Positions 1 to 44,928 of a DNA stretch of 44,928 nucleotides are shown here, piece by piece; positions within the stretch are counted from its first letter, which is position 1, and every line of letters starts with the position of its first letter. Source of the DNA: Candidatus Cloacimonadota bacterium (GTDB taxonomy: Bacteria; Cloacimonadota; Cloacimonadia; Cloacimonadales; JAIOQZ01); contig JAIOQZ010000006.1 in the NCBI GenBank assembly GCA_021108395.1, positions 1 to 44,928 on the forward strand, in the 5' to 3' direction. A program made the translations under genes and the position numbers. The notes below the pieces were generated by a model. The model was not told the DNA's origin. It worked only from the letters and a program-made list of their open reading frames with translations, and did not search any database.

Positions 1-3000
1 CATCGCGGTACCAGTGATGTCCGTCGCCGTCAGTATCGGGGTCGCCGGCGTCGATGCATACTGACCTGGTCGTTTCGTTCCAAAGCAGACTGTAATCACC
101 GTTGGCGGGGTCTGCATATTGAGGATCAACATCGACGAATGAGTTGGTTATCTCAACACCAGAACTATGTACTTCATTGTCATAGAACAAACAGTACCCG
201 ATATCTGGGGGTGGCCCGTTTGATTTTGAAATACCTGTCTCATTGCCAGTGAATATTGAATTGAACAGGGAAAGTGAGCTTACACCGCCAAAGCGCAATC
301 CTGTCAAATCAGGATTGTCTGCAAATGTGTTGTTGATGATCTGCGCATTAGTGCAATTACCAAATTGGAATACATGATCACCCAAGTTGATACTGCCGTG
401 AGTCCCTGGCAGATTATCGTGAAAGATATTACCATTCAAATACAATGATTCACAGTCTTCAGCATATAAGACTGAGCAGTCATAGGGAAGGTTATCGGAT
501 GATAGAGCCGTCAGATGATTGCCCGTGAAAGTATTATTGTCTATGTTCACAGATGTGGCCCCAGTGACATAGACAGCACCTCCATCTCTATATGCACTGT
601 TATCTGTGAATACATTACCTTCAAAAATCACATCAATCTCACCATTGACATATACTGCTCCACCATATCCATGCCTTAGATCACACGAGTTATCGATCAT
701 TGATATGTTGTTGTCAAATTCACAGTTCTTGATATTTATCTCGCATTCTGTGTCATAACCATAAACGGTTATACCACCTGATGCACCAGCCTCATTATCC
801 CCAAGGACATATCCATTGTCGTTATTTTGGATAGTCAGGTTTTCAAAAGTGTATGAACAAACTTGTGACGCATATTCGGGTAGTTCGGGCGGGATATCAT
901 AGTCAACGACTATAGCCCCCTTATTGGAGTCCTGTATTGTCATGTTTTGGATGGTTATTGCACAATTCGTGTTTTCTTTGACAATGATGCCGGGGCTACT
1001 ATTCATTGTGCCGTCGATGATGACTTCGCCACCCTGTAATCCCCTGATGCGCAAGATGGTGTCCTCGAAGAGACTTACTATGAAGGGATCATAGGTTCCA
1101 TCCGCCACTACGATTTGGATTTCATTGCCATCATAATCATCCGATGTAGTGAAATTGTAAGCGATATCAATTGCGTACGGGATTGTATTGAATCCAACTC
1201 CGTCCGGATTCACAATCAGCATGTACGGATTGTAATACACCTGTGTTGCAGTTATCGGGTCGTATTGTATTGTCTCAAGTGAATACGCTACATTAACTGG
1301 GATGTCGATTGGGTAGTAATCTGACTTGGTAATTTCCAACCTGACATCAGCGTCACCCATGATGGTGTATGGAATATTGAAGGTCCCATCTTCTTCCACA
1401 TATCCTGTAGAAAGCAGAATGTCCTCATAGTACAGCTTGGCAATTGACCCGCCAGGACTGGAACCTTCAATTTGCCCATTGATGTAGCCGACTGCATTTA
1501 AGTAAGGATCACCGATCCACTCGACAAGCTTATTAATGGAGTCATCCGATAGATACTCGTGTAAGTATCTCTCAGGTAGCTGAAAATTTACCTGATCGAA
1601 ATGGCTGTAGCTCGCCAGGTAATCTTCAGCATCGCACCCGGCGTCTATTTCGATTTCAGAAAAGTCAGAGATGAGAAACTGATCGTTGGTTACTCCAGGA
1701 TTCTCGGGTTGCTCTACCACCAAATACAATGCCGATTTGAGAGGCATGAAGACTGGATCGTAATTTGGGGGATCTACATCAGCCCACTGGATCCAATTAA
1801 AAGGGAACCAGAAAGCTCCAGGAAATGGCAGATCATCAAGTCCGCTAGTTGATCCTGGTTGGGTATCATAATCTTGACTATCAGCCCAGTAATGACGAGT
1901 TACTAAATCAAAGAGGTCGAAGTACCACCAATGTATGATATGTTCGTGAGAATTCAGATTTCCACTTCTTGTCAACATTCCGTTTGAAACAGCAAGTGAT
2001 TGGATATTATGTTGTTTGTATGGGAATCCCGGTTTACTTCCAGGATATGTGTCATCTGTATTCAGAATGGGATTACCTGGAAATAGTAACCGCTCTTCTG
2101 CATTGATCTCAGAAAAGAAATCAATGAAATCCTGAGTGCCAGTGTATGCATATCCTTCATACCCCACTGCATATATATTATGTCGGAGCAATTGCTTAGC
2201 AGCCGTTGACTGAAGAAGCGATTTGAAAAGATGCAGAGCCGGATCGGGTCTATCATCATTAAAATTATGAATAGCCCATTGGAATTGATGATTCATAATT
2301 GACCCACGTTGAGGACTGTCACATGAGATAAACTGTGTACAATAATGATCGATTGAGTTTTCTTCGGCATAAGCAAGAGCATAACGCAGGATTACACCTC
2401 CCATGGATATCCCCATTGCTTTAATGCCTTCAAAATAGGAGTAATTATCCTCATAGTAGGTGCCGAGAAAGTCTAATGCACCAAGTACAGACATGGCGTT
2501 GTCCCTGAGATCTCTTCCACCTTCTCCAAAGTTCAGGAAGTAAACATCGTATTCATCAAACTCATCGAGGGCAGGCTCTAAAAGTTCGTAATACCTGGAC
2601 ATTCCTGAAAGGTTGAGAGGATCAAAGCCTTCTATAATAAGTATGGGTTTCTTAATCGTATTGTCAGATTGTTGTAAGACATATAATTCATCATCAAAGT
2701 TAGCTTGGGCATAGTTATTCTCATAGACTGTATTCTCAGGAGCAGTATCAAATCCTTGTGACGTTCCTTGAAGTTCTGTGTCGACTCCAATGGGAGAACC
2801 ATCTTCCCCTACCATATATCCTTCCCAAGTTCCGCGTATCTCAATTGTGTGTGCTCCCCACCCATTGTCGGGCCAGGAAATGCTTTCATAGATATGAGTA
2901 TCACTATCAAGAGATAATTCAACCACTTGAATACCATCAATAAGTATTTCAAATTCAATGCAATCATAATAAACATCGGGCCAACATGAAATACTGACAT

Positions 3001-3268
3001 CGATATCTAAATCCATCTGTGATGAAGTAGTCACATAACTAGGAAGATTATTTGCTGCAATCCCTCCATGCGGTATTGGGTTCTGCCCACCAAGCATCAT
3101 AAGAACAATACCCACATCGAAAGTCAAAGAGGAGTTCGTAAATTCAAAATCGTTATAATCCTCATACATCCCATCATACTCATGCCCATTCGGGCTTGTT
3201 AGAGCAGGTTGAGCAAACAGGGCCATCGCCAACAATCCAACCATAAGTGTGATAATCGCGCGTTTCAT
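1..3268 (-). CDS. Secreted alpha/beta-hydrolase with C-terminal beta-helix (3' end outside window)
   Basis: The frame is open from an ATG at 3268 (GGAGGA just upstream) to the window edge, giving 1089 residues without the C-terminus. Residues 1-20 form a signal peptide (MKRAIITLMVGLLAMALFAQ). A lipase-like alpha/beta-hydrolase domain follows, with the nucleophile elbow GISMGG (Ser288) and a possible catalytic His near residue 438 in a HEHIIHW segment. Residues about 593-662 look like a carboxypeptidase-regulatory-like beta-sandwich. From about residue 680 onward there are Asn/Asp-rich right-handed beta-helix repeats. The neighbouring exoproteins end in a NYPNPFNPET-type sorting domain, so this one probably does too beyond the edge (inference). 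The hydrolase domain points to an extracellular esterase or lipase; the helix may bind polysaccharide. The substrate cannot be told. Confidence 0.85.
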   Translation of the reverse strand, partial: MKRAIITLMVGLLAMALFAQPALTSPNGHEYDGMYEDYNDFEFTNSSLTFDVGIVLMMLGGQNPIPHGGIAANNLPSYVTTSSQMDLDIDVSISCWPDVYYDCIEFEILIDGIQVVELSLDSDTHIYESISWPDNGWGAHTIEIRGTWEGYMVGEDGSPIGVDTELQGTSQGFDTAPENTVYENNYAQANFDDELYVLQQSDNTIKKPILIIEGFDPLNLSGMSRYYELLEPALDEFDEYDVYFLNFGEGGRDLRDNAMSVLGALDFLGTYYEDNYSYFEGIKAMGISMGGVILRYALAYAEENSIDHYCTQFISCDSPQRGSIMNHQFQWAIHNFNDDRPDPALHLFKSLLQSTAAKQLLRHNIYAVGYEGYAYTGTQDFIDFFSEINAEERLLFPGNPILNTDDTYPGSKPGFPYKQHNIQSLAVSNGMLTRSGNLNSHEHIIHWWYFDLFDLVTRHYWADSQDYDTQPGSTSGLDDLPFPGAFWFPFNWIQWADVDPPNYDPVFMPLKSALYLVVEQPENPGVTNDQFLISDFSEIEIDAGCDAEDYLASYSHFDQVNFQLPERYLHEYLSDDSINKLVEWIGDPYLNAVGYINGQIEGSSPGGSIAKLYYEDILLSTGYVEEDGTFNIPYTIMGDADVRLEITKSDYYPIDIPVNVAYSLETIQYDPITATQVYYNPYMLIVNPDGVGFNTIPYAIDIAYNFTTSDDYDGNEIQIVVADGTYDPFIVSLFEDTILRIRGLQGGEVIIDGTMNSSPGIIVKENTNCAITIQNMTIQDSNKGAIVVDYDIPPELPEYASQVCSYTFENLTIQNNDNGYVLGDNEAGASGGITVYGYDTECEINIKNCEFDNNISMIDNSCDLRHGYGGAVYVNGEIDVIFEGNVFTDNSAYRDGGAVYVTGATSVNIDNNTFTGNHLTALSSDNLPYDCSVLYAEDCESLYLNGNIFHDNLPGTHGSINLGDHVFQFGNCTNAQIINNTFADNPDLTGLRFGGVSSLSLFNSIFTGNETGISKSNGPPPDIGYCLFYDNEVHSSGVEITNSFVDVDPQYADPANGDYSLLWNETTRSVCIDAGDPDTDGDGHHWYRD

Positions 3269-3557
3269 TCTTCCTCCGTTCGTTAGCTGTTAAGGAATCA
3301 AATATGGAAAAACGTATATCCAAGTGTTAGTGACAATTGACGGGTAGCCATACCAAAGAGAGTGTAAGATGAGTCTGTCTCTCTAAACGAATGCACATAG
3401 TGCAACTTCGCAGACCATGCCATATATGTGAAGCTTCTATGACTCACTTTGTATCCCCTCATACAATTGAACATGGTTGTAGGTCGTGCATATTTCATTC
3501 CATTCTTTTGTAAGACAGCAACACGCGCTGAGCGTCCCGTTGAGGCAAAATGGTTAG
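3269..3557. other. Intergenic region, possible barrel-protein fragment
   Basis: Between the res gene and the large exoprotein gene there is no convincing complete gene. On the minus strand, 3298-3498 encodes a 66-residue frame ending in alternating polar and hydrophobic residues (RQLSLTLGYTFF). This resembles the last strands of an outer-membrane beta-barrel. It has no good ribosome binding site and may be a remnant or chance. Confidence 0.25.
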
Positions 3558-6152
3558 TTAGTTGATTGCTTTGTCGATCTGTTCATTGATGTTACCAACT
3601 GTGGCCAGCAGGAAAACACCCTTTCCCCGGCTCTTCTCGGCCCAGAACTCGCCGATAGTTTTCTTTTCGATAGTATCTGGTGTGTGAAGAAGCTGATTGC
3701 CTTTGTACTCGATAACGAGGATACGACCGTCAACAAGCTCAGCAATGAAATCAGGATAGAAACGATCTGTGGAAGTTGGCAACCAGAACGCCTTATCATT
3801 GCGCTCGAGGTTGCGAATCCAGTGTTTCACATTTGGGTGGAGGTCAATCGCTTGAGCACAAATGAATTCCTCGCCCTCGGATTTCAAGTTGACGATGTAG
3901 GGATAGAAGTGCTTCTGGAATGTATAGCTACCATCGTAGTTACGGTTTCCAGGTGGATACGCTTCCATGTCGAAAATGACGGGGTAATCGAAGGTAACCT
4001 CCACACAGTCATCATCACCAAAGAGAACCTGCTGATAGCCTCGCTCGCGCACCTCCTGGCGATATTTGTCGATCTGGTTCTTGATGGCATGGACGAGCAA
4101 ATGCTTCACCTGGACCAGATGCGCCAGAGGAATGCTCTTCTCGTGGATGAGGTGATGCACAAGTTTGCTGAGGAAGCCAATCAACTCGATCTGCATGACA
4201 TCCTGCTGTCTTGCTTCTCTGTCCAGCCAGCGGATGAACCCAGTGTCCGTCCATTCGCTGCTCACGTCCTCGGCGAACAGCTCATCGACAGCGGTGCGGG
4301 GCGCAATGATGACTCTCTTGTTATCGATATCCAGCTCGAATCGATTCGCTTCCTGCTTCAGACTGAAGCTATCCAGCACGGCGGGGAAGTCGCTGAGCTT
4401 CCAGCCACTGTCATCGAGGAGAGTATCAGGTTCCCATAACTGTAGTTCGCCCTGGATGTTCACCATGAGCGAGGGTACGCGGATACTCTGCCCGGTATAA
4501 ACGGGATACCTGCGCCGCTGCTCCTTGCGCTTGTGCTGGTGCAACTGGTACTGCACGAGGTTGCGCGACGCTGCCGGAACTGCCTTGACGATGCCCTTCT
4601 CCTGCTTCTCGGACAGCGGGCCGCACACGGTCACCGTATAGCCTTCGCCTTCCTCGCGCACGGTGACGTTTGGTGTCTGCGGAAGCTTGTCGTAGTCCAC
4701 CTGCGGGACGTGTATCTCTGTAGTGGCTTCGGTTTTACCATCACCAATTTTATCGAAGATGCTGTCGTCCGTTGTCTCCTCGACATATCGCTCCGCCTCG
4801 ATGCGCTCGAAGCCCATCGTGTTCACCATCGCGTCCTTCATGGCGTTGGCGGCCTGCGCAAAGCGCGACGAGGACACATGCGCGTAGGCGCAGTTCAGTT
4901 CGGCGTGGCTCCTGGGGTTGGCGTAAGGCATGCGCAGCACACGCCCCAGCAGTTGCTCCACATCCCTGGCGGAGCCAATGTTGGCCACGGAACAGAACAC
5001 ATAGGCGAGCGAGCAGTCCCAGCCCTCCTTGAGCGCCTGCACGGTGATGATATGCTCGATGGGGCAATCGGGGGCGAACAGGTCGATGCCGTCCAGCTCG
5101 CGCTGCTTGCCCGTGGCTACGGCGATCTTCTCCTCCGGGATGTTTTCCGACTCCATCAGGTACCGCTTCAGCGCCTCGACGGTGACCTCCCGGTTCTTGC
5201 TCTCGGCCTGGTACAATGCAATGGGCCGGATGTACTCCTTCTCGCCGTGCGTCATCGCGGCCAGGCGATTGCGCTCGAACACCGCGCCGCCCACGGCCTG
5301 CCGCCAAGTCTGATGCTCGGTGAGCATAATGGGCAGCTTGATCATGTGCTCGGCCTTCAGCTCGCTGGCCGCGACGCTGTACAGCAGGTTCGAGCCGTTC
5401 TTCCGGCTCAGGTTGGGCGTGGCGGTAAATTCGATAATGCAGGCAGGGCTGAGTCGTTTCAGCGTCTCGAAGGACAGAGTCGTGCGGGCGTTATGCGCCT
5501 CGTCGAGGATCACAAGAGGCTTCTTCAGATGGCAAAGGTTGGCGAACGAAAATTTCACCTTGCCCTTGTCGGCGCCATCCTCGATACGCTCCAGAGTTGA
5601 CAGATTGTGAGGGATTCGTGCGAAGTGCGTCTCGAAGTTCTCGTTGTGCGCGTACAGCTTGCGACCGGAGGTGTCATGCACGCGCAGACTGGCCAGCGTT
5701 CCCACGACAATGCAAACCTTGTCCCTCAAATCCTGCGGTCGGATGGTCGTCACGTCGGCAACGTCGAATACCGACACCCGGCCGCCGAAGTAGTCGTCAA
5801 TCGCCTGGCGGTAGGGGTGACGCGGCGTTTTGAGGGCATCCAGCGTCTGCTGCTGGATCACCTTTGTGGGTACCAGCCACAGCGCCAGCGGCGTCTCGTC
5901 GAACAAGTAATTACGCGCCGCCGTCTCGATGGCATACGAGGCCAGCACGGTCTTGCCACCGCCGGTGGGCAGGCGCAGGCACACATAGGGCACGTTGCCC
6001 AGCTCGAAGGTGCGATAGGCCACGCCATCCACGCCGCGCTCGCGCCAGAACCGACGAAAAGCGCTGTCTGGGTCGTTCTCAAGGCGGGCATTGTAAAGGT
6101 ATTCCGCAAGGGCTTCCAGGGCGCGGTTTTGATACTCTTTCAGTTCAAACAT
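3558..6152 (-). CDS. res: Type III-like restriction enzyme, helicase-nuclease (Res) subunit
   Basis: This 864-residue protein should be the ATP-dependent DNA translocase and nuclease of the R-M system. Visible motifs are Walker A PTGGGKT (62-68), DEAH (217-220), FTATPN (242-247) and a helicase motif VI-like QLLGRVLRMP. Near the C-terminus a PD-(D/E)xK nuclease is seen as YPDF...IEYKG, with Asp801, Glu815 and Lys817. All expected motifs are present, so the subunit looks active. The start lies 1 nt after the stop of the methyltransferase gene, so the two are probably translationally coupled. The length is slightly below the usual 900-1000 residues of type III Res proteins. Family assignment is firm; recognition sequence and phage range cannot be read from sequence. 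Confidence 0.93.
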   Translation of the reverse strand: MFELKEYQNRALEALAEYLYNARLENDPDSAFRRFWRERGVDGVAYRTFELGNVPYVCLRLPTGGGKTVLASYAIETAARNYLFDETPLALWLVPTKVIQQQTLDALKTPRHPYRQAIDDYFGGRVSVFDVADVTTIRPQDLRDKVCIVVGTLASLRVHDTSGRKLYAHNENFETHFARIPHNLSTLERIEDGADKGKVKFSFANLCHLKKPLVILDEAHNARTTLSFETLKRLSPACIIEFTATPNLSRKNGSNLLYSVAASELKAEHMIKLPIMLTEHQTWRQAVGGAVFERNRLAAMTHGEKEYIRPIALYQAESKNREVTVEALKRYLMESENIPEEKIAVATGKQRELDGIDLFAPDCPIEHIITVQALKEGWDCSLAYVFCSVANIGSARDVEQLLGRVLRMPYANPRSHAELNCAYAHVSSSRFAQAANAMKDAMVNTMGFERIEAERYVEETTDDSIFDKIGDGKTEATTEIHVPQVDYDKLPQTPNVTVREEGEGYTVTVCGPLSEKQEKGIVKAVPAASRNLVQYQLHQHKRKEQRRRYPVYTGQSIRVPSLMVNIQGELQLWEPDTLLDDSGWKLSDFPAVLDSFSLKQEANRFELDIDNKRVIIAPRTAVDELFAEDVSSEWTDTGFIRWLDREARQQDVMQIELIGFLSKLVHHLIHEKSIPLAHLVQVKHLLVHAIKNQIDKYRQEVRERGYQQVLFGDDDCVEVTFDYPVIFDMEAYPPGNRNYDGSYTFQKHFYPYIVNLKSEGEEFICAQAIDLHPNVKHWIRNLERNDKAFWLPTSTDRFYPDFIAELVDGRILVIEYKGNQLLHTPDTIEKKTIGEFWAEKSRGKGVFLLATVGNINEQIDKAIN

Positions 6153-6153
6153 G

Positions 6154-7674
6154 TTATCTCGCTTTTACGTCGTAGGGGATTTGCCGGAAGGTGATGTTCA
6201 AGTCCTTGAGGCTTTTCTGGCTCAAGCGGCAGGCTTCGCCATAGATGATACGCGGCCCCTCGTGCGGTGGAAGCTGCGCCAGCAGGGGCCGTGTAAGCAC
6301 ATTGCCGCCGTTCACGCTCTTGTCGCCCAGGATGCCGTTGAACAGCAAGTAACAGGCGCTCTCGCCGTGAATGCCCAGCAGGGGGCTGTCCGCTTTTTCG
6401 GGGAGCGGCGTACCGGTTTCGGCGAACCAGATATGCGACGCGAGTGTGCGGAATCGGACTTGGGGGTGAATCCGCCCTGTCTCGTCAAACACCGGCTCTC
6501 CCAGCCGGTAGAACCGGAAGCCGCCGCCGCCATTCCAGTTCACTTCCCCGGAGATGCCGCCCTGTTCTCCCTCGATGACCTTCTGCAAGCGCGGTACGCA
6601 ATGCGTAACTGCGTGCTCGCCCAGCTCGATGCCGATATAGCGGCGGCCCATCTTGTGGGCAACGGCAGCAGTGGTACCGGAGCCGAGGAAGGAATCGAGA
6701 ACGAGGTCGCCGGGCTGTGTGGCCAGTGTGATGATACGCTGGATGAGACGCTCTGGCTTGGGAGTATCAAATGGTGATTCCGGGCCAAAGACCGCAATTA
6801 TTTCCTTTTTTGCTTCTTGATTATGCCCTACTTCTTTGTTTGTCCACCATGTCCATGCATTGATTCCACCCAACTCAGAGAGGAACCTTTTCAAACGTGG
6901 TCTTGCGTTGCCTGATTTACCAAACCATACACGGTTTTCTTCGAGCAGTCTCTGGAAAGTTAATTCTGCAAGTGCCCAACATCTTCCCGGTGGTGGAGAA
7001 TACTTTTTACCGCCAGGTGTTGTGATTGTAAAATATTGTTCATCAGTTGCATGTCCTGTCATTCCAGTGAAATCAGTTGAAGCCCAAGGTCCCCTGGGGT
7101 CATTGTCCAAATTCTTAAAATCTTTTGATCGACTTGATGATACAGGCAACTGGTTAAATTGGCTTTTATTTTTTTGAGCGTCTTTGCAGTATGTTAGAAT
7201 CGTATCGTGTGCATCACCCAATCTCAATCTATTATCAGGAGAAGTGCGTTTCTGCCAAACGACACTCGCAACAAAGTTCCTTCTCCCAAACACCTCATCA
7301 CAGATAGCTTTCAGATAGTGGCATTCGTCATCGTCAATGCTTATCCATATGCTGCCGTCCTCGGCCAGGAGCTCTCGCAGGAGCTCGAGGCGCGGGTACA
7401 TGAGGCTGAGCCAGGCGCTGTGCTCGAGGTTGTCGTCGTAGTGCTCGAAGGCGTTCCGCGTGTTGTACGGCGGATCGATGTAGATACACTTCACCTGTCC
7501 GGCATAGTAGGGCAGCAGCGCCTTGAGAGCCTCGAGGTTGTCGCCCTGTATGAGCATGTTGGCCGTGTCCTTCTCGCCATGAGAGAGAGCGGGGTCGTGC
7601 TCGAGCAGGCGGTAGGGCACCGTCGCCGCTTGTTTTATCGCTTCCTGTTTACCCAGCCATGTGAGTGTTGGCAT
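6154..7674 (-). CDS. mod: Type III-like site-specific DNA-methyltransferase (Mod) subunit
   Basis: The 506-residue protein has the catalytic motif IV DPPY at 67-70 and, later in the chain, the SAM-binding motif I DSFLGSGTT at 327-335. This order defines the beta class of amino-methyltransferases, which methylate adenine N6 in type III systems. The region between the two motifs (about 140-320) is the likely target recognition part. It is somewhat richer in A+T than the flanks, as is usual for exchangeable specificity domains. The gene is first in the mod-res operon. Mod alone can modify DNA; Res needs Mod for target recognition (family knowledge). Confidence 0.93.
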   Translation of the reverse strand: MPTLTWLGKQEAIKQAATVPYRLLEHDPALSHGEKDTANMLIQGDNLEALKALLPYYAGQVKCIYIDPPYNTRNAFEHYDDNLEHSAWLSLMYPRLELLRELLAEDGSIWISIDDDECHYLKAICDEVFGRRNFVASVVWQKRTSPDNRLRLGDAHDTILTYCKDAQKNKSQFNQLPVSSSRSKDFKNLDNDPRGPWASTDFTGMTGHATDEQYFTITTPGGKKYSPPPGRCWALAELTFQRLLEENRVWFGKSGNARPRLKRFLSELGGINAWTWWTNKEVGHNQEAKKEIIAVFGPESPFDTPKPERLIQRIITLATQPGDLVLDSFLGSGTTAAVAHKMGRRYIGIELGEHAVTHCVPRLQKVIEGEQGGISGEVNWNGGGGFRFYRLGEPVFDETGRIHPQVRFRTLASHIWFAETGTPLPEKADSPLLGIHGESACYLLFNGILGDKSVNGGNVLTRPLLAQLPPHEGPRIIYGEACRLSQKSLKDLNITFRQIPYDVKAR

Positions 7675-7789
7675 ACGCTACACCTTGATTCCCATGTATT
7701 TCTATCTCCAGTGTTCGAGAGCGGGCTAAAGGTGAGGAGGAGCGGCGCTTTTGTCAATGGTAAAACGAGAGCGGCTCGAGCTGCCCACG

Positions 7790-7816
7790 AAAACGGGGGA
7801 GCGTTGCCGCTCCCCC
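7790..7816 (-). terminator. Hairpin terminator after the exoprotein operon
   Basis: A perfect 8-bp stem GGGGGAGC/GCTCCCCC (7795-7816) with a 6-nt loop is followed on the minus strand by TTTT. It lies about 90 bp after the stop of the beta-helix gene. The U-tract is short, so efficiency is uncertain. Confidence 0.55.
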
Positions 7817-7903
7817 TCATTGTCGCTATTCCACTTCCGGATATTCGCTTCGCTACATATCCTTTCGTTCGACGGTCTCGTTTTCGCTTCGCGAAATCCG
7901 AAA

Positions 7904-9559
7904 CTACTTCAGCAGCAGCATTTTTTTGGTCAGAGTCTTGCCGGCAGTTTTCAACTGGTAGAAATATATGCCAGAAGAAACAGGCTGATTGCTTCCATTT
8001 CGTCCGTTCCAAATCTCGCTGTATCTACCAGCAGGCCTGGATTCGCTGACAAGGGTATGCACGAGCTGACCTCTGATATTGTAGATATTGAGTTTCACCT
8101 GGCCTTCTGTGGCGAGACTGAAGGCGATTGTCGTCTCAGGGTTGAATGGGTTAGGATAGTTAGAATCAAGGCTCAACACTGGAACAACTTCACTCCCTCC
8201 ATCATTGGCCCCAAGCGACATGATTTGCCCGATTATTTCAGAGCGCATAATCGAGTATTCGTATGCTGTCGTGGGTTTTCTGTGGCACTGCTCTGGCAGA
8301 TTTCTTGAACCTGATGTAGCAAGTTTGTAGTAGCTATATGCTTCATCAAGCTCAGCCAGAAGTTGCTTCTCGTCACTCGGTGGATCATCGATGATTTGTT
8401 CAAGAAGCACTATTGCTGCTTCAAATTCCTGATTTGACAGCATGCACACAGCTTCTGTCTCGGTGATGATATCCTGAAGGGCGTCGTTGTCTATATCTGC
8501 AAGATAATCCATCAATTCCTGCGGATCGCCGTCCATAGCCAGGCTGATGTATGGAAGGAACGGGATCGCCTTTTTTGCTGTCGGTGTATCGGGATAATCA
8601 TCGATGATGGATCTCATGAGAGTATAGGCTACTTCGTAATTTTCTGTGTAGATACTATCGAAGGCACAAGCAAAAATCAGCTCTGCCTCATACAATTGCT
8701 GACTACCGAATTCATAGTCATCGAAACTAGGGAAGAATCGACTCTCGACTGATGTATCTACGGCGAGATTCGTTACATCCAGGGGTTGTAGTATCTCTCC
8801 AGCAGCTACCAGAAGGTATTGGTCCGAACTTTCATCATATCCATTGTCATCTATGATTGAGGCAAAAGGTAGCTGCACATGCTCAAGGAACCGAGGGAAA
8901 CTATCATACAAAGCTATGAGTTCAGCCGCTCCGTTGTTTGAAATGCATGTACCGCCAACGATACAGCTAGGGGCAGTACCTAAGCTCAGATATCCGTACA
9001 TCTCATTATTGTATATGTTTGAACCTTCTGCCCCACACACACTTAACAGGGAGTTCCTGATCTCAACTCCACTGCCTGCATTGTTGAAAATATCCGTTGA
9101 GAGAAGCTGACTGGTTCCTCCACCTGAAGGATAGTTTACTACCAACCCCGACGATCCATTATCATGGATCTGTGAGTTCGTGAAACCCATGACGCTTTCT
9201 TCGACATATATGCCACAGTCATTCATACTGTAGTCATAATTACCAAGTCCTAGAGTTGCTCCATCTCGAGCTGACAACTGACCACAACTCGTCATTGAAG
9301 CATCATGAAGGGAAAGCTTAGCATTTATAACCTTTACCCAATTGACATTGTTTATATTTCCATAGATAAAACATCGTGGAGGAGTGCTACTCGGGTAACC
9401 ACAGTTCTCGAATGTGATGCCATCCCATCGTGTTGGTCCCCAGATGGATGTCCCTGCTTCGATATGAACGAAGTCACAGCCGTCAAACACGAGACGATCA
9501 CCGGGGACTTCAACTTCGTCGCCATAAATCATGCCACCACCATGCTGTACCAGAACCAC
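7904..9559 (-). CDS. Beta-helix/TPR exoprotein with C-terminal sorting domain (3' half of a frameshifted gene)
   Basis: The frame encodes about 550 residues with no signal peptide of its own. It opens with beta-helix-like segments (DGCDFVHIEAGTSIWGP and repeats to about residue 200), then helical TPR-like repeats (about 280-410), and ends with an 80-residue sorting domain: SNYPNPFNPETTIAFSL, IYNIRGQLVHTL and a final KMLLLK. Proteins with this domain are exported and attached or released by a type IX-like pathway (family knowledge). The only possible start is an internal GTG that overlaps the previous frame, and it has no ribosome binding site. The frame becomes open right where the upstream frame ends. 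I therefore read it as the continuation of the 9529-10077 gene after a one-base shift near 9550. A sequencing error is possible. Confidence 0.7.
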   Translation of the reverse strand: MVLVQHGGGMIYGDEVEVPGDRLVFDGCDFVHIEAGTSIWGPTRWDGITFENCGYPSSTPPRCFIYGNINNVNWVKVINAKLSLHDASMTSCGQLSARDGATLGLGNYDYSMNDCGIYVEESVMGFTNSQIHDNGSSGLVVNYPSGGGTSQLLSTDIFNNAGSGVEIRNSLLSVCGAEGSNIYNNEMYGYLSLGTAPSCIVGGTCISNNGAAELIALYDSFPRFLEHVQLPFASIIDDNGYDESSDQYLLVAAGEILQPLDVTNLAVDTSVESRFFPSFDDYEFGSQQLYEAELIFACAFDSIYTENYEVAYTLMRSIIDDYPDTPTAKKAIPFLPYISLAMDGDPQELMDYLADIDNDALQDIITETEAVCMLSNQEFEAAIVLLEQIIDDPPSDEKQLLAELDEAYSYYKLATSGSRNLPEQCHRKPTTAYEYSIMRSEIIGQIMSLGANDGGSEVVPVLSLDSNYPNPFNPETTIAFSLATEGQVKLNIYNIRGQLVHTLVSESRPAGRYSEIWNGRNGSNQPVSSGIYFYQLKTAGKTLTKKMLLLK

Positions 9560-10077
9560 CCATAAATGGCCGGATTATAATCATCGCTAGCACTCACTCC
9601 GAGACCAGCGTTAAGGATTACAGCATACAGGTTATTATTTCTTTCTACCATTGGCGAAGGGGGCTGCACAATGGATGATGGCACAGGATCTGGACTCGTT
9701 GGATATTGGATATCTTCAACCAGGACAAAATTGTTCATCTCAGATGGTGGCTGGTAATTTGTGAGGGTCTCGATGTTACCGGAGTTGGCGTCGATGAAGA
9801 CGTATCGGCAATCATGAGCCCATGCGAACATGGGTTCCTCGTCGATAAATCCCACCCAGGTTGAGGGGAAGGGGCAGGCGACAACCTCTTTAGTGAGAAA
9901 CAACTCAAAACCCGATTCAGGGACAGTGTTTTCGCTGAGAAGCACACGAACTTGTCCGATTTCACCTGGATCCAGTTGTTGAAGCAATATCTGCTCCGCT
10001 TGTTCAAAGGTGATCTGACCAAATACGAATGTGTTAACTAGCAACAATGCAATGAGCAAGAGACTTTTCCTGAACAT
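9529..10077 (-). CDS. Signal peptide and protease-type propeptide (5' half of a frameshifted gene)
   Basis: The start ATG at 10077 has a strong GGAGGA 6 nt upstream; an earlier ATG at 10092 has none. The product begins with a signal peptide (MFRKSLLLIALLLVNTFVFG). It continues with a domain like the propeptide of C10 or gingipain-like proteases (ITFEQAEQILLQQL ... WVGFIDEEPMFAWAHD ... YVFIDANSGNI), then a linker and NNNLYAVILNAG, which resembles the first strand of a caspase-like fold. The frame stops soon afterwards, where the beta-helix frame takes over. The catalytic His and Cys region of a caspase-like domain is absent. Internal deletion plus frameshift would explain this. It follows the FG-GAP gene by 17 nt. 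Confidence 0.65.
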   Translation of the reverse strand: MFRKSLLLIALLLVNTFVFGQITFEQAEQILLQQLDPGEIGQVRVLLSENTVPESGFELFLTKEVVACPFPSTWVGFIDEEPMFAWAHDCRYVFIDANSGNIETLTNYQPPSEMNNFVLVEDIQYPTSPDPVPSSIVQPPSPMVERNNNLYAVILNAGLGVSASDDYNPAIYGWFWYSMVVA

Positions 10078-10094
10078 AATTCCTCCTATCATGT

Positions 10095-11501
10095 TTATTT
10101 CACCAGCACCAATTTACTGGTGGCGAGTGCTTTGTTCTGAACAATCAACTGACACAAATACACGCCCGAGGGCAAGGTTCGACCTCTGTTGTCCGTTCCA
10201 TCCCAACCAGCGCTTTGCTTACCTTCTACCCGATAGCCCAACTCCATCCGACGCACTTTCTGCCCTCGGCAGTTGAAAACATCGATGACAACCTCTCCGC
10301 TCTCGGGTAGTTCGAACTCGAACACCGTGTTGACCTTGAAAGGATTCGGGTAGTTGCGTAGTTTGGCTCTGAAGGTTTGCTCAGGCTCGGGTGGAAGCGA
10401 GTCTGCCACGAAATGACCGGTTCCATCATTGTAAGCGATTCCAACATAGGAAACACCTCCACCATGACTTGGACCGATGATGTCGATGGCGCCGTTCCCG
10501 TCCATGTCAGCGAAATTGAACGGACTGCCTTGCAAGAAAGTTGTATCTGTTTCGGTAAACTCAAGATTGCCCAAATTGAACATCATCATGTTGCCGAACA
10601 ACATGTCGTTGTACCCGTTGCCGTCGAAATCCTCCACACCGCTGGAACTGGCTGTATCGTAATAGTAATACGTATAGTCCAAGGTGAAATTACCCGATCC
10701 GTCATTACAGTATACAGTTACGTAGATGATATCCCCGATGGACCAAAAGCCGGCGGCGATGTCCAGGTCATCGTCATTGTCCATGTCTTTCAAGTGAGTC
10801 ATAAACATGGGAATCTGGGGTTCTATGATCCGGGAAGTCCACAAACCATCTTCGTAATCGAAAATCGTGAGCCACTGGCCAGCAATCAATACCTCATCTC
10901 GTGAGTCTCCGTCAATGTCACCGACAGAGATGCCTTGAGGTGCAAGTCCCAAGTCGATGTATTCCGGTTGAGAGAAGAATCCGTAATCATTCATCACGAA
11001 ACCGGCACATCTACCATGATTCGAACAGAAGGCTATGTCATCTCCCGGGACTCCGTCGAAGTTGCCCGTTTGAACACCAGACATGTACTTATCTTTATCA
11101 TAAGCGATTGAGTCAATGTAGGAGAAACCTGAAATCGCGTAATCGTGAACAATTGCAAAGTGAATGGACTCAAGATGATCGTCAGCATCTAATACGCAAG
11201 AAGTGGTTACAATATCAGGATATTGATTCCTGTCCATGTCACCAATTGCTATATTATCATGATTGCCTATCATGTAGCATGAGTCCTGAAGAGACACATT
11301 GCCACTCATATCATTGAGTAAAACTGCGATACCCGCCCAATCGTCTACACTGACTTGTTTTGATCCTGCCACAACATCGGGATAACCATCAAGATTTAGA
11401 TCGGCCACGGCGGTGGATTGAATATAATACGGCACCCGGAAACGAAGACCGCTTAGGCTAATCGTCGATATGCAGAAGATTAAAAACAACACTCTTTTCA
11501 T
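10095..11501 (-). CDS. Secreted FG-GAP/VCBS repeat protein with sorting domain
   Basis: I chose the ATG at 11501 because it begins a signal peptide (MKRVLFLIFCISTISLSG); the frame extends 21 residues further upstream without one. The 468-residue product contains at least six calcium-binding FG-GAP-like blades with DxDxDGxxD loops: DLNLDGYPDVV, GDMDRNQYPDIV, GDIDGDSRDEV, EDFDGNGYNDML and ADMDGNGAIDII. It probably folds as a beta-propeller. The C-terminus has a sorting domain (NYPNPFKVNTVFEFEL, FNCRGQKVR, KLVLVK). Such proteins are extracellular and often bind surfaces or other proteins; the role here is not known. It is the first gene of a minus-strand operon with the two following frames. Confidence 0.85.
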   Translation of the reverse strand: MKRVLFLIFCISTISLSGLRFRVPYYIQSTAVADLNLDGYPDVVAGSKQVSVDDWAGIAVLLNDMSGNVSLQDSCYMIGNHDNIAIGDMDRNQYPDIVTTSCVLDADDHLESIHFAIVHDYAISGFSYIDSIAYDKDKYMSGVQTGNFDGVPGDDIAFCSNHGRCAGFVMNDYGFFSQPEYIDLGLAPQGISVGDIDGDSRDEVLIAGQWLTIFDYEDGLWTSRIIEPQIPMFMTHLKDMDNDDDLDIAAGFWSIGDIIYVTVYCNDGSGNFTLDYTYYYYDTASSSGVEDFDGNGYNDMLFGNMMMFNLGNLEFTETDTTFLQGSPFNFADMDGNGAIDIIGPSHGGGVSYVGIAYNDGTGHFVADSLPPEPEQTFRAKLRNYPNPFKVNTVFEFELPESGEVVIDVFNCRGQKVRRMELGYRVEGKQSAGWDGTDNRGRTLPSGVYLCQLIVQNKALATSKLVLVK

Positions 11502-11536
11502 ATTATCCCGAGAGCAATGTTTGTTACAAATTTCAT

Positions 11537-11564
11537 TTTGTAGGTTAGTTAATCTCAACGTCAA
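11537..11564 (-). promoter_or_regulatory. Sigma-70-like promoter for the exoprotein operon
   Basis: On the minus strand TTGACG is followed after 16 nt by TACAAA, about 36 bp before the chosen start codon of the FG-GAP gene. It is a near-consensus pair in the right place. No operator is obvious. Confidence 0.45.
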
Positions 11565-11746
11565 GACATTTCTGTTTCTTCTCTCGAACTAGTTATCCTA
11601 CCTCAGAGCGAGTTCGGTCATGAAGTGATCTATTAGTCAGATCGATCTGTGATATCTTGTGCCGAAAATTGGGGGAAGGCGAAGATCACTGAAGAGGTAT
11701 TACATTGCAGCTGCATGCGAAGTAGTGGAATGGTTGAACGAAGCTT

Positions 11747-12313
11747 CTACACCACCTCCGTCCCCGTCCTGCACCGCCAGTGAAACGGCGGGAACGGCGT
11801 ATGGCTTCCTGAGACGCCGATAGGCTCTCCACTGGCGTCTCGCACCACTTGTTTATCCGAAACCCACGGAGCTATCTCTTTGGTTTTCTCACGTGCTGAT
11901 TCCAGGCTGTGTTGCTTGGTGTCGATATCGAGTAACTGGTTCATGGTGTCGATGGCGTCTGAGAGCGGATAGACCTTGCCCTCGGCGGCAAGTGCGCGGC
12001 AGATATCCGAGGTGCGCTCGTCCAGAACAACCACCAGTCGGTAGCCCTTCGCGCCAGCCTTGCGGTAACCCTCCAGCCTACCGAATTCGCGTATACGCAG
12101 GGCAGTATGCTCAGCCAGTCCCTGCCAGTAGTGCTGCGATTTCTCACCCAAGTCCTTGAACTGCTCTGCCAGCTTCTGGCGTAGCATCTTCTTCGTGTAA
12201 CCGGCTGACCACACGGTTTTCCAAGTATACTTCTTCAAGCAATGACGACATTTGAATCGACCATCGTCAAGTTTCCAAGCCCAGGTGTGACCACATGAAG
12301 GACAGTGTCGCAT
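11747..12313 (-). CDS. Phage head-morphogenesis (MuF-like) protein with N-terminal zinc ribbon
   Basis: The 188-residue protein starts with a four-cysteine zinc ribbon (CPSCGHTW...FKCRHCLKKY, residues 4-27), similar to the ribbon of IS1595-type transposases. The rest matches the C-terminal part of SPP1 gp7/Mu gpF minor head proteins: VVVLDERTSDICRALAAEGKVYPL and the closing PFPPFHWRCRTGTEVV. In phages these proteins sit at the portal and join early capsid assembly. No other head genes are adjacent and the N-terminal part of a normal MuF protein is missing, so this looks like a phage relic or a recombined protein. The next feature on this strand is a NERD fragment, not a phage gene. Confidence 0.7.
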   Translation of the reverse strand: MRHCPSCGHTWAWKLDDGRFKCRHCLKKYTWKTVWSAGYTKKMLRQKLAEQFKDLGEKSQHYWQGLAEHTALRIREFGRLEGYRKAGAKGYRLVVVLDERTSDICRALAAEGKVYPLSDAIDTMNQLLDIDTKQHSLESAREKTKEIAPWVSDKQVVRDASGEPIGVSGSHTPFPPFHWRCRTGTEVV

Positions 12314-12512
12314 GTCGTATTCCTACCTTCATTGGTCCGGTTTGGCAAGGAATTACCTTGTTTATAACAAAGCTACTGCTTTCGCCTTTTTCACATACCC
12401 AATCACCATTTTCTGAACCAACTATACGTCCTGATCCCGTTTTCAATTCTATAACGACGATGTTGTTAGGCAAGATTATTGCTGCATCGATCTCTTCACC
12501 ACTGTAGTGCAC
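12267..12512 (-). pseudogene. Fragment of a NERD (nuclease-related) domain protein
   Basis: The frame contains a short piece of a NERD domain: EEIDAAIILPNNIVVIELKTG followed by GRIVGSENGDWVCE. In this family the Asp and the ExK are the nuclease-like metal site. The start of the domain and everything after about residue 60 are absent. The tail runs out of frame into the start of the MuF gene. The 5' side ends at the IS3-type end near 12513, which suggests that insertion of that element cut the gene. Confidence 0.6.
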
Positions 12513-12698
12513 CCTTTGTCAAGACCATTCTGTTGGCTGAATAAGGTGGATTCATTCGTTGCTCGCCCTTGTTAAAGTTTCAAAATAGACTTCATCCGGT
12601 GTGCTGTGCTTCAGTGACTGATGAAGTCTTTGCTGATTGTAGAACAGAACATAGTCTTCAATTCCCTTGCGACATTCTCTGACAGTGTCATACTCAAG
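12513..12698 (-). mobile_element. Truncated IS3-family transposase (C-terminal end)
   Basis: The minus strand encodes the last 47 or so residues of an IS3-family OrfB integrase: EYDTVRECRKGIEDY, then FYNQQRLHQSLKHSTPDEVYF, ending at the stop at 12552. The bases down to about 12513 are probably the right end of the element. Upstream of about 12698 the similarity stops abruptly and phage sequence on the other strand begins, so most of the element is deleted. It cannot move by itself. Confidence 0.75.
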
Positions 12699-12993
12699 CA
12701 GTGTTGTATTCATTCCAGGTAGTGATCTGAGCGGGATTGAGAACGCCGACATACTCAGCATAAAAGTGATTCTATACTCCGGCCTCAGTTCGAAGGAGCG
12801 CACCGTCCACCACACCTTCTACACCACGACACTGCCACTCGAGGAGCGACTCAACGCCATCGAGACTCAACTCACACTCGGCAACATCATCGACTCATTC
12901 GCGCAGGATGAGGACGCGCTGCAGGCTCTGGCCAATGTGTTACATTCATCGAATACGCTCGCCCAGAAGGTTTCGGAGCTGATGCAGCAATGA
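12667..12993 (+). CDS. Truncated phage-like protein of unknown function
   Basis: The open frame of 108 residues has a start lying inside the antisense IS3 fragment. Residues from about 14 onward (GSDLSGIENADILSI...) are probably the true remainder of a longer phage gene that lost its 5' end. The C-terminal half is helical (PLEERLNAIETQLTLGNIIDSF ... ALANVLHSSNTLAQKVSEL). I recognise no family. It overlaps the next gene by 4 nt (ATGA), as in phage structural operons. Confidence 0.5.
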   Translation: MRHSLTVSYSSSVVFIPGSDLSGIENADILSIKVILYSGLSSKERTVHHTFYTTTLPLEERLNAIETQLTLGNIIDSFAQDEDALQALANVLHSSNTLAQKVSELMQQ

Positions 12994-13232
12994 ATACTAT
13001 CCGCCAGAACACGGTCTGGGACCTGATTAACAGAAGAACGAAGCCTACCGTATCCACCGACAAGAATATCGCCTTCGTTAAAACAATCTACTCAACCGTG
13101 GACGAGAAAGAAGACCTCGGAATAGAGGATGCCAATCTCGTTCTTTCAGGGGAGTCGTTTCCGCCGGAAGCGAAGCCGGGGCAGGTGTTTATCAAAGATG
13201 GCAAATCATTCATATACAAGGAGCAACCATGA
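12990..13232 (+). CDS. Small phage-like protein of unknown function
   Basis: The 80-residue protein has no recognisable domain. Its end (PPEAKPGQVFIKDGKSFIYKEQP) looks like a compact beta-structured end of a tail or baseplate protein, but that is only an impression. It overlaps both neighbours by 4 nt (ATGA), which shows tight translational coupling and makes it likely to be real. Confidence 0.6.
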   Translation: MNTIRQNTVWDLINRRTKPTVSTDKNIAFVKTIYSTVDEKEDLGIEDANLVLSGESFPPEAKPGQVFIKDGKSFIYKEQP

Positions 13233-13390
13233 CGGCAAGAGAACTTATTCAGGCGAAAAAACTGGAAGTAACGAACGAGTATGAGCGGCTCAAGAAACTA
13301 ATCGAAGAGGCGAACGCGAAGCTTCTGAAAACTCAGGGCGCGTACCTGATACTGCAACACCTCGAACAACAAATCGATATGGAGGCATGA
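13229..13390 (+). CDS. Small coiled-coil phage-like protein (53 residues)
   Basis: This short gene starts at the ATG overlapping the previous stop and ends at TGA 13388-13390, one base before the next ATG. The product is almost wholly helical with heptad-like spacing (RELIQAKKLEVTNEYERL, KKLIEEANAKLLKT), so a short coiled coil is likely. Small helical proteins of this kind sit next to tail-fibre genes in many phages and act as chaperones or linkers; that role is inferred from position only. Confidence 0.6.
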   Translation: MTARELIQAKKLEVTNEYERLKKLIEEANAKLLKTQGAYLILQHLEQQIDMEA

Positions 13391-13391
13391 A

Positions 13392-13868
13392 ATGGCTGGC
13401 CAATGGAGTGAAATCCTCGACGCTGAGAAGCTCGGTGTTCCCAACGGGATAGCCGAACTCGACGCCAACGGAAAGCTGGTGGCAGCGCAGATACCGGAGA
13501 TCGATCCGGGGCACATCTCTGGCGTACTCAGCGCGAGCCAGATACCTGAGTTAGACGCATCGAAAATCACCACAGGAGCCTTCGATACGGCTCGTATCCC
13601 TGCTCTGGACGCATCCAAGATCAGCACCGGCGCGTTCAACGTTGACCGCATCCCGACGCTGGCACAGAGCAAAATCAGCGGTTTGACAACGGCTCTGGAA
13701 GGCAAGGTGGAGACCACAACCAAGGTCAATGGCATCGCGTTGGACCGTGATATTGTGCTCAAATCCACCGATATCATCGAGGAGGTGGCCGAGCTTCCAC
13801 TCGATGGAATCATCGGAGAACTCATCGCGTTCGAGGGTGTGCTCTACGTGTGGAAGGGTGCGGAATAG
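13392..13868 (+). CDS. Tail-fibre-like repeat protein, phage remnant
   Basis: The 158-residue protein carries imperfect repeats of the pattern ASQIPELDASKITTGAFDTARIP: IPELDASKITTGAF, IPALDASKISTGAF and IPTLAQSKISGL. These are typical of phage tail fibres, where they form triple-stranded shafts. The N-terminus (GQWSEILDAEKLGVPNGIAELDANGKL) also occurs in fibre proteins. The C-terminal domain is short (about 50 residues) and no receptor-binding tip follows. A strong terminator lies just downstream, so this is the last gene of the phage-derived operon. Confidence 0.75.
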   Translation: MAGQWSEILDAEKLGVPNGIAELDANGKLVAAQIPEIDPGHISGVLSASQIPELDASKITTGAFDTARIPALDASKISTGAFNVDRIPTLAQSKISGLTTALEGKVETTTKVNGIALDRDIVLKSTDIIEEVAELPLDGIIGELIAFEGVLYVWKGAE

Positions 13869-13893
13869 TACACACAATCGAACTAAAACAGTG

Positions 13894-13923
13894 CCTGCTT
13901 TCGACCCGGAAGCAGGTTTTTTT
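13894..13923 (+). terminator. Rho-independent terminator of the phage-like operon
   Basis: A 7-bp stem CCTGCTT/AAGCAGG with a 9-nt loop is followed by seven T residues. It begins 26 bp after the tail-fibre stop codon. Confidence 0.9.
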
Positions 13924-13940
13924 CGCCAGAATCGAGGAAA

Positions 13941-14203
13941 TTTGCCAAAACAGTGATACTCATAGTTAATCATCGACACAGCAGATAATAACGAGCACTT
14001 TCTGTCCATTCCAGTATCACGAAAATGGCAAGGATTTGCCAAAATAGTGATACTCACAGCTAATCATCGACTGGCTCGAAGGATAAGGGCAAAAACTGTC
14101 CATTTCGGTATCACCAACATGGCAAGGAAAAATCCCCGTATTTCGCTCCGGATCCGCTTCATTTGCCAACTTGGTGATACTATTTGCCACGAAAAGTGAT
14201 ACT
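13941..14203. repeat. Array of six half-sites TTTGCCA-N5/6-GTGATACT, partly a 94-bp tandem repeat
   Basis: Forward copies lie at 13941-13960, 14035-14054, 14162-14181 and 14183-14203. Reverse copies lie at 14013-14031 and 14107-14125. The first two forward copies are 37-nt direct repeats with 3 mismatches, exactly 94 bp apart, and the reverse copies show the same 94-bp offset, so the unit was duplicated in tandem. A reverse and a forward copy placed back to back (14013-14054) make an imperfect palindrome. The region from 13924 to 14344 holds no gene. It could be a REP-like element, a regulator array or a phage attachment or replication region. Confidence 0.75.
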
Positions 14204-14284
14204 TCTTGCCATTTCAGGCGAAACTCGACAATCGCGTGATTAATCGGATTGACAGGGAGATTCTATTGGATTTGCAGGTTTCCC

Positions 14285-14316
14285 TTGACATCAACTATAG
14301 CGTATAAAACTATAGC
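14285..14316 (+). promoter_or_regulatory. Promoter and likely operator of the PadR operon
   Basis: TTGACA stands at 14285-14290, with a weak -10 candidate around 14308-14313. The octamer AACTATAG occurs twice, at 14293-14300 and 14308-14315. Each contains the palindrome CTATAG, one inside the spacer and one over the -10 region. This placement suits autorepression by PadR, though the motif is not the classical ATGT...ACAT. Confidence 0.5.
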
Positions 14317-14344
14317 ATCAGAGATAATAGATTGGAGGTTTGGG

Positions 14345-14752
14345 GTGAAGATAAAGCGGGATATCGAGAAGACAGTCAATGTCTGGGAACGTGAATTCAA
14401 AAAAGGCTATACAGCATACATGATATTGTTGATGCTGCATGAGAAACCTCGGTATGGGTACGAGGTGAAGCAGTGTCTCGAAGAATCTACCGAGGGCAAA
14501 GTGAGTTTCAAAGAAAGCGGAATCTACCAGATATTGAAGACATTGTCCAAGAAGGAATTCCTGGATTCATACTGGGGCGAGTCACCTCATGGCCCCAAAC
14601 GGAAGTACTACAAGATGACTGAGTCTGGCGACCAGTTGCTGAGTGTTTTCACTGAGCGTTGCATCATGCCGTTGCAAGCTGCATTGAACAACGCTCTGGG
14701 CGAATATCTTTCTCAAATGAACGAGAAGAAAGCGGCTGGGAGGGCAAAATGA
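14345..14752 (+). CDS. PadR-family transcriptional regulator
   Basis: I place the start at GTG 14345, preceded by GGAGG with 6-nt spacing; the frame extends 32 codons further up through the promoter. The 135-residue product has the PadR winged helix: AYMILLMLHEKPRYGYEVKQ, ESGIYQILKTLSKKEFLDSY and the wing PKRKYYKMTESG, followed by a short C-terminal dimerisation helix. PadR proteins mostly repress the adjacent gene and respond to small aromatic or other ligands. The stop overlaps the start of the flavin oxidoreductase gene (ATGA), which points to that gene as the regulated partner. Confidence 0.85.
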   Translation: MKIKRDIEKTVNVWEREFKKGYTAYMILLMLHEKPRYGYEVKQCLEESTEGKVSFKESGIYQILKTLSKKEFLDSYWGESPHGPKRKYYKMTESGDQLLSVFTERCIMPLQAALNNALGEYLSQMNEKKAAGRAK

Positions 14753-15870
14753 AAAGCCTGATCATGCCGTCACTACAGATTGGTGGAATCGAGACGCCTA
14801 CGCCCATTGTCCAAGGCGGCATGGGTGTCGGAATCTCGCTGGCGGGGCTTGCTTCCGCTGTGGCGAACCAGGGAGGGATTGGCGTTATATCGTCGGTTGG
14901 CCTGGGCCTGCTTCATCCAGATGCGAGCGTTAGCTTCGAGGAAGCGAACAATAATGGCTTGCGCACGGAAATCAGGCGGGCGAGAGCCATGACCGACGGA
15001 GTGCTTGGCGTCAACATCATGGTTGCCCTGGCAGATTTCGACGAGCAGTTGAAAACAGCCTTTGAAGAGGAAATCGATGTCGTGTTCCTGGGCGCCGGCC
15101 TGCCGGTGAAAATGCCGACGCAAATATCGCTTACCCAGCTTCGGTCATCGAATACGAAGGTCGCCGTCATCGTTTCTTCGGCTCGAGCGGCCAAGTTGAT
15201 CTTCTCGGTGTGGAGCAAGAAATACAAACACGTCCCGGACGCAGTTGTTGTGGAAGGCCCTAAGGCCGGCGGGCATCTCGGGTTCGCGATGGAGCAGATA
15301 GGCAATCCTGACTATGCTCTGGAAAACATCCTTCCGCCTGTTCTCGACGTTGTAGCCGGTTACGAAGCGGAATTCGGGAAAACAATACCCGTAATTGCGG
15401 CAGGAGGCATCTATACAGGCGCCGATGTCCACCGTTTCCTCAAGATTGGCGCTGCGGGCGTTCAGATGGGCACGCGATTCGTGGGCACTGAGGAATGCGA
15501 TGCTGCCGATGCGTTCAAGCAACAATATATCGATTGCACAGAAGACGACCTGATAATCATCAAAAGCCCGGTGGGTCTTCCTGGCCGGGCGATAAACAAC
15601 GACTTCCTCAGGGATGTTAAGAGAGGGCTTCGGAAGCCTTTCGAGTGCACCTGGAAGTGTTTGAAGACCTGCAAGCTCGCAGAGTCACAATACTGCGTCG
15701 CTCAGGCGCTTGCCAACGCCAGAGAAGGGTTTTTCGAGGGCGGGTTCGCTTTTGCCGGAGCAAACGCTCACCTGGTCAAGAAAATCGTCTCGGTGCGCGA
15801 AGTGTTCGAGTCACTTGCCGAAGAGTTCAGAAACGCCGTACTGAACGAGCCGGAGCTTCTGCTCGTCTAA
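14749..15870 (+). CDS. NAD(P)H-dependent flavin oxidoreductase, nitronate monooxygenase family
   Basis: The ATG at 14749 overlaps the PadR stop and is preceded by GGGAGG. The 373-residue protein is a FMN-binding TIM barrel of the 2-nitropropane dioxygenase/enoyl-reductase FabK type: N-terminal PIVQGGMGVGISLAGLASAV, PDAVVVEGPKAGGHLGF around the catalytic His, the phosphate-binding IPVIAAGGIYTG and GAAGVQMGTRFVGT. An unusual cysteine-rich segment near residues 303-318 (CTWKCLKTCKLAESQYC) is typical of a clostridial-type subgroup rather than of classical nitronate monooxygenases. The true substrate (nitronate, enoyl thioester or other) cannot be decided. Regulation by PadR suggests induction by a toxic small molecule. 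Confidence 0.85.
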   Translation: MKSLIMPSLQIGGIETPTPIVQGGMGVGISLAGLASAVANQGGIGVISSVGLGLLHPDASVSFEEANNNGLRTEIRRARAMTDGVLGVNIMVALADFDEQLKTAFEEEIDVVFLGAGLPVKMPTQISLTQLRSSNTKVAVIVSSARAAKLIFSVWSKKYKHVPDAVVVEGPKAGGHLGFAMEQIGNPDYALENILPPVLDVVAGYEAEFGKTIPVIAAGGIYTGADVHRFLKIGAAGVQMGTRFVGTEECDAADAFKQQYIDCTEDDLIIIKSPVGLPGRAINNDFLRDVKRGLRKPFECTWKCLKTCKLAESQYCVAQALANAREGFFEGGFAFAGANAHLVKKIVSVREVFESLAEEFRNAVLNEPELLLV

Positions 15871-16104
15871 TGTCGGCGAAATAAATGGTTCCCCGCCTCG
15901 GCTGGGAGCTTTTCCGTCCCCATTTACCGCACTGCATCTTCCCGATAAAACTGGCCGAATAAAACATGCTCCTGGCCTTGAATTGCACACCCTGTTATGA
16001 ATAAATCTGGTAGTAAATGAATTAATACATTGCCGAATTATCCGGCTTGAAAATCCTGTCATAGAGAGTCTTATGAATTGAACGATAAAAGGGATGAGTG
16101 AAAA

Positions 16105-17850
16105 ATGAGCAATTTTGCAGAACTTGGAATTGAACCTGAATTATTGACTGGTATCAAAGAACTTGGATTTGAGACGCCGATGCCTGTTCAGGAAAAGGTG
16201 ATACCTGTATTACTGAAGGGCGGGCAAGATCTGGTTGCACTTGCGCAAACCGGTACCGGCAAGACAGCCGCCTTCGGCCTGCCGCTGATTCAGCTAACGG
16301 ATGTTGACATTCGCCAACCGCAGGCAATAATATTGACTCCGACGAGAGAGCTTTGCATTCAAATCGCCAGGGATTTGAAGAGCTACTCGAAGTTCAAGCC
16401 AAGCGTTCACATCGTTCCTGTCTATGGTGGCGCCGACATGTCTCTTCAGATTGCAGCGTTGAAAAAGGGCGCTCACATTATCGTGGCCACCCCCGGCAGA
16501 ATGAACGACCTGCTGAACCGAAGGAAGAAGATCGATCTCTCACTGCTGAAAACCGTTGTTTTGGATGAAGCTGACGAGATGCTGAATATGGGATTCAAAG
16601 AGGAGTTGGACGCAATTCTGGAGAAGTGCCCGGAAACAAGGACAACCCTGCTGTTTTCCGCCACCATGCCCAAAGAAGTATTGGCGATTTCTCGAAACTA
16701 TATGCGGGAGCCACTGGAAATCACGGTTGGCACACGCAACGCCGGTTCGGAAGACGTGAATCACGACTGCTACATCATTCACGAGCGAGACCGCTACTTT
16801 GCCATGAAGCGCATCATCGACTTCAATCCCAGCATCTACGGGATAGTGTTCTGCAAGACGAGGGTGCAGACAAAAGACATTGCGAACAAGCTGATTGAAG
16901 ACGGCTATAACGCAGACGCACTCCACGGAGACCTCTCGCAGAACCAGCGCGAATTCGTCATGAACAAGTTCCGCATTCGCAACCTGCAGATTCTTGTCGC
17001 CACCGACGTCGCCGCTCGTGGACTCGATGTGAAAGACCTCTCTCACATCATCAACTATAATCTGCCGGATGACAACCCCATCTATACTCATCGAAGCGGC
17101 CGCACCGGCAGAGCCGGAAACAAGGGCACCTCCGTTGCGATTATCAACGTGAAGGAACAGCACAAAATCAAAAGAATCGAATCGTTGCTGAAGAAGAAGT
17201 TCAGTATGCGAGGTGTTCCAACCGGCGCCGAGATTTGTGAGGCGCAACTCATGAAACTCGTGGATAAGCTTCAGAATATCGAGATAAACCACAAGGAAAT
17301 CGATAAGTTCCTTCCCGCTATCGCGGAGAAGCTGGAATTCATGACGCGGGAAGAGATTATCAAGCACTTCGTCTCGCTGGAGTTCAACAGGTTCCTGGAT
17401 TACTATCGAGACGCCCGAGACCTCAGCATCGTCAGTGAGAGAAAAGTTCAGCCCGGCAGGGGTTCTGCGCCCGCAGAAAGACGGGGGACGTCTGGAGCGG
17501 AGGAAGGATTTGCTCGTATCCATATCAATCTCGGGCATGTTGACGGCATTTCCCCGCGTGACATGATTGGCTTGATAAACCGCTGCACGCGAAAAAGATA
17601 TATCGAAATCGGCAAGATCGTGTTTTTCAAGGACTATTCATACTTCGAGATTGACAAGAGATACAAAAACACTGTCCTGCACAGCTTCAGGCAGGTAGAG
17701 TTCAACGGCAAGAACCTCAGAGTCGCCGAAGCGCCCCCAGAGTCGCAGCAAGCGTATTCTGCTCACAAAAAGAATCGCTATGCCGACAACCCGTCAGGAC
17801 GAGACGAAAGGCCCAGAAAAAAGGGCAAGATTCGCAAGCGGAGATATTAG
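16105..17850 (+). CDS. deaD: DEAD-box ATP-dependent RNA helicase DeaD/CsdA
   Basis: The 581-residue protein has all DEAD-box motifs: the Q motif FETPMPVQ (22-29), motif I AQTGTGKT (47-54), PTRELCIQ, TPGRM, DEAD (154-157), SAT (185-187), ATDVAARGLDV and HRSGRTGRAG. A DbpA-type RNA-recognition domain follows at about 470-545 (FARIHINLGHVDGISPRDMIGLIN). It ends in a basic tail (ERPRKKGKIRKRRY). Such proteins unwind RNA during ribosome assembly and mRNA decay, often at low temperature. The gene stands alone. The 234-bp upstream gap is large enough for a regulated leader, but I see no defined element in it. Confidence 0.95.
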   Translation: MSNFAELGIEPELLTGIKELGFETPMPVQEKVIPVLLKGGQDLVALAQTGTGKTAAFGLPLIQLTDVDIRQPQAIILTPTRELCIQIARDLKSYSKFKPSVHIVPVYGGADMSLQIAALKKGAHIIVATPGRMNDLLNRRKKIDLSLLKTVVLDEADEMLNMGFKEELDAILEKCPETRTTLLFSATMPKEVLAISRNYMREPLEITVGTRNAGSEDVNHDCYIIHERDRYFAMKRIIDFNPSIYGIVFCKTRVQTKDIANKLIEDGYNADALHGDLSQNQREFVMNKFRIRNLQILVATDVAARGLDVKDLSHIINYNLPDDNPIYTHRSGRTGRAGNKGTSVAIINVKEQHKIKRIESLLKKKFSMRGVPTGAEICEAQLMKLVDKLQNIEINHKEIDKFLPAIAEKLEFMTREEIIKHFVSLEFNRFLDYYRDARDLSIVSERKVQPGRGSAPAERRGTSGAEEGFARIHINLGHVDGISPRDMIGLINRCTRKRYIEIGKIVFFKDYSYFEIDKRYKNTVLHSFRQVEFNGKNLRVAEAPPESQQAYSAHKKNRYADNPSGRDERPRKKGKIRKRRY

Positions 17851-17945
17851 CGGCGACCCCTCTCCCGATTGTTTCGATATTACTTTTTTCCTTGCAATAA
17901 TTTTCAGCAACTGAGAGACTCGATTTTTCTTTGGGAGGATTGAAG

Positions 17946-18548
17946 ATGAAAACGTTGCAGTCTCGACTTCCGATAGGTGTGGTAATTGCTGAAACGGTTC
18001 TCCTCATTATTGGGGTTTTTCTTGGTATTTTTGTCAATGAGATGCGGATTGAGCAACGGGATAAAGCACGTGCTCAGGTGGCTTTGGGGCAAATCAGAGC
18101 AGAGCTTCAGTCCAATCAAGAGATGATCAACGCGATATCCGCCCATCACGTCGCTGTACGAGACTCATTGAATTCACTCCTGTCGCGGACAACGGAAATC
18201 GGAAAATCTCCAACTTTGAAAGACCTCTGGAAGTCGATGAACGGCGGATTTGGTGTGCCCAATCTGCAACAGCACTCGTGGTCTTTGGCGCTTCATTTAG
18301 GCGTTCTCGAGCATATAGACTACCCAACTGCCAGATTACTGTCCAATGTTTACTCTCTCCAGGAATTCTACATAGACAAGTACGATCGCCTGGCCGACAA
18401 TCTCTATCTGGCTTCCAATATCGATCCAGAATTTTCAGACGGCCTGGTGTTGGCAATGGGATTCCTGGCCAATGATATTGTCATTCATGAGCAGGACATC
18501 ATAGAAGCATATACGAAAACCCTTGAATACCTTGACTCGCTCCAATGA
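17946..18548 (+). CDS. Single-pass membrane protein of unknown function (DUF6090-like layout)
   Basis: The ATG at 17946 has GGGAGG 7 nt upstream. The 200-residue product has a short basic cytoplasmic N-terminus, one membrane helix (about residues 11-31, IGVVIAETVLLIIGVFLGIFV) and then a helical outer domain with coiled-coil-like stretches (RIEQRDKARAQVALGQIRAEL). The arrangement recalls DUF6090 proteins (helix followed by NEWxxxxxDR-like residues), but the match is by eye. It is not in an operon: 95 bp follow deaD and 300 bp precede gntR. Confidence 0.6.
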   Translation: MKTLQSRLPIGVVIAETVLLIIGVFLGIFVNEMRIEQRDKARAQVALGQIRAELQSNQEMINAISAHHVAVRDSLNSLLSRTTEIGKSPTLKDLWKSMNGGFGVPNLQQHSWSLALHLGVLEHIDYPTARLLSNVYSLQEFYIDKYDRLADNLYLASNIDPEFSDGLVLAMGFLANDIVIHEQDIIEAYTKTLEYLDSLQ

Positions 18549-18669
18549 ACTCTGAGAGCGGGGCAAAGAATCCCCATCTGTAATCGACAGAAGCAGCATA
18601 TTTCAGCGCCTCCATTTTCCCTTTTAGCCGTATTCTGCAAAAAAAAACAGCGACATTTGAAAAAAGTAT

Positions 18670-18704
18670 TTGACACATCTACCGCACCGGTGTACTATAT
18701 CACC
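18670..18704 (+). promoter_or_regulatory. Strong promoter with overlapping operator for the gntR-ABC operon
   Basis: TTGACA (18670-18675), a 17-nt spacer and TACTAT (18693-18698) make a near-consensus sigma-70 promoter. A 16-bp symmetric element GGTGTACTATATCACC (18689-18704) covers the -10 box. Autorepression by the GntR protein encoded 150 bp downstream is likely. The leader of about 145 nt shows no clear structure. Confidence 0.65.
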
Positions 18705-18850
18705 GTAACACTAAGGCTGGCGATTCGACTGGTGTTCCAGCCCGCAAACTGCGGGTTCCAGTGAATGTTTCTGGCCGACCAGGCTGTGTGATAGCACAAC
18801 GACTTGTGCCAAACGAATGAATTAGCGAGAATGCTATGAAGGAGGTGTCT

Positions 18851-19231
18851 ATGAGACGGTTCGACGACACCATGCCGATCTACCTGCAACTGCGCGAGGA
18901 GATCGAAAGGGCGATTATATCCGGCGGGGTGGAGGAAGGTGAGATGATTCCATCCATCCGCTCTCTGTCGCAGCAATACAAACTGAATCCACAAACCGTA
19001 TCGAACGCGTTGAGCGAACTGGTGAGCGAGGAGGTTATCGTGAAGAAACGAGGTATAGGGTTCTTTGTGAACGATGGCGTTCGAGAACGCCTGCTGGAGC
19101 GAAAAAGCGACGCTTTCCGTCAGGGCGAGATGAGCCAGTGCATCCGCAAAGGGGCGCGGCTCGGGATAGATAAATCCGAGTTTATCGACACGGTGAATCG
19201 CATCTATAACGATACAAGGAGCACATCATGA
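18851..19231 (+). CDS. GntR-family (YtrA-like) transcriptional regulator
   Basis: The ATG at 18851 follows AAGGAGGTG; an earlier in-frame ATG at 18836 has no such site. The 126-residue protein has the GntR winged helix at about 8-75 (PIYLQLREEIERAIISGGV, PSIRSLSQQYKLNPQTVSNAL) and only a short helical tail. That is the size of the YtrA subfamily, which typically represses an adjacent ABC transporter operon. Its stop overlaps the ATPase gene start (ATGA). The effector is unknown; in relatives, cell-envelope antibiotics induce the operon. Confidence 0.9.
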   Translation: MRRFDDTMPIYLQLREEIERAIISGGVEEGEMIPSIRSLSQQYKLNPQTVSNALSELVSEEVIVKKRGIGFFVNDGVRERLLERKSDAFRQGEMSQCIRKGARLGIDKSEFIDTVNRIYNDTRSTS

Positions 19232-20073
19232 GTCTGCTCGAAATAAAGAGCCTGACAAAACACTACGGAAAGTTCGAGGCATTGCACGACGTGAGCCTCG
19301 ACATACCCAGAGGCCGCATTATCGGTCTGCTGGGCAAGAACGGCGCCGGTAAATCGACGCTGATGCGCTCGGTGCTGGGTTTCCTGCGCTATGATGGCGA
19401 GATAGTCTTCGATGGCAAGCATCTTGCCGCCGGCGACCAGTCGATCTTCGAGCGCGTCGCCTTCATCCCTGACGTCAACGGCCTCGACGACCGGCTGACC
19501 GTTCGGCAGACGATGGACTATGTGGCCGCCATGAACCCGGTGTGGAAGGAAGCGACAGCGAGCAACCTGCTGGCGCAGAGCAAGCTCGATCCGAAGGCGA
19601 AGGTGAAGTCGCTGAGCAAGGGCATGAAGACCAAGCTCTATCTGCTGATAACCCTGTCCCTCGACGTCGAGCTTCTGTTGCTGGACGAACCCACGCTGGG
19701 ACTCGATATCGTCTTTCGCAAGGAGTTTTTCAACACCATCCTCGGCGAGTTCTTTGACGAGAACAAAACCATCATCATCTCGACCCACCAGGTCGAGGAA
19801 GTAGAGCCGATTCTACAGGATATTATCTTCCTGCACGAGGGTAAAATCCTTCTCTACGAGGACATCGAGGAGCTGAAGAGCCGCTCTCGCACTGTAACCG
19901 TGCCCGTTGACATGCGGGACAAGCTGCTGGAGCACAACCCGCGTCTGCTCACCTACACGCTTGGCCGCATCAGCGGCATCGTTGACGCCGATGTCGAGAT
20001 CGAGGGCGCCGAATTCAGTAGGCCGATGCTGAGCGACCTGTTCGTCGCCGAACTGGGAGGTTATGATGCGTAA
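19228..20073 (+). CDS. ABC transporter ATP-binding protein
   Basis: The 281-residue ATPase has Walker A GKNGAGKST (36-44), a signature loop LSKGMK (129-134) in place of LSGGQ, Walker B LLLLDEP (149-155), the D-loop LGLD and the H-loop His187 (ISTHQ). The variant signature is common in the YtrB/EcsA-type exporters controlled by YtrA regulators. The C-terminal 80 residues form the usual accessory domain. The gene overlaps gntR by 4 nt and the permease by 8 nt, so the three are one unit. The cargo is unknown; a role in envelope stress or antimicrobial resistance is inferred from context. Confidence 0.92.
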   Translation: MSLLEIKSLTKHYGKFEALHDVSLDIPRGRIIGLLGKNGAGKSTLMRSVLGFLRYDGEIVFDGKHLAAGDQSIFERVAFIPDVNGLDDRLTVRQTMDYVAAMNPVWKEATASNLLAQSKLDPKAKVKSLSKGMKTKLYLLITLSLDVELLLLDEPTLGLDIVFRKEFFNTILGEFFDENKTIIISTHQVEEVEPILQDIIFLHEGKILLYEDIEELKSRSRTVTVPVDMRDKLLEHNPRLLTYTLGRISGIVDADVEIEGAEFSRPMLSDLFVAELGGYDA

Positions 20074-21031
20074 GTTTATGGCAATGCTGAAGAAAGATTG
20101 GGTGCTGTCGCGCAAGATTCTCCTGCTGCAGGTGTGGATTGTCATGGGTATATGGGCGCTCACGCTCGTCGGCGGATTTGCCATGTACACCATCATCAAG
20201 CATCAGATTGCAGATGATGAAACAGTTACCGTGACGATCGCTGAGGGTGAGGTTTTCAACTCCGAGTTCCAGGAGATCTGGACGACCCTGGGCGACTTGA
20301 TCGTCTATGGCGCGAACCTCTACCAGGTGATTTTGCCGGGTATGCTGGCGCTTGTGTTCGCCGTGGCCATTCTCATCGGCGCGCTCAACACCGACATGCG
20401 CAAGAACTGCGAGATATTCTACCGAGCGCAACCGGTCTCGCTCTGGTGGCGGGCGCTGTCCAAGTTCATCATCGGCCTGTTTGTCACCCTGGGCATCATG
20501 CTGGGCCTCACGCTGGCGCAATTCGTGCTGTCAAACCTCATCATGACGTTCTACGTCGATGGCGTGAGTTGGGGCCTGGCGTTTACCGGCACCATGCAGT
20601 ATTACTTCTGCATGTTTTTCGGCATCGTGCTCTCCGGCAGTCTGGCCTGGTTTTTCTCGGCGGTGTTTCGGGATTTTGCCTTCTTCAAGGCCGCCGGCAT
20701 CGTGCTGGGTATCGGATTGCTGCTCATCATGATCAACATCGCGCTCGTTGCCGCGCCGTTCATCTTCAATGGCTGGGACACCGATTTCCGAGTGCCGACG
20801 CTCGACAAGCTCATCTTCGGCTTCCCGATTGCCAACACCACCCTCACCGATGGGTTTGCAGGCAATATTCAGATGGAATGCCCTACTGATTTCGAGCCCG
20901 AAATGCTCGATGTCGCCATCAGCCATGTGTGGAAGCTCATCTGGGGCTGGGACACGCTGGTGAAGGTGGTGGTCAGCATCGGGCTGTTCTTCGCCGGCAC
21001 CTGGATATACATCCGCAAGGAAGTGCTATAG
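20066..21031 (+). CDS. ABC transporter permease
   Basis: Two adjacent ATGs at 20063 and 20066 follow GGAGG; the second has the better spacing. The 321-residue protein has about six membrane helices: near residue 20-45, 90-110, 127-155, 173-195, 205-233 and a last one close to the C-terminus (VVVSIGLFFAGTWIYI). It contains one larger outer loop (about 245-295) before the last helix. It lacks a fused ATPase and so pairs with the preceding gene. The architecture is that of ABC-2-type exporters. Confidence 0.85.
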   Translation: MRKFMAMLKKDWVLSRKILLLQVWIVMGIWALTLVGGFAMYTIIKHQIADDETVTVTIAEGEVFNSEFQEIWTTLGDLIVYGANLYQVILPGMLALVFAVAILIGALNTDMRKNCEIFYRAQPVSLWWRALSKFIIGLFVTLGIMLGLTLAQFVLSNLIMTFYVDGVSWGLAFTGTMQYYFCMFFGIVLSGSLAWFFSAVFRDFAFFKAAGIVLGIGLLLIMINIALVAAPFIFNGWDTDFRVPTLDKLIFGFPIANTTLTDGFAGNIQMECPTDFEPEMLDVAISHVWKLIWGWDTLVKVVVSIGLFFAGTWIYIRKEVL

Positions 21032-21045
21032 ACGTTACCCGTTAT

Positions 21046-21073
21046 CCTGGGGAAGGACACATTCTTCCCCAGG
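21046..21073 (+). terminator. Perfect hairpin after the ABC operon, without U-tract
   Basis: A perfect 10-bp stem CCTGGGGAAG/CTTCCCCAGG with an 8-nt loop lies 14 bp after the permease stop. No T-run follows, so it may stabilise the mRNA end or act with Rho rather than terminate by itself. Confidence 0.5.
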
Positions 21074-21123
21074 TGGGTGACCACTAACCGATACACGTGA
21101 TTAGAGAAACACGAGGAGATGTG

Positions 21124-21960
21124 ATGGCCAGAGCCAGAAACGGGATATCGTCGATGAAAACAGTGCGCACGTTTTTCAAAGTCGGGTCATGCTCGGAAGC
21201 GCTTTGCAACGTTCTCGACCGGGCGTTCGAGCACCCGTTGAAACTTGAAGAGCACGCCAGCATGCCCCTCGCGGGCGGAATAATGCAACGTGGCTACCAG
21301 TGCGGCATGCTTTGGGGCGCTGCGCTTGCCGCAGGGGCGCAGGCGTATCGACTTCATGGCCCGGGCCCGCAAGCTGAAACGGGGGCAATTGTTGCAGCAC
21401 AAAGACTTGTGGAATCCTTCCTTGCTCGCAATAAAAGTATCGATTGCTTCGAGATAACCGATACAAAATGGCATTCATCAATGCAGGTGTTGAGGTATTT
21501 CATAAAAGGCGGGCCCATAGGCTGTTTTCATATGGCCACAAAATATGCGCCGGCGGCGTTCAGTGAGATAAACGCCGCTCTTTCCGAAACACACATTGAA
21601 CCGCCCTCCCCGCCGGTAAGCTGCGCGGCGATGTTGGCGAGAAAGGTGGGCGCGTCCGACATGCATACGGTTATGGCGGCGGGATTCGCGGGCGGAATCG
21701 GCTTATGCGGGGGCGGTTGCGGGGCATTGGGCGCCGCGATATGGATCATTGGAATGAACAGCGGCCAGGGACGAGCCGCCAACATTGATTTCAAGGACCC
21801 CAAAGCCCTGGATGCGATTGAAAGATTTCTGAAATGCACCGGCGATAAATTCGAGTGCTCCGAGATAGTCGGACGGAGGTTCGAGAATGTCGACGACCAT
21901 GCCGGTTATATGCGCGATGGAGGCTGCGCGGCGATTATCGAAGCACTGACTGCCGAATGA
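21124..21960 (+). CDS. C_GCAxxG_C_C family protein (putative redox protein)
   Basis: The ATG at 21124 follows GAGGAG. The 278-residue protein is cysteine-rich and contains the family signature around CGGGCGALGAAIW (Cys195, Cys199), with further cysteines before it (SCSEALC, QCGMLWG, GCFHM, SCAAML) and after it (KCTGDKFECSEI, GCAAI). Pfam PF09719 proteins with this pattern are thought to be redox-active; no reaction is established. It is longer than the usual 130-150 residue members, which suggests two related halves. It stands alone between the ABC operon and the convergent HNH gene. Confidence 0.75.
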   Translation: MARARNGISSMKTVRTFFKVGSCSEALCNVLDRAFEHPLKLEEHASMPLAGGIMQRGYQCGMLWGAALAAGAQAYRLHGPGPQAETGAIVAAQRLVESFLARNKSIDCFEITDTKWHSSMQVLRYFIKGGPIGCFHMATKYAPAAFSEINAALSETHIEPPSPPVSCAAMLARKVGASDMHTVMAAGFAGGIGLCGGGCGALGAAIWIIGMNSGQGRAANIDFKDPKALDAIERFLKCTGDKFECSEIVGRRFENVDDHAGYMRDGGCAAIIEALTAE

Positions 21961-21971
21961 GCTGTGCTCCG

Positions 21972-22571
21972 CTACAGGAGTGAACGCACCCGTTTCAGCA
22001 GTTGCTCGCGAAATATTTCCCGCTCATCGTACTGTGCATAGTGGGCGAAACGGTGGTGATGAGCGCACAGCACAGACAGGTTCTCGATGTGGTCTTCTCC
22101 GCCATCACACAGTGGAATGATGTGATGAACCTCGATGTAGGGGGTGTTATCTTCCCGCAGGAATGTGTTTCGGCAATTCCGGCACAGACAGTGGAAACCG
22201 AATCTCTCGTGAGCCATCTTTTTCCATTTGACATCGCGGGCATATGTTTCAATCAAGTATTCACGCTTATCCGGCGGTAACTTCTTGATTGCATTGAAAT
22301 GTTCAGGTTCAATCTCATCCATCAGATTCGGCACATCAGACAGAGTATATCGTCCATGTCCATCCACGAAAGTCAGAATTTTATCTTGTCGCAACTCCTG
22401 AAGTTGCTGGCGGATTTTATCTTTCATGTGGCGATTGTTGGGCCATTCTTTCTCAAGACGGGTTAAATATGCATCGTAGAAATCCTTCAACACGAATGTG
22501 CGAACACCTCGCTGCTCACACAGTTGCACCACAAGCTCAAAAATACGGTCACGTTGAGTTTGCTTTTTCAT
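21972..22571 (-). CDS. HNH endonuclease with N-terminal winged helix
   Basis: The 199-residue protein has an N-terminal helical, winged-helix-like part (1-77) and a C-terminal HNH nuclease: CRNC, YIEVHHIIPLCDGGED, HIENLSVLCAHHHRFAH. The ββα-metal His pair and the Asn are present, so it should cut DNA. It overlaps the end of the methyltransferase remnant upstream by 4 nt (ATGA). That arrangement is typical of type II restriction-modification operons, so this is probably the restriction enzyme (inference). Confidence 0.85.
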   Translation of the reverse strand: MKKQTQRDRIFELVVQLCEQRGVRTFVLKDFYDAYLTRLEKEWPNNRHMKDKIRQQLQELRQDKILTFVDGHGRYTLSDVPNLMDEIEPEHFNAIKKLPPDKREYLIETYARDVKWKKMAHERFGFHCLCRNCRNTFLREDNTPYIEVHHIIPLCDGGEDHIENLSVLCAHHHRFAHYAQYDEREIFREQLLKRVRSLL

Positions 22572-22789
22572 TTCTGCCCCCTGTTGAATTCAATCCAGAG
22601 TCGGATATGGTGGCAAGAGAAAAATACCATATCCACCGATTCTTCAGGGAATCGACTCATCGTATCGATGGTGTCTCCGAGGAACAGCCATGCGTTGGCA
22701 TCTCTGAAATAGGCCTCGTTAAGAATCTTGTCACTCAGGCTCAATTCGCAACTCCTAATGATCATTAGTGCACTATAGATCAGAATCAA
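22568..22789 (-). pseudogene. Remnant of a DNA-methyltransferase gene
   Basis: The frame begins like the N-terminus of an N4/N6 amino-methyltransferase: ILNEAYFRDANAWLFLGDTIDTM, then FPEESVDMVFFS, where family members continue with an Asp-Pro-Pro-Tyr box. Here the reading frame gives CHHIRLW, while the bases in the next frame encode PPY. Only 23 residues later the gene ends at the HNH start. Normal length would be 250 residues or more, so almost the whole enzyme is deleted and the remaining piece is frameshifted. Its likely start is the ATG at 22765. Confidence 0.65.
22755..22768. promoter_or_regulatory. Perfect 14-bp palindrome between divergent genes
   Basis: CTAATGATCATTAG is a perfect palindrome over the putative start codon of the methyltransferase remnant and about 80 bp upstream of the arsR promoter. 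It could be an operator of the former R-M system. No regulator for it is seen. Confidence 0.35.
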
Positions 22790-22836
22790 GTAATGAACAA
22801 TGGATCATAACGAATCGTGTCAAGATCAGTTTTTCC

Positions 22837-22877
22837 TTGACATCTTTTCCTACTTGGCTAAATTGCCATTTATGCAA
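22837..22877 (+). promoter_or_regulatory. Promoter and ArsR-type operator of the permease operon
   Basis: TTGACA (22837-22842), 16 nt, TAAATT (22859-22864). An inverted repeat TTGC-N7-GCAA (22863-22877) overlaps the -10 box and the probable start point, directly ahead of the ribosome binding site AAGGAG (22881). The position suits metal-relieved repression by the ArsR protein. Confidence 0.6.
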
Positions 22878-22892
22878 ACTAAGGAGCGTGAA

Positions 22893-23183
22893 ATGAACGA
22901 TAAACAAGAACACATAGCCAAGCGCGCCGAGGTGTTCAAAGCGCTGGGGCACCCCACGCGGCTGCTGTTCGTGATGGCGCTGGCCGAGGGCGAACGCTGC
23001 GTGTGCGAGCTGCAGAAGCTCGTCGATATCGACCCGTCAACCGTCTCGCGGCACCTGGGGGCGCTCAAGCACGCCGGCGTGGTGCGCGACGACAAACGCG
23101 GCCAGCAGGTGTTCTACAGCCTGCGTCTGCCCTGCGTGGCCGGGTTCGTTGGCTGCATCGACCGCGCGCTGGAAGAGCGATGA
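22893..23183 (+). CDS. arsR: ArsR/SmtB-family metal-responsive repressor
   Basis: The ATG at 22893 follows AAGGAG; longer in-frame starts lie inside the promoter. The 96-residue protein has the ArsR winged helix: ALGHPTRLLFVMALAEGERCVCELQKL, DPSTVSRHLGALKHAGVV and RGQQVFYSL. The CVC pair in the alpha-3 helix (ERCVCEL) is the classic As(III)/Sb(III)-binding motif, so an arsenical or related soft metal is the likely inducer. Two more Cys near the end (LPCVAGFVGC) might help in binding. It overlaps the permease gene by 4 nt. Confidence 0.9.
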   Translation: MNDKQEHIAKRAEVFKALGHPTRLLFVMALAEGERCVCELQKLVDIDPSTVSRHLGALKHAGVVRDDKRGQQVFYSLRLPCVAGFVGCIDRALEER

Positions 23184-24475
23184 CCCGCAAGCTCGCGTTG
23201 CAGGCGTTCGCCGTTGTCGCAGTGGTGGCGCTGTTCTACTTCTTGCCCGTGGGCGCGGCGCGGTTCGACAACGCAGTGCTCGAAGCCCTGCACCTCACCC
23301 GTGATTACGCCCGCGAGCATGTGCTGCTGTGCCTCGTGCCGGCGTTTCTCATCGCCGGGGCCATCAGCGTGTTCATCAGCCAGGGTGCGATGATGCGCTA
23401 CCTGGGCGCGCAGGCGCCCAAGGCGTTGGCCTACGCTGTGGCGTCGGTGAGCGGCAGCGTGCTGGCGGTATGCAGTTGCACCGTGCTGCCGCTGTTCGCG
23501 GGCATCTACCGCATGGGCGCGGGGCTGGGACCGGCGACGGCGTTCCTCTATGCCGGGCCGGCCGTGAACGTGTTGGCCATCGTGCTCACGGCGCGTGTGC
23601 TGGGGCCGGAGTTCGGACTGGCGCGCGCAGTGGGAGCGGTAACGTTCAGCGTGGTCATCGGACTGGCGATGCACCTGCTGTTCCGTCACGAGGAGCAGGA
23701 CAAGATTGCCATGCAAATCCCCCGCGCCGAATCACCCCGCCCACTGTGGCAGAACGCCGCTATGCTGGCCGCGATGGTGGGCGTGCTTGTGTTCGCCAAC
23801 TGGGCGCCGCCCCGCGACGATGGTTCGCTGTGGCAGGTGGTGTATGCCGCCAAGTGGTGGTTGGCCGGTGGATTTGCCGCCTTGCTGGGCGTTTGCGCGT
23901 CGATGTTCCTCGGCGTACGCTGGTGGAAGCTCGCCCTCACGGCGGTGGCCGTCGCAGTGGTGGCGATTCTGTTGCCCGGCGTGCCGGAAGCAGGATTCTC
24001 ACTGGGTGTGGCGGGGCTGGTGCTCGCGTCGCTCACCTCACGCCGCGAAGAATCCCGCGAGTGGATGCGCTCGACGTGGGAGTATGTGCTGCTCATCCTG
24101 CCGCTGCTGCTGGGCGGCGTGCTGGTGGCGGGGTTGCTGCTGGGCCGTCCCGGGCACGAGGGGCTGATTCCCTCGCGCTGGGTGGCGATGATGGTGGGCG
24201 GTAACGGACTGGGCGCCAATCTCTTCGCCAGCGTTGCCGGCGCGCTGATGTACTTCGCCACGCTCACCGAGATTCCCATTTTGCAGGGACTGCTGGGCGG
24301 CGGAATGGGCAAAGGCCCGGCGCTGGCGTTGCTGCTGGCCGGTCCGGCGCTGTCGTTGCCCAACATGCTGGTCATACGCAGCGTGCTGGGCATCCGCAAG
24401 ACTATGGCGTTCGTGCTGCTGGTGGTGAGCATGGCCACGCTGTCAGGTATGCTGTTCGGCTGGATCGTGAATTAA
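23180..24475 (+). CDS. Permease of the UPF0718/ArsP type
   Basis: The start is the ATG overlapping the arsR stop. The 431-residue protein has about ten hydrophobic segments and the family signature AVCSCTVLPLFAGI with Cys98 and Cys100, followed by GPATAFLYAGPAVNVLAI. A second pseudo-repeat half contains NLFASVAGALMYFATLTEIPI and GPALALLLAGPALSLPNML. Members of this family include ArsP, an exporter of trivalent organoarsenicals. The CSC motif and arsR context support export of arsenical or related thiol-reactive compounds; the exact cargo is not shown. The region has high G+C compared with the AT-rich DNA that follows. Confidence 0.85.
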   Translation: MTRKLALQAFAVVAVVALFYFLPVGAARFDNAVLEALHLTRDYAREHVLLCLVPAFLIAGAISVFISQGAMMRYLGAQAPKALAYAVASVSGSVLAVCSCTVLPLFAGIYRMGAGLGPATAFLYAGPAVNVLAIVLTARVLGPEFGLARAVGAVTFSVVIGLAMHLLFRHEEQDKIAMQIPRAESPRPLWQNAAMLAAMVGVLVFANWAPPRDDGSLWQVVYAAKWWLAGGFAALLGVCASMFLGVRWWKLALTAVAVAVVAILLPGVPEAGFSLGVAGLVLASLTSRREESREWMRSTWEYVLLILPLLLGGVLVAGLLLGRPGHEGLIPSRWVAMMVGGNGLGANLFASVAGALMYFATLTEIPILQGLLGGGMGKGPALALLLAGPALSLPNMLVIRSVLGIRKTMAFVLLVVSMATLSGMLFGWIVN

Positions 24476-24489
24476 CAAGGGGAGGCGTT

Positions 24490-24726
24490 ATGAAGATCGA
24501 GGTACTGGGATCGGGCTGTGCGAAGTGTAATCAGATGTACGCTAACGTGAAGCAGGCGGCCTCGGAGCTGGGGCTTGACTGCGAGCTGGAGAAAGTGACC
24601 GACCTCAACCGCATCGTGGCCTGCGGCGTGATGATGACTCCGGCGCTGGTCGTGGATGGCGTGGTGAAGTTGAGCGGGAAAGCGCCCGGCGTGGCGAAGC
24701 TGAAGGAGATGTTGGGGGAGAGGTGA
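24490..24726 (+). CDS. Mini-thioredoxin (redox-active disulfide protein)
   Basis: The 78-residue protein is a small thioredoxin fold with the active site GSGCAKC (Cys10, Cys13), a further Cys35 and Cys46, and the cis-Pro motif MTPALVV. It belongs to the thioredoxin_3 family that accompanies ArsR-permease operons. It may supply reducing power or hand over the metal thiol complex to the permease (inference). GGGGAGG precedes the ATG, 14 bp after the permease stop. Confidence 0.9.
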   Translation: MKIEVLGSGCAKCNQMYANVKQAASELGLDCELEKVTDLNRIVACGVMMTPALVVDGVVKLSGKAPGVAKLKEMLGER

Positions 24727-24825
24727 GGCGCACAAGAATAGGCCGTTGAGAAACGATAAAAGATAACAATAACGTCTATAAGCGATTTGTCAGAGCTTAC
24801 ATCTGTTTGTTTTGTATAATATTTC

Positions 24826-24854
24826 TTGACTTAGTGATTGGCCATATGTTTAAT
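24826..24854 (+). promoter_or_regulatory. Promoter of the AbiE-like operon
   Basis: TTGACT, a 17-nt spacer and TTTAAT form a near-consensus promoter in AT-rich DNA, giving a leader of about 120 nt before the AbiEi gene. Confidence 0.5.
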
Positions 24855-24927
24855 AAATTTGATTTGTAAATACTAACGAATTGAAGGAAATATAGTAATG
24901 TGATGCTTACATGTATATCAGTTGCTA

Positions 24928-24957
24928 TTCCAGAAAAACATATCATTATTTCTGGAA
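24928..24957 (+). promoter_or_regulatory. Inverted repeat before abiEi, likely antitoxin operator
   Basis: TTCCAGAAA and TTTCTGGAA are perfect 9-bp arms separated by 12 nt, ending 22 bp before the AbiEi start codon. Characterised AbiEi antitoxins bind inverted repeats upstream of their own gene and repress it. The repeat could also form an RNA hairpin just ahead of the ribosome binding site. Confidence 0.5.
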
Positions 24958-24978
24958 ATATTCTACAGGAGAATTAAT

Positions 24979-25581
24979 ATGAAGCTATATGAGACAGTGT
25001 TTTCCTTTATCGCCGGTCATGACAGGGGTTGGGCATTTACATCAAGTGATTTAATCAAAAAGTTTACCCGTCAGGAAGCTGATAGCACTCTATCATATCT
25101 GTTGAAAAAAAAGAAAATCAGGCGAATATGCAGAGGTATGTACGACTATCCTAAATACAGTGACTTTCTGGGACAAGAGTTGAGCCCTGACATTGATCAG
25201 GTAGCCAGAGCATTTGCCAGAAAGTTCAATTGGCGGATAGAAATATCGGGAGATAGCGCTTTAAATGTATTGGGATTGTCCACTCAGATAGAAGGAAAAT
25301 ATATATATTTATGCGATGGGGTAGATAGGGTCTATGACATTAATGGGACAACGCTAAGGTTTAAAAAAACTGCCTTGAAAAACATCGGCTTTAAACATAA
25401 TGAAAGTTCATTCATTGTTCAGGCGTTGAAAACTTTGGGAAAAGAACGAATTACTCCGGAAGTAATAAGGAAAATAAGGAAGCAAGTTAAGCCGGATAGA
25501 CGTAAGATAATACTAGCCGATACGCAATCGTCCACAGTATGGATATATGAAACAATCAAGCAGATTTGCAGGGAGGGCTGA
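24979..25581 (+). CDS. AbiEi-like antitoxin/transcriptional regulator (DUF6088 type)
   Basis: The ATG at 24979 follows AGGAGA. The 200-residue protein starts with a winged helix (FTSSDLIKKFTRQEADSTLSYLLKKKKIRRICRGMY reads as two adjoining segments) and continues with an AbiEi-like domain (ARKFNWRIEISGDSALNVLGLS ... YLCDGVDRVYDINGTTLRF). It is the repressor and antitoxin half of a type IV toxin-antitoxin system (family knowledge). It overlaps the toxin gene by 1 nt. The low G+C compared with both flanks indicates recent acquisition. Confidence 0.85.
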   Translation: MKLYETVFSFIAGHDRGWAFTSSDLIKKFTRQEADSTLSYLLKKKKIRRICRGMYDYPKYSDFLGQELSPDIDQVARAFARKFNWRIEISGDSALNVLGLSTQIEGKYIYLCDGVDRVYDINGTTLRFKKTALKNIGFKHNESSFIVQALKTLGKERITPEVIRKIRKQVKPDRRKIILADTQSSTVWIYETIKQICREG

Positions 25582-26564
25582 TGGATAAAATTGCACGGCT
25601 TTCTGAGAAAGATAGGCGCGACCTCTTCCAAGAAACTGCACACATAATGGGTACTACTTTTGAGGTTGTCGAAAAGGATTATTGGGTAGTATGGACTCTG
25701 TGCAAACTTTTTTCACATGAAGAGCTAAGAAAGATATTGATGTTCAAAGGTGGAACTAGCCTCTCAAAAGTGTTTGGGATTATTGATAGATTTTCTGAGG
25801 ACATTGATTTGATAATAGACTGGGAACTATTAACTTCCGAGAATCCACATGAGGAACGCTCAAAAACTCAACAAGCCAAGTTCAATACAGGTATAGTAGG
25901 GCAGAGCGAGAAATATATTGAAGAAAAGCTCCTGCCAATTGTCTCGGACATTCTCCAGCCGCAATGTGAATGCAGTATTGGAGATAACAAGTCTACGATA
26001 AACATCAATTATCCGAGGGTTCATGTAAGTGAGTCATTATTACCTCATATTCTTCTTGAAATTGGCCCTTTAGCATCATGGGTTCCTTCCGCTGATTTTA
26101 CAATAACCCCTTTTGTGGCAAAAGAATTTCCAGATAAATTTGATAAACATAGTTGTGACGTAAAAGCAATCATTGCTGAAAGAACTTTCTGGGAAAAAGC
26201 GACGATTTTACACCAGGAAGCAAATAGGCCAGAAGGCAAAGTAATGCCATTGCGGTATTCAAGGCACTATTATGATTTGGCGATGATGGCCAAATCAGTT
26301 GTAAAAGGTAGCGCTCTATCCAAGTATCTATATCTTCTCGATGATGTTGTGGAATTCAAGCGAAAATTCTATCATAGCAGTTGGACAAAGTATGAAGATG
26401 CAAAGATTGGGACATTGAAGCTTATTCCTCAGAAATATCGGCACAAAGAATTAATTGTGGATTATAAATCTATGCAAAATATGATTTTCGGTAAGCCAAT
26501 CGAGTTGAAAGAGATTCTCGAAATACTGCATAACTTAGAGAATGAAATCAATGCAATTAATTGA
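25581..26564 (+). CDS. AbiEii/AbiGii-family nucleotidyltransferase toxin
   Basis: The start ATG overlaps the antitoxin stop (TGATG) and follows GGGAGG. The 327-residue protein has the DNA-polymerase-beta-type nucleotidyltransferase motif FKGGTSLSK (55-63) and SEDIDLII (72-79, Asp74 and Asp76). The family also carries a later conserved segment, here AERTFWEKATILHQEANRP. AbiEii-type toxins transfer nucleotides, in studied cases to tRNA, and stop growth during phage infection. All key residues are present. Confidence 0.9.
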   Translation: MDKIARLSEKDRRDLFQETAHIMGTTFEVVEKDYWVVWTLCKLFSHEELRKILMFKGGTSLSKVFGIIDRFSEDIDLIIDWELLTSENPHEERSKTQQAKFNTGIVGQSEKYIEEKLLPIVSDILQPQCECSIGDNKSTININYPRVHVSESLLPHILLEIGPLASWVPSADFTITPFVAKEFPDKFDKHSCDVKAIIAERTFWEKATILHQEANRPEGKVMPLRYSRHYYDLAMMAKSVVKGSALSKYLYLLDDVVEFKRKFYHSSWTKYEDAKIGTLKLIPQKYRHKELIVDYKSMQNMIFGKPIELKEILEILHNLENEINAIN

Positions 26565-26668
26565 CAAAAGATAAAACACAAGGGATGAATCATTCCCATG
26601 TTAGTATTTATCCAGCCCCAATCCTCCATTTCACTCATCCTGATCATCCCCAGCGCCAATGTCAACAC

Positions 26669-26723
26669 AAAAAAGAACCGCTCCCCTGCGGCCCATAAAC
26701 GAAGGGCCGCATTGCTGCGGCCC
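26669..26723 (-). terminator. Double-hairpin terminator after the RRM gene
   Basis: Read on the minus strand, a perfect 8-bp stem (26704-26723, loop 4 nt) is followed by a second hairpin CCGC/GCGG (26678-26691) and then TTCTTTTTT. The sequence TGCGGCCCATAA occurs twice (26687-26698, 26716-26727), so the 26704-26711 arm can pair with either copy and the structures exclude each other. Confidence 0.7.
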
Positions 26724-26743
26724 ATAATCGCCTGTATCGCTGA

Positions 26744-27055
26744 TTACCGGTTCCAGCCGCCGCCGCCGCCGCCGCCACTGTCACGGTTGCCAAAGCCACG
26801 GTTGTCGCGCTGCGGGCGCGGGCGTGCTTCATTGACTGTGAGTGTGCGGTCGTCCACCTCGGAGCCGTTGAGGGCTTCGATTGCGGCCAGGCCTTCTTCG
26901 CGGTTGGGCATTTCGACGAAGCCGAAGCCTCTGGAACGACCAGTGTCGCGGTCGGTAATGATGCGTGCGGAAGTAACTTCGCCATGGCCTTCAAAGGAAG
27001 TCCGCAGCGTCTCGTCCGTCATCTGGTAGGCGAGGTTGCCAACATAGATGTTCAT
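26744..27055 (-). CDS. RNA-binding protein with one RRM and a glycine-rich tail
   Basis: The 103-residue protein has RNP2 IYVGNL (3-8) and RNP1 RGFGFVEM (42-49), with the normal RRM spacing. A tail of about 20 residues is rich in Gly, Arg, Asn and Asp and ends in a glycine run. It resembles the small RRM proteins of cyanobacteria and many FCB bacteria, which are often cold-inducible RNA chaperones. The gene stands alone; the 154-bp stretch towards the tmRNA gene holds its leader but no motif I can define. Confidence 0.93.
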   Translation of the reverse strand: MNIYVGNLAYQMTDETLRTSFEGHGEVTSARIITDRDTGRSRGFGFVEMPNREEGLAAIEALNGSEVDDRTLTVNEARPRPQRDNRGFGNRDSGGGGGGGWNR

Positions 27056-27208
27056 TCTCTAATCTCTCACTTTCGCCATATCGAGTAGATCAAGAGTTTT
27101 CTCATGGCGATAGCAGACAAACTCCGATAGCACTTTTTGAAAAAGGTGTGCCGCCTTCATCTTCGACTATTCTACCCGTGCCCCTGTAGGGGTCGGGAAG
27201 ATTGTTGT

Positions 27209-27556
<348 letters not shown>

Positions 27557-27580
27557 TCTTATGTACGTTTCAACAGCGAC

Positions 27581-27609
27581 ATTACCCACTACCCATTTGT
27601 AGTTGTCAA
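27581..27609 (-). promoter_or_regulatory. Promoter of the tmRNA gene
   Basis: On the minus strand TTGACA is followed after 17 nt by GGTAAT. Transcription would begin about 18 nt before the mature 5' end, which RNase P would then trim. Confidence 0.5.
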
Positions 27610-27678
27610 TACTTTTTTTGTTCTTGCCCGAAAATCCAGCGCTCGCAACCGCCACAAACGGCTGTGCAGCAATTTATA

Positions 27679-27706
27679 TTGACAGGCACAGAGCAGGGCA
27701 TAATGT
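27679..27706 (+). promoter_or_regulatory. Promoter of the DUF2156 gene
   Basis: TTGACA (27679-27684), a 16-nt spacer and TAATGT (27701-27706) lie about 20 bp ahead of the TTG start and its GGAGG. It is divergent to the tmRNA promoter. Confidence 0.5.
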
Positions 27707-27733
27707 GCTTTCACTACACAAGCGGAGGCAAGG

Positions 27734-28618
27734 TTGCATCACTGGAAGCCACTGGAAATCAACGACAAGGACATCATCAACGCCTTTCTGCACCATAAAC
27801 GCTATGAAACATCGGAGTTGAGCTTCACCAACCTGCTGCTGTGGCAGTTCGGACACAAGATCCAATGGCGCCTCGCCCATGACATGCTACTGTTGCGGAT
27901 GGTCGATGAACACGGTGCACCGGGCTACTACATGCCGGTTGGCGATGGCGACCTGGCTGGCGCCGTGGCGCTGCTGACCGAAGAATCGAGCCAGGGCAAC
28001 TTCCGACTCTGCGCGCTTTCACAGCGCATGTGCGACGAGCTGGAAGCTGCCATGCCGGGCAAGCTCGCCTTCGAGCACTCACCCGGCTACGACGACTACA
28101 TCTACTCTCTCGAAGAACTACGCGACCTGCCTGGCAGCAGGTTTCGCAAGAAACGCAACTTCGTCGCCGGTTTCGAGCGCGAGAATACCAGTCGCTTGCA
28201 GCTTCTCACCGCCGAGAGCGTCCCCCGTGTCGTCATGTCCCATCTCGAATGGTGCGAGGATCGCGGTTGCGAACACTACCCGCAACTCTATAAGGAAAAG
28301 ATAGGCGTACTCAAGATACTCGAGCGCTTCGAGCAGATGGACTACCGCGGCGCATACATCGAGGTGGGTGAAAAGGTCGAGGCGTTCACCTTCGGCGAGA
28401 TGTTGTCCGACGATACGGTTGTCATTCACATCGAAAAGGCCAATAATGCCATCCGCGGCGCATATCAGGCCATCAATGCATGGTTTCTGAACCAATGGCC
28501 GGATGCGAAGTGGGTGAACCGCGAATGCGATCTGGGCCTGGATGGATTACGCAAGGCGAAGGAGTCTTACAATCCGGTTCGCAAGCTTGTCAAGCACGAG
28601 GCCCGTCTGCGCCGGTAG
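27734..28618 (+). CDS. DUF2156 family protein (GNAT-like acyltransferase fold)
   Basis: The start is TTG at 27734 with GGAGG 5 nt upstream. The 294-residue protein matches DUF2156, the domain related to the C-terminal aminoacyl-transferase part of MprF: ETSELSFTNLLLWQ, SRFRKKRNFVAGFERE and a GNAT-like core (AYIEVGEKVEAFTFGEML, HIEKANNAIRGAYQAINAWFL, WVNRECDLGLDGLRKAKESYNPVR). There is no membrane part, so it is cytoplasmic. MprF relatives transfer aminoacyl groups from tRNA to lipids; for DUF2156 alone the substrate is not known. It is not in an operon. Confidence 0.85.
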   Translation: MHHWKPLEINDKDIINAFLHHKRYETSELSFTNLLLWQFGHKIQWRLAHDMLLLRMVDEHGAPGYYMPVGDGDLAGAVALLTEESSQGNFRLCALSQRMCDELEAAMPGKLAFEHSPGYDDYIYSLEELRDLPGSRFRKKRNFVAGFERENTSRLQLLTAESVPRVVMSHLEWCEDRGCEHYPQLYKEKIGVLKILERFEQMDYRGAYIEVGEKVEAFTFGEMLSDDTVVIHIEKANNAIRGAYQAINAWFLNQWPDAKWVNRECDLGLDGLRKAKESYNPVRKLVKHEARLRR

Positions 28619-28783
28619 ATTGCATTCTCAGAATTGAAAAGGCATTCTCAATAACGTTAATGCCTGGCGTTGCTCTCCTTTCAATAACTTCCGCTCGGTG
28701 CTACATTTACGTTCATGCCACTGAGTGGCATTCATCTTGCCTTCACACCTCTTGATTAACCTGGGTTAATGGGAGGTGCAGCG

Positions 28784-29743
28784 ATGATGGATCAGGATTT
28801 GTCAACACGACCGACGACGAGGAACAACAAATATGTGCGGACTCAGCACCTGAACCGGATGCTGGTCGCTCAACGCCACATCAACAGGCTCATTGCCCGC
28901 GAACGCCACTCGGGAAAAATCCTGGAAAAGATATCCAGAATGCTGGCCGTAGCACGTCGGCTGGGGGGAGTGTGGATTGCCGAACTGGACGAAGGCGGCC
29001 AAGTGAAGCACATTGCGACATATTTTTCTGGCAGCCTGTCGAACGAATTGCACATCCAGTCAGATGACAACGACTTGCCCGACTGTGCTCTGCACGCCCT
29101 CACGCGCCATGATCCCTACACACTCGCTCCTGGTTGCGCCAACTGCGCTTCATGCCGTTGGCGGCGGCAGTATCCCCAATCCACCGTCATGCAGGTGCGA
29201 ATTGAGCATGGTCGCCGCGTGTTTGGGGTTATGTGCATAGTTTTCGGAGATCAGGAGGTTGACGAAGACGAAGAGCGGTCTCTTCTGGCGGAGTTGGGTG
29301 AGAGTCTCGGTTATGCCTTGCACAACATCGAGCTGGAGCTTCAACGTCGGCAGATCGATTCAAGTCGCTGGCAGTCAGAGCAGCGGTTTCGGGGGTTGTT
29401 TGAAGAATCGCCCGACATCAACCTGATTCTCGACGCTGACACCGGTCGCATCCTTGATGTCAACCGCGCCATAGAAGCTCGGCTCGGATATGATAAGCGC
29501 CAGGTTCTTGGGTTTCCGTTGCAGCGGATTTTCCCACCGGTGGGTGTACAAGCGGCTTGCGAGCTTCTCGAACAAACGCGAACAGTCAGCGCTGTGTCTG
29601 CTCTGCACGATATTCGCTGTTGTGATGGTTCGCTGTGCCCAATGGAGCTGTCTGCGTGCCTGCTGCCCTGGGGCGACGACATGGCCATTCACCTTGTGAT
29701 TCGTGATGTGAGCGAATCGCCGCAACGGTGCCTGCTTACTTAA
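28784..29743 (+). CDS. GAF-PAS sensor protein without output domain
   Basis: The ATG at 28784 follows GGGAGG with 7-nt spacing; a second ATG lies at 28787. The 319-residue protein has a GAF-like domain (about 40-190, with a cysteine cluster CANCASC that could bind metal) and a PAS domain (about 200-310: RGLFEESPDINLILDADTG, ILDVNRAIEARLGYD, GSLCPMELSACLLPW, IHLVIRDVSES). It stops 8 residues after the PAS domain; no kinase, cyclase or HTH follows. It may act through another protein, or the C-terminus may have been lost. No partner gene is adjacent. Confidence 0.8.
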   Translation: MMDQDLSTRPTTRNNKYVRTQHLNRMLVAQRHINRLIARERHSGKILEKISRMLAVARRLGGVWIAELDEGGQVKHIATYFSGSLSNELHIQSDDNDLPDCALHALTRHDPYTLAPGCANCASCRWRRQYPQSTVMQVRIEHGRRVFGVMCIVFGDQEVDEDEERSLLAELGESLGYALHNIELELQRRQIDSSRWQSEQRFRGLFEESPDINLILDADTGRILDVNRAIEARLGYDKRQVLGFPLQRIFPPVGVQAACELLEQTRTVSAVSALHDIRCCDGSLCPMELSACLLPWGDDMAIHLVIRDVSESPQRCLLT

Positions 29744-29763
29744 CGAGGTGCAGGTCTGGACAG

Positions 29764-30573
29764 TCAGTTCCTTGCGTCGAGCAAGACCAGGATTTCACTA
29801 TCGGTGAGCACACGGTCATAGATGCGGATATCGTCGAGTTTACCCTCGAAATAAGGCCTGTCCGCAGTTCTATAATCGGTTCCGAACCTATCTAAGGCCT
29901 CGGAGAACCTGACAGTTGTCAATGATTGATTACCTTCTATAAATGTGCTTTGTTCATCACCACTGAAGTAAATTCGCATGTTGTCGGGGGATTCAAAAAT
30001 AAAACTCAGCATTACCCACTCGTTTGCAGGTAACGGAGCGTCTGTATAAACACTTCTTGTCGCATAATCACCATGTCCAGATGTAGCGGCAAAATATGCC
30101 CGGACATTGCCATCATACCTTTGCATGACGCGAAAGCCATAATATGATAGTGCGTAACTATCATTGTAATCACTGGTGTAAAATGTCTGGTAACTTCCCG
30201 GGGCATTGCCAGGGGTGTTTACCCAGAGATTGATAGACAGCGGAAATCCATCGATTGGCAGTTTGAGTATTGGCTCGATGTAGTCGTCAATGCCATCAAA
30301 CTCCATTGCCGAGCCAGGATTCCCGAATCTGTCAGCGGTTAAATCTACGCCAAACATGTTCCCATGATGCCCGTTCCCGCTTTCATCATCTGCGTTGCCG
30401 TTGTAGGGATAATAGGCAATATAATCGGTTGGGCCTTGGCTGGAGAATGTTATGCTGAGCACTTCGCTGAGGTCATACTCGTCGGTGCCGGTTGTTGTCT
30501 GGATGACCATCGTGGCGGCAATGGCGAGGGCGGCTATGGCCGCGAACAAGATGAGCAGGCTGTATTTCTTCAT
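29764..30573 (-). CDS. Exported LamG-domain protein
   Basis: GGGAGA precedes the ATG. The 269-residue protein has an N-terminal export helix (MKKYSLLILFAAIAALAIAA), a short motif TGTDEYDLSEVLSITFS seen at the start of many exoproteins of this bacterial group, and a LamG/concanavalin-type jelly roll (YYPYNGNADDESGNGHHG, FDGIDDYIEP, LSINLWVNTPGN, WVMLSFIF, DDIRIYDRVLTDSEI). Such domains usually bind carbohydrates or proteins. There is no sorting domain. It follows the minimal sorting-domain gene by 18 bp and is a close paralogue of the 31221-31982 protein. Confidence 0.85.
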   Translation of the reverse strand: MKKYSLLILFAAIAALAIAATMVIQTTTGTDEYDLSEVLSITFSSQGPTDYIAYYPYNGNADDESGNGHHGNMFGVDLTADRFGNPGSAMEFDGIDDYIEPILKLPIDGFPLSINLWVNTPGNAPGSYQTFYTSDYNDSYALSYYGFRVMQRYDGNVRAYFAATSGHGDYATRSVYTDAPLPANEWVMLSFIFESPDNMRIYFSGDEQSTFIEGNQSLTTVRFSEALDRFGTDYRTADRPYFEGKLDDIRIYDRVLTDSEILVLLDARN

Positions 30574-30591
30574 TCTTAATCTCCCTTGCAG

Positions 30592-31044
30592 TTACTTAAT
30601 CATCATTATCTTGCGGACGACTTGTTCACCGTCACAGGTGACAGAGAGCAGGTAAACACCGGATGCAACAGGATTCCCTGCTTGATTGCGGCCTTGCCAC
30701 AGCACTGTGTGTGTGCCGGAAGCAAGATTGCGGTCGAGCACATTGGCCACGCGCTGGCCCTTGAGGTTGTAAATACTCACGCGAGCGTGGCCCTGCTTTG
30801 TCAGCTCGAAGCTGATGGTGGTTTCCGGATTGAAGGGATTGGGGTAGTTCGACAGCGAGTTGATAATTTCAATGCCGGGGATATGTTCCCAATCATCCAC
30901 TGAGGTGACATCGAAAGTGATTTCAATAATGCTCCCTGTGTCATACGCAATCGTCTCGCCGTTTGCCAGATGCAGCAGAAGAGTTTCTGCTACGAGGCAG
31001 AATGGCATTAGCAGAAGCAACAACAACAGCAGTTTGTTTTTCAC
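30592..31044 (-). CDS. Small exported protein consisting mainly of a sorting domain
   Basis: The start is GTG at 31044, preceded by GGAGG; an upstream GTG at 31056 overlaps that site. The 150-residue product has a signal peptide (MKNKLLLLLLLLMPFCLVAE), the motif NGETIAYDTGSIIEITFD, a short linker and a full C-terminal sorting domain (NYPNPFNPETTISFEL, IYNLKGQRVANVL, KIMMIK). There is almost no cargo. Either the protein works by its sorting domain alone, or a cargo segment has been lost or moved to the next gene, a LamG protein without a sorting domain. Confidence 0.8.
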   Translation of the reverse strand: MKNKLLLLLLLLMPFCLVAETLLLHLANGETIAYDTGSIIEITFDVTSVDDWEHIPGIEIINSLSNYPNPFNPETTISFELTKQGHARVSIYNLKGQRVANVLDRNLASGTHTVLWQGRNQAGNPVASGVYLLSVTCDGEQVVRKIMMIK

Positions 31045-31166
31045 AGGCGCCTCCACTTGAAGTTCTACAATTGAATATACAATTTCTGTTCCTTGTTGTC
31101 AATTATTTTCCCAATTTACGACACAAGAGCGCTGGCGCGGCTCGATATGCCGCTGGGCTGACATTG

Positions 31167-31196
31167 AAAACGGGTGAGCACTACCGCGCTCACCCG
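31167..31196 (-). terminator. Terminator of the LamG lipoprotein gene
   Basis: A 9-bp perfect stem CGGGTGAGC/GCTCACCCG with an 8-nt loop is followed on the minus strand by TTTT, 24 bp after the stop codon of the lipoprotein gene. Confidence 0.7.
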
Positions 31197-31220
31197 CGAA
31201 ACCTCAAATGGACTAGGCAA

Positions 31221-31982
31221 TTAGTCGCCTTCGTTGAAGAACTCCTGTATCTCGGTATCGGTAAGGCCGCGGTCGTAGATGCGAATATCGTCGAGTTTGC
31301 CCTCGAAATAAGGCCTGCTCTCTTGTCTGTAATCTGTTCCGAATCTATCTAATGCATCGGAGAACCTGACAGTTGTCAATTCTGGATTACCCTCAGCATA
31401 GGTGCTTTTCTCATCACCATTGAAGTAGATTCGCATATTGTCTGGGGATTCAAAAACAATACTCAGCATAATCCACTCATTTGCAGGTAATGAAATGTTT
31501 GTACATACGCTTCTTGTTGCTTCATCGCCTGCACCAGGCGTAGCAGCGAAATAGACGCGAACGTTGCTGTCAAATCTTTGCATGATACGAAAGCCGTGAT
31601 ATGATTGAACGTAACTATCATTATAGTCGCTGGTGTATATTGTCTGGTAACTCTCCGGAGCATTGCCAGGGGTGTTTATCCAAAGATTGACAGACAGCGG
31701 AAATCCAACGATTGGGAGTTTGTGTATTGGCTCTATGTAATCGTTGATGCCGTCAAAATCGTAGGCGGTTTCCGGGTTCCCGAATCTGTCAGTTGTTAAA
31801 GCTGCTCCAAACACAGTTCCATGATGCCCGTTTCCACTTGCATCATTTGCGTTGCCATTAAATGGGTAATGTGCGATTAGATTAACTTGTTCATTACCAT
31901 TAGGCTCTGTGCTTTTATCATCACAACCAATGAGCCAGGCAAGTGCGATAAGCGCTAATATTCCAATTCTCAAGCAGTTCAT
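31221..31982 (-). CDS. LamG-domain lipoprotein
   Basis: GGAGG precedes the ATG. The 253-residue protein has a lipobox LAWLIGC with Cys20 as the lipid attachment site, followed by Asp-Asp. A LamG jelly roll follows (HYPFNGNANDASGNGHHG, FDGINDYIEP, LSVNLWINTPGN, WIMLSIVF, DDIRIYDRGLTDTEI). It is clearly the sister of the 29764-30573 protein: most LamG residues agree, while the N-termini differ completely. So one copy is membrane-anchored and the other soluble or membrane-spanning. It has its own terminator and is monocistronic. Confidence 0.87.
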   Translation of the reverse strand: MNCLRIGILALIALAWLIGCDDKSTEPNGNEQVNLIAHYPFNGNANDASGNGHHGTVFGAALTTDRFGNPETAYDFDGINDYIEPIHKLPIVGFPLSVNLWINTPGNAPESYQTIYTSDYNDSYVQSYHGFRIMQRFDSNVRVYFAATPGAGDEATRSVCTNISLPANEWIMLSIVFESPDNMRIYFNGDEKSTYAEGNPELTTVRFSDALDRFGTDYRQESRPYFEGKLDDIRIYDRGLTDTEIQEFFNEGD

Positions 31983-32298
31983 TCATCCTCCAAAGGCTTT
32001 GCGACACCATCTACCACAAACTGTCAGTTTCTCCAGAAAACTCCCATTGATCAATAACTCTGAAATATGGGTATTGCCATGTCAATTATGTCAACAAATT
32101 TCCTCACTGGCGGCGAATGGCAGCCATAGTATGAAGTATTGTCGCCCCTGACTGGTTACAAATTTCTTGACTCTAACATTTGCGTTAGAACAATGTGGAG
32201 TAGATTCAATGACACCAAAGCCTGTATAATGAAGTGGAACAATGCACAGAACTTAATCGGGATATCAACTATAGATTTCAGCAACAGGGGTGACTATT
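31983..32298. other. Divergent intergenic region
   Basis: The 316 bp between the lipoprotein gene (minus) and the FkbM gene (plus) contain their promoters but no gene I can support. A frame starting at 32139 overlaps the FkbM start and has no recognisable content. Confidence 0.4.
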
Positions 32299-33012
32299 GT
32301 GTTAAAACGATTTCTTATTGGCCTTTTCAATAAGCTGGGTTATGAAGTACATAGAAAAGAGTCGATAGTCTCTCAAATAGGTTTCAATCCGGCCTATTTA
32401 TCTCAAATCTGCCAACCGAAAACAGTTATCGATGTTGGTGTGGGACACGGTACATTCAGCTTGTACAAAGCTTTTCCCAATGCCCACTTCGTTTTGATAG
32501 AACCTCTGAAAGACTACAAGCGCTCAATTGAGAAAATTGCGCAGAAATATGACTGCGAGATTCATTACAAAGCAGTTGGGGATGAAGAATGCGATCTGGA
32601 AATTAATGTCGATACAAATAACTTGCAGAGAAGTTCCTTCATGGACAGAACCACACTCACGACAACTGGAAACCGTATCGAGAAGAGAACAGTCGAAGTC
32701 ACAACGCTTGATACGATATATTCACAAAGCGCTTCAGTAGAAGGGCCGATACTTCTCAAAATAGACACCGAAGGCCATGAGATGTCCGCCTTGAAAGGCG
32801 CCAGGGCATTATTGCAGGTGGTGGATATTGCAATTGTGGAAGTTTCGATTGCCAGAAGATTCAAGAATAGCTATAAATTTGAAGATGTTGTAGTTTTTAT
32901 GGACGAGATTGGTTTCAGCGTATTTTCCTTTCTGACAATGGTTCATCCGAAGGGTGAAATTCAACCTCGCTTTGCGGATGTTGTATTCAAGCGTCGCAGT
33001 AAAGAAATCTGA
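32299..33012 (+). CDS. FkbM-family SAM-dependent methyltransferase
   Basis: Two in-frame GTGs are possible, 32290 and 32299. I prefer 32299, since AGGGG then lies 8 nt upstream and the protein starts MLKRFLIGLF, as is common in the family. The product (237 residues) has the SAM motif VIDVGVGHGTFSL (43-55), an acidic Glu68 at the end of beta-2 and the FkbM signature LLKIDTEGHEMSALKGA. FkbM enzymes O-methylate sugars or polyketides; in this setting an exported polysaccharide is likely. It has no operon partner. Confidence 0.9.
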   Translation: MLKRFLIGLFNKLGYEVHRKESIVSQIGFNPAYLSQICQPKTVIDVGVGHGTFSLYKAFPNAHFVLIEPLKDYKRSIEKIAQKYDCEIHYKAVGDEECDLEINVDTNNLQRSSFMDRTTLTTTGNRIEKRTVEVTTLDTIYSQSASVEGPILLKIDTEGHEMSALKGARALLQVVDIAIVEVSIARRFKNSYKFEDVVVFMDEIGFSVFSFLTMVHPKGEIQPRFADVVFKRRSKEI

Positions 33013-33115
33013 AAAAACTGATCGGGCAGTGCTATTATTGCAATCCAAAGTCTTGAATCGGGTACATACAGAAACTACCACCACCTGATTCACGTTCGCA
33101 AGAAGGAGAAGCTTC

Positions 33116-33637
33116 GTGAAAAATGTTCTCATTGCCTTGCTGGCCATGCTGCCGCTTATTGCACTCTCGCTCACGCCGCAGGTGAACATCCGCTTCATCA
33201 CCGTGCATGTCAATGATCTGGATTCGGTCAGGTTTTTCTATAGTGACGTTCTCGGGATGCAGGAAGCCGGGTATTATCAAGCGGAGGATATGGGCTACGT
33301 CGATTATACTTCGGATGGTGTAGAGTTGCAGTTCTGGCGATGGGATGACGGTGATTTGCCGGGCAACGACAAATGGGATTGGCAACCAGGGGCGTTTTCC
33401 GGTGAGTGGCACCAGGCTTCGTGGTCAATACATATACCTGATGAGTTATATCATCGAGTTATAGGAAGAATCCTTGCTGGTGGGCCAAAAACCATGACGC
33501 CGTTTCCATCCTGGATAGAAGGTTCTGCCTATTGGTCTTTCACGGTGAAAGACCCTGCCGGAAACACGGTAGAAGTTTTTACAACACCCTCAGAACTGCC
33601 GACTGCGAACGATAATGGGGAGATTGCCTGGGAGTAG
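33116..33637 (+). CDS. Exported VOC (glyoxalase-like) protein
   Basis: The start is GTG at 33116 with AAGGAG upstream. Residues 1-19 look like a signal peptide (MKNVLIALLAMLPLIALSL). The remainder is one VOC domain with two βαβββ modules: VNIRFITVHVNDLDSVRFFY, VELQFWRWDDG, WSIHIPDEL, and FTVKDPAGNTVEVF. Putative metal ligands are His31, Glu70, His106 and Glu153, all present. VOC enzymes include glyoxalases, dioxygenases and resistance proteins, mostly cytoplasmic, so export is unusual. Substrate unknown. Confidence 0.85.
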   Translation: MKNVLIALLAMLPLIALSLTPQVNIRFITVHVNDLDSVRFFYSDVLGMQEAGYYQAEDMGYVDYTSDGVELQFWRWDDGDLPGNDKWDWQPGAFSGEWHQASWSIHIPDELYHRVIGRILAGGPKTMTPFPSWIEGSAYWSFTVKDPAGNTVEVFTTPSELPTANDNGEIAWE

Positions 33638-33782
33638 GCCGGTTCAATAGTCGAATCCTCTCTTTTTCAAGCTGTCTGATTATCAAGCGAAAGGCTCCGC
33701 CCACATCCGCATTGCCTTGACATTTCAAAAAAATACACTGAAATACCAGTGTTCTATTGAGTTGGGGTGAGGGACAAAAAAA

Positions 33783-33858
<76 letters not shown>

Positions 33859-33892
33859 ACACTCGCTAACAGCTTTTTTGAGGCAGAGTTTT

Positions 33893-34075
33893 ATGTCAAA
33901 GGAATTTTCGCAGGGGTTGCAGAAATATTGCCTGAGCATCATCGTGGCTCTGCTTGCGGTGTCGGCGGTTATTGCAGAAATGCCCACAGTGGCTGTGTTC
34001 GAGGTTGATTCGGCTGAGTCGGGTTTCGTTGTGTGCAGAGTGTGCGCCCCGGAGTACAGGTTTCAACAGTCATGA
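33893..34075 (+). CDS. Possible small membrane or exported protein
   Basis: A 60-residue frame starts at ATG 33893 (weak GAGG upstream). It contains one hydrophobic stretch (CLSIIVALLAVSAVIA) and a short tail with two cysteines (FVVCRVCAPEYRFQQS). It lies between the tRNA and the HDOD gene with no other candidate. I recognise no family and it may be chance; the rest of 33859-34146 shows nothing else. Confidence 0.3.
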   Translation: MSKEFSQGLQKYCLSIIVALLAVSAVIAEMPTVAVFEVDSAESGFVVCRVCAPEYRFQQS

Positions 34076-34146
34076 TGGCCATGAAAAATTCTTTGCAAAC
34101 ACAGAAATGACATGTATGTTGTTGATAAACCCCACAAGGATTGCAT

Positions 34147-35028
34147 ATGCCCGCAGACATCGAATATATACGCAGCGAACTGGAACAGATTAAATCTCTG
34201 CCCACTCTGCCGATTGTCGCCTCAAAGCTGTTGCATATGATGGATAAACCGGATGTCTCGATGGTGGAGATTTCCAAGCTCATCGCAGTCGATCCGGCCC
34301 TGACCAGCCGTGTGCTCAAGATTGCCAACTCGCCTTACTATGGCGTGCGCAACCGTATCGATACTATCAAGCTGGCGTTGGTGGTGTTGGGCCTTTCCGA
34401 GATTCGCAATGTGATGCTGAGTGTTTCACTGTTCCGCACGTTCAGCCGATCAGATGGTGACAGCAGGTTCGACCAGGAAGCGTTCTGGCGGCATTCCATC
34501 GCAGTGGCTCACTTTGCCAAGAAGATTGCGCGCGATTTCCGTATCCGCACACATGGCGAGGAATTCACCGCCGGATTGCTGCACGACATCGGCAAGATTA
34601 TCATTGCCCAGTATTTCGGAGACACCCTGGGACAGATAAAATCGCTGACGGAGATCGCCGGCATGCCGGTGTTCGAGGCGGAGGAGAAGGCGCTCGGGCT
34701 GTCTCACATGGACATTGGCGCCTGGCTGGCCGATAAATGGAAAATTCCGCAGCACCTGACTAAGACAATCCGGTTTCATCACTTTCCACACCTCGTAATC
34801 GACAACCCGCTGCTCACCAATCTTGTCTGTGTGGCCAATCTTGTTGCCAACTACAACGGTTTGAACCTGGATCCACCGCCAGATTACGACGATCTGGTAA
34901 ATCATGACAGCTGGAAAGTTTTGTGTGAGCACAGCGGCTTGAGTTCGGAGATTGACATTGAGGGGTATATCGAGACGCTCGAGGACGAAAAAGATGGAGT
35001 TGACAAATATATGGCGATTTCTTTTTAA
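34147..35028 (+). CDS. HDOD-domain signalling protein
   Basis: The ATG at 34147 follows AAGGA. The 293-residue protein is one HDOD domain (about 10-210): IKSLPTLPIVASKLLHMM, EISKLIAVDPALTSRVLKIANSPYYG, LGLSEIRNVMLSVSLF, FTAGLLHDIGK, KWKIPQHLTKTIRFHH. HDOD proteins are HD-related, usually without hydrolase activity, and act in two-component and chemotaxis-linked control. The C-terminal part (about 230-293) is specific to this protein. It stands 150 bp before cheY, so it may belong to the same regulon. Confidence 0.92.
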   Translation: MPADIEYIRSELEQIKSLPTLPIVASKLLHMMDKPDVSMVEISKLIAVDPALTSRVLKIANSPYYGVRNRIDTIKLALVVLGLSEIRNVMLSVSLFRTFSRSDGDSRFDQEAFWRHSIAVAHFAKKIARDFRIRTHGEEFTAGLLHDIGKIIIAQYFGDTLGQIKSLTEIAGMPVFEAEEKALGLSHMDIGAWLADKWKIPQHLTKTIRFHHFPHLVIDNPLLTNLVCVANLVANYNGLNLDPPPDYDDLVNHDSWKVLCEHSGLSSEIDIEGYIETLEDEKDGVDKYMAISF

Positions 35029-35180
35029 CTTCAAGCAATTTTGAAATAGCGAAACGGCATTATATGTTTGCCAGTGGCTTTGGACTGCCTATCTTATCGT
35101 CAAGGTTGTTCTGTTCATGGCCGTATGTGTGCATTGCCGATTAACGAAAATCAGGCTGATTCGAAATAAACGGAGGTTCT

Positions 35181-35558
35181 ATGGCAGCGTTGAAATTCCT
35201 CATAGTAGATGATTCCCCAACCATGCGCCGAATCATTACGAATACGCTCAAGCGCTTGGGACACAGGGACATCGAGGAAGCAGACAACGGCAGCACCGGG
35301 CTGGATAAACTCAAGACCATTCCAGGCATCAATTTCATCATCACCGACTGGAATATGCCCGTTATGGACGGGCTGACATTCGTGCAAACGGTGCGCAGCT
35401 CGCCCGACTTCGGCAAATTGCCGATTCTCATGGTCACTACCCGCAGCGTCAAAGATGACATCATCGAGGCGATGAAAGCGGGGGTGAACAACTATGTGGT
35501 CAAACCCTTCACTCCCGAGACTCTGAAGGCAAAGATCGATGCGGTTCTGGGCAAATAG
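35181..35558 (+). CDS. cheY: CheY chemotaxis-type response regulator
   Basis: The 125-residue protein is a stand-alone receiver: acidic pair Asp10-Asp11, phospho-acceptor Asp56 in the CheY hallmark ITDWNMPVMDG, Thr86/Thr87, the switch Tyr105 and Lys108 (NNYVVKPF). The Trp after the phospho-Asp and the Tyr before VVKPF are typical of true CheY, which binds FliM or CheZ when phosphorylated. CGGAGG precedes the ATG. The cheZ-like gene follows after 11 bp. No CheA or receptor gene is in the window. Confidence 0.93.
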   Translation: MAALKFLIVDDSPTMRRIITNTLKRLGHRDIEEADNGSTGLDKLKTIPGINFIITDWNMPVMDGLTFVQTVRSSPDFGKLPILMVTTRSVKDDIIEAMKAGVNNYVVKPFTPETLKAKIDAVLGK

Positions 35559-35569
35559 GGGAGGTGAAG

Positions 35570-36538
35570 ATGAATCAGCCAGATATGAAGCAAGAGGGAA
35601 TCGTTCCGTCCATCATGCGAATGAGAGAGTTCCTGAACGAATTGGTTGAGGCTTTCCAAACATTTCGCAGTGGTGATCTGTCAGAAGAAAAAGTATTGGA
35701 GATCGAGCAGAAGATCACTCTTTACGCCGCCGAGATAACCGAGCTGCCAGACACGGTGACAAAAAGCTACGAACTCATTCAGTCGGTCATTCTCAGTATT
35801 CACAACAGTCGTAGCGAGCTGAAGAAGAGCGTTGATGGGCTTATCAAGAAAACCGGAGTGCAACTCAAAAAGGTGACCAGCACGACCGAGGAGGCCACCA
35901 ATAAAATCCTCGATGTGGCAGAGAAGCTGGACGAAGACCAGATGAAGATTATCGCACTGGTGGACGACCTGGAGGCAGGCAATTCGACTGGCGACAAAGA
36001 AGGCTCTACCGCCAGGTACGAAGATATTCGCAGCAAGATATACCAGAACCAGGAGTCGGCTTTCCTCATCATGGACTACCTTCAGTTCCAGGACATCACC
36101 GCACAGCAGATTGCAGGCGCCTATTCGCTGTTGTCTGACACCGAAAAAACGCTTCTGTACGTCTCCGATTTGCTCCATCGCTTCGACTCGAATCGTGAGG
36201 CGCTTGCCAGCGTCATGCATGACGCTGATAAACGTTCGTTCAACGAGGACGCCTCGTTTTCTGACAAAAAGGTGATGCAGGACGCCATTGATGATCTGTT
36301 TGCATCTGGCGATGTTAATACCGAGATACCGACCGAGCAGAAAAAAGAGGAGACAGCCAAACCGGAGGCCGAGCAATCCGACACTGGCGGCGCTTTTCAG
36401 GATGACATCGACGCACTGTTCAGCCAGGGTTCTGCCAACGGTGCCGACAGCGCTTCACAAGACGACATCGACGCCCTGTTCAACAGCGATAAAAAGGAAG
36501 AAGCCAGCCAGGATGACATCGATAAGCTTTTTTCTTGA
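35570..36538 (+). CDS. cheZ: CheZ-like CheY-phosphatase with four C-terminal CheY-binding-like tails
   Basis: The ATG at 35570 follows GGGGAGGTG. Residues 15-215 form a long helical hairpin with the CheZ catalytic signature DYLQFQDITAQQI; Asp175 and Gln179 correspond to the Asp143/Gln147 pair of the E. coli enzyme, which removes the phosphate from CheY-P. The C-terminus carries four copies of the pattern QD-x-ID-x-LF: 237-244, 277-284, 297-304 and 314-321. The CheZ tail of E. coli (QDQVDDLL) and the FliM N-terminus (SQxEIDALL) bind CheY in this way. Copies 2-4 are spaced by acidic, Ser/Ala-rich linkers. With 322 residues it is longer than E. coli CheZ (214). Confidence 0.88.
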   Translation: MNQPDMKQEGIVPSIMRMREFLNELVEAFQTFRSGDLSEEKVLEIEQKITLYAAEITELPDTVTKSYELIQSVILSIHNSRSELKKSVDGLIKKTGVQLKKVTSTTEEATNKILDVAEKLDEDQMKIIALVDDLEAGNSTGDKEGSTARYEDIRSKIYQNQESAFLIMDYLQFQDITAQQIAGAYSLLSDTEKTLLYVSDLLHRFDSNREALASVMHDADKRSFNEDASFSDKKVMQDAIDDLFASGDVNTEIPTEQKKEETAKPEAEQSDTGGAFQDDIDALFSQGSANGADSASQDDIDALFNSDKKEEASQDDIDKLFS

Positions 36539-36580
36539 GGCGGGGCAATCAATCGCAAAGAAAAAACAGACAAGAAATCA

Positions 36581-36609
36581 TTGACAGAATCACGCAATTT
36601 CTCGATTTT
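36581..36609 (+). promoter_or_regulatory. Possible internal promoter before the receiver gene
   Basis: TTGACA at 36581-36586 with GATTTT 17 nt later lies in the 108-bp gap between cheZ and the next receiver gene. The -10 match is weak (3 of 6). Confidence 0.3.
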
Positions 36610-36646
36610 TGAAGAAATGGTAAAATGAAGATCGGAGTACAACCAA

Positions 36647-37012
36647 ATGCCGAAGAACATACTTGTTGTGGACGACGAGGAGAACATCCGAGAGATAATC
36701 TCGGAATTTCTTCAGACGTTGGGCTACCACGTTGTGGAAGTGTCTAACGGAGAAGAAGCTATCGTTGCGTGCAGCAAAGCTAAATTCGATTTGATTATCA
36801 CCGATATCCGAATGCCGAAGATGAACGGGCTGAAGCTCCTCAAGGCTATCAAGGCATATATGCCAGATATGCCTGTGATACTGATGACAGGCTATCAGCC
36901 ATCCAAAGCGCAGGAAGAGAGCTTGACGACAAGGGCCGACGGCTATCTGCTCAAGCCTTTTTCGCTCAACTCGCTGCGCCAGTCCATTTTGAAAATCTTC
37001 AAAACATTGTAA
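36647..37012 (+). CDS. Single-domain response regulator
   Basis: The 121-residue receiver has the acidic pair Asp9-Asp10 with Glu11, phospho-acceptor Asp53 (ITDIRMPKMNG), Thr85 (LMTGY) and Lys107 (YLLKPF). It lacks the Trp after the phospho-Asp and the Tyr next to KPF pattern of CheY, so it is a Spo0F- or DivK-like phosphorelay element rather than a flagellar CheY. It lies 108 bp after cheZ and 13 bp before the small CSCG gene. The most likely phosphodonor in the window is the soluble histidine kinase at 37973 (inference). Confidence 0.92.
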   Translation: MPKNILVVDDEENIREIISEFLQTLGYHVVEVSNGEEAIVACSKAKFDLIITDIRMPKMNGLKLLKAIKAYMPDMPVILMTGYQPSKAQEESLTTRADGYLLKPFSLNSLRQSILKIFKTL

Positions 37013-37025
37013 TCGGCGGACCGAA

Positions 37026-37283
37026 ATGGCGACTCGCAATATCTTTCGCAGTCATGTTCTCAAAGACGACGGCAATTCCGGCAAGCCCCGCGAGATTGCG
37101 ACACCGAAAATCATTACCAAAGCGCATGTGGAAGCCGAAGCGCGTTCGATAGATGTAAACAACGCTCAACAGGATAAACAGCCGGAAATCGAAATTCACA
37201 AAGATGAGCACGGCATTCTCAGCGCCATCGACGTAACATGTTCTTGTGGGCAATCGTTCACAATCATACTGGAATATGAATGA
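37026..37283 (+). CDS. Small protein with CSCG motif, unknown function
   Basis: The 85-residue protein has a charged, probably flexible N-terminal two thirds and a compact end (GILSAIDVTCSCGQSFTIILEYE). The Cys-Ser-Cys-Gly turn flanked by two beta strands could hold half of a metal site, so a dimer with a shared zinc is possible. I recognise no named family. It lies between two response-regulator genes and its stop overlaps the next start (ATGA), so it is certainly translated with them and is likely part of the signalling unit. Confidence 0.75.
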   Translation: MATRNIFRSHVLKDDGNSGKPREIATPKIITKAHVEAEARSIDVNNAQQDKQPEIEIHKDEHGILSAIDVTCSCGQSFTIILEYE

Positions 37284-37969
37284 AAGCTGACATCCTCGTA
37301 GTTGACGACGAACTTCTGCTGCGTGACGTGCTTCACGATTATCTCACGCGACAGGGATACACCGTAGCGCTCGCCTCGAGCGGCGAGAAAGCTATCGAGC
37401 TTGCCCGCAAACAGAAGTTCCACCTCGCGCTTGTCGATATCAAGATGTCTGGCGTCAGTGGCCTCGAAGTGACTGTCGAACTGAAAAAACAGGATCCGCA
37501 GCTCGTTGTCGTCATCATGACCGGCTATCCCAGCCTGAACAGCGCCATTACAGCCATCAAGTCCGGCGCCTCCGAATACATTGTCAAACCTTTCCGCCTG
37601 GAAGAACTCAATCGAATAATCGAGAAGAACCTCGAGTCGCTCGACACCGAGTACGAGAATCTCAAGCTGAAACAGCGCATCCGCGAGTTGGAAGGCAAGC
37701 TTGGTGAATCCACAGCGCCCTCCGATGAGGTTGGGGAGGCTGCCCAAGAGCATTCTCTGCCCGGCTCCTCGCCCCGTAGCGACAAGGCGCCACGCAGTCA
37801 CCAGGATGCGCATACGGTATCAAAGGCATACAGTTCCCAGACATTGGGAGCCAAAGACCAGCAGGTCAGAGAGCAGCTCGAACGTCTGGAGCGTATGCTT
37901 GCCGACGGCCAGATAGGTCGCGGGGATTACGATAAGAAACGCGAGGAGCTGCTGCAAGGCAAGCCCTGA
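37280..37969 (+). CDS. Response regulator with coiled coil and SHOCT-like tail
   Basis: Residues 1-120 are a receiver with Asp9-Asp10, Asp53 (LVDIKMSGVSG), Thr81 and Lys103 (EYIVKPF). A coiled coil follows (about 112-150: LNRIIEKNLESLDTEYENL, KLKQRIRELEGKL). A low-complexity Ser-rich linker leads to a C-terminal helical hairpin (EQLERLERMLADGQIGRGDYDKK) that matches the SHOCT pattern, a short module found at protein ends and thought to aid oligomerisation. There is no DNA-binding domain. It ends 3 bp before the kinase gene. Confidence 0.88.
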   Translation: MKADILVVDDELLLRDVLHDYLTRQGYTVALASSGEKAIELARKQKFHLALVDIKMSGVSGLEVTVELKKQDPQLVVVIMTGYPSLNSAITAIKSGASEYIVKPFRLEELNRIIEKNLESLDTEYENLKLKQRIRELEGKLGESTAPSDEVGEAAQEHSLPGSSPRSDKAPRSHQDAHTVSKAYSSQTLGAKDQQVREQLERLERMLADGQIGRGDYDKKREELLQGKP

Positions 37970-37972
37970 GAT

Positions 37973-39298
37973 ATGCCGCACAATTCAGAGCCCTTCACCG
38001 CAATGAATCCAGGCGATGTGCAGGCCCTTACCGATGCGTTCCGCGATTTCAACCAGGTGGTTGACCGCTTCCAGCAAACTTACCAGTCCCTTCAGGGCAG
38101 GATAAATTCCCTGGGCATTCAGGTCGAGGGCAAGAACCGCCAGCTCGAGCTTCAGATACATGAAGGCGACAACATGAAGAACTTCCTTCAGAGTATCCTC
38201 GAGAACGTCTATACCGGCGTCCTCGTGGTCGATAAGGGAGGAGTGGTGACGCATTTCAACAGGGCCGCCGAAGAGATTACCGGCTACAAGAAAGACAATG
38301 TGGTGGGCAAGAACTACCGGCGGCTGTTCCCCGGCCAGCCGCGGTTGTCGGCGCTATACACCCTGACGACCGGCAAAGAAAACTATCATCGCCAGAAGCG
38401 AATCCGCACCCTCGATGACACCATGCGCGACGTTGAATTCAGTACGACAATCGTTCATGGCGCCGACAACGTGATTCTGGGCGTAGTCGAAACCTTCAAT
38501 GACATTTCGGAGATAAAGAAGCTTCAGGCGCGCATCACGCAAATCGAAACCCTGGCGGCGCTTGGCGAAATGGCTGCCAGCGTGGCGCACGAGATTCGCA
38601 ACCCGCTGGGCGGCATCGGCGGCTTCGCCGGGCTGCTCGATCGCAAGCTCGACAAGAGCGACCCGCGCCGCAAGCTCATAAAACCGATTATCGAGGGCGT
38701 GTCGCGGCTCGACAGCATCGTGGGCAATCTGCTCACGTTCACTCGGCCGCAGAAGCTCAACCCCGTCGCAGTGCCGCTACAGCATATACTCACCGAGATC
38801 ATCAATTTCTTTTGCGTCAATCTGGACAACACAGATAAACCAGTCGAAGTGCGCACCCAATTTCTCGATTCCGACCCAACAGTTCGCCTTGATCAGCAGT
38901 TGTTTCAGCAGATAGTCCTGAACCTGTTGAAAAACGCATACGACGCGATGGACGAGGGCGGTGTTATCACCATTACGACACGGCTGAGTATGCCGGAAAG
39001 CCTTAGTGACATCCTCGACGAAGATGAAAAGAACGAGCTTCTGCGCCTGTTCAGCATGGTCGAGATAGATATTGCAGACACAGGATGCGGCATCGCTCCC
39101 GAAGCGCTTCCCAAATTATTCAACCCTTTCTTTACCACCAAGGACGAAGGCAACGGACTGGGGCTGGCCATCGTCAAGAAAATCCTGATACTGCATCGCG
39201 GTGACGTGACTGTGCACAGCGAGCCGGGCCAGGGCGCTACCTTTACAATCAACCTACCCCTGTATGAGACCTATGAAGAAGAAAATACTGATCGCTGA
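37973..39298 (+). CDS. Soluble PAS histidine kinase (NtrB-like)
   Basis: The 441-residue kinase has no membrane segment. Residues 20-65 are a coiled coil, about 70-185 a PAS domain (SILENVYTGVLVVDKGG, FNRAAEEITGY, VVETFNDISE), then the dimerisation helix with His206 (AASVAHEIRNPLGGIGG) and an ATPase domain with N-box (NLLKNAYDAM), G1 DTGCGI (369-374), F-box FNPFFTT and G2 GNGLGLAI. All catalytic motifs are intact. The closeness to NtrB and the overlap with the sigma-54 activator gene show a cognate pair. It may also feed the two neighbouring receivers (inference). The signal is cytoplasmic and unknown. Confidence 0.95.
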   Translation: MPHNSEPFTAMNPGDVQALTDAFRDFNQVVDRFQQTYQSLQGRINSLGIQVEGKNRQLELQIHEGDNMKNFLQSILENVYTGVLVVDKGGVVTHFNRAAEEITGYKKDNVVGKNYRRLFPGQPRLSALYTLTTGKENYHRQKRIRTLDDTMRDVEFSTTIVHGADNVILGVVETFNDISEIKKLQARITQIETLAALGEMAASVAHEIRNPLGGIGGFAGLLDRKLDKSDPRRKLIKPIIEGVSRLDSIVGNLLTFTRPQKLNPVAVPLQHILTEIINFFCVNLDNTDKPVEVRTQFLDSDPTVRLDQQLFQQIVLNLLKNAYDAMDEGGVITITTRLSMPESLSDILDEDEKNELLRLFSMVEIDIADTGCGIAPEALPKLFNPFFTTKDEGNGLGLAIVKKILILHRGDVTVHSEPGQGATFTINLPLYETYEEENTDR

Positions 39299-40667
39299 CG
39301 ACGAACCGCTCATTCGGCAATTCATCGTCGGTTTTTTTGAATCGACGGAAGAATTCGGTGAGTGCGTGGTGGACGTGGCCGTCAATGGAGACGAGGCAAT
39401 CTCCAGGATACGCGAGAACCAGTACAATCTCGTGTTCACCGACCTCAAGATGCCCGGGCGCAGTGGCCTCGATGTAATACGGTTCGCCCATGAGCATTCT
39501 CCACGCACCGACAGTGTGCTCATCACTGCCTACGCCGCCGGCGAAAGCGCCTCGAAGGCCATGGCATACGGCGCCTACGAATATCTCATCAAGCCCGTCT
39601 CCATCGACGACCTCGAGCTCATCGTGCGCCACATCTTCGAGCGGCAAGACCTCATCCGCCAGAACGAAGATATGAAGCGCCGTCTCCACGAGAAAACGGT
39701 CTATCCCCGCATCATCGGGCGCAGCAAGGCGCTGGCCGACATCATGGATGTGGTCAAGATGGTGGCGCCCACCAACGCCACAGTGCTCATCACCGGCGAA
39801 AGCGGCACCGGCAAGGAACTGGTGGCCGAAGCCGTGCATCGGCTGTCCCCCAAGCGCGACGGTATGTTCGTGCGCATCAACTGCGCCGCCATACCAGAGC
39901 ACCTTATCGAGAGCGAGCTGTTCGGGTTCGAGAAGGGGGCGTTCACCGGCGCCATCAAGCGAACGCGCGGCAAGTTCGAGATGGCCGACGGCGGCTCGAT
40001 TCTGCTTGACGAGATCAGCGAGATGAACCTCGACCTGCAGGCCAAGTTGCTGCGCGTTATCCAATTCAAAGAGATTCTGCGCATCGGCAGCGAAATGCCC
40101 AAGAGCATCGATACGCGCATCATCGCCACCTCCAACCGCGACCTCTCGAAGGAAGTGAAGGAAGGGCGGTTCCGCGAGGATCTGTTCTTCCGACTCAACA
40201 TCGTGCCGCTGCGCCTGCCGCTACTGCGCGACCGCCGCGATGACATTCCGCTGCTGGTAGATCACTTCGTGAAGCATTGCCGCAAGGAGCTTGGCGTCGG
40301 ACGCAAGGCTGTTCCCGCCACCATAATGAGCCGCCTGGTTTCCTACAACTGGCCGGGCAACATCCGTGAACTGCAAAACGTTATCGAGCGCGCCATGATA
40401 ACCTCGCCCGGCGATACAATGCTGCCTGAAACGTTTCATTTTCTCGATGGCTTCTCGAACGCTCCAATTGTGGATGTCCAATCTGCTGAGTCCGGTGAGA
40501 CCGTATATGACAACCTGCCACTGGCTGAGGTGGAAAAGCGGCTCATCCTGCGCACGCTTGAACGGCTCAACGGCAATCGCACCGAAACCGCCACCATTCT
40601 GGGCATCACCACCAGAACGCTTCGTAACAAGCTGCATCAGTACGAAGGCCTGAACGACACGACATGA
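39273..40667 (+). CDS. NtrC-family sigma-54-dependent response regulator
   Basis: Two close ATGs (39264, 39273) lie inside the end of the kinase gene; I take the second (MKKKILIADDEP). Domains: receiver with Asp57 (FTDLKMPGRSG) and Lys108; AAA+ domain with Walker A GESGTGKE (175-182), the sigma-54 contact loop GAFTGA (222-227), Walker B GSILLDE and an arginine-finger region; C-terminal Fis-type helix-turn-helix (LNGNRTETATILGITTRTLRNKL). It is a complete enhancer-binding activator for RpoN promoters. Its targets may include the surface-polymer genes that follow, or unlinked genes. It overlaps the next gene by 4 nt. Confidence 0.95.
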   Translation: MKKKILIADDEPLIRQFIVGFFESTEEFGECVVDVAVNGDEAISRIRENQYNLVFTDLKMPGRSGLDVIRFAHEHSPRTDSVLITAYAAGESASKAMAYGAYEYLIKPVSIDDLELIVRHIFERQDLIRQNEDMKRRLHEKTVYPRIIGRSKALADIMDVVKMVAPTNATVLITGESGTGKELVAEAVHRLSPKRDGMFVRINCAAIPEHLIESELFGFEKGAFTGAIKRTRGKFEMADGGSILLDEISEMNLDLQAKLLRVIQFKEILRIGSEMPKSIDTRIIATSNRDLSKEVKEGRFREDLFFRLNIVPLRLPLLRDRRDDIPLLVDHFVKHCRKELGVGRKAVPATIMSRLVSYNWPGNIRELQNVIERAMITSPGDTMLPETFHFLDGFSNAPIVDVQSAESGETVYDNLPLAEVEKRLILRTLERLNGNRTETATILGITTRTLRNKLHQYEGLNDTT

Positions 40668-41605
40668 AAGCGGAACTGTGCGTCGATTGCCCGCTGCCAC
40701 CCGACGCAGGTCTGTTCTGGGATGAACGCTGGTTGCGTTCCATCTCGGAGGTGATGCGCCGCAGGCACGACTGGCTGGTCTGCAACGACGACGGCAGGCT
40801 TATTGCCGCCATGCCCGTGTTTCACTACCGGCGTTATGGACTGCGCGTTGTATCCAATCCCCCCCTGCTGCCCTATATGCCCTTGTGGTATGCGCTTCAG
40901 CCAGACACCAGGGAGACCACCGGCAAGCGGCAGCGCCTGCAAGCCTGCCGAGCTATGGCGGCGCTGCTGAAGCGGCGCTTTCACAAGGTCAACATCCCGC
41001 TGGGCACACACATACTGGATGTGCGGGGGTTTCTGTGGGAGGGCATGACTGCCTGGCCAACATATACGCACCTCATCGATTTGACAAAAGAGCAGTGCAC
41101 CCACAAATCGAAAAAGGAAGCCATTCGCAAGGCGAAACGCTGGAATCCTGAACTGCGCGAGGAGAAGAATATCGCGCTCTTCCTTCGGTTGCATCGTTTG
41201 ATGTATGAACGACAGAACATAGCGCAGCATGTGCCGGACAACGTCCTGCAAGCATTGCTCGAGCGTTTGTTCGACAGTGGCCTGTTGCGGCAGCACACGG
41301 CATACGCGGGTGATGAACCCGTGAGCACACATGCCTGGCTATACGATTCCCAACGCCAATACGCTTTTGCCTGGCTGGGCGCAAACGACCCTGCCTGGCT
41401 GACGGAAGGCATCGCCACCTGGACGTTTGCCGCGCTGTTCAGTCAGCTGCGTGGCGAGGGCTACGAAACGCTCGATCTCTGCGGGGCCAACATGCCGCAT
41501 CTCAACAACTATTATGCTACCTTCGGCGGGGAACTCGCCATAAACTTCCGCATTGGCAAGCCGCTGCCCGGCTTGTTGCGTTGTCTGCCCGGAGGCAGTC
41601 TCTGA
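40664..41605 (+). CDS. FemAB/GNAT-like acyltransferase, copy 1
   Basis: The 313-residue protein has two GNAT-like halves, as in FemABX peptidoglycan and BioF2-like acyltransferases. Recognisable parts are FWDERWLRSI, the substrate-binding TYTHLIDLT followed by a basic KSKKEAIRKAKRW, and a C-terminal YETLDLCGANMPHLNNYYATFGGELA. It resembles the FemAB-like proteins of exopolysaccharide clusters more than the peptidoglycan enzymes. The donor (aminoacyl-tRNA or acyl-CoA) is unknown. Its start overlaps the stop of the sigma-54 activator gene, an unusual coupling of regulator and enzyme. The next gene is a paralogue. Confidence 0.8.
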   Translation: MKAELCVDCPLPPDAGLFWDERWLRSISEVMRRRHDWLVCNDDGRLIAAMPVFHYRRYGLRVVSNPPLLPYMPLWYALQPDTRETTGKRQRLQACRAMAALLKRRFHKVNIPLGTHILDVRGFLWEGMTAWPTYTHLIDLTKEQCTHKSKKEAIRKAKRWNPELREEKNIALFLRLHRLMYERQNIAQHVPDNVLQALLERLFDSGLLRQHTAYAGDEPVSTHAWLYDSQRQYAFAWLGANDPAWLTEGIATWTFAALFSQLRGEGYETLDLCGANMPHLNNYYATFGGELAINFRIGKPLPGLLRCLPGGSL

Positions 41606-42603
41606 TGTCGGCTTTCACACACGGCAAGGCAGAGCGGAACGCTCCGGCGGACAGCCATGCCATGAACGCCGCCATCCAGTATGAACCGCCCGCGCTGGAA
41701 CGTCCGCGCCTCTTTTGCGATCCGCGCTGGGTGAGCGCTTTCGCCGACAGCTTTGGCTTTGACACCGACTGGTGCGTGTGCAAACGTGGCGATGAACTGG
41801 TGGCGGCGCTGCCGTTGCTGCCCCGCCGGCGCTTGGGGCGGCGCTATGTGAACACACCGCAGATGATGCCCTACAATCCTGTCTGGTTCGCTCCGGCGGA
41901 CGACAGGCCGCCGGGCCGCGTCGGACGCGAACGGCTGGAAGCGTGCAGGGCCATTGCCGCCCTGCTGCGTGACACGTTTGGCAAGATCGACATAGCGCTC
42001 GATCCATCGCACCACGATATGCGCGGCTTCACCTGGTCGGGCTTGCAGGCGCAGCCTCGCTATACATACCACGTCGATTTGTCGGTTGATCCCCGGCTTC
42101 ACGCCTCAAAGAAAAACGCCTTGCACAAGGCCGAGCGCGAAGACTTTGCGCTGCACGAGGAGCGCGACCTCGACAGCTTCATCACATTGCAACGGCTCAC
42201 TATGCAACGCCAGGGCAAACGCTTGGCCGTCCCCGAGCCGCTCCAGCTCAAGCTGCTGGGGCGTATGCTCGACGAGGGTTTTCTTCGTCAGTTCGTCGTC
42301 AAGGCCGACGGCGCCATCGTGCACACGCGCCTGTGGCTGTTCGACCAGCATCACTCTGTGGTTCACGCCTGGCAGGGCGTCAGCGACCCGCAGTGGCTGC
42401 CTCGCGGCGTTTACACATGGTCAACCCTGGCTTTGATGCGCCTCATGCGTGATGAAGGCCGGCAGACGCTTGACCTGGGCGGCGCCAATATCGACTCGAT
42501 CGCACAGTTCAAGGCAGGCTTCGGTGGCCAACTGAAGCTGTACTTCAGAGTGAGCAAGCCGCTCCCCTCGCTGCTCGGTTTGCTTCGCGGGAGGCGGGGA
42601 TGA
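41605..42603 (+). CDS. FemAB/GNAT-like acyltransferase, copy 2
   Basis: The ATG at 41605 shares a base with the previous stop (TGATG). The 332-residue protein is a paralogue of copy 1: FCDPRWVSAFADSF, MRGFTWSGLQAQPRYTYHVDL, SKKNALHKAEREDF and RQTLDLGGANIDSIAQFKAGFGGQL align with the same parts. The divergence is large, so the duplication is old and the two probably act on different acceptors or as a heterodimer. No signal peptide. Role inferred as modification of a surface polymer precursor. Confidence 0.8.
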   Translation: MSAFTHGKAERNAPADSHAMNAAIQYEPPALERPRLFCDPRWVSAFADSFGFDTDWCVCKRGDELVAALPLLPRRRLGRRYVNTPQMMPYNPVWFAPADDRPPGRVGRERLEACRAIAALLRDTFGKIDIALDPSHHDMRGFTWSGLQAQPRYTYHVDLSVDPRLHASKKNALHKAEREDFALHEERDLDSFITLQRLTMQRQGKRLAVPEPLQLKLLGRMLDEGFLRQFVVKADGAIVHTRLWLFDQHHSVVHAWQGVSDPQWLPRGVYTWSTLALMRLMRDEGRQTLDLGGANIDSIAQFKAGFGGQLKLYFRVSKPLPSLLGLLRGRRG

Positions 42604-44324
42604 TCAGCGTTCTCATTGATCGCAAGCTCGAACAGTACGAACGCAAGATTCGCTATTCCGTGGACTTCATCTTCTCCACCCTGGGCTACAAATATCGCTT
42701 CGTGAAGCAACTGAGCGATCTGGAAGAGCGCGACATGCTGTTCTTCTACAGTCTCATCGAACCAACGAACGACGAACTGCTCGCGGTGGGGCCGCAACGC
42801 CTGATGTTCGTGTGCCCGGTCGAGATCGAGCAGGCGGGGCGCTTCAATATATACGATCCCGGCACCCAGAAGCGCAGTCGGCTCAGGGAAATCGTGCGCG
42901 AGATACAGCTCTACAAAGCGGCTCCGGTCATCGCAGGCCGTCCATTTCAGCATCCGTTGATGGTGCAGAGCACCGGACAGCAGACCACCGGGCGTTTCGG
43001 CTTCGACCTCATCGGCAATGTGTTCTATCACCTGGCCGGATGTGAGGCGTTGTCCGCCGACGCAGGCGATGGCCAGGAGTCGATGTTTGCCGCCTGGTCG
43101 CATCTGCCGGTGGTGAACATGCTGCTGTGGCTGCTCGACCAGTTCCTGCAGGAATCGATGAAACCGGTGCAGGGCTATCTGGCGCGTCGGGCGCTGTGGC
43201 CGCACGGCGAGCCGATGGCGGTGGCGATTACCCACAAGGTGTGCCACTTGCAGAAATGGCGGATGGGCACGCTGATGAAAAGCTTCGTCAAGGACATCCT
43301 GTGGCTGTTCACCTTTCGCTGGAAACGCTGGGCAGGCAGCCTGATGGGCAAATGCCGCTTTCTGCTGACAAACTGGGAACCATACTGGAACTTCGACACT
43401 ATCTTTGCGCAGCAGGCACGCCACAAACTGCGCAGTACGTTCTTCTTCGGCGTTCAGTCAGATGACCCGCAGGACATAGACTACCATCCCGAAGACCCCG
43501 ACCTGCGCGCTGTTACCGGCGAAATCGAGCGAAGCGGCTGCGAGATGGCGCTGCTGGCCAGCTCGCGTTCGCACAAGGATGAAAGCAGCCTGCGCAGCCA
43601 GAAGGCCCGCTTTTCGGAGCAATGGTCAACGCGGCGGCCAGGGGTGCGGCAGAACGGCTGTCATCATCATCGCACCGTCACCCCAGACCTGCACCAGAAG
43701 GTGAAGCTGGCATACGACAGCAGTCGCGGCTGGCCACAGCGCAACGGCTTTCTGGATGGCATCGCCTTTCCCTGGTATCCCTATGCCTGGGAGGTGGATG
43801 ACGCCAACCGCTATGAGGCGCTCGAGTTCGGCCTGCATTTCTCCGACCGCTCGTTGCGGTTGTCGCCGTGGCGCAACGTGCCGCCAGAGCAGGCGCAGCG
43901 CATCGTGAAGAACCTGCTGCAAACAGTCGAGCCAACCCAGGGGCTGCTCACCTTCGAGTTCGATGTGGCGCACTTTGACGAGATACCATACCTCAAGCGG
44001 CTGTTTGCCTACCTCACCGACCTGCTGAACCAGCGCAATATCCACGTCGATACCCTGCACAACCTGTGGCGCTGGTGGCGGCGGCGCAACCGCGTCGAGA
44101 TACTTGAGGGCGCCGGTGAGATATTGCTGCAGTTTCCCGATGACCTGCCCGCCTTCACGCTGGACATCGCCGGCTCGCTGAAGATACTGGCTGTCGAGGG
44201 GGCGCAATATTCCCTACAGCCTGGGCGCGTCACTTTTCTCGATGTGAAAGCGGGAACCAGCGCTCGGGTGCGGCTGCACGCCGTTCTGGGGCAGCCGACA
44301 CAAGAGGAGGCGACGCATGGCTGA
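42600..44324 (+). CDS. Polysaccharide-deacetylase-like protein with degenerate active site
   Basis: The 574-residue protein follows the layout of polysaccharide deacetylases with an extended N-terminal domain (about 1-200), the NodB-like barrel (about 205-500) and a C-terminal beta domain. Where active members have the metal-binding THDVD the sequence is THKVCH (211-216), so both Asp are replaced. The later LHGS-type His motif is MALLASS (316-322), and the RQHxLRF segment is RQNGCHHH (350-357). The fold elements nearby are kept (EPYWNFDTIFAQQ, LRSTFFFGV, AYDSSRGWPQRNGF). It is probably not a metal-dependent deacetylase; a binding or scaffold role is possible. It overlaps both neighbours. Confidence 0.8.
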   Translation: MISVLIDRKLEQYERKIRYSVDFIFSTLGYKYRFVKQLSDLEERDMLFFYSLIEPTNDELLAVGPQRLMFVCPVEIEQAGRFNIYDPGTQKRSRLREIVREIQLYKAAPVIAGRPFQHPLMVQSTGQQTTGRFGFDLIGNVFYHLAGCEALSADAGDGQESMFAAWSHLPVVNMLLWLLDQFLQESMKPVQGYLARRALWPHGEPMAVAITHKVCHLQKWRMGTLMKSFVKDILWLFTFRWKRWAGSLMGKCRFLLTNWEPYWNFDTIFAQQARHKLRSTFFFGVQSDDPQDIDYHPEDPDLRAVTGEIERSGCEMALLASSRSHKDESSLRSQKARFSEQWSTRRPGVRQNGCHHHRTVTPDLHQKVKLAYDSSRGWPQRNGFLDGIAFPWYPYAWEVDDANRYEALEFGLHFSDRSLRLSPWRNVPPEQAQRIVKNLLQTVEPTQGLLTFEFDVAHFDEIPYLKRLFAYLTDLLNQRNIHVDTLHNLWRWWRRRNRVEILEGAGEILLQFPDDLPAFTLDIAGSLKILAVEGAQYSLQPGRVTFLDVKAGTSARVRLHAVLGQPTQEEATHG

Positions 44325-44928
44325 TGTACTCATTCTTACGCTGTCGCATGTGCCGCGTGACGCCCGTCTGTATCACAAGCTCGCCCTCAGCCTGTCGTCA
44401 CGGCACAGGGTGACAATCGCCTGCCCTGGCCCCGTGCCGCAGGACGAGCCGAACATCGCCTGGGTCGCGTTGGAGCAGAGCAATCGGCTGAGCATGCTGC
44501 GCTCGCTCGAACAAATCGCCGTTCGCCGCGCCCCTGGCGTCATCGTCTGTGTCGAGCCGCTCACCATGCTGGCAGGCATTCGGGCGCGCAAGCGCCTGCA
44601 TTCGCCGCCGCGACTGATATACGATTGCCACGAATGGTTTGCGCTGGCGTTTGCCGAGCGTTTTCCTCAGTGGCTGCGGCCGCTGGCTGGCTGGCTCTAT
44701 GGCCGCCTCGAAGACCACCTGCTGCGCCGCATGGACGCCGCGATTACCGTCAACGACGAGCTGGCGGCCCGTCTGCGCCGCACCTGCGATGATGTAATCG
44801 TGTGCGCCAACTACCCCGCCGACATCGCTCACCAGCCACGCGCCCGCAAGGAGTATGACGTCGTCTATGCCGGTGGTATCGGTTGCAGGAAGGGCATGCT
44901 GAAGCTGCTGCAGGCGGCGTTGCTGCTG
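44317..44928 (+). CDS. Glycosyltransferase, N-terminal part (3' end outside window)
   Basis: The frame from ATG 44317 (GAGGAGG 6 nt upstream) is open to the right edge for 204 codons. The N-terminus (ADVLILTLSHVPRDARLYHKLALSLSSRHRVTIACP) and the middle (RLIYDCHEWFALAF, RMDAAITVNDELAARLR, YDVVYAGGIGCRKGM) match GT4-type (GT-B fold) glycosyltransferases. In that fold this is the acceptor-binding half, and the donor-binding half would follow. It overlaps the deacetylase-like gene by 8 nt, so it belongs to the same cluster and probably adds a sugar to a surface polysaccharide. Confidence 0.85.
   Translation, partial: MADVLILTLSHVPRDARLYHKLALSLSSRHRVTIACPGPVPQDEPNIAWVALEQSNRLSMLRSLEQIAVRRAPGVIVCVEPLTMLAGIRARKRLHSPPRLIYDCHEWFALAFAERFPQWLRPLAGWLYGRLEDHLLRRMDAAITVNDELAARLRRTCDDVIVCANYPADIAHQPRARKEYDVVYAGGIGCRKGMLKLLQAALLL

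Follow-up and report, generated by a model that had tools for sequence, protein, structure and literature searches.

A divergent CheZ-type protein with four candidate CheY-binding tails encoded by a Cloacimonadota bacterium

In the window, the 44,928 nt stretch of contig JAIOQZ010000006.1 that was analyzed, the gene of interest (35570..36538, + strand) is an ORF specifying a divergent, 322 aa protein with four C-terminal tails, which is predicted to be a CheZ-type CheY~P phosphatase. It begins with the ATG at 35570, which is preceded by a Shine-Dalgarno sequence (GGGGAGGTGA), and finishes with a TGA stop codon at 36538; the GTG at 35564 that had been listed as its start lies within the Shine-Dalgarno sequence. 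Directly upstream is cheY (35181..35558, +), an arrangement shared by the relatives whose locus extends that far, and upstream of cheY is the gene for an HDOD-domain protein (34141..35028, +; Pfam HDOD, 1.3e-60), a gene order that is also seen in L002, L003 and L004. Three more receiver genes had been reported near the CheZ-like gene in the first-pass annotation, and these are present at 36647, 37280 and 39264. The first (36647..37012, +) codes for a single-domain receiver, the second (37280..37969, +) for a receiver with an additional C-terminal part, and the third (39264..40667) for an NtrC-type regulator carrying a receiver domain (Pfam). An ORF of 85 aa (37026-37283, +), which has no Pfam match and ends in a CSCGxxFTIxLEYE-like segment, lies between the first two receiver genes, and is found in the same position in L002, L004, L005, L008 and L009.

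The protein scores 17.2 bits against Pfam CheZ, below the cut-off of 30.7. One homologue (L011) reaches 31.5 bits, just above this cut-off, and matches the window protein with 35% identity in the best segment (E 3e-26), so that the family assignment is made through this intermediate and the link to the profile is indirect. A catalytic motif, FQDITAQ (F173-Q179; 36086..36106, +), is invariant in 11/11 homologues and was aligned by hhalign with FQDLTGQ of E. coli CheZ (the sequence used differs at one residue from the chain in PDB 1KMI), which places D175 and Q179 opposite E. coli D143 and Q147, the catalytic residues of that enzyme. The motif alignment and the L011 score support the CheZ-type identity proposed by the first-pass annotation. 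A further match in the homologue set, L012, has stops interrupting the frame and was excluded, and no homologue was found among phage records.

An AlphaFold2 model of the monomer, which is of low confidence (mean pLDDT 63), predicts helices at residues 39-135 and 143-203, consistent with the long helical hairpin of a CheZ core (residues 39-203; 35684..36178, +; low to moderate confidence), two of which make up the four-helix bundle of a CheZ dimer. Short helices are modeled, with the same low confidence, at residues 233-246, 280-283, 301-304 and 314-320, at or beside each of the four tail motifs, and the rest of the tail is mostly unstructured. When this model was compared with the PDB by Foldseek, nothing reached E <= 0.001 and no CheZ was retrieved, probably because the confidence of the model is low; a profile built from the homologue alignment retrieved only unrelated helical proteins when compared with solved structures.

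A motif scan for Q[DE]xIDxLF found exactly four copies in the protein: tail 1, QDAIDDLF (residues 237-244; 36278..36301, +), tail 2, QDDIDALF (277-284; 36398..36421, +), tail 3, also QDDIDALF (297-304; 36458..36481, +), and tail 4, QDDIDKLF (314-321; 36509..36532, +). These are the same residues at which four QD-x-ID-x-LF repeats had been noticed earlier. The count is far above chance. When the 117-residue C-terminal region was shuffled 200,000 times, the strict motif appeared once in two shuffles and twice in none, and with a looser pattern, [IVL]Dx[LMI][LFIM], three copies were seen once and four never. The frequency of such motifs in the proteins of this organism was estimated with a degenerate DNA pattern for [QE]Dx[IV]DxLF, which has four matches in the 2.89-Mb genome, all of them inside the CheZ-like gene, and the reversed control pattern has none. 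At the nucleotide level, the copies differ by 3-5 synonymous codon changes per pair, and thus are not the product of recent slippage or fresh duplication.

Tail motifs were counted in CheZ homologues, as the first-pass annotation had proposed, and the array proved to be conserved. All ten flagellated (FliM-positive) genomes that were found in the order of the window organism (phylum Cloacimonadota) carry this CheZ-type protein, with 4, 4, 4, 4, at least 4, 3, 3, 3, 3 and 2 tails (the 'at least' being a lower bound from a gene interrupted by a run of N, and the two-tail member being G023), and ten FliM-negative genomes of the order were found to be without it. CheW domains were detected in 14/14 of the CheZ-carrier genomes tested. 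The ten carriers span six families, across which the IDxLF cores are kept and the linkers vary. Tail 1 lies 62-63 residues past the catalytic Asp in all ten (62 in the window protein), a position matching that of the E. coli tail, QDQVDDLL, at +59. Tail 1 is therefore the ordinary CheZ tail, the counterpart of the single one in E. coli, and the novelty lies in tails 2-4. In the homologues, the additional tails are located at about +86 to +105, +118 to +123 and +139 to +144 from the catalytic Asp. Tails 2-4 of several homologues are without the Gln (DFDIDALF, EIDIDALF), and it may be that some of the copies bind weakly or have a different partner.

Outside the order, two genomes of the same class have one tail each. 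In a comparison phylum, 30 loci with Pfam CheZ were found (L069-L098), and after exclusion of L082, which was unreadable, 29 of 29 have a single tail, at the extreme C-terminus; they resemble the window protein in the core motif and in having a terminal tail, but differ in carrying exactly one. Two genomes of another phylum, in contrast to these and like the window protein, have several tails, three in each case: QKEVDLIF/QDNIDQLF/QDEIDKIF (G346, locus L046) and QKHIDSLF/QEDIDALF/QDEIDNLL (G387, locus L062). The occurrence of extra tails in separate phyla means that they may have arisen more than once. Some other gene architectures were noticed. Judged by eye, the L054 and L055 proteins appear to be fusions of an N-terminal CheW with a CheZ-like domain at the C-terminus; the latter ends in SQDDIDxLL, and additional QDELDxLI motifs lie in the region that joins the two domains. 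L058 specifies a CheZ-like protein (438 aa frame) with two well-separated candidate tails, QHEVDMMF and SQEEIDRIL, the second of which is terminal and is set off from the first by a long, proline-rich linker.

Could the repeats be a neutral, low-complexity expansion, with no function past tail 1? In favor of this, copy number is variable, with 2 tails at the low end and at least 4 at the high end, and the tail units of G004 look recently duplicated (DIDIDALFSNKPESKP). Nevertheless, the motif has been retained in ten genomes of six families with different linkers between the copies, the window copies have diverged at synonymous positions, and additional tails also occur in a second phylum, all of which make neutral expansion very improbable. 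Chance or low complexity as the source of the tails was ruled out by the shuffles together with this conservation.

The probable ligand and substrate is the product of the adjacent cheY, which matches H. pylori CheY in the PDB (E = 7e-40) and is 50% identical to E. coli CheY. In E. coli, FliM residues Q8, I11, D12 and L14 contact V108, K119, I95, A99 and Y106 of CheY, and CheZ binds the same face of CheY as FliM (PMC3774744). The window CheY keeps W58, I95, Y106, V108, F111 and K119 of this protein, with Met in place of A99. On the other side of the putative interface, all four tails retain the counterparts of Gln8, Ile11, Asp12 and Leu14 of FliM, which bears out the likeness to CheY-binding tails that had been suggested for the repeats. 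The 'EIDALL' segment is described as conserved in FliM and FliY among motile bacteria (PMC9126983), and the N-terminus of the FliM encoded in the same genome (MSKLLTQEEIDALLSQE) has nearly the same sequence as tail 2 (FQDDIDALFSQG). The reading of the repeats as several putative CheY-binding tails on one CheZ is, from these sequence comparisons, well supported.

For the protein as a whole, CheY binding, phosphatase activity, dimerization and an effect of multiple tails are properties that we infer, and the reading we prefer, with a probability of about 0.62, is that the four-tail CheZ is a CheY~P phosphatase with extra tethers for capturing CheY~P. The disordered C-terminus would offer four FliM-like, CheY-binding helices in place of one, each folding onto the alpha4-beta5-alpha5 face of the phosphorylated product of the adjacent cheY (CheY~P) and keeping it close to D175 and Q179, the catalytic pair of the helical bundle. 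The handover of CheY~P to the active site would fall to tail 1, as in E. coli, and tails 2-4, following linkers of 32, 12 and 9 residues, would act as additional tethers that raise the rate of capture and the avidity for CheY~P, so that one CheZ dimer could hold up to eight CheY~P. Since the FliM N-terminus is nearly the same in sequence, the tails would be expected to compete with FliM for CheY~P.

This competition might itself be the main function. The extra tails could serve mainly as a buffer, hiding CheY~P from FliM and setting a threshold, with catalysis proceeding via tail 1 only. Tails 2 and 3 are nearer to the FliM EIDALL than is tail 1 (DIDALF versus AIDDLF), and the extra tails of the homologues are 86-144 residues from the catalytic Asp, both of which would suit a competitor; on the other hand, the pattern expected in the sequence is identical whether the tails buffer CheY~P or deliver it, and we regard buffering as rather unlikely to be the main role. 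A second option is that the motif anchors CheZ to another partner, such as the cell pole, CheA or the motor. CheZ has been found at the poles or with CheA in other bacteria (PMC7750401), and a different ligand is conceivable for those homologue tails that lack Gln, but it is FliM and the known CheZ tail that have this motif, and the polar localization of A. caulinodans CheZ maps to its N-terminal helices (PMC7750401), which leaves anchoring improbable.

The nearby receiver genes raise the question of whether the extra tails bind other receivers, including the three close to the gene, so that several pathways would meet at CheZ as a hub. The receiver genes at 36647 and 37280 are conserved neighbors: they or their counterparts adjoin the CheZ-like gene in most of the relatives in which the locus extends far enough to include them. 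However, alignment with CheY shows that position 58 is Ile in these two receivers, position 95 is Gln or Ala, and position 119 is Ser or Ile, and so they lack the binding-face residues W58, I95 and K119. The first-pass annotation raised the idea of an array for more than one kind of receiver; it is not supported by these two sequences, and both proteins are unlikely tail ligands. The two genomes of another phylum with three-tail CheZ proteins have no such receiver cluster beside the gene, and the extra tails resemble FliM, which is a CheY binder. The neighboring receivers other than CheY are unlikely targets of the tails, and a hub function is, like anchoring, improbable.

In textbooks, CheZ is the protein that terminates the chemotaxis signal. 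The enzyme and its single CheY-binding tail are already known, and it is the array of tails that appears new. E. coli CheZ (PDB 1KMI) has FQDxTxQ within a helical hairpin, as is predicted for the window protein, and likewise a CheY-binding tail some 60 residues past the catalytic Asp, but its one tail is at the very C-terminus, whereas the window protein extends for about 80 residues more and carries three further tails. The N-terminal segment of FliM (EIDALL; PDB 1F4V) has the same Q-x-x-I-D-x-L pattern and is nearly identical to the tails, but each FliM has it only once, N-terminally, and FliM belongs to the rotor and is not a phosphatase. No multi-tail CheZ array was found in the open literature (subscription papers were outside the scope of the search), and within these bounds the earlier statement that no such CheZ is known to have been described holds.

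More tentatively, and with somewhat less than even odds, multi-tail CheZ proteins may represent a distinct class of chemotaxis phosphatase present in at least two phyla, in which a FliM-mimicking array of tethers would gather many CheY~P per dimer, terminate the signal in a cooperative or threshold-like manner, and compete directly with the rotor. The conserved extra tails look as if they serve to capture CheY more quickly, or more than one CheY at a time. These proteins also show that the short motif of FliM and CheZ is open to multiplication, as are other multivalent short linear motifs, a possibility seldom considered in work on two-component signaling in bacteria. E. coli CheZ depends cooperatively on CheY~P, and oligomerization as the cause is disputed (PMC2673030), so the natural CheZ proteins, in which a conserved core is followed by 1, 2, 3 or 4 tails, provide a useful, ready series for measuring how tether number affects affinity, cooperativity and competition with FliM.

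Several observations were made at related loci. In L046 and L062, which have no receiver cluster downstream of the three-tail CheZ gene, the gene is followed instead by one for a ParA/MinD-like ATPase (by eye). In the genome of the window organism, only one other receiver matches the window CheY at E <= 1e-15 (36% identity), and it belongs to a second che cluster. This cluster (L068; G000 contig C1, at about 117,000) has ORFs that, judged by eye, resemble CheD, CheB, a further HDOD protein, a receiver of the CheY type and a phosphatase of the CheX type, and the organism is therefore likely to employ CheY~P phosphatases of two different kinds. The gene following fliM (L034:2384-3343) appears by eye to code for a FliY-type protein with a CheC-like part and a FliN domain, and its N-terminus is without the EIDALL segment.
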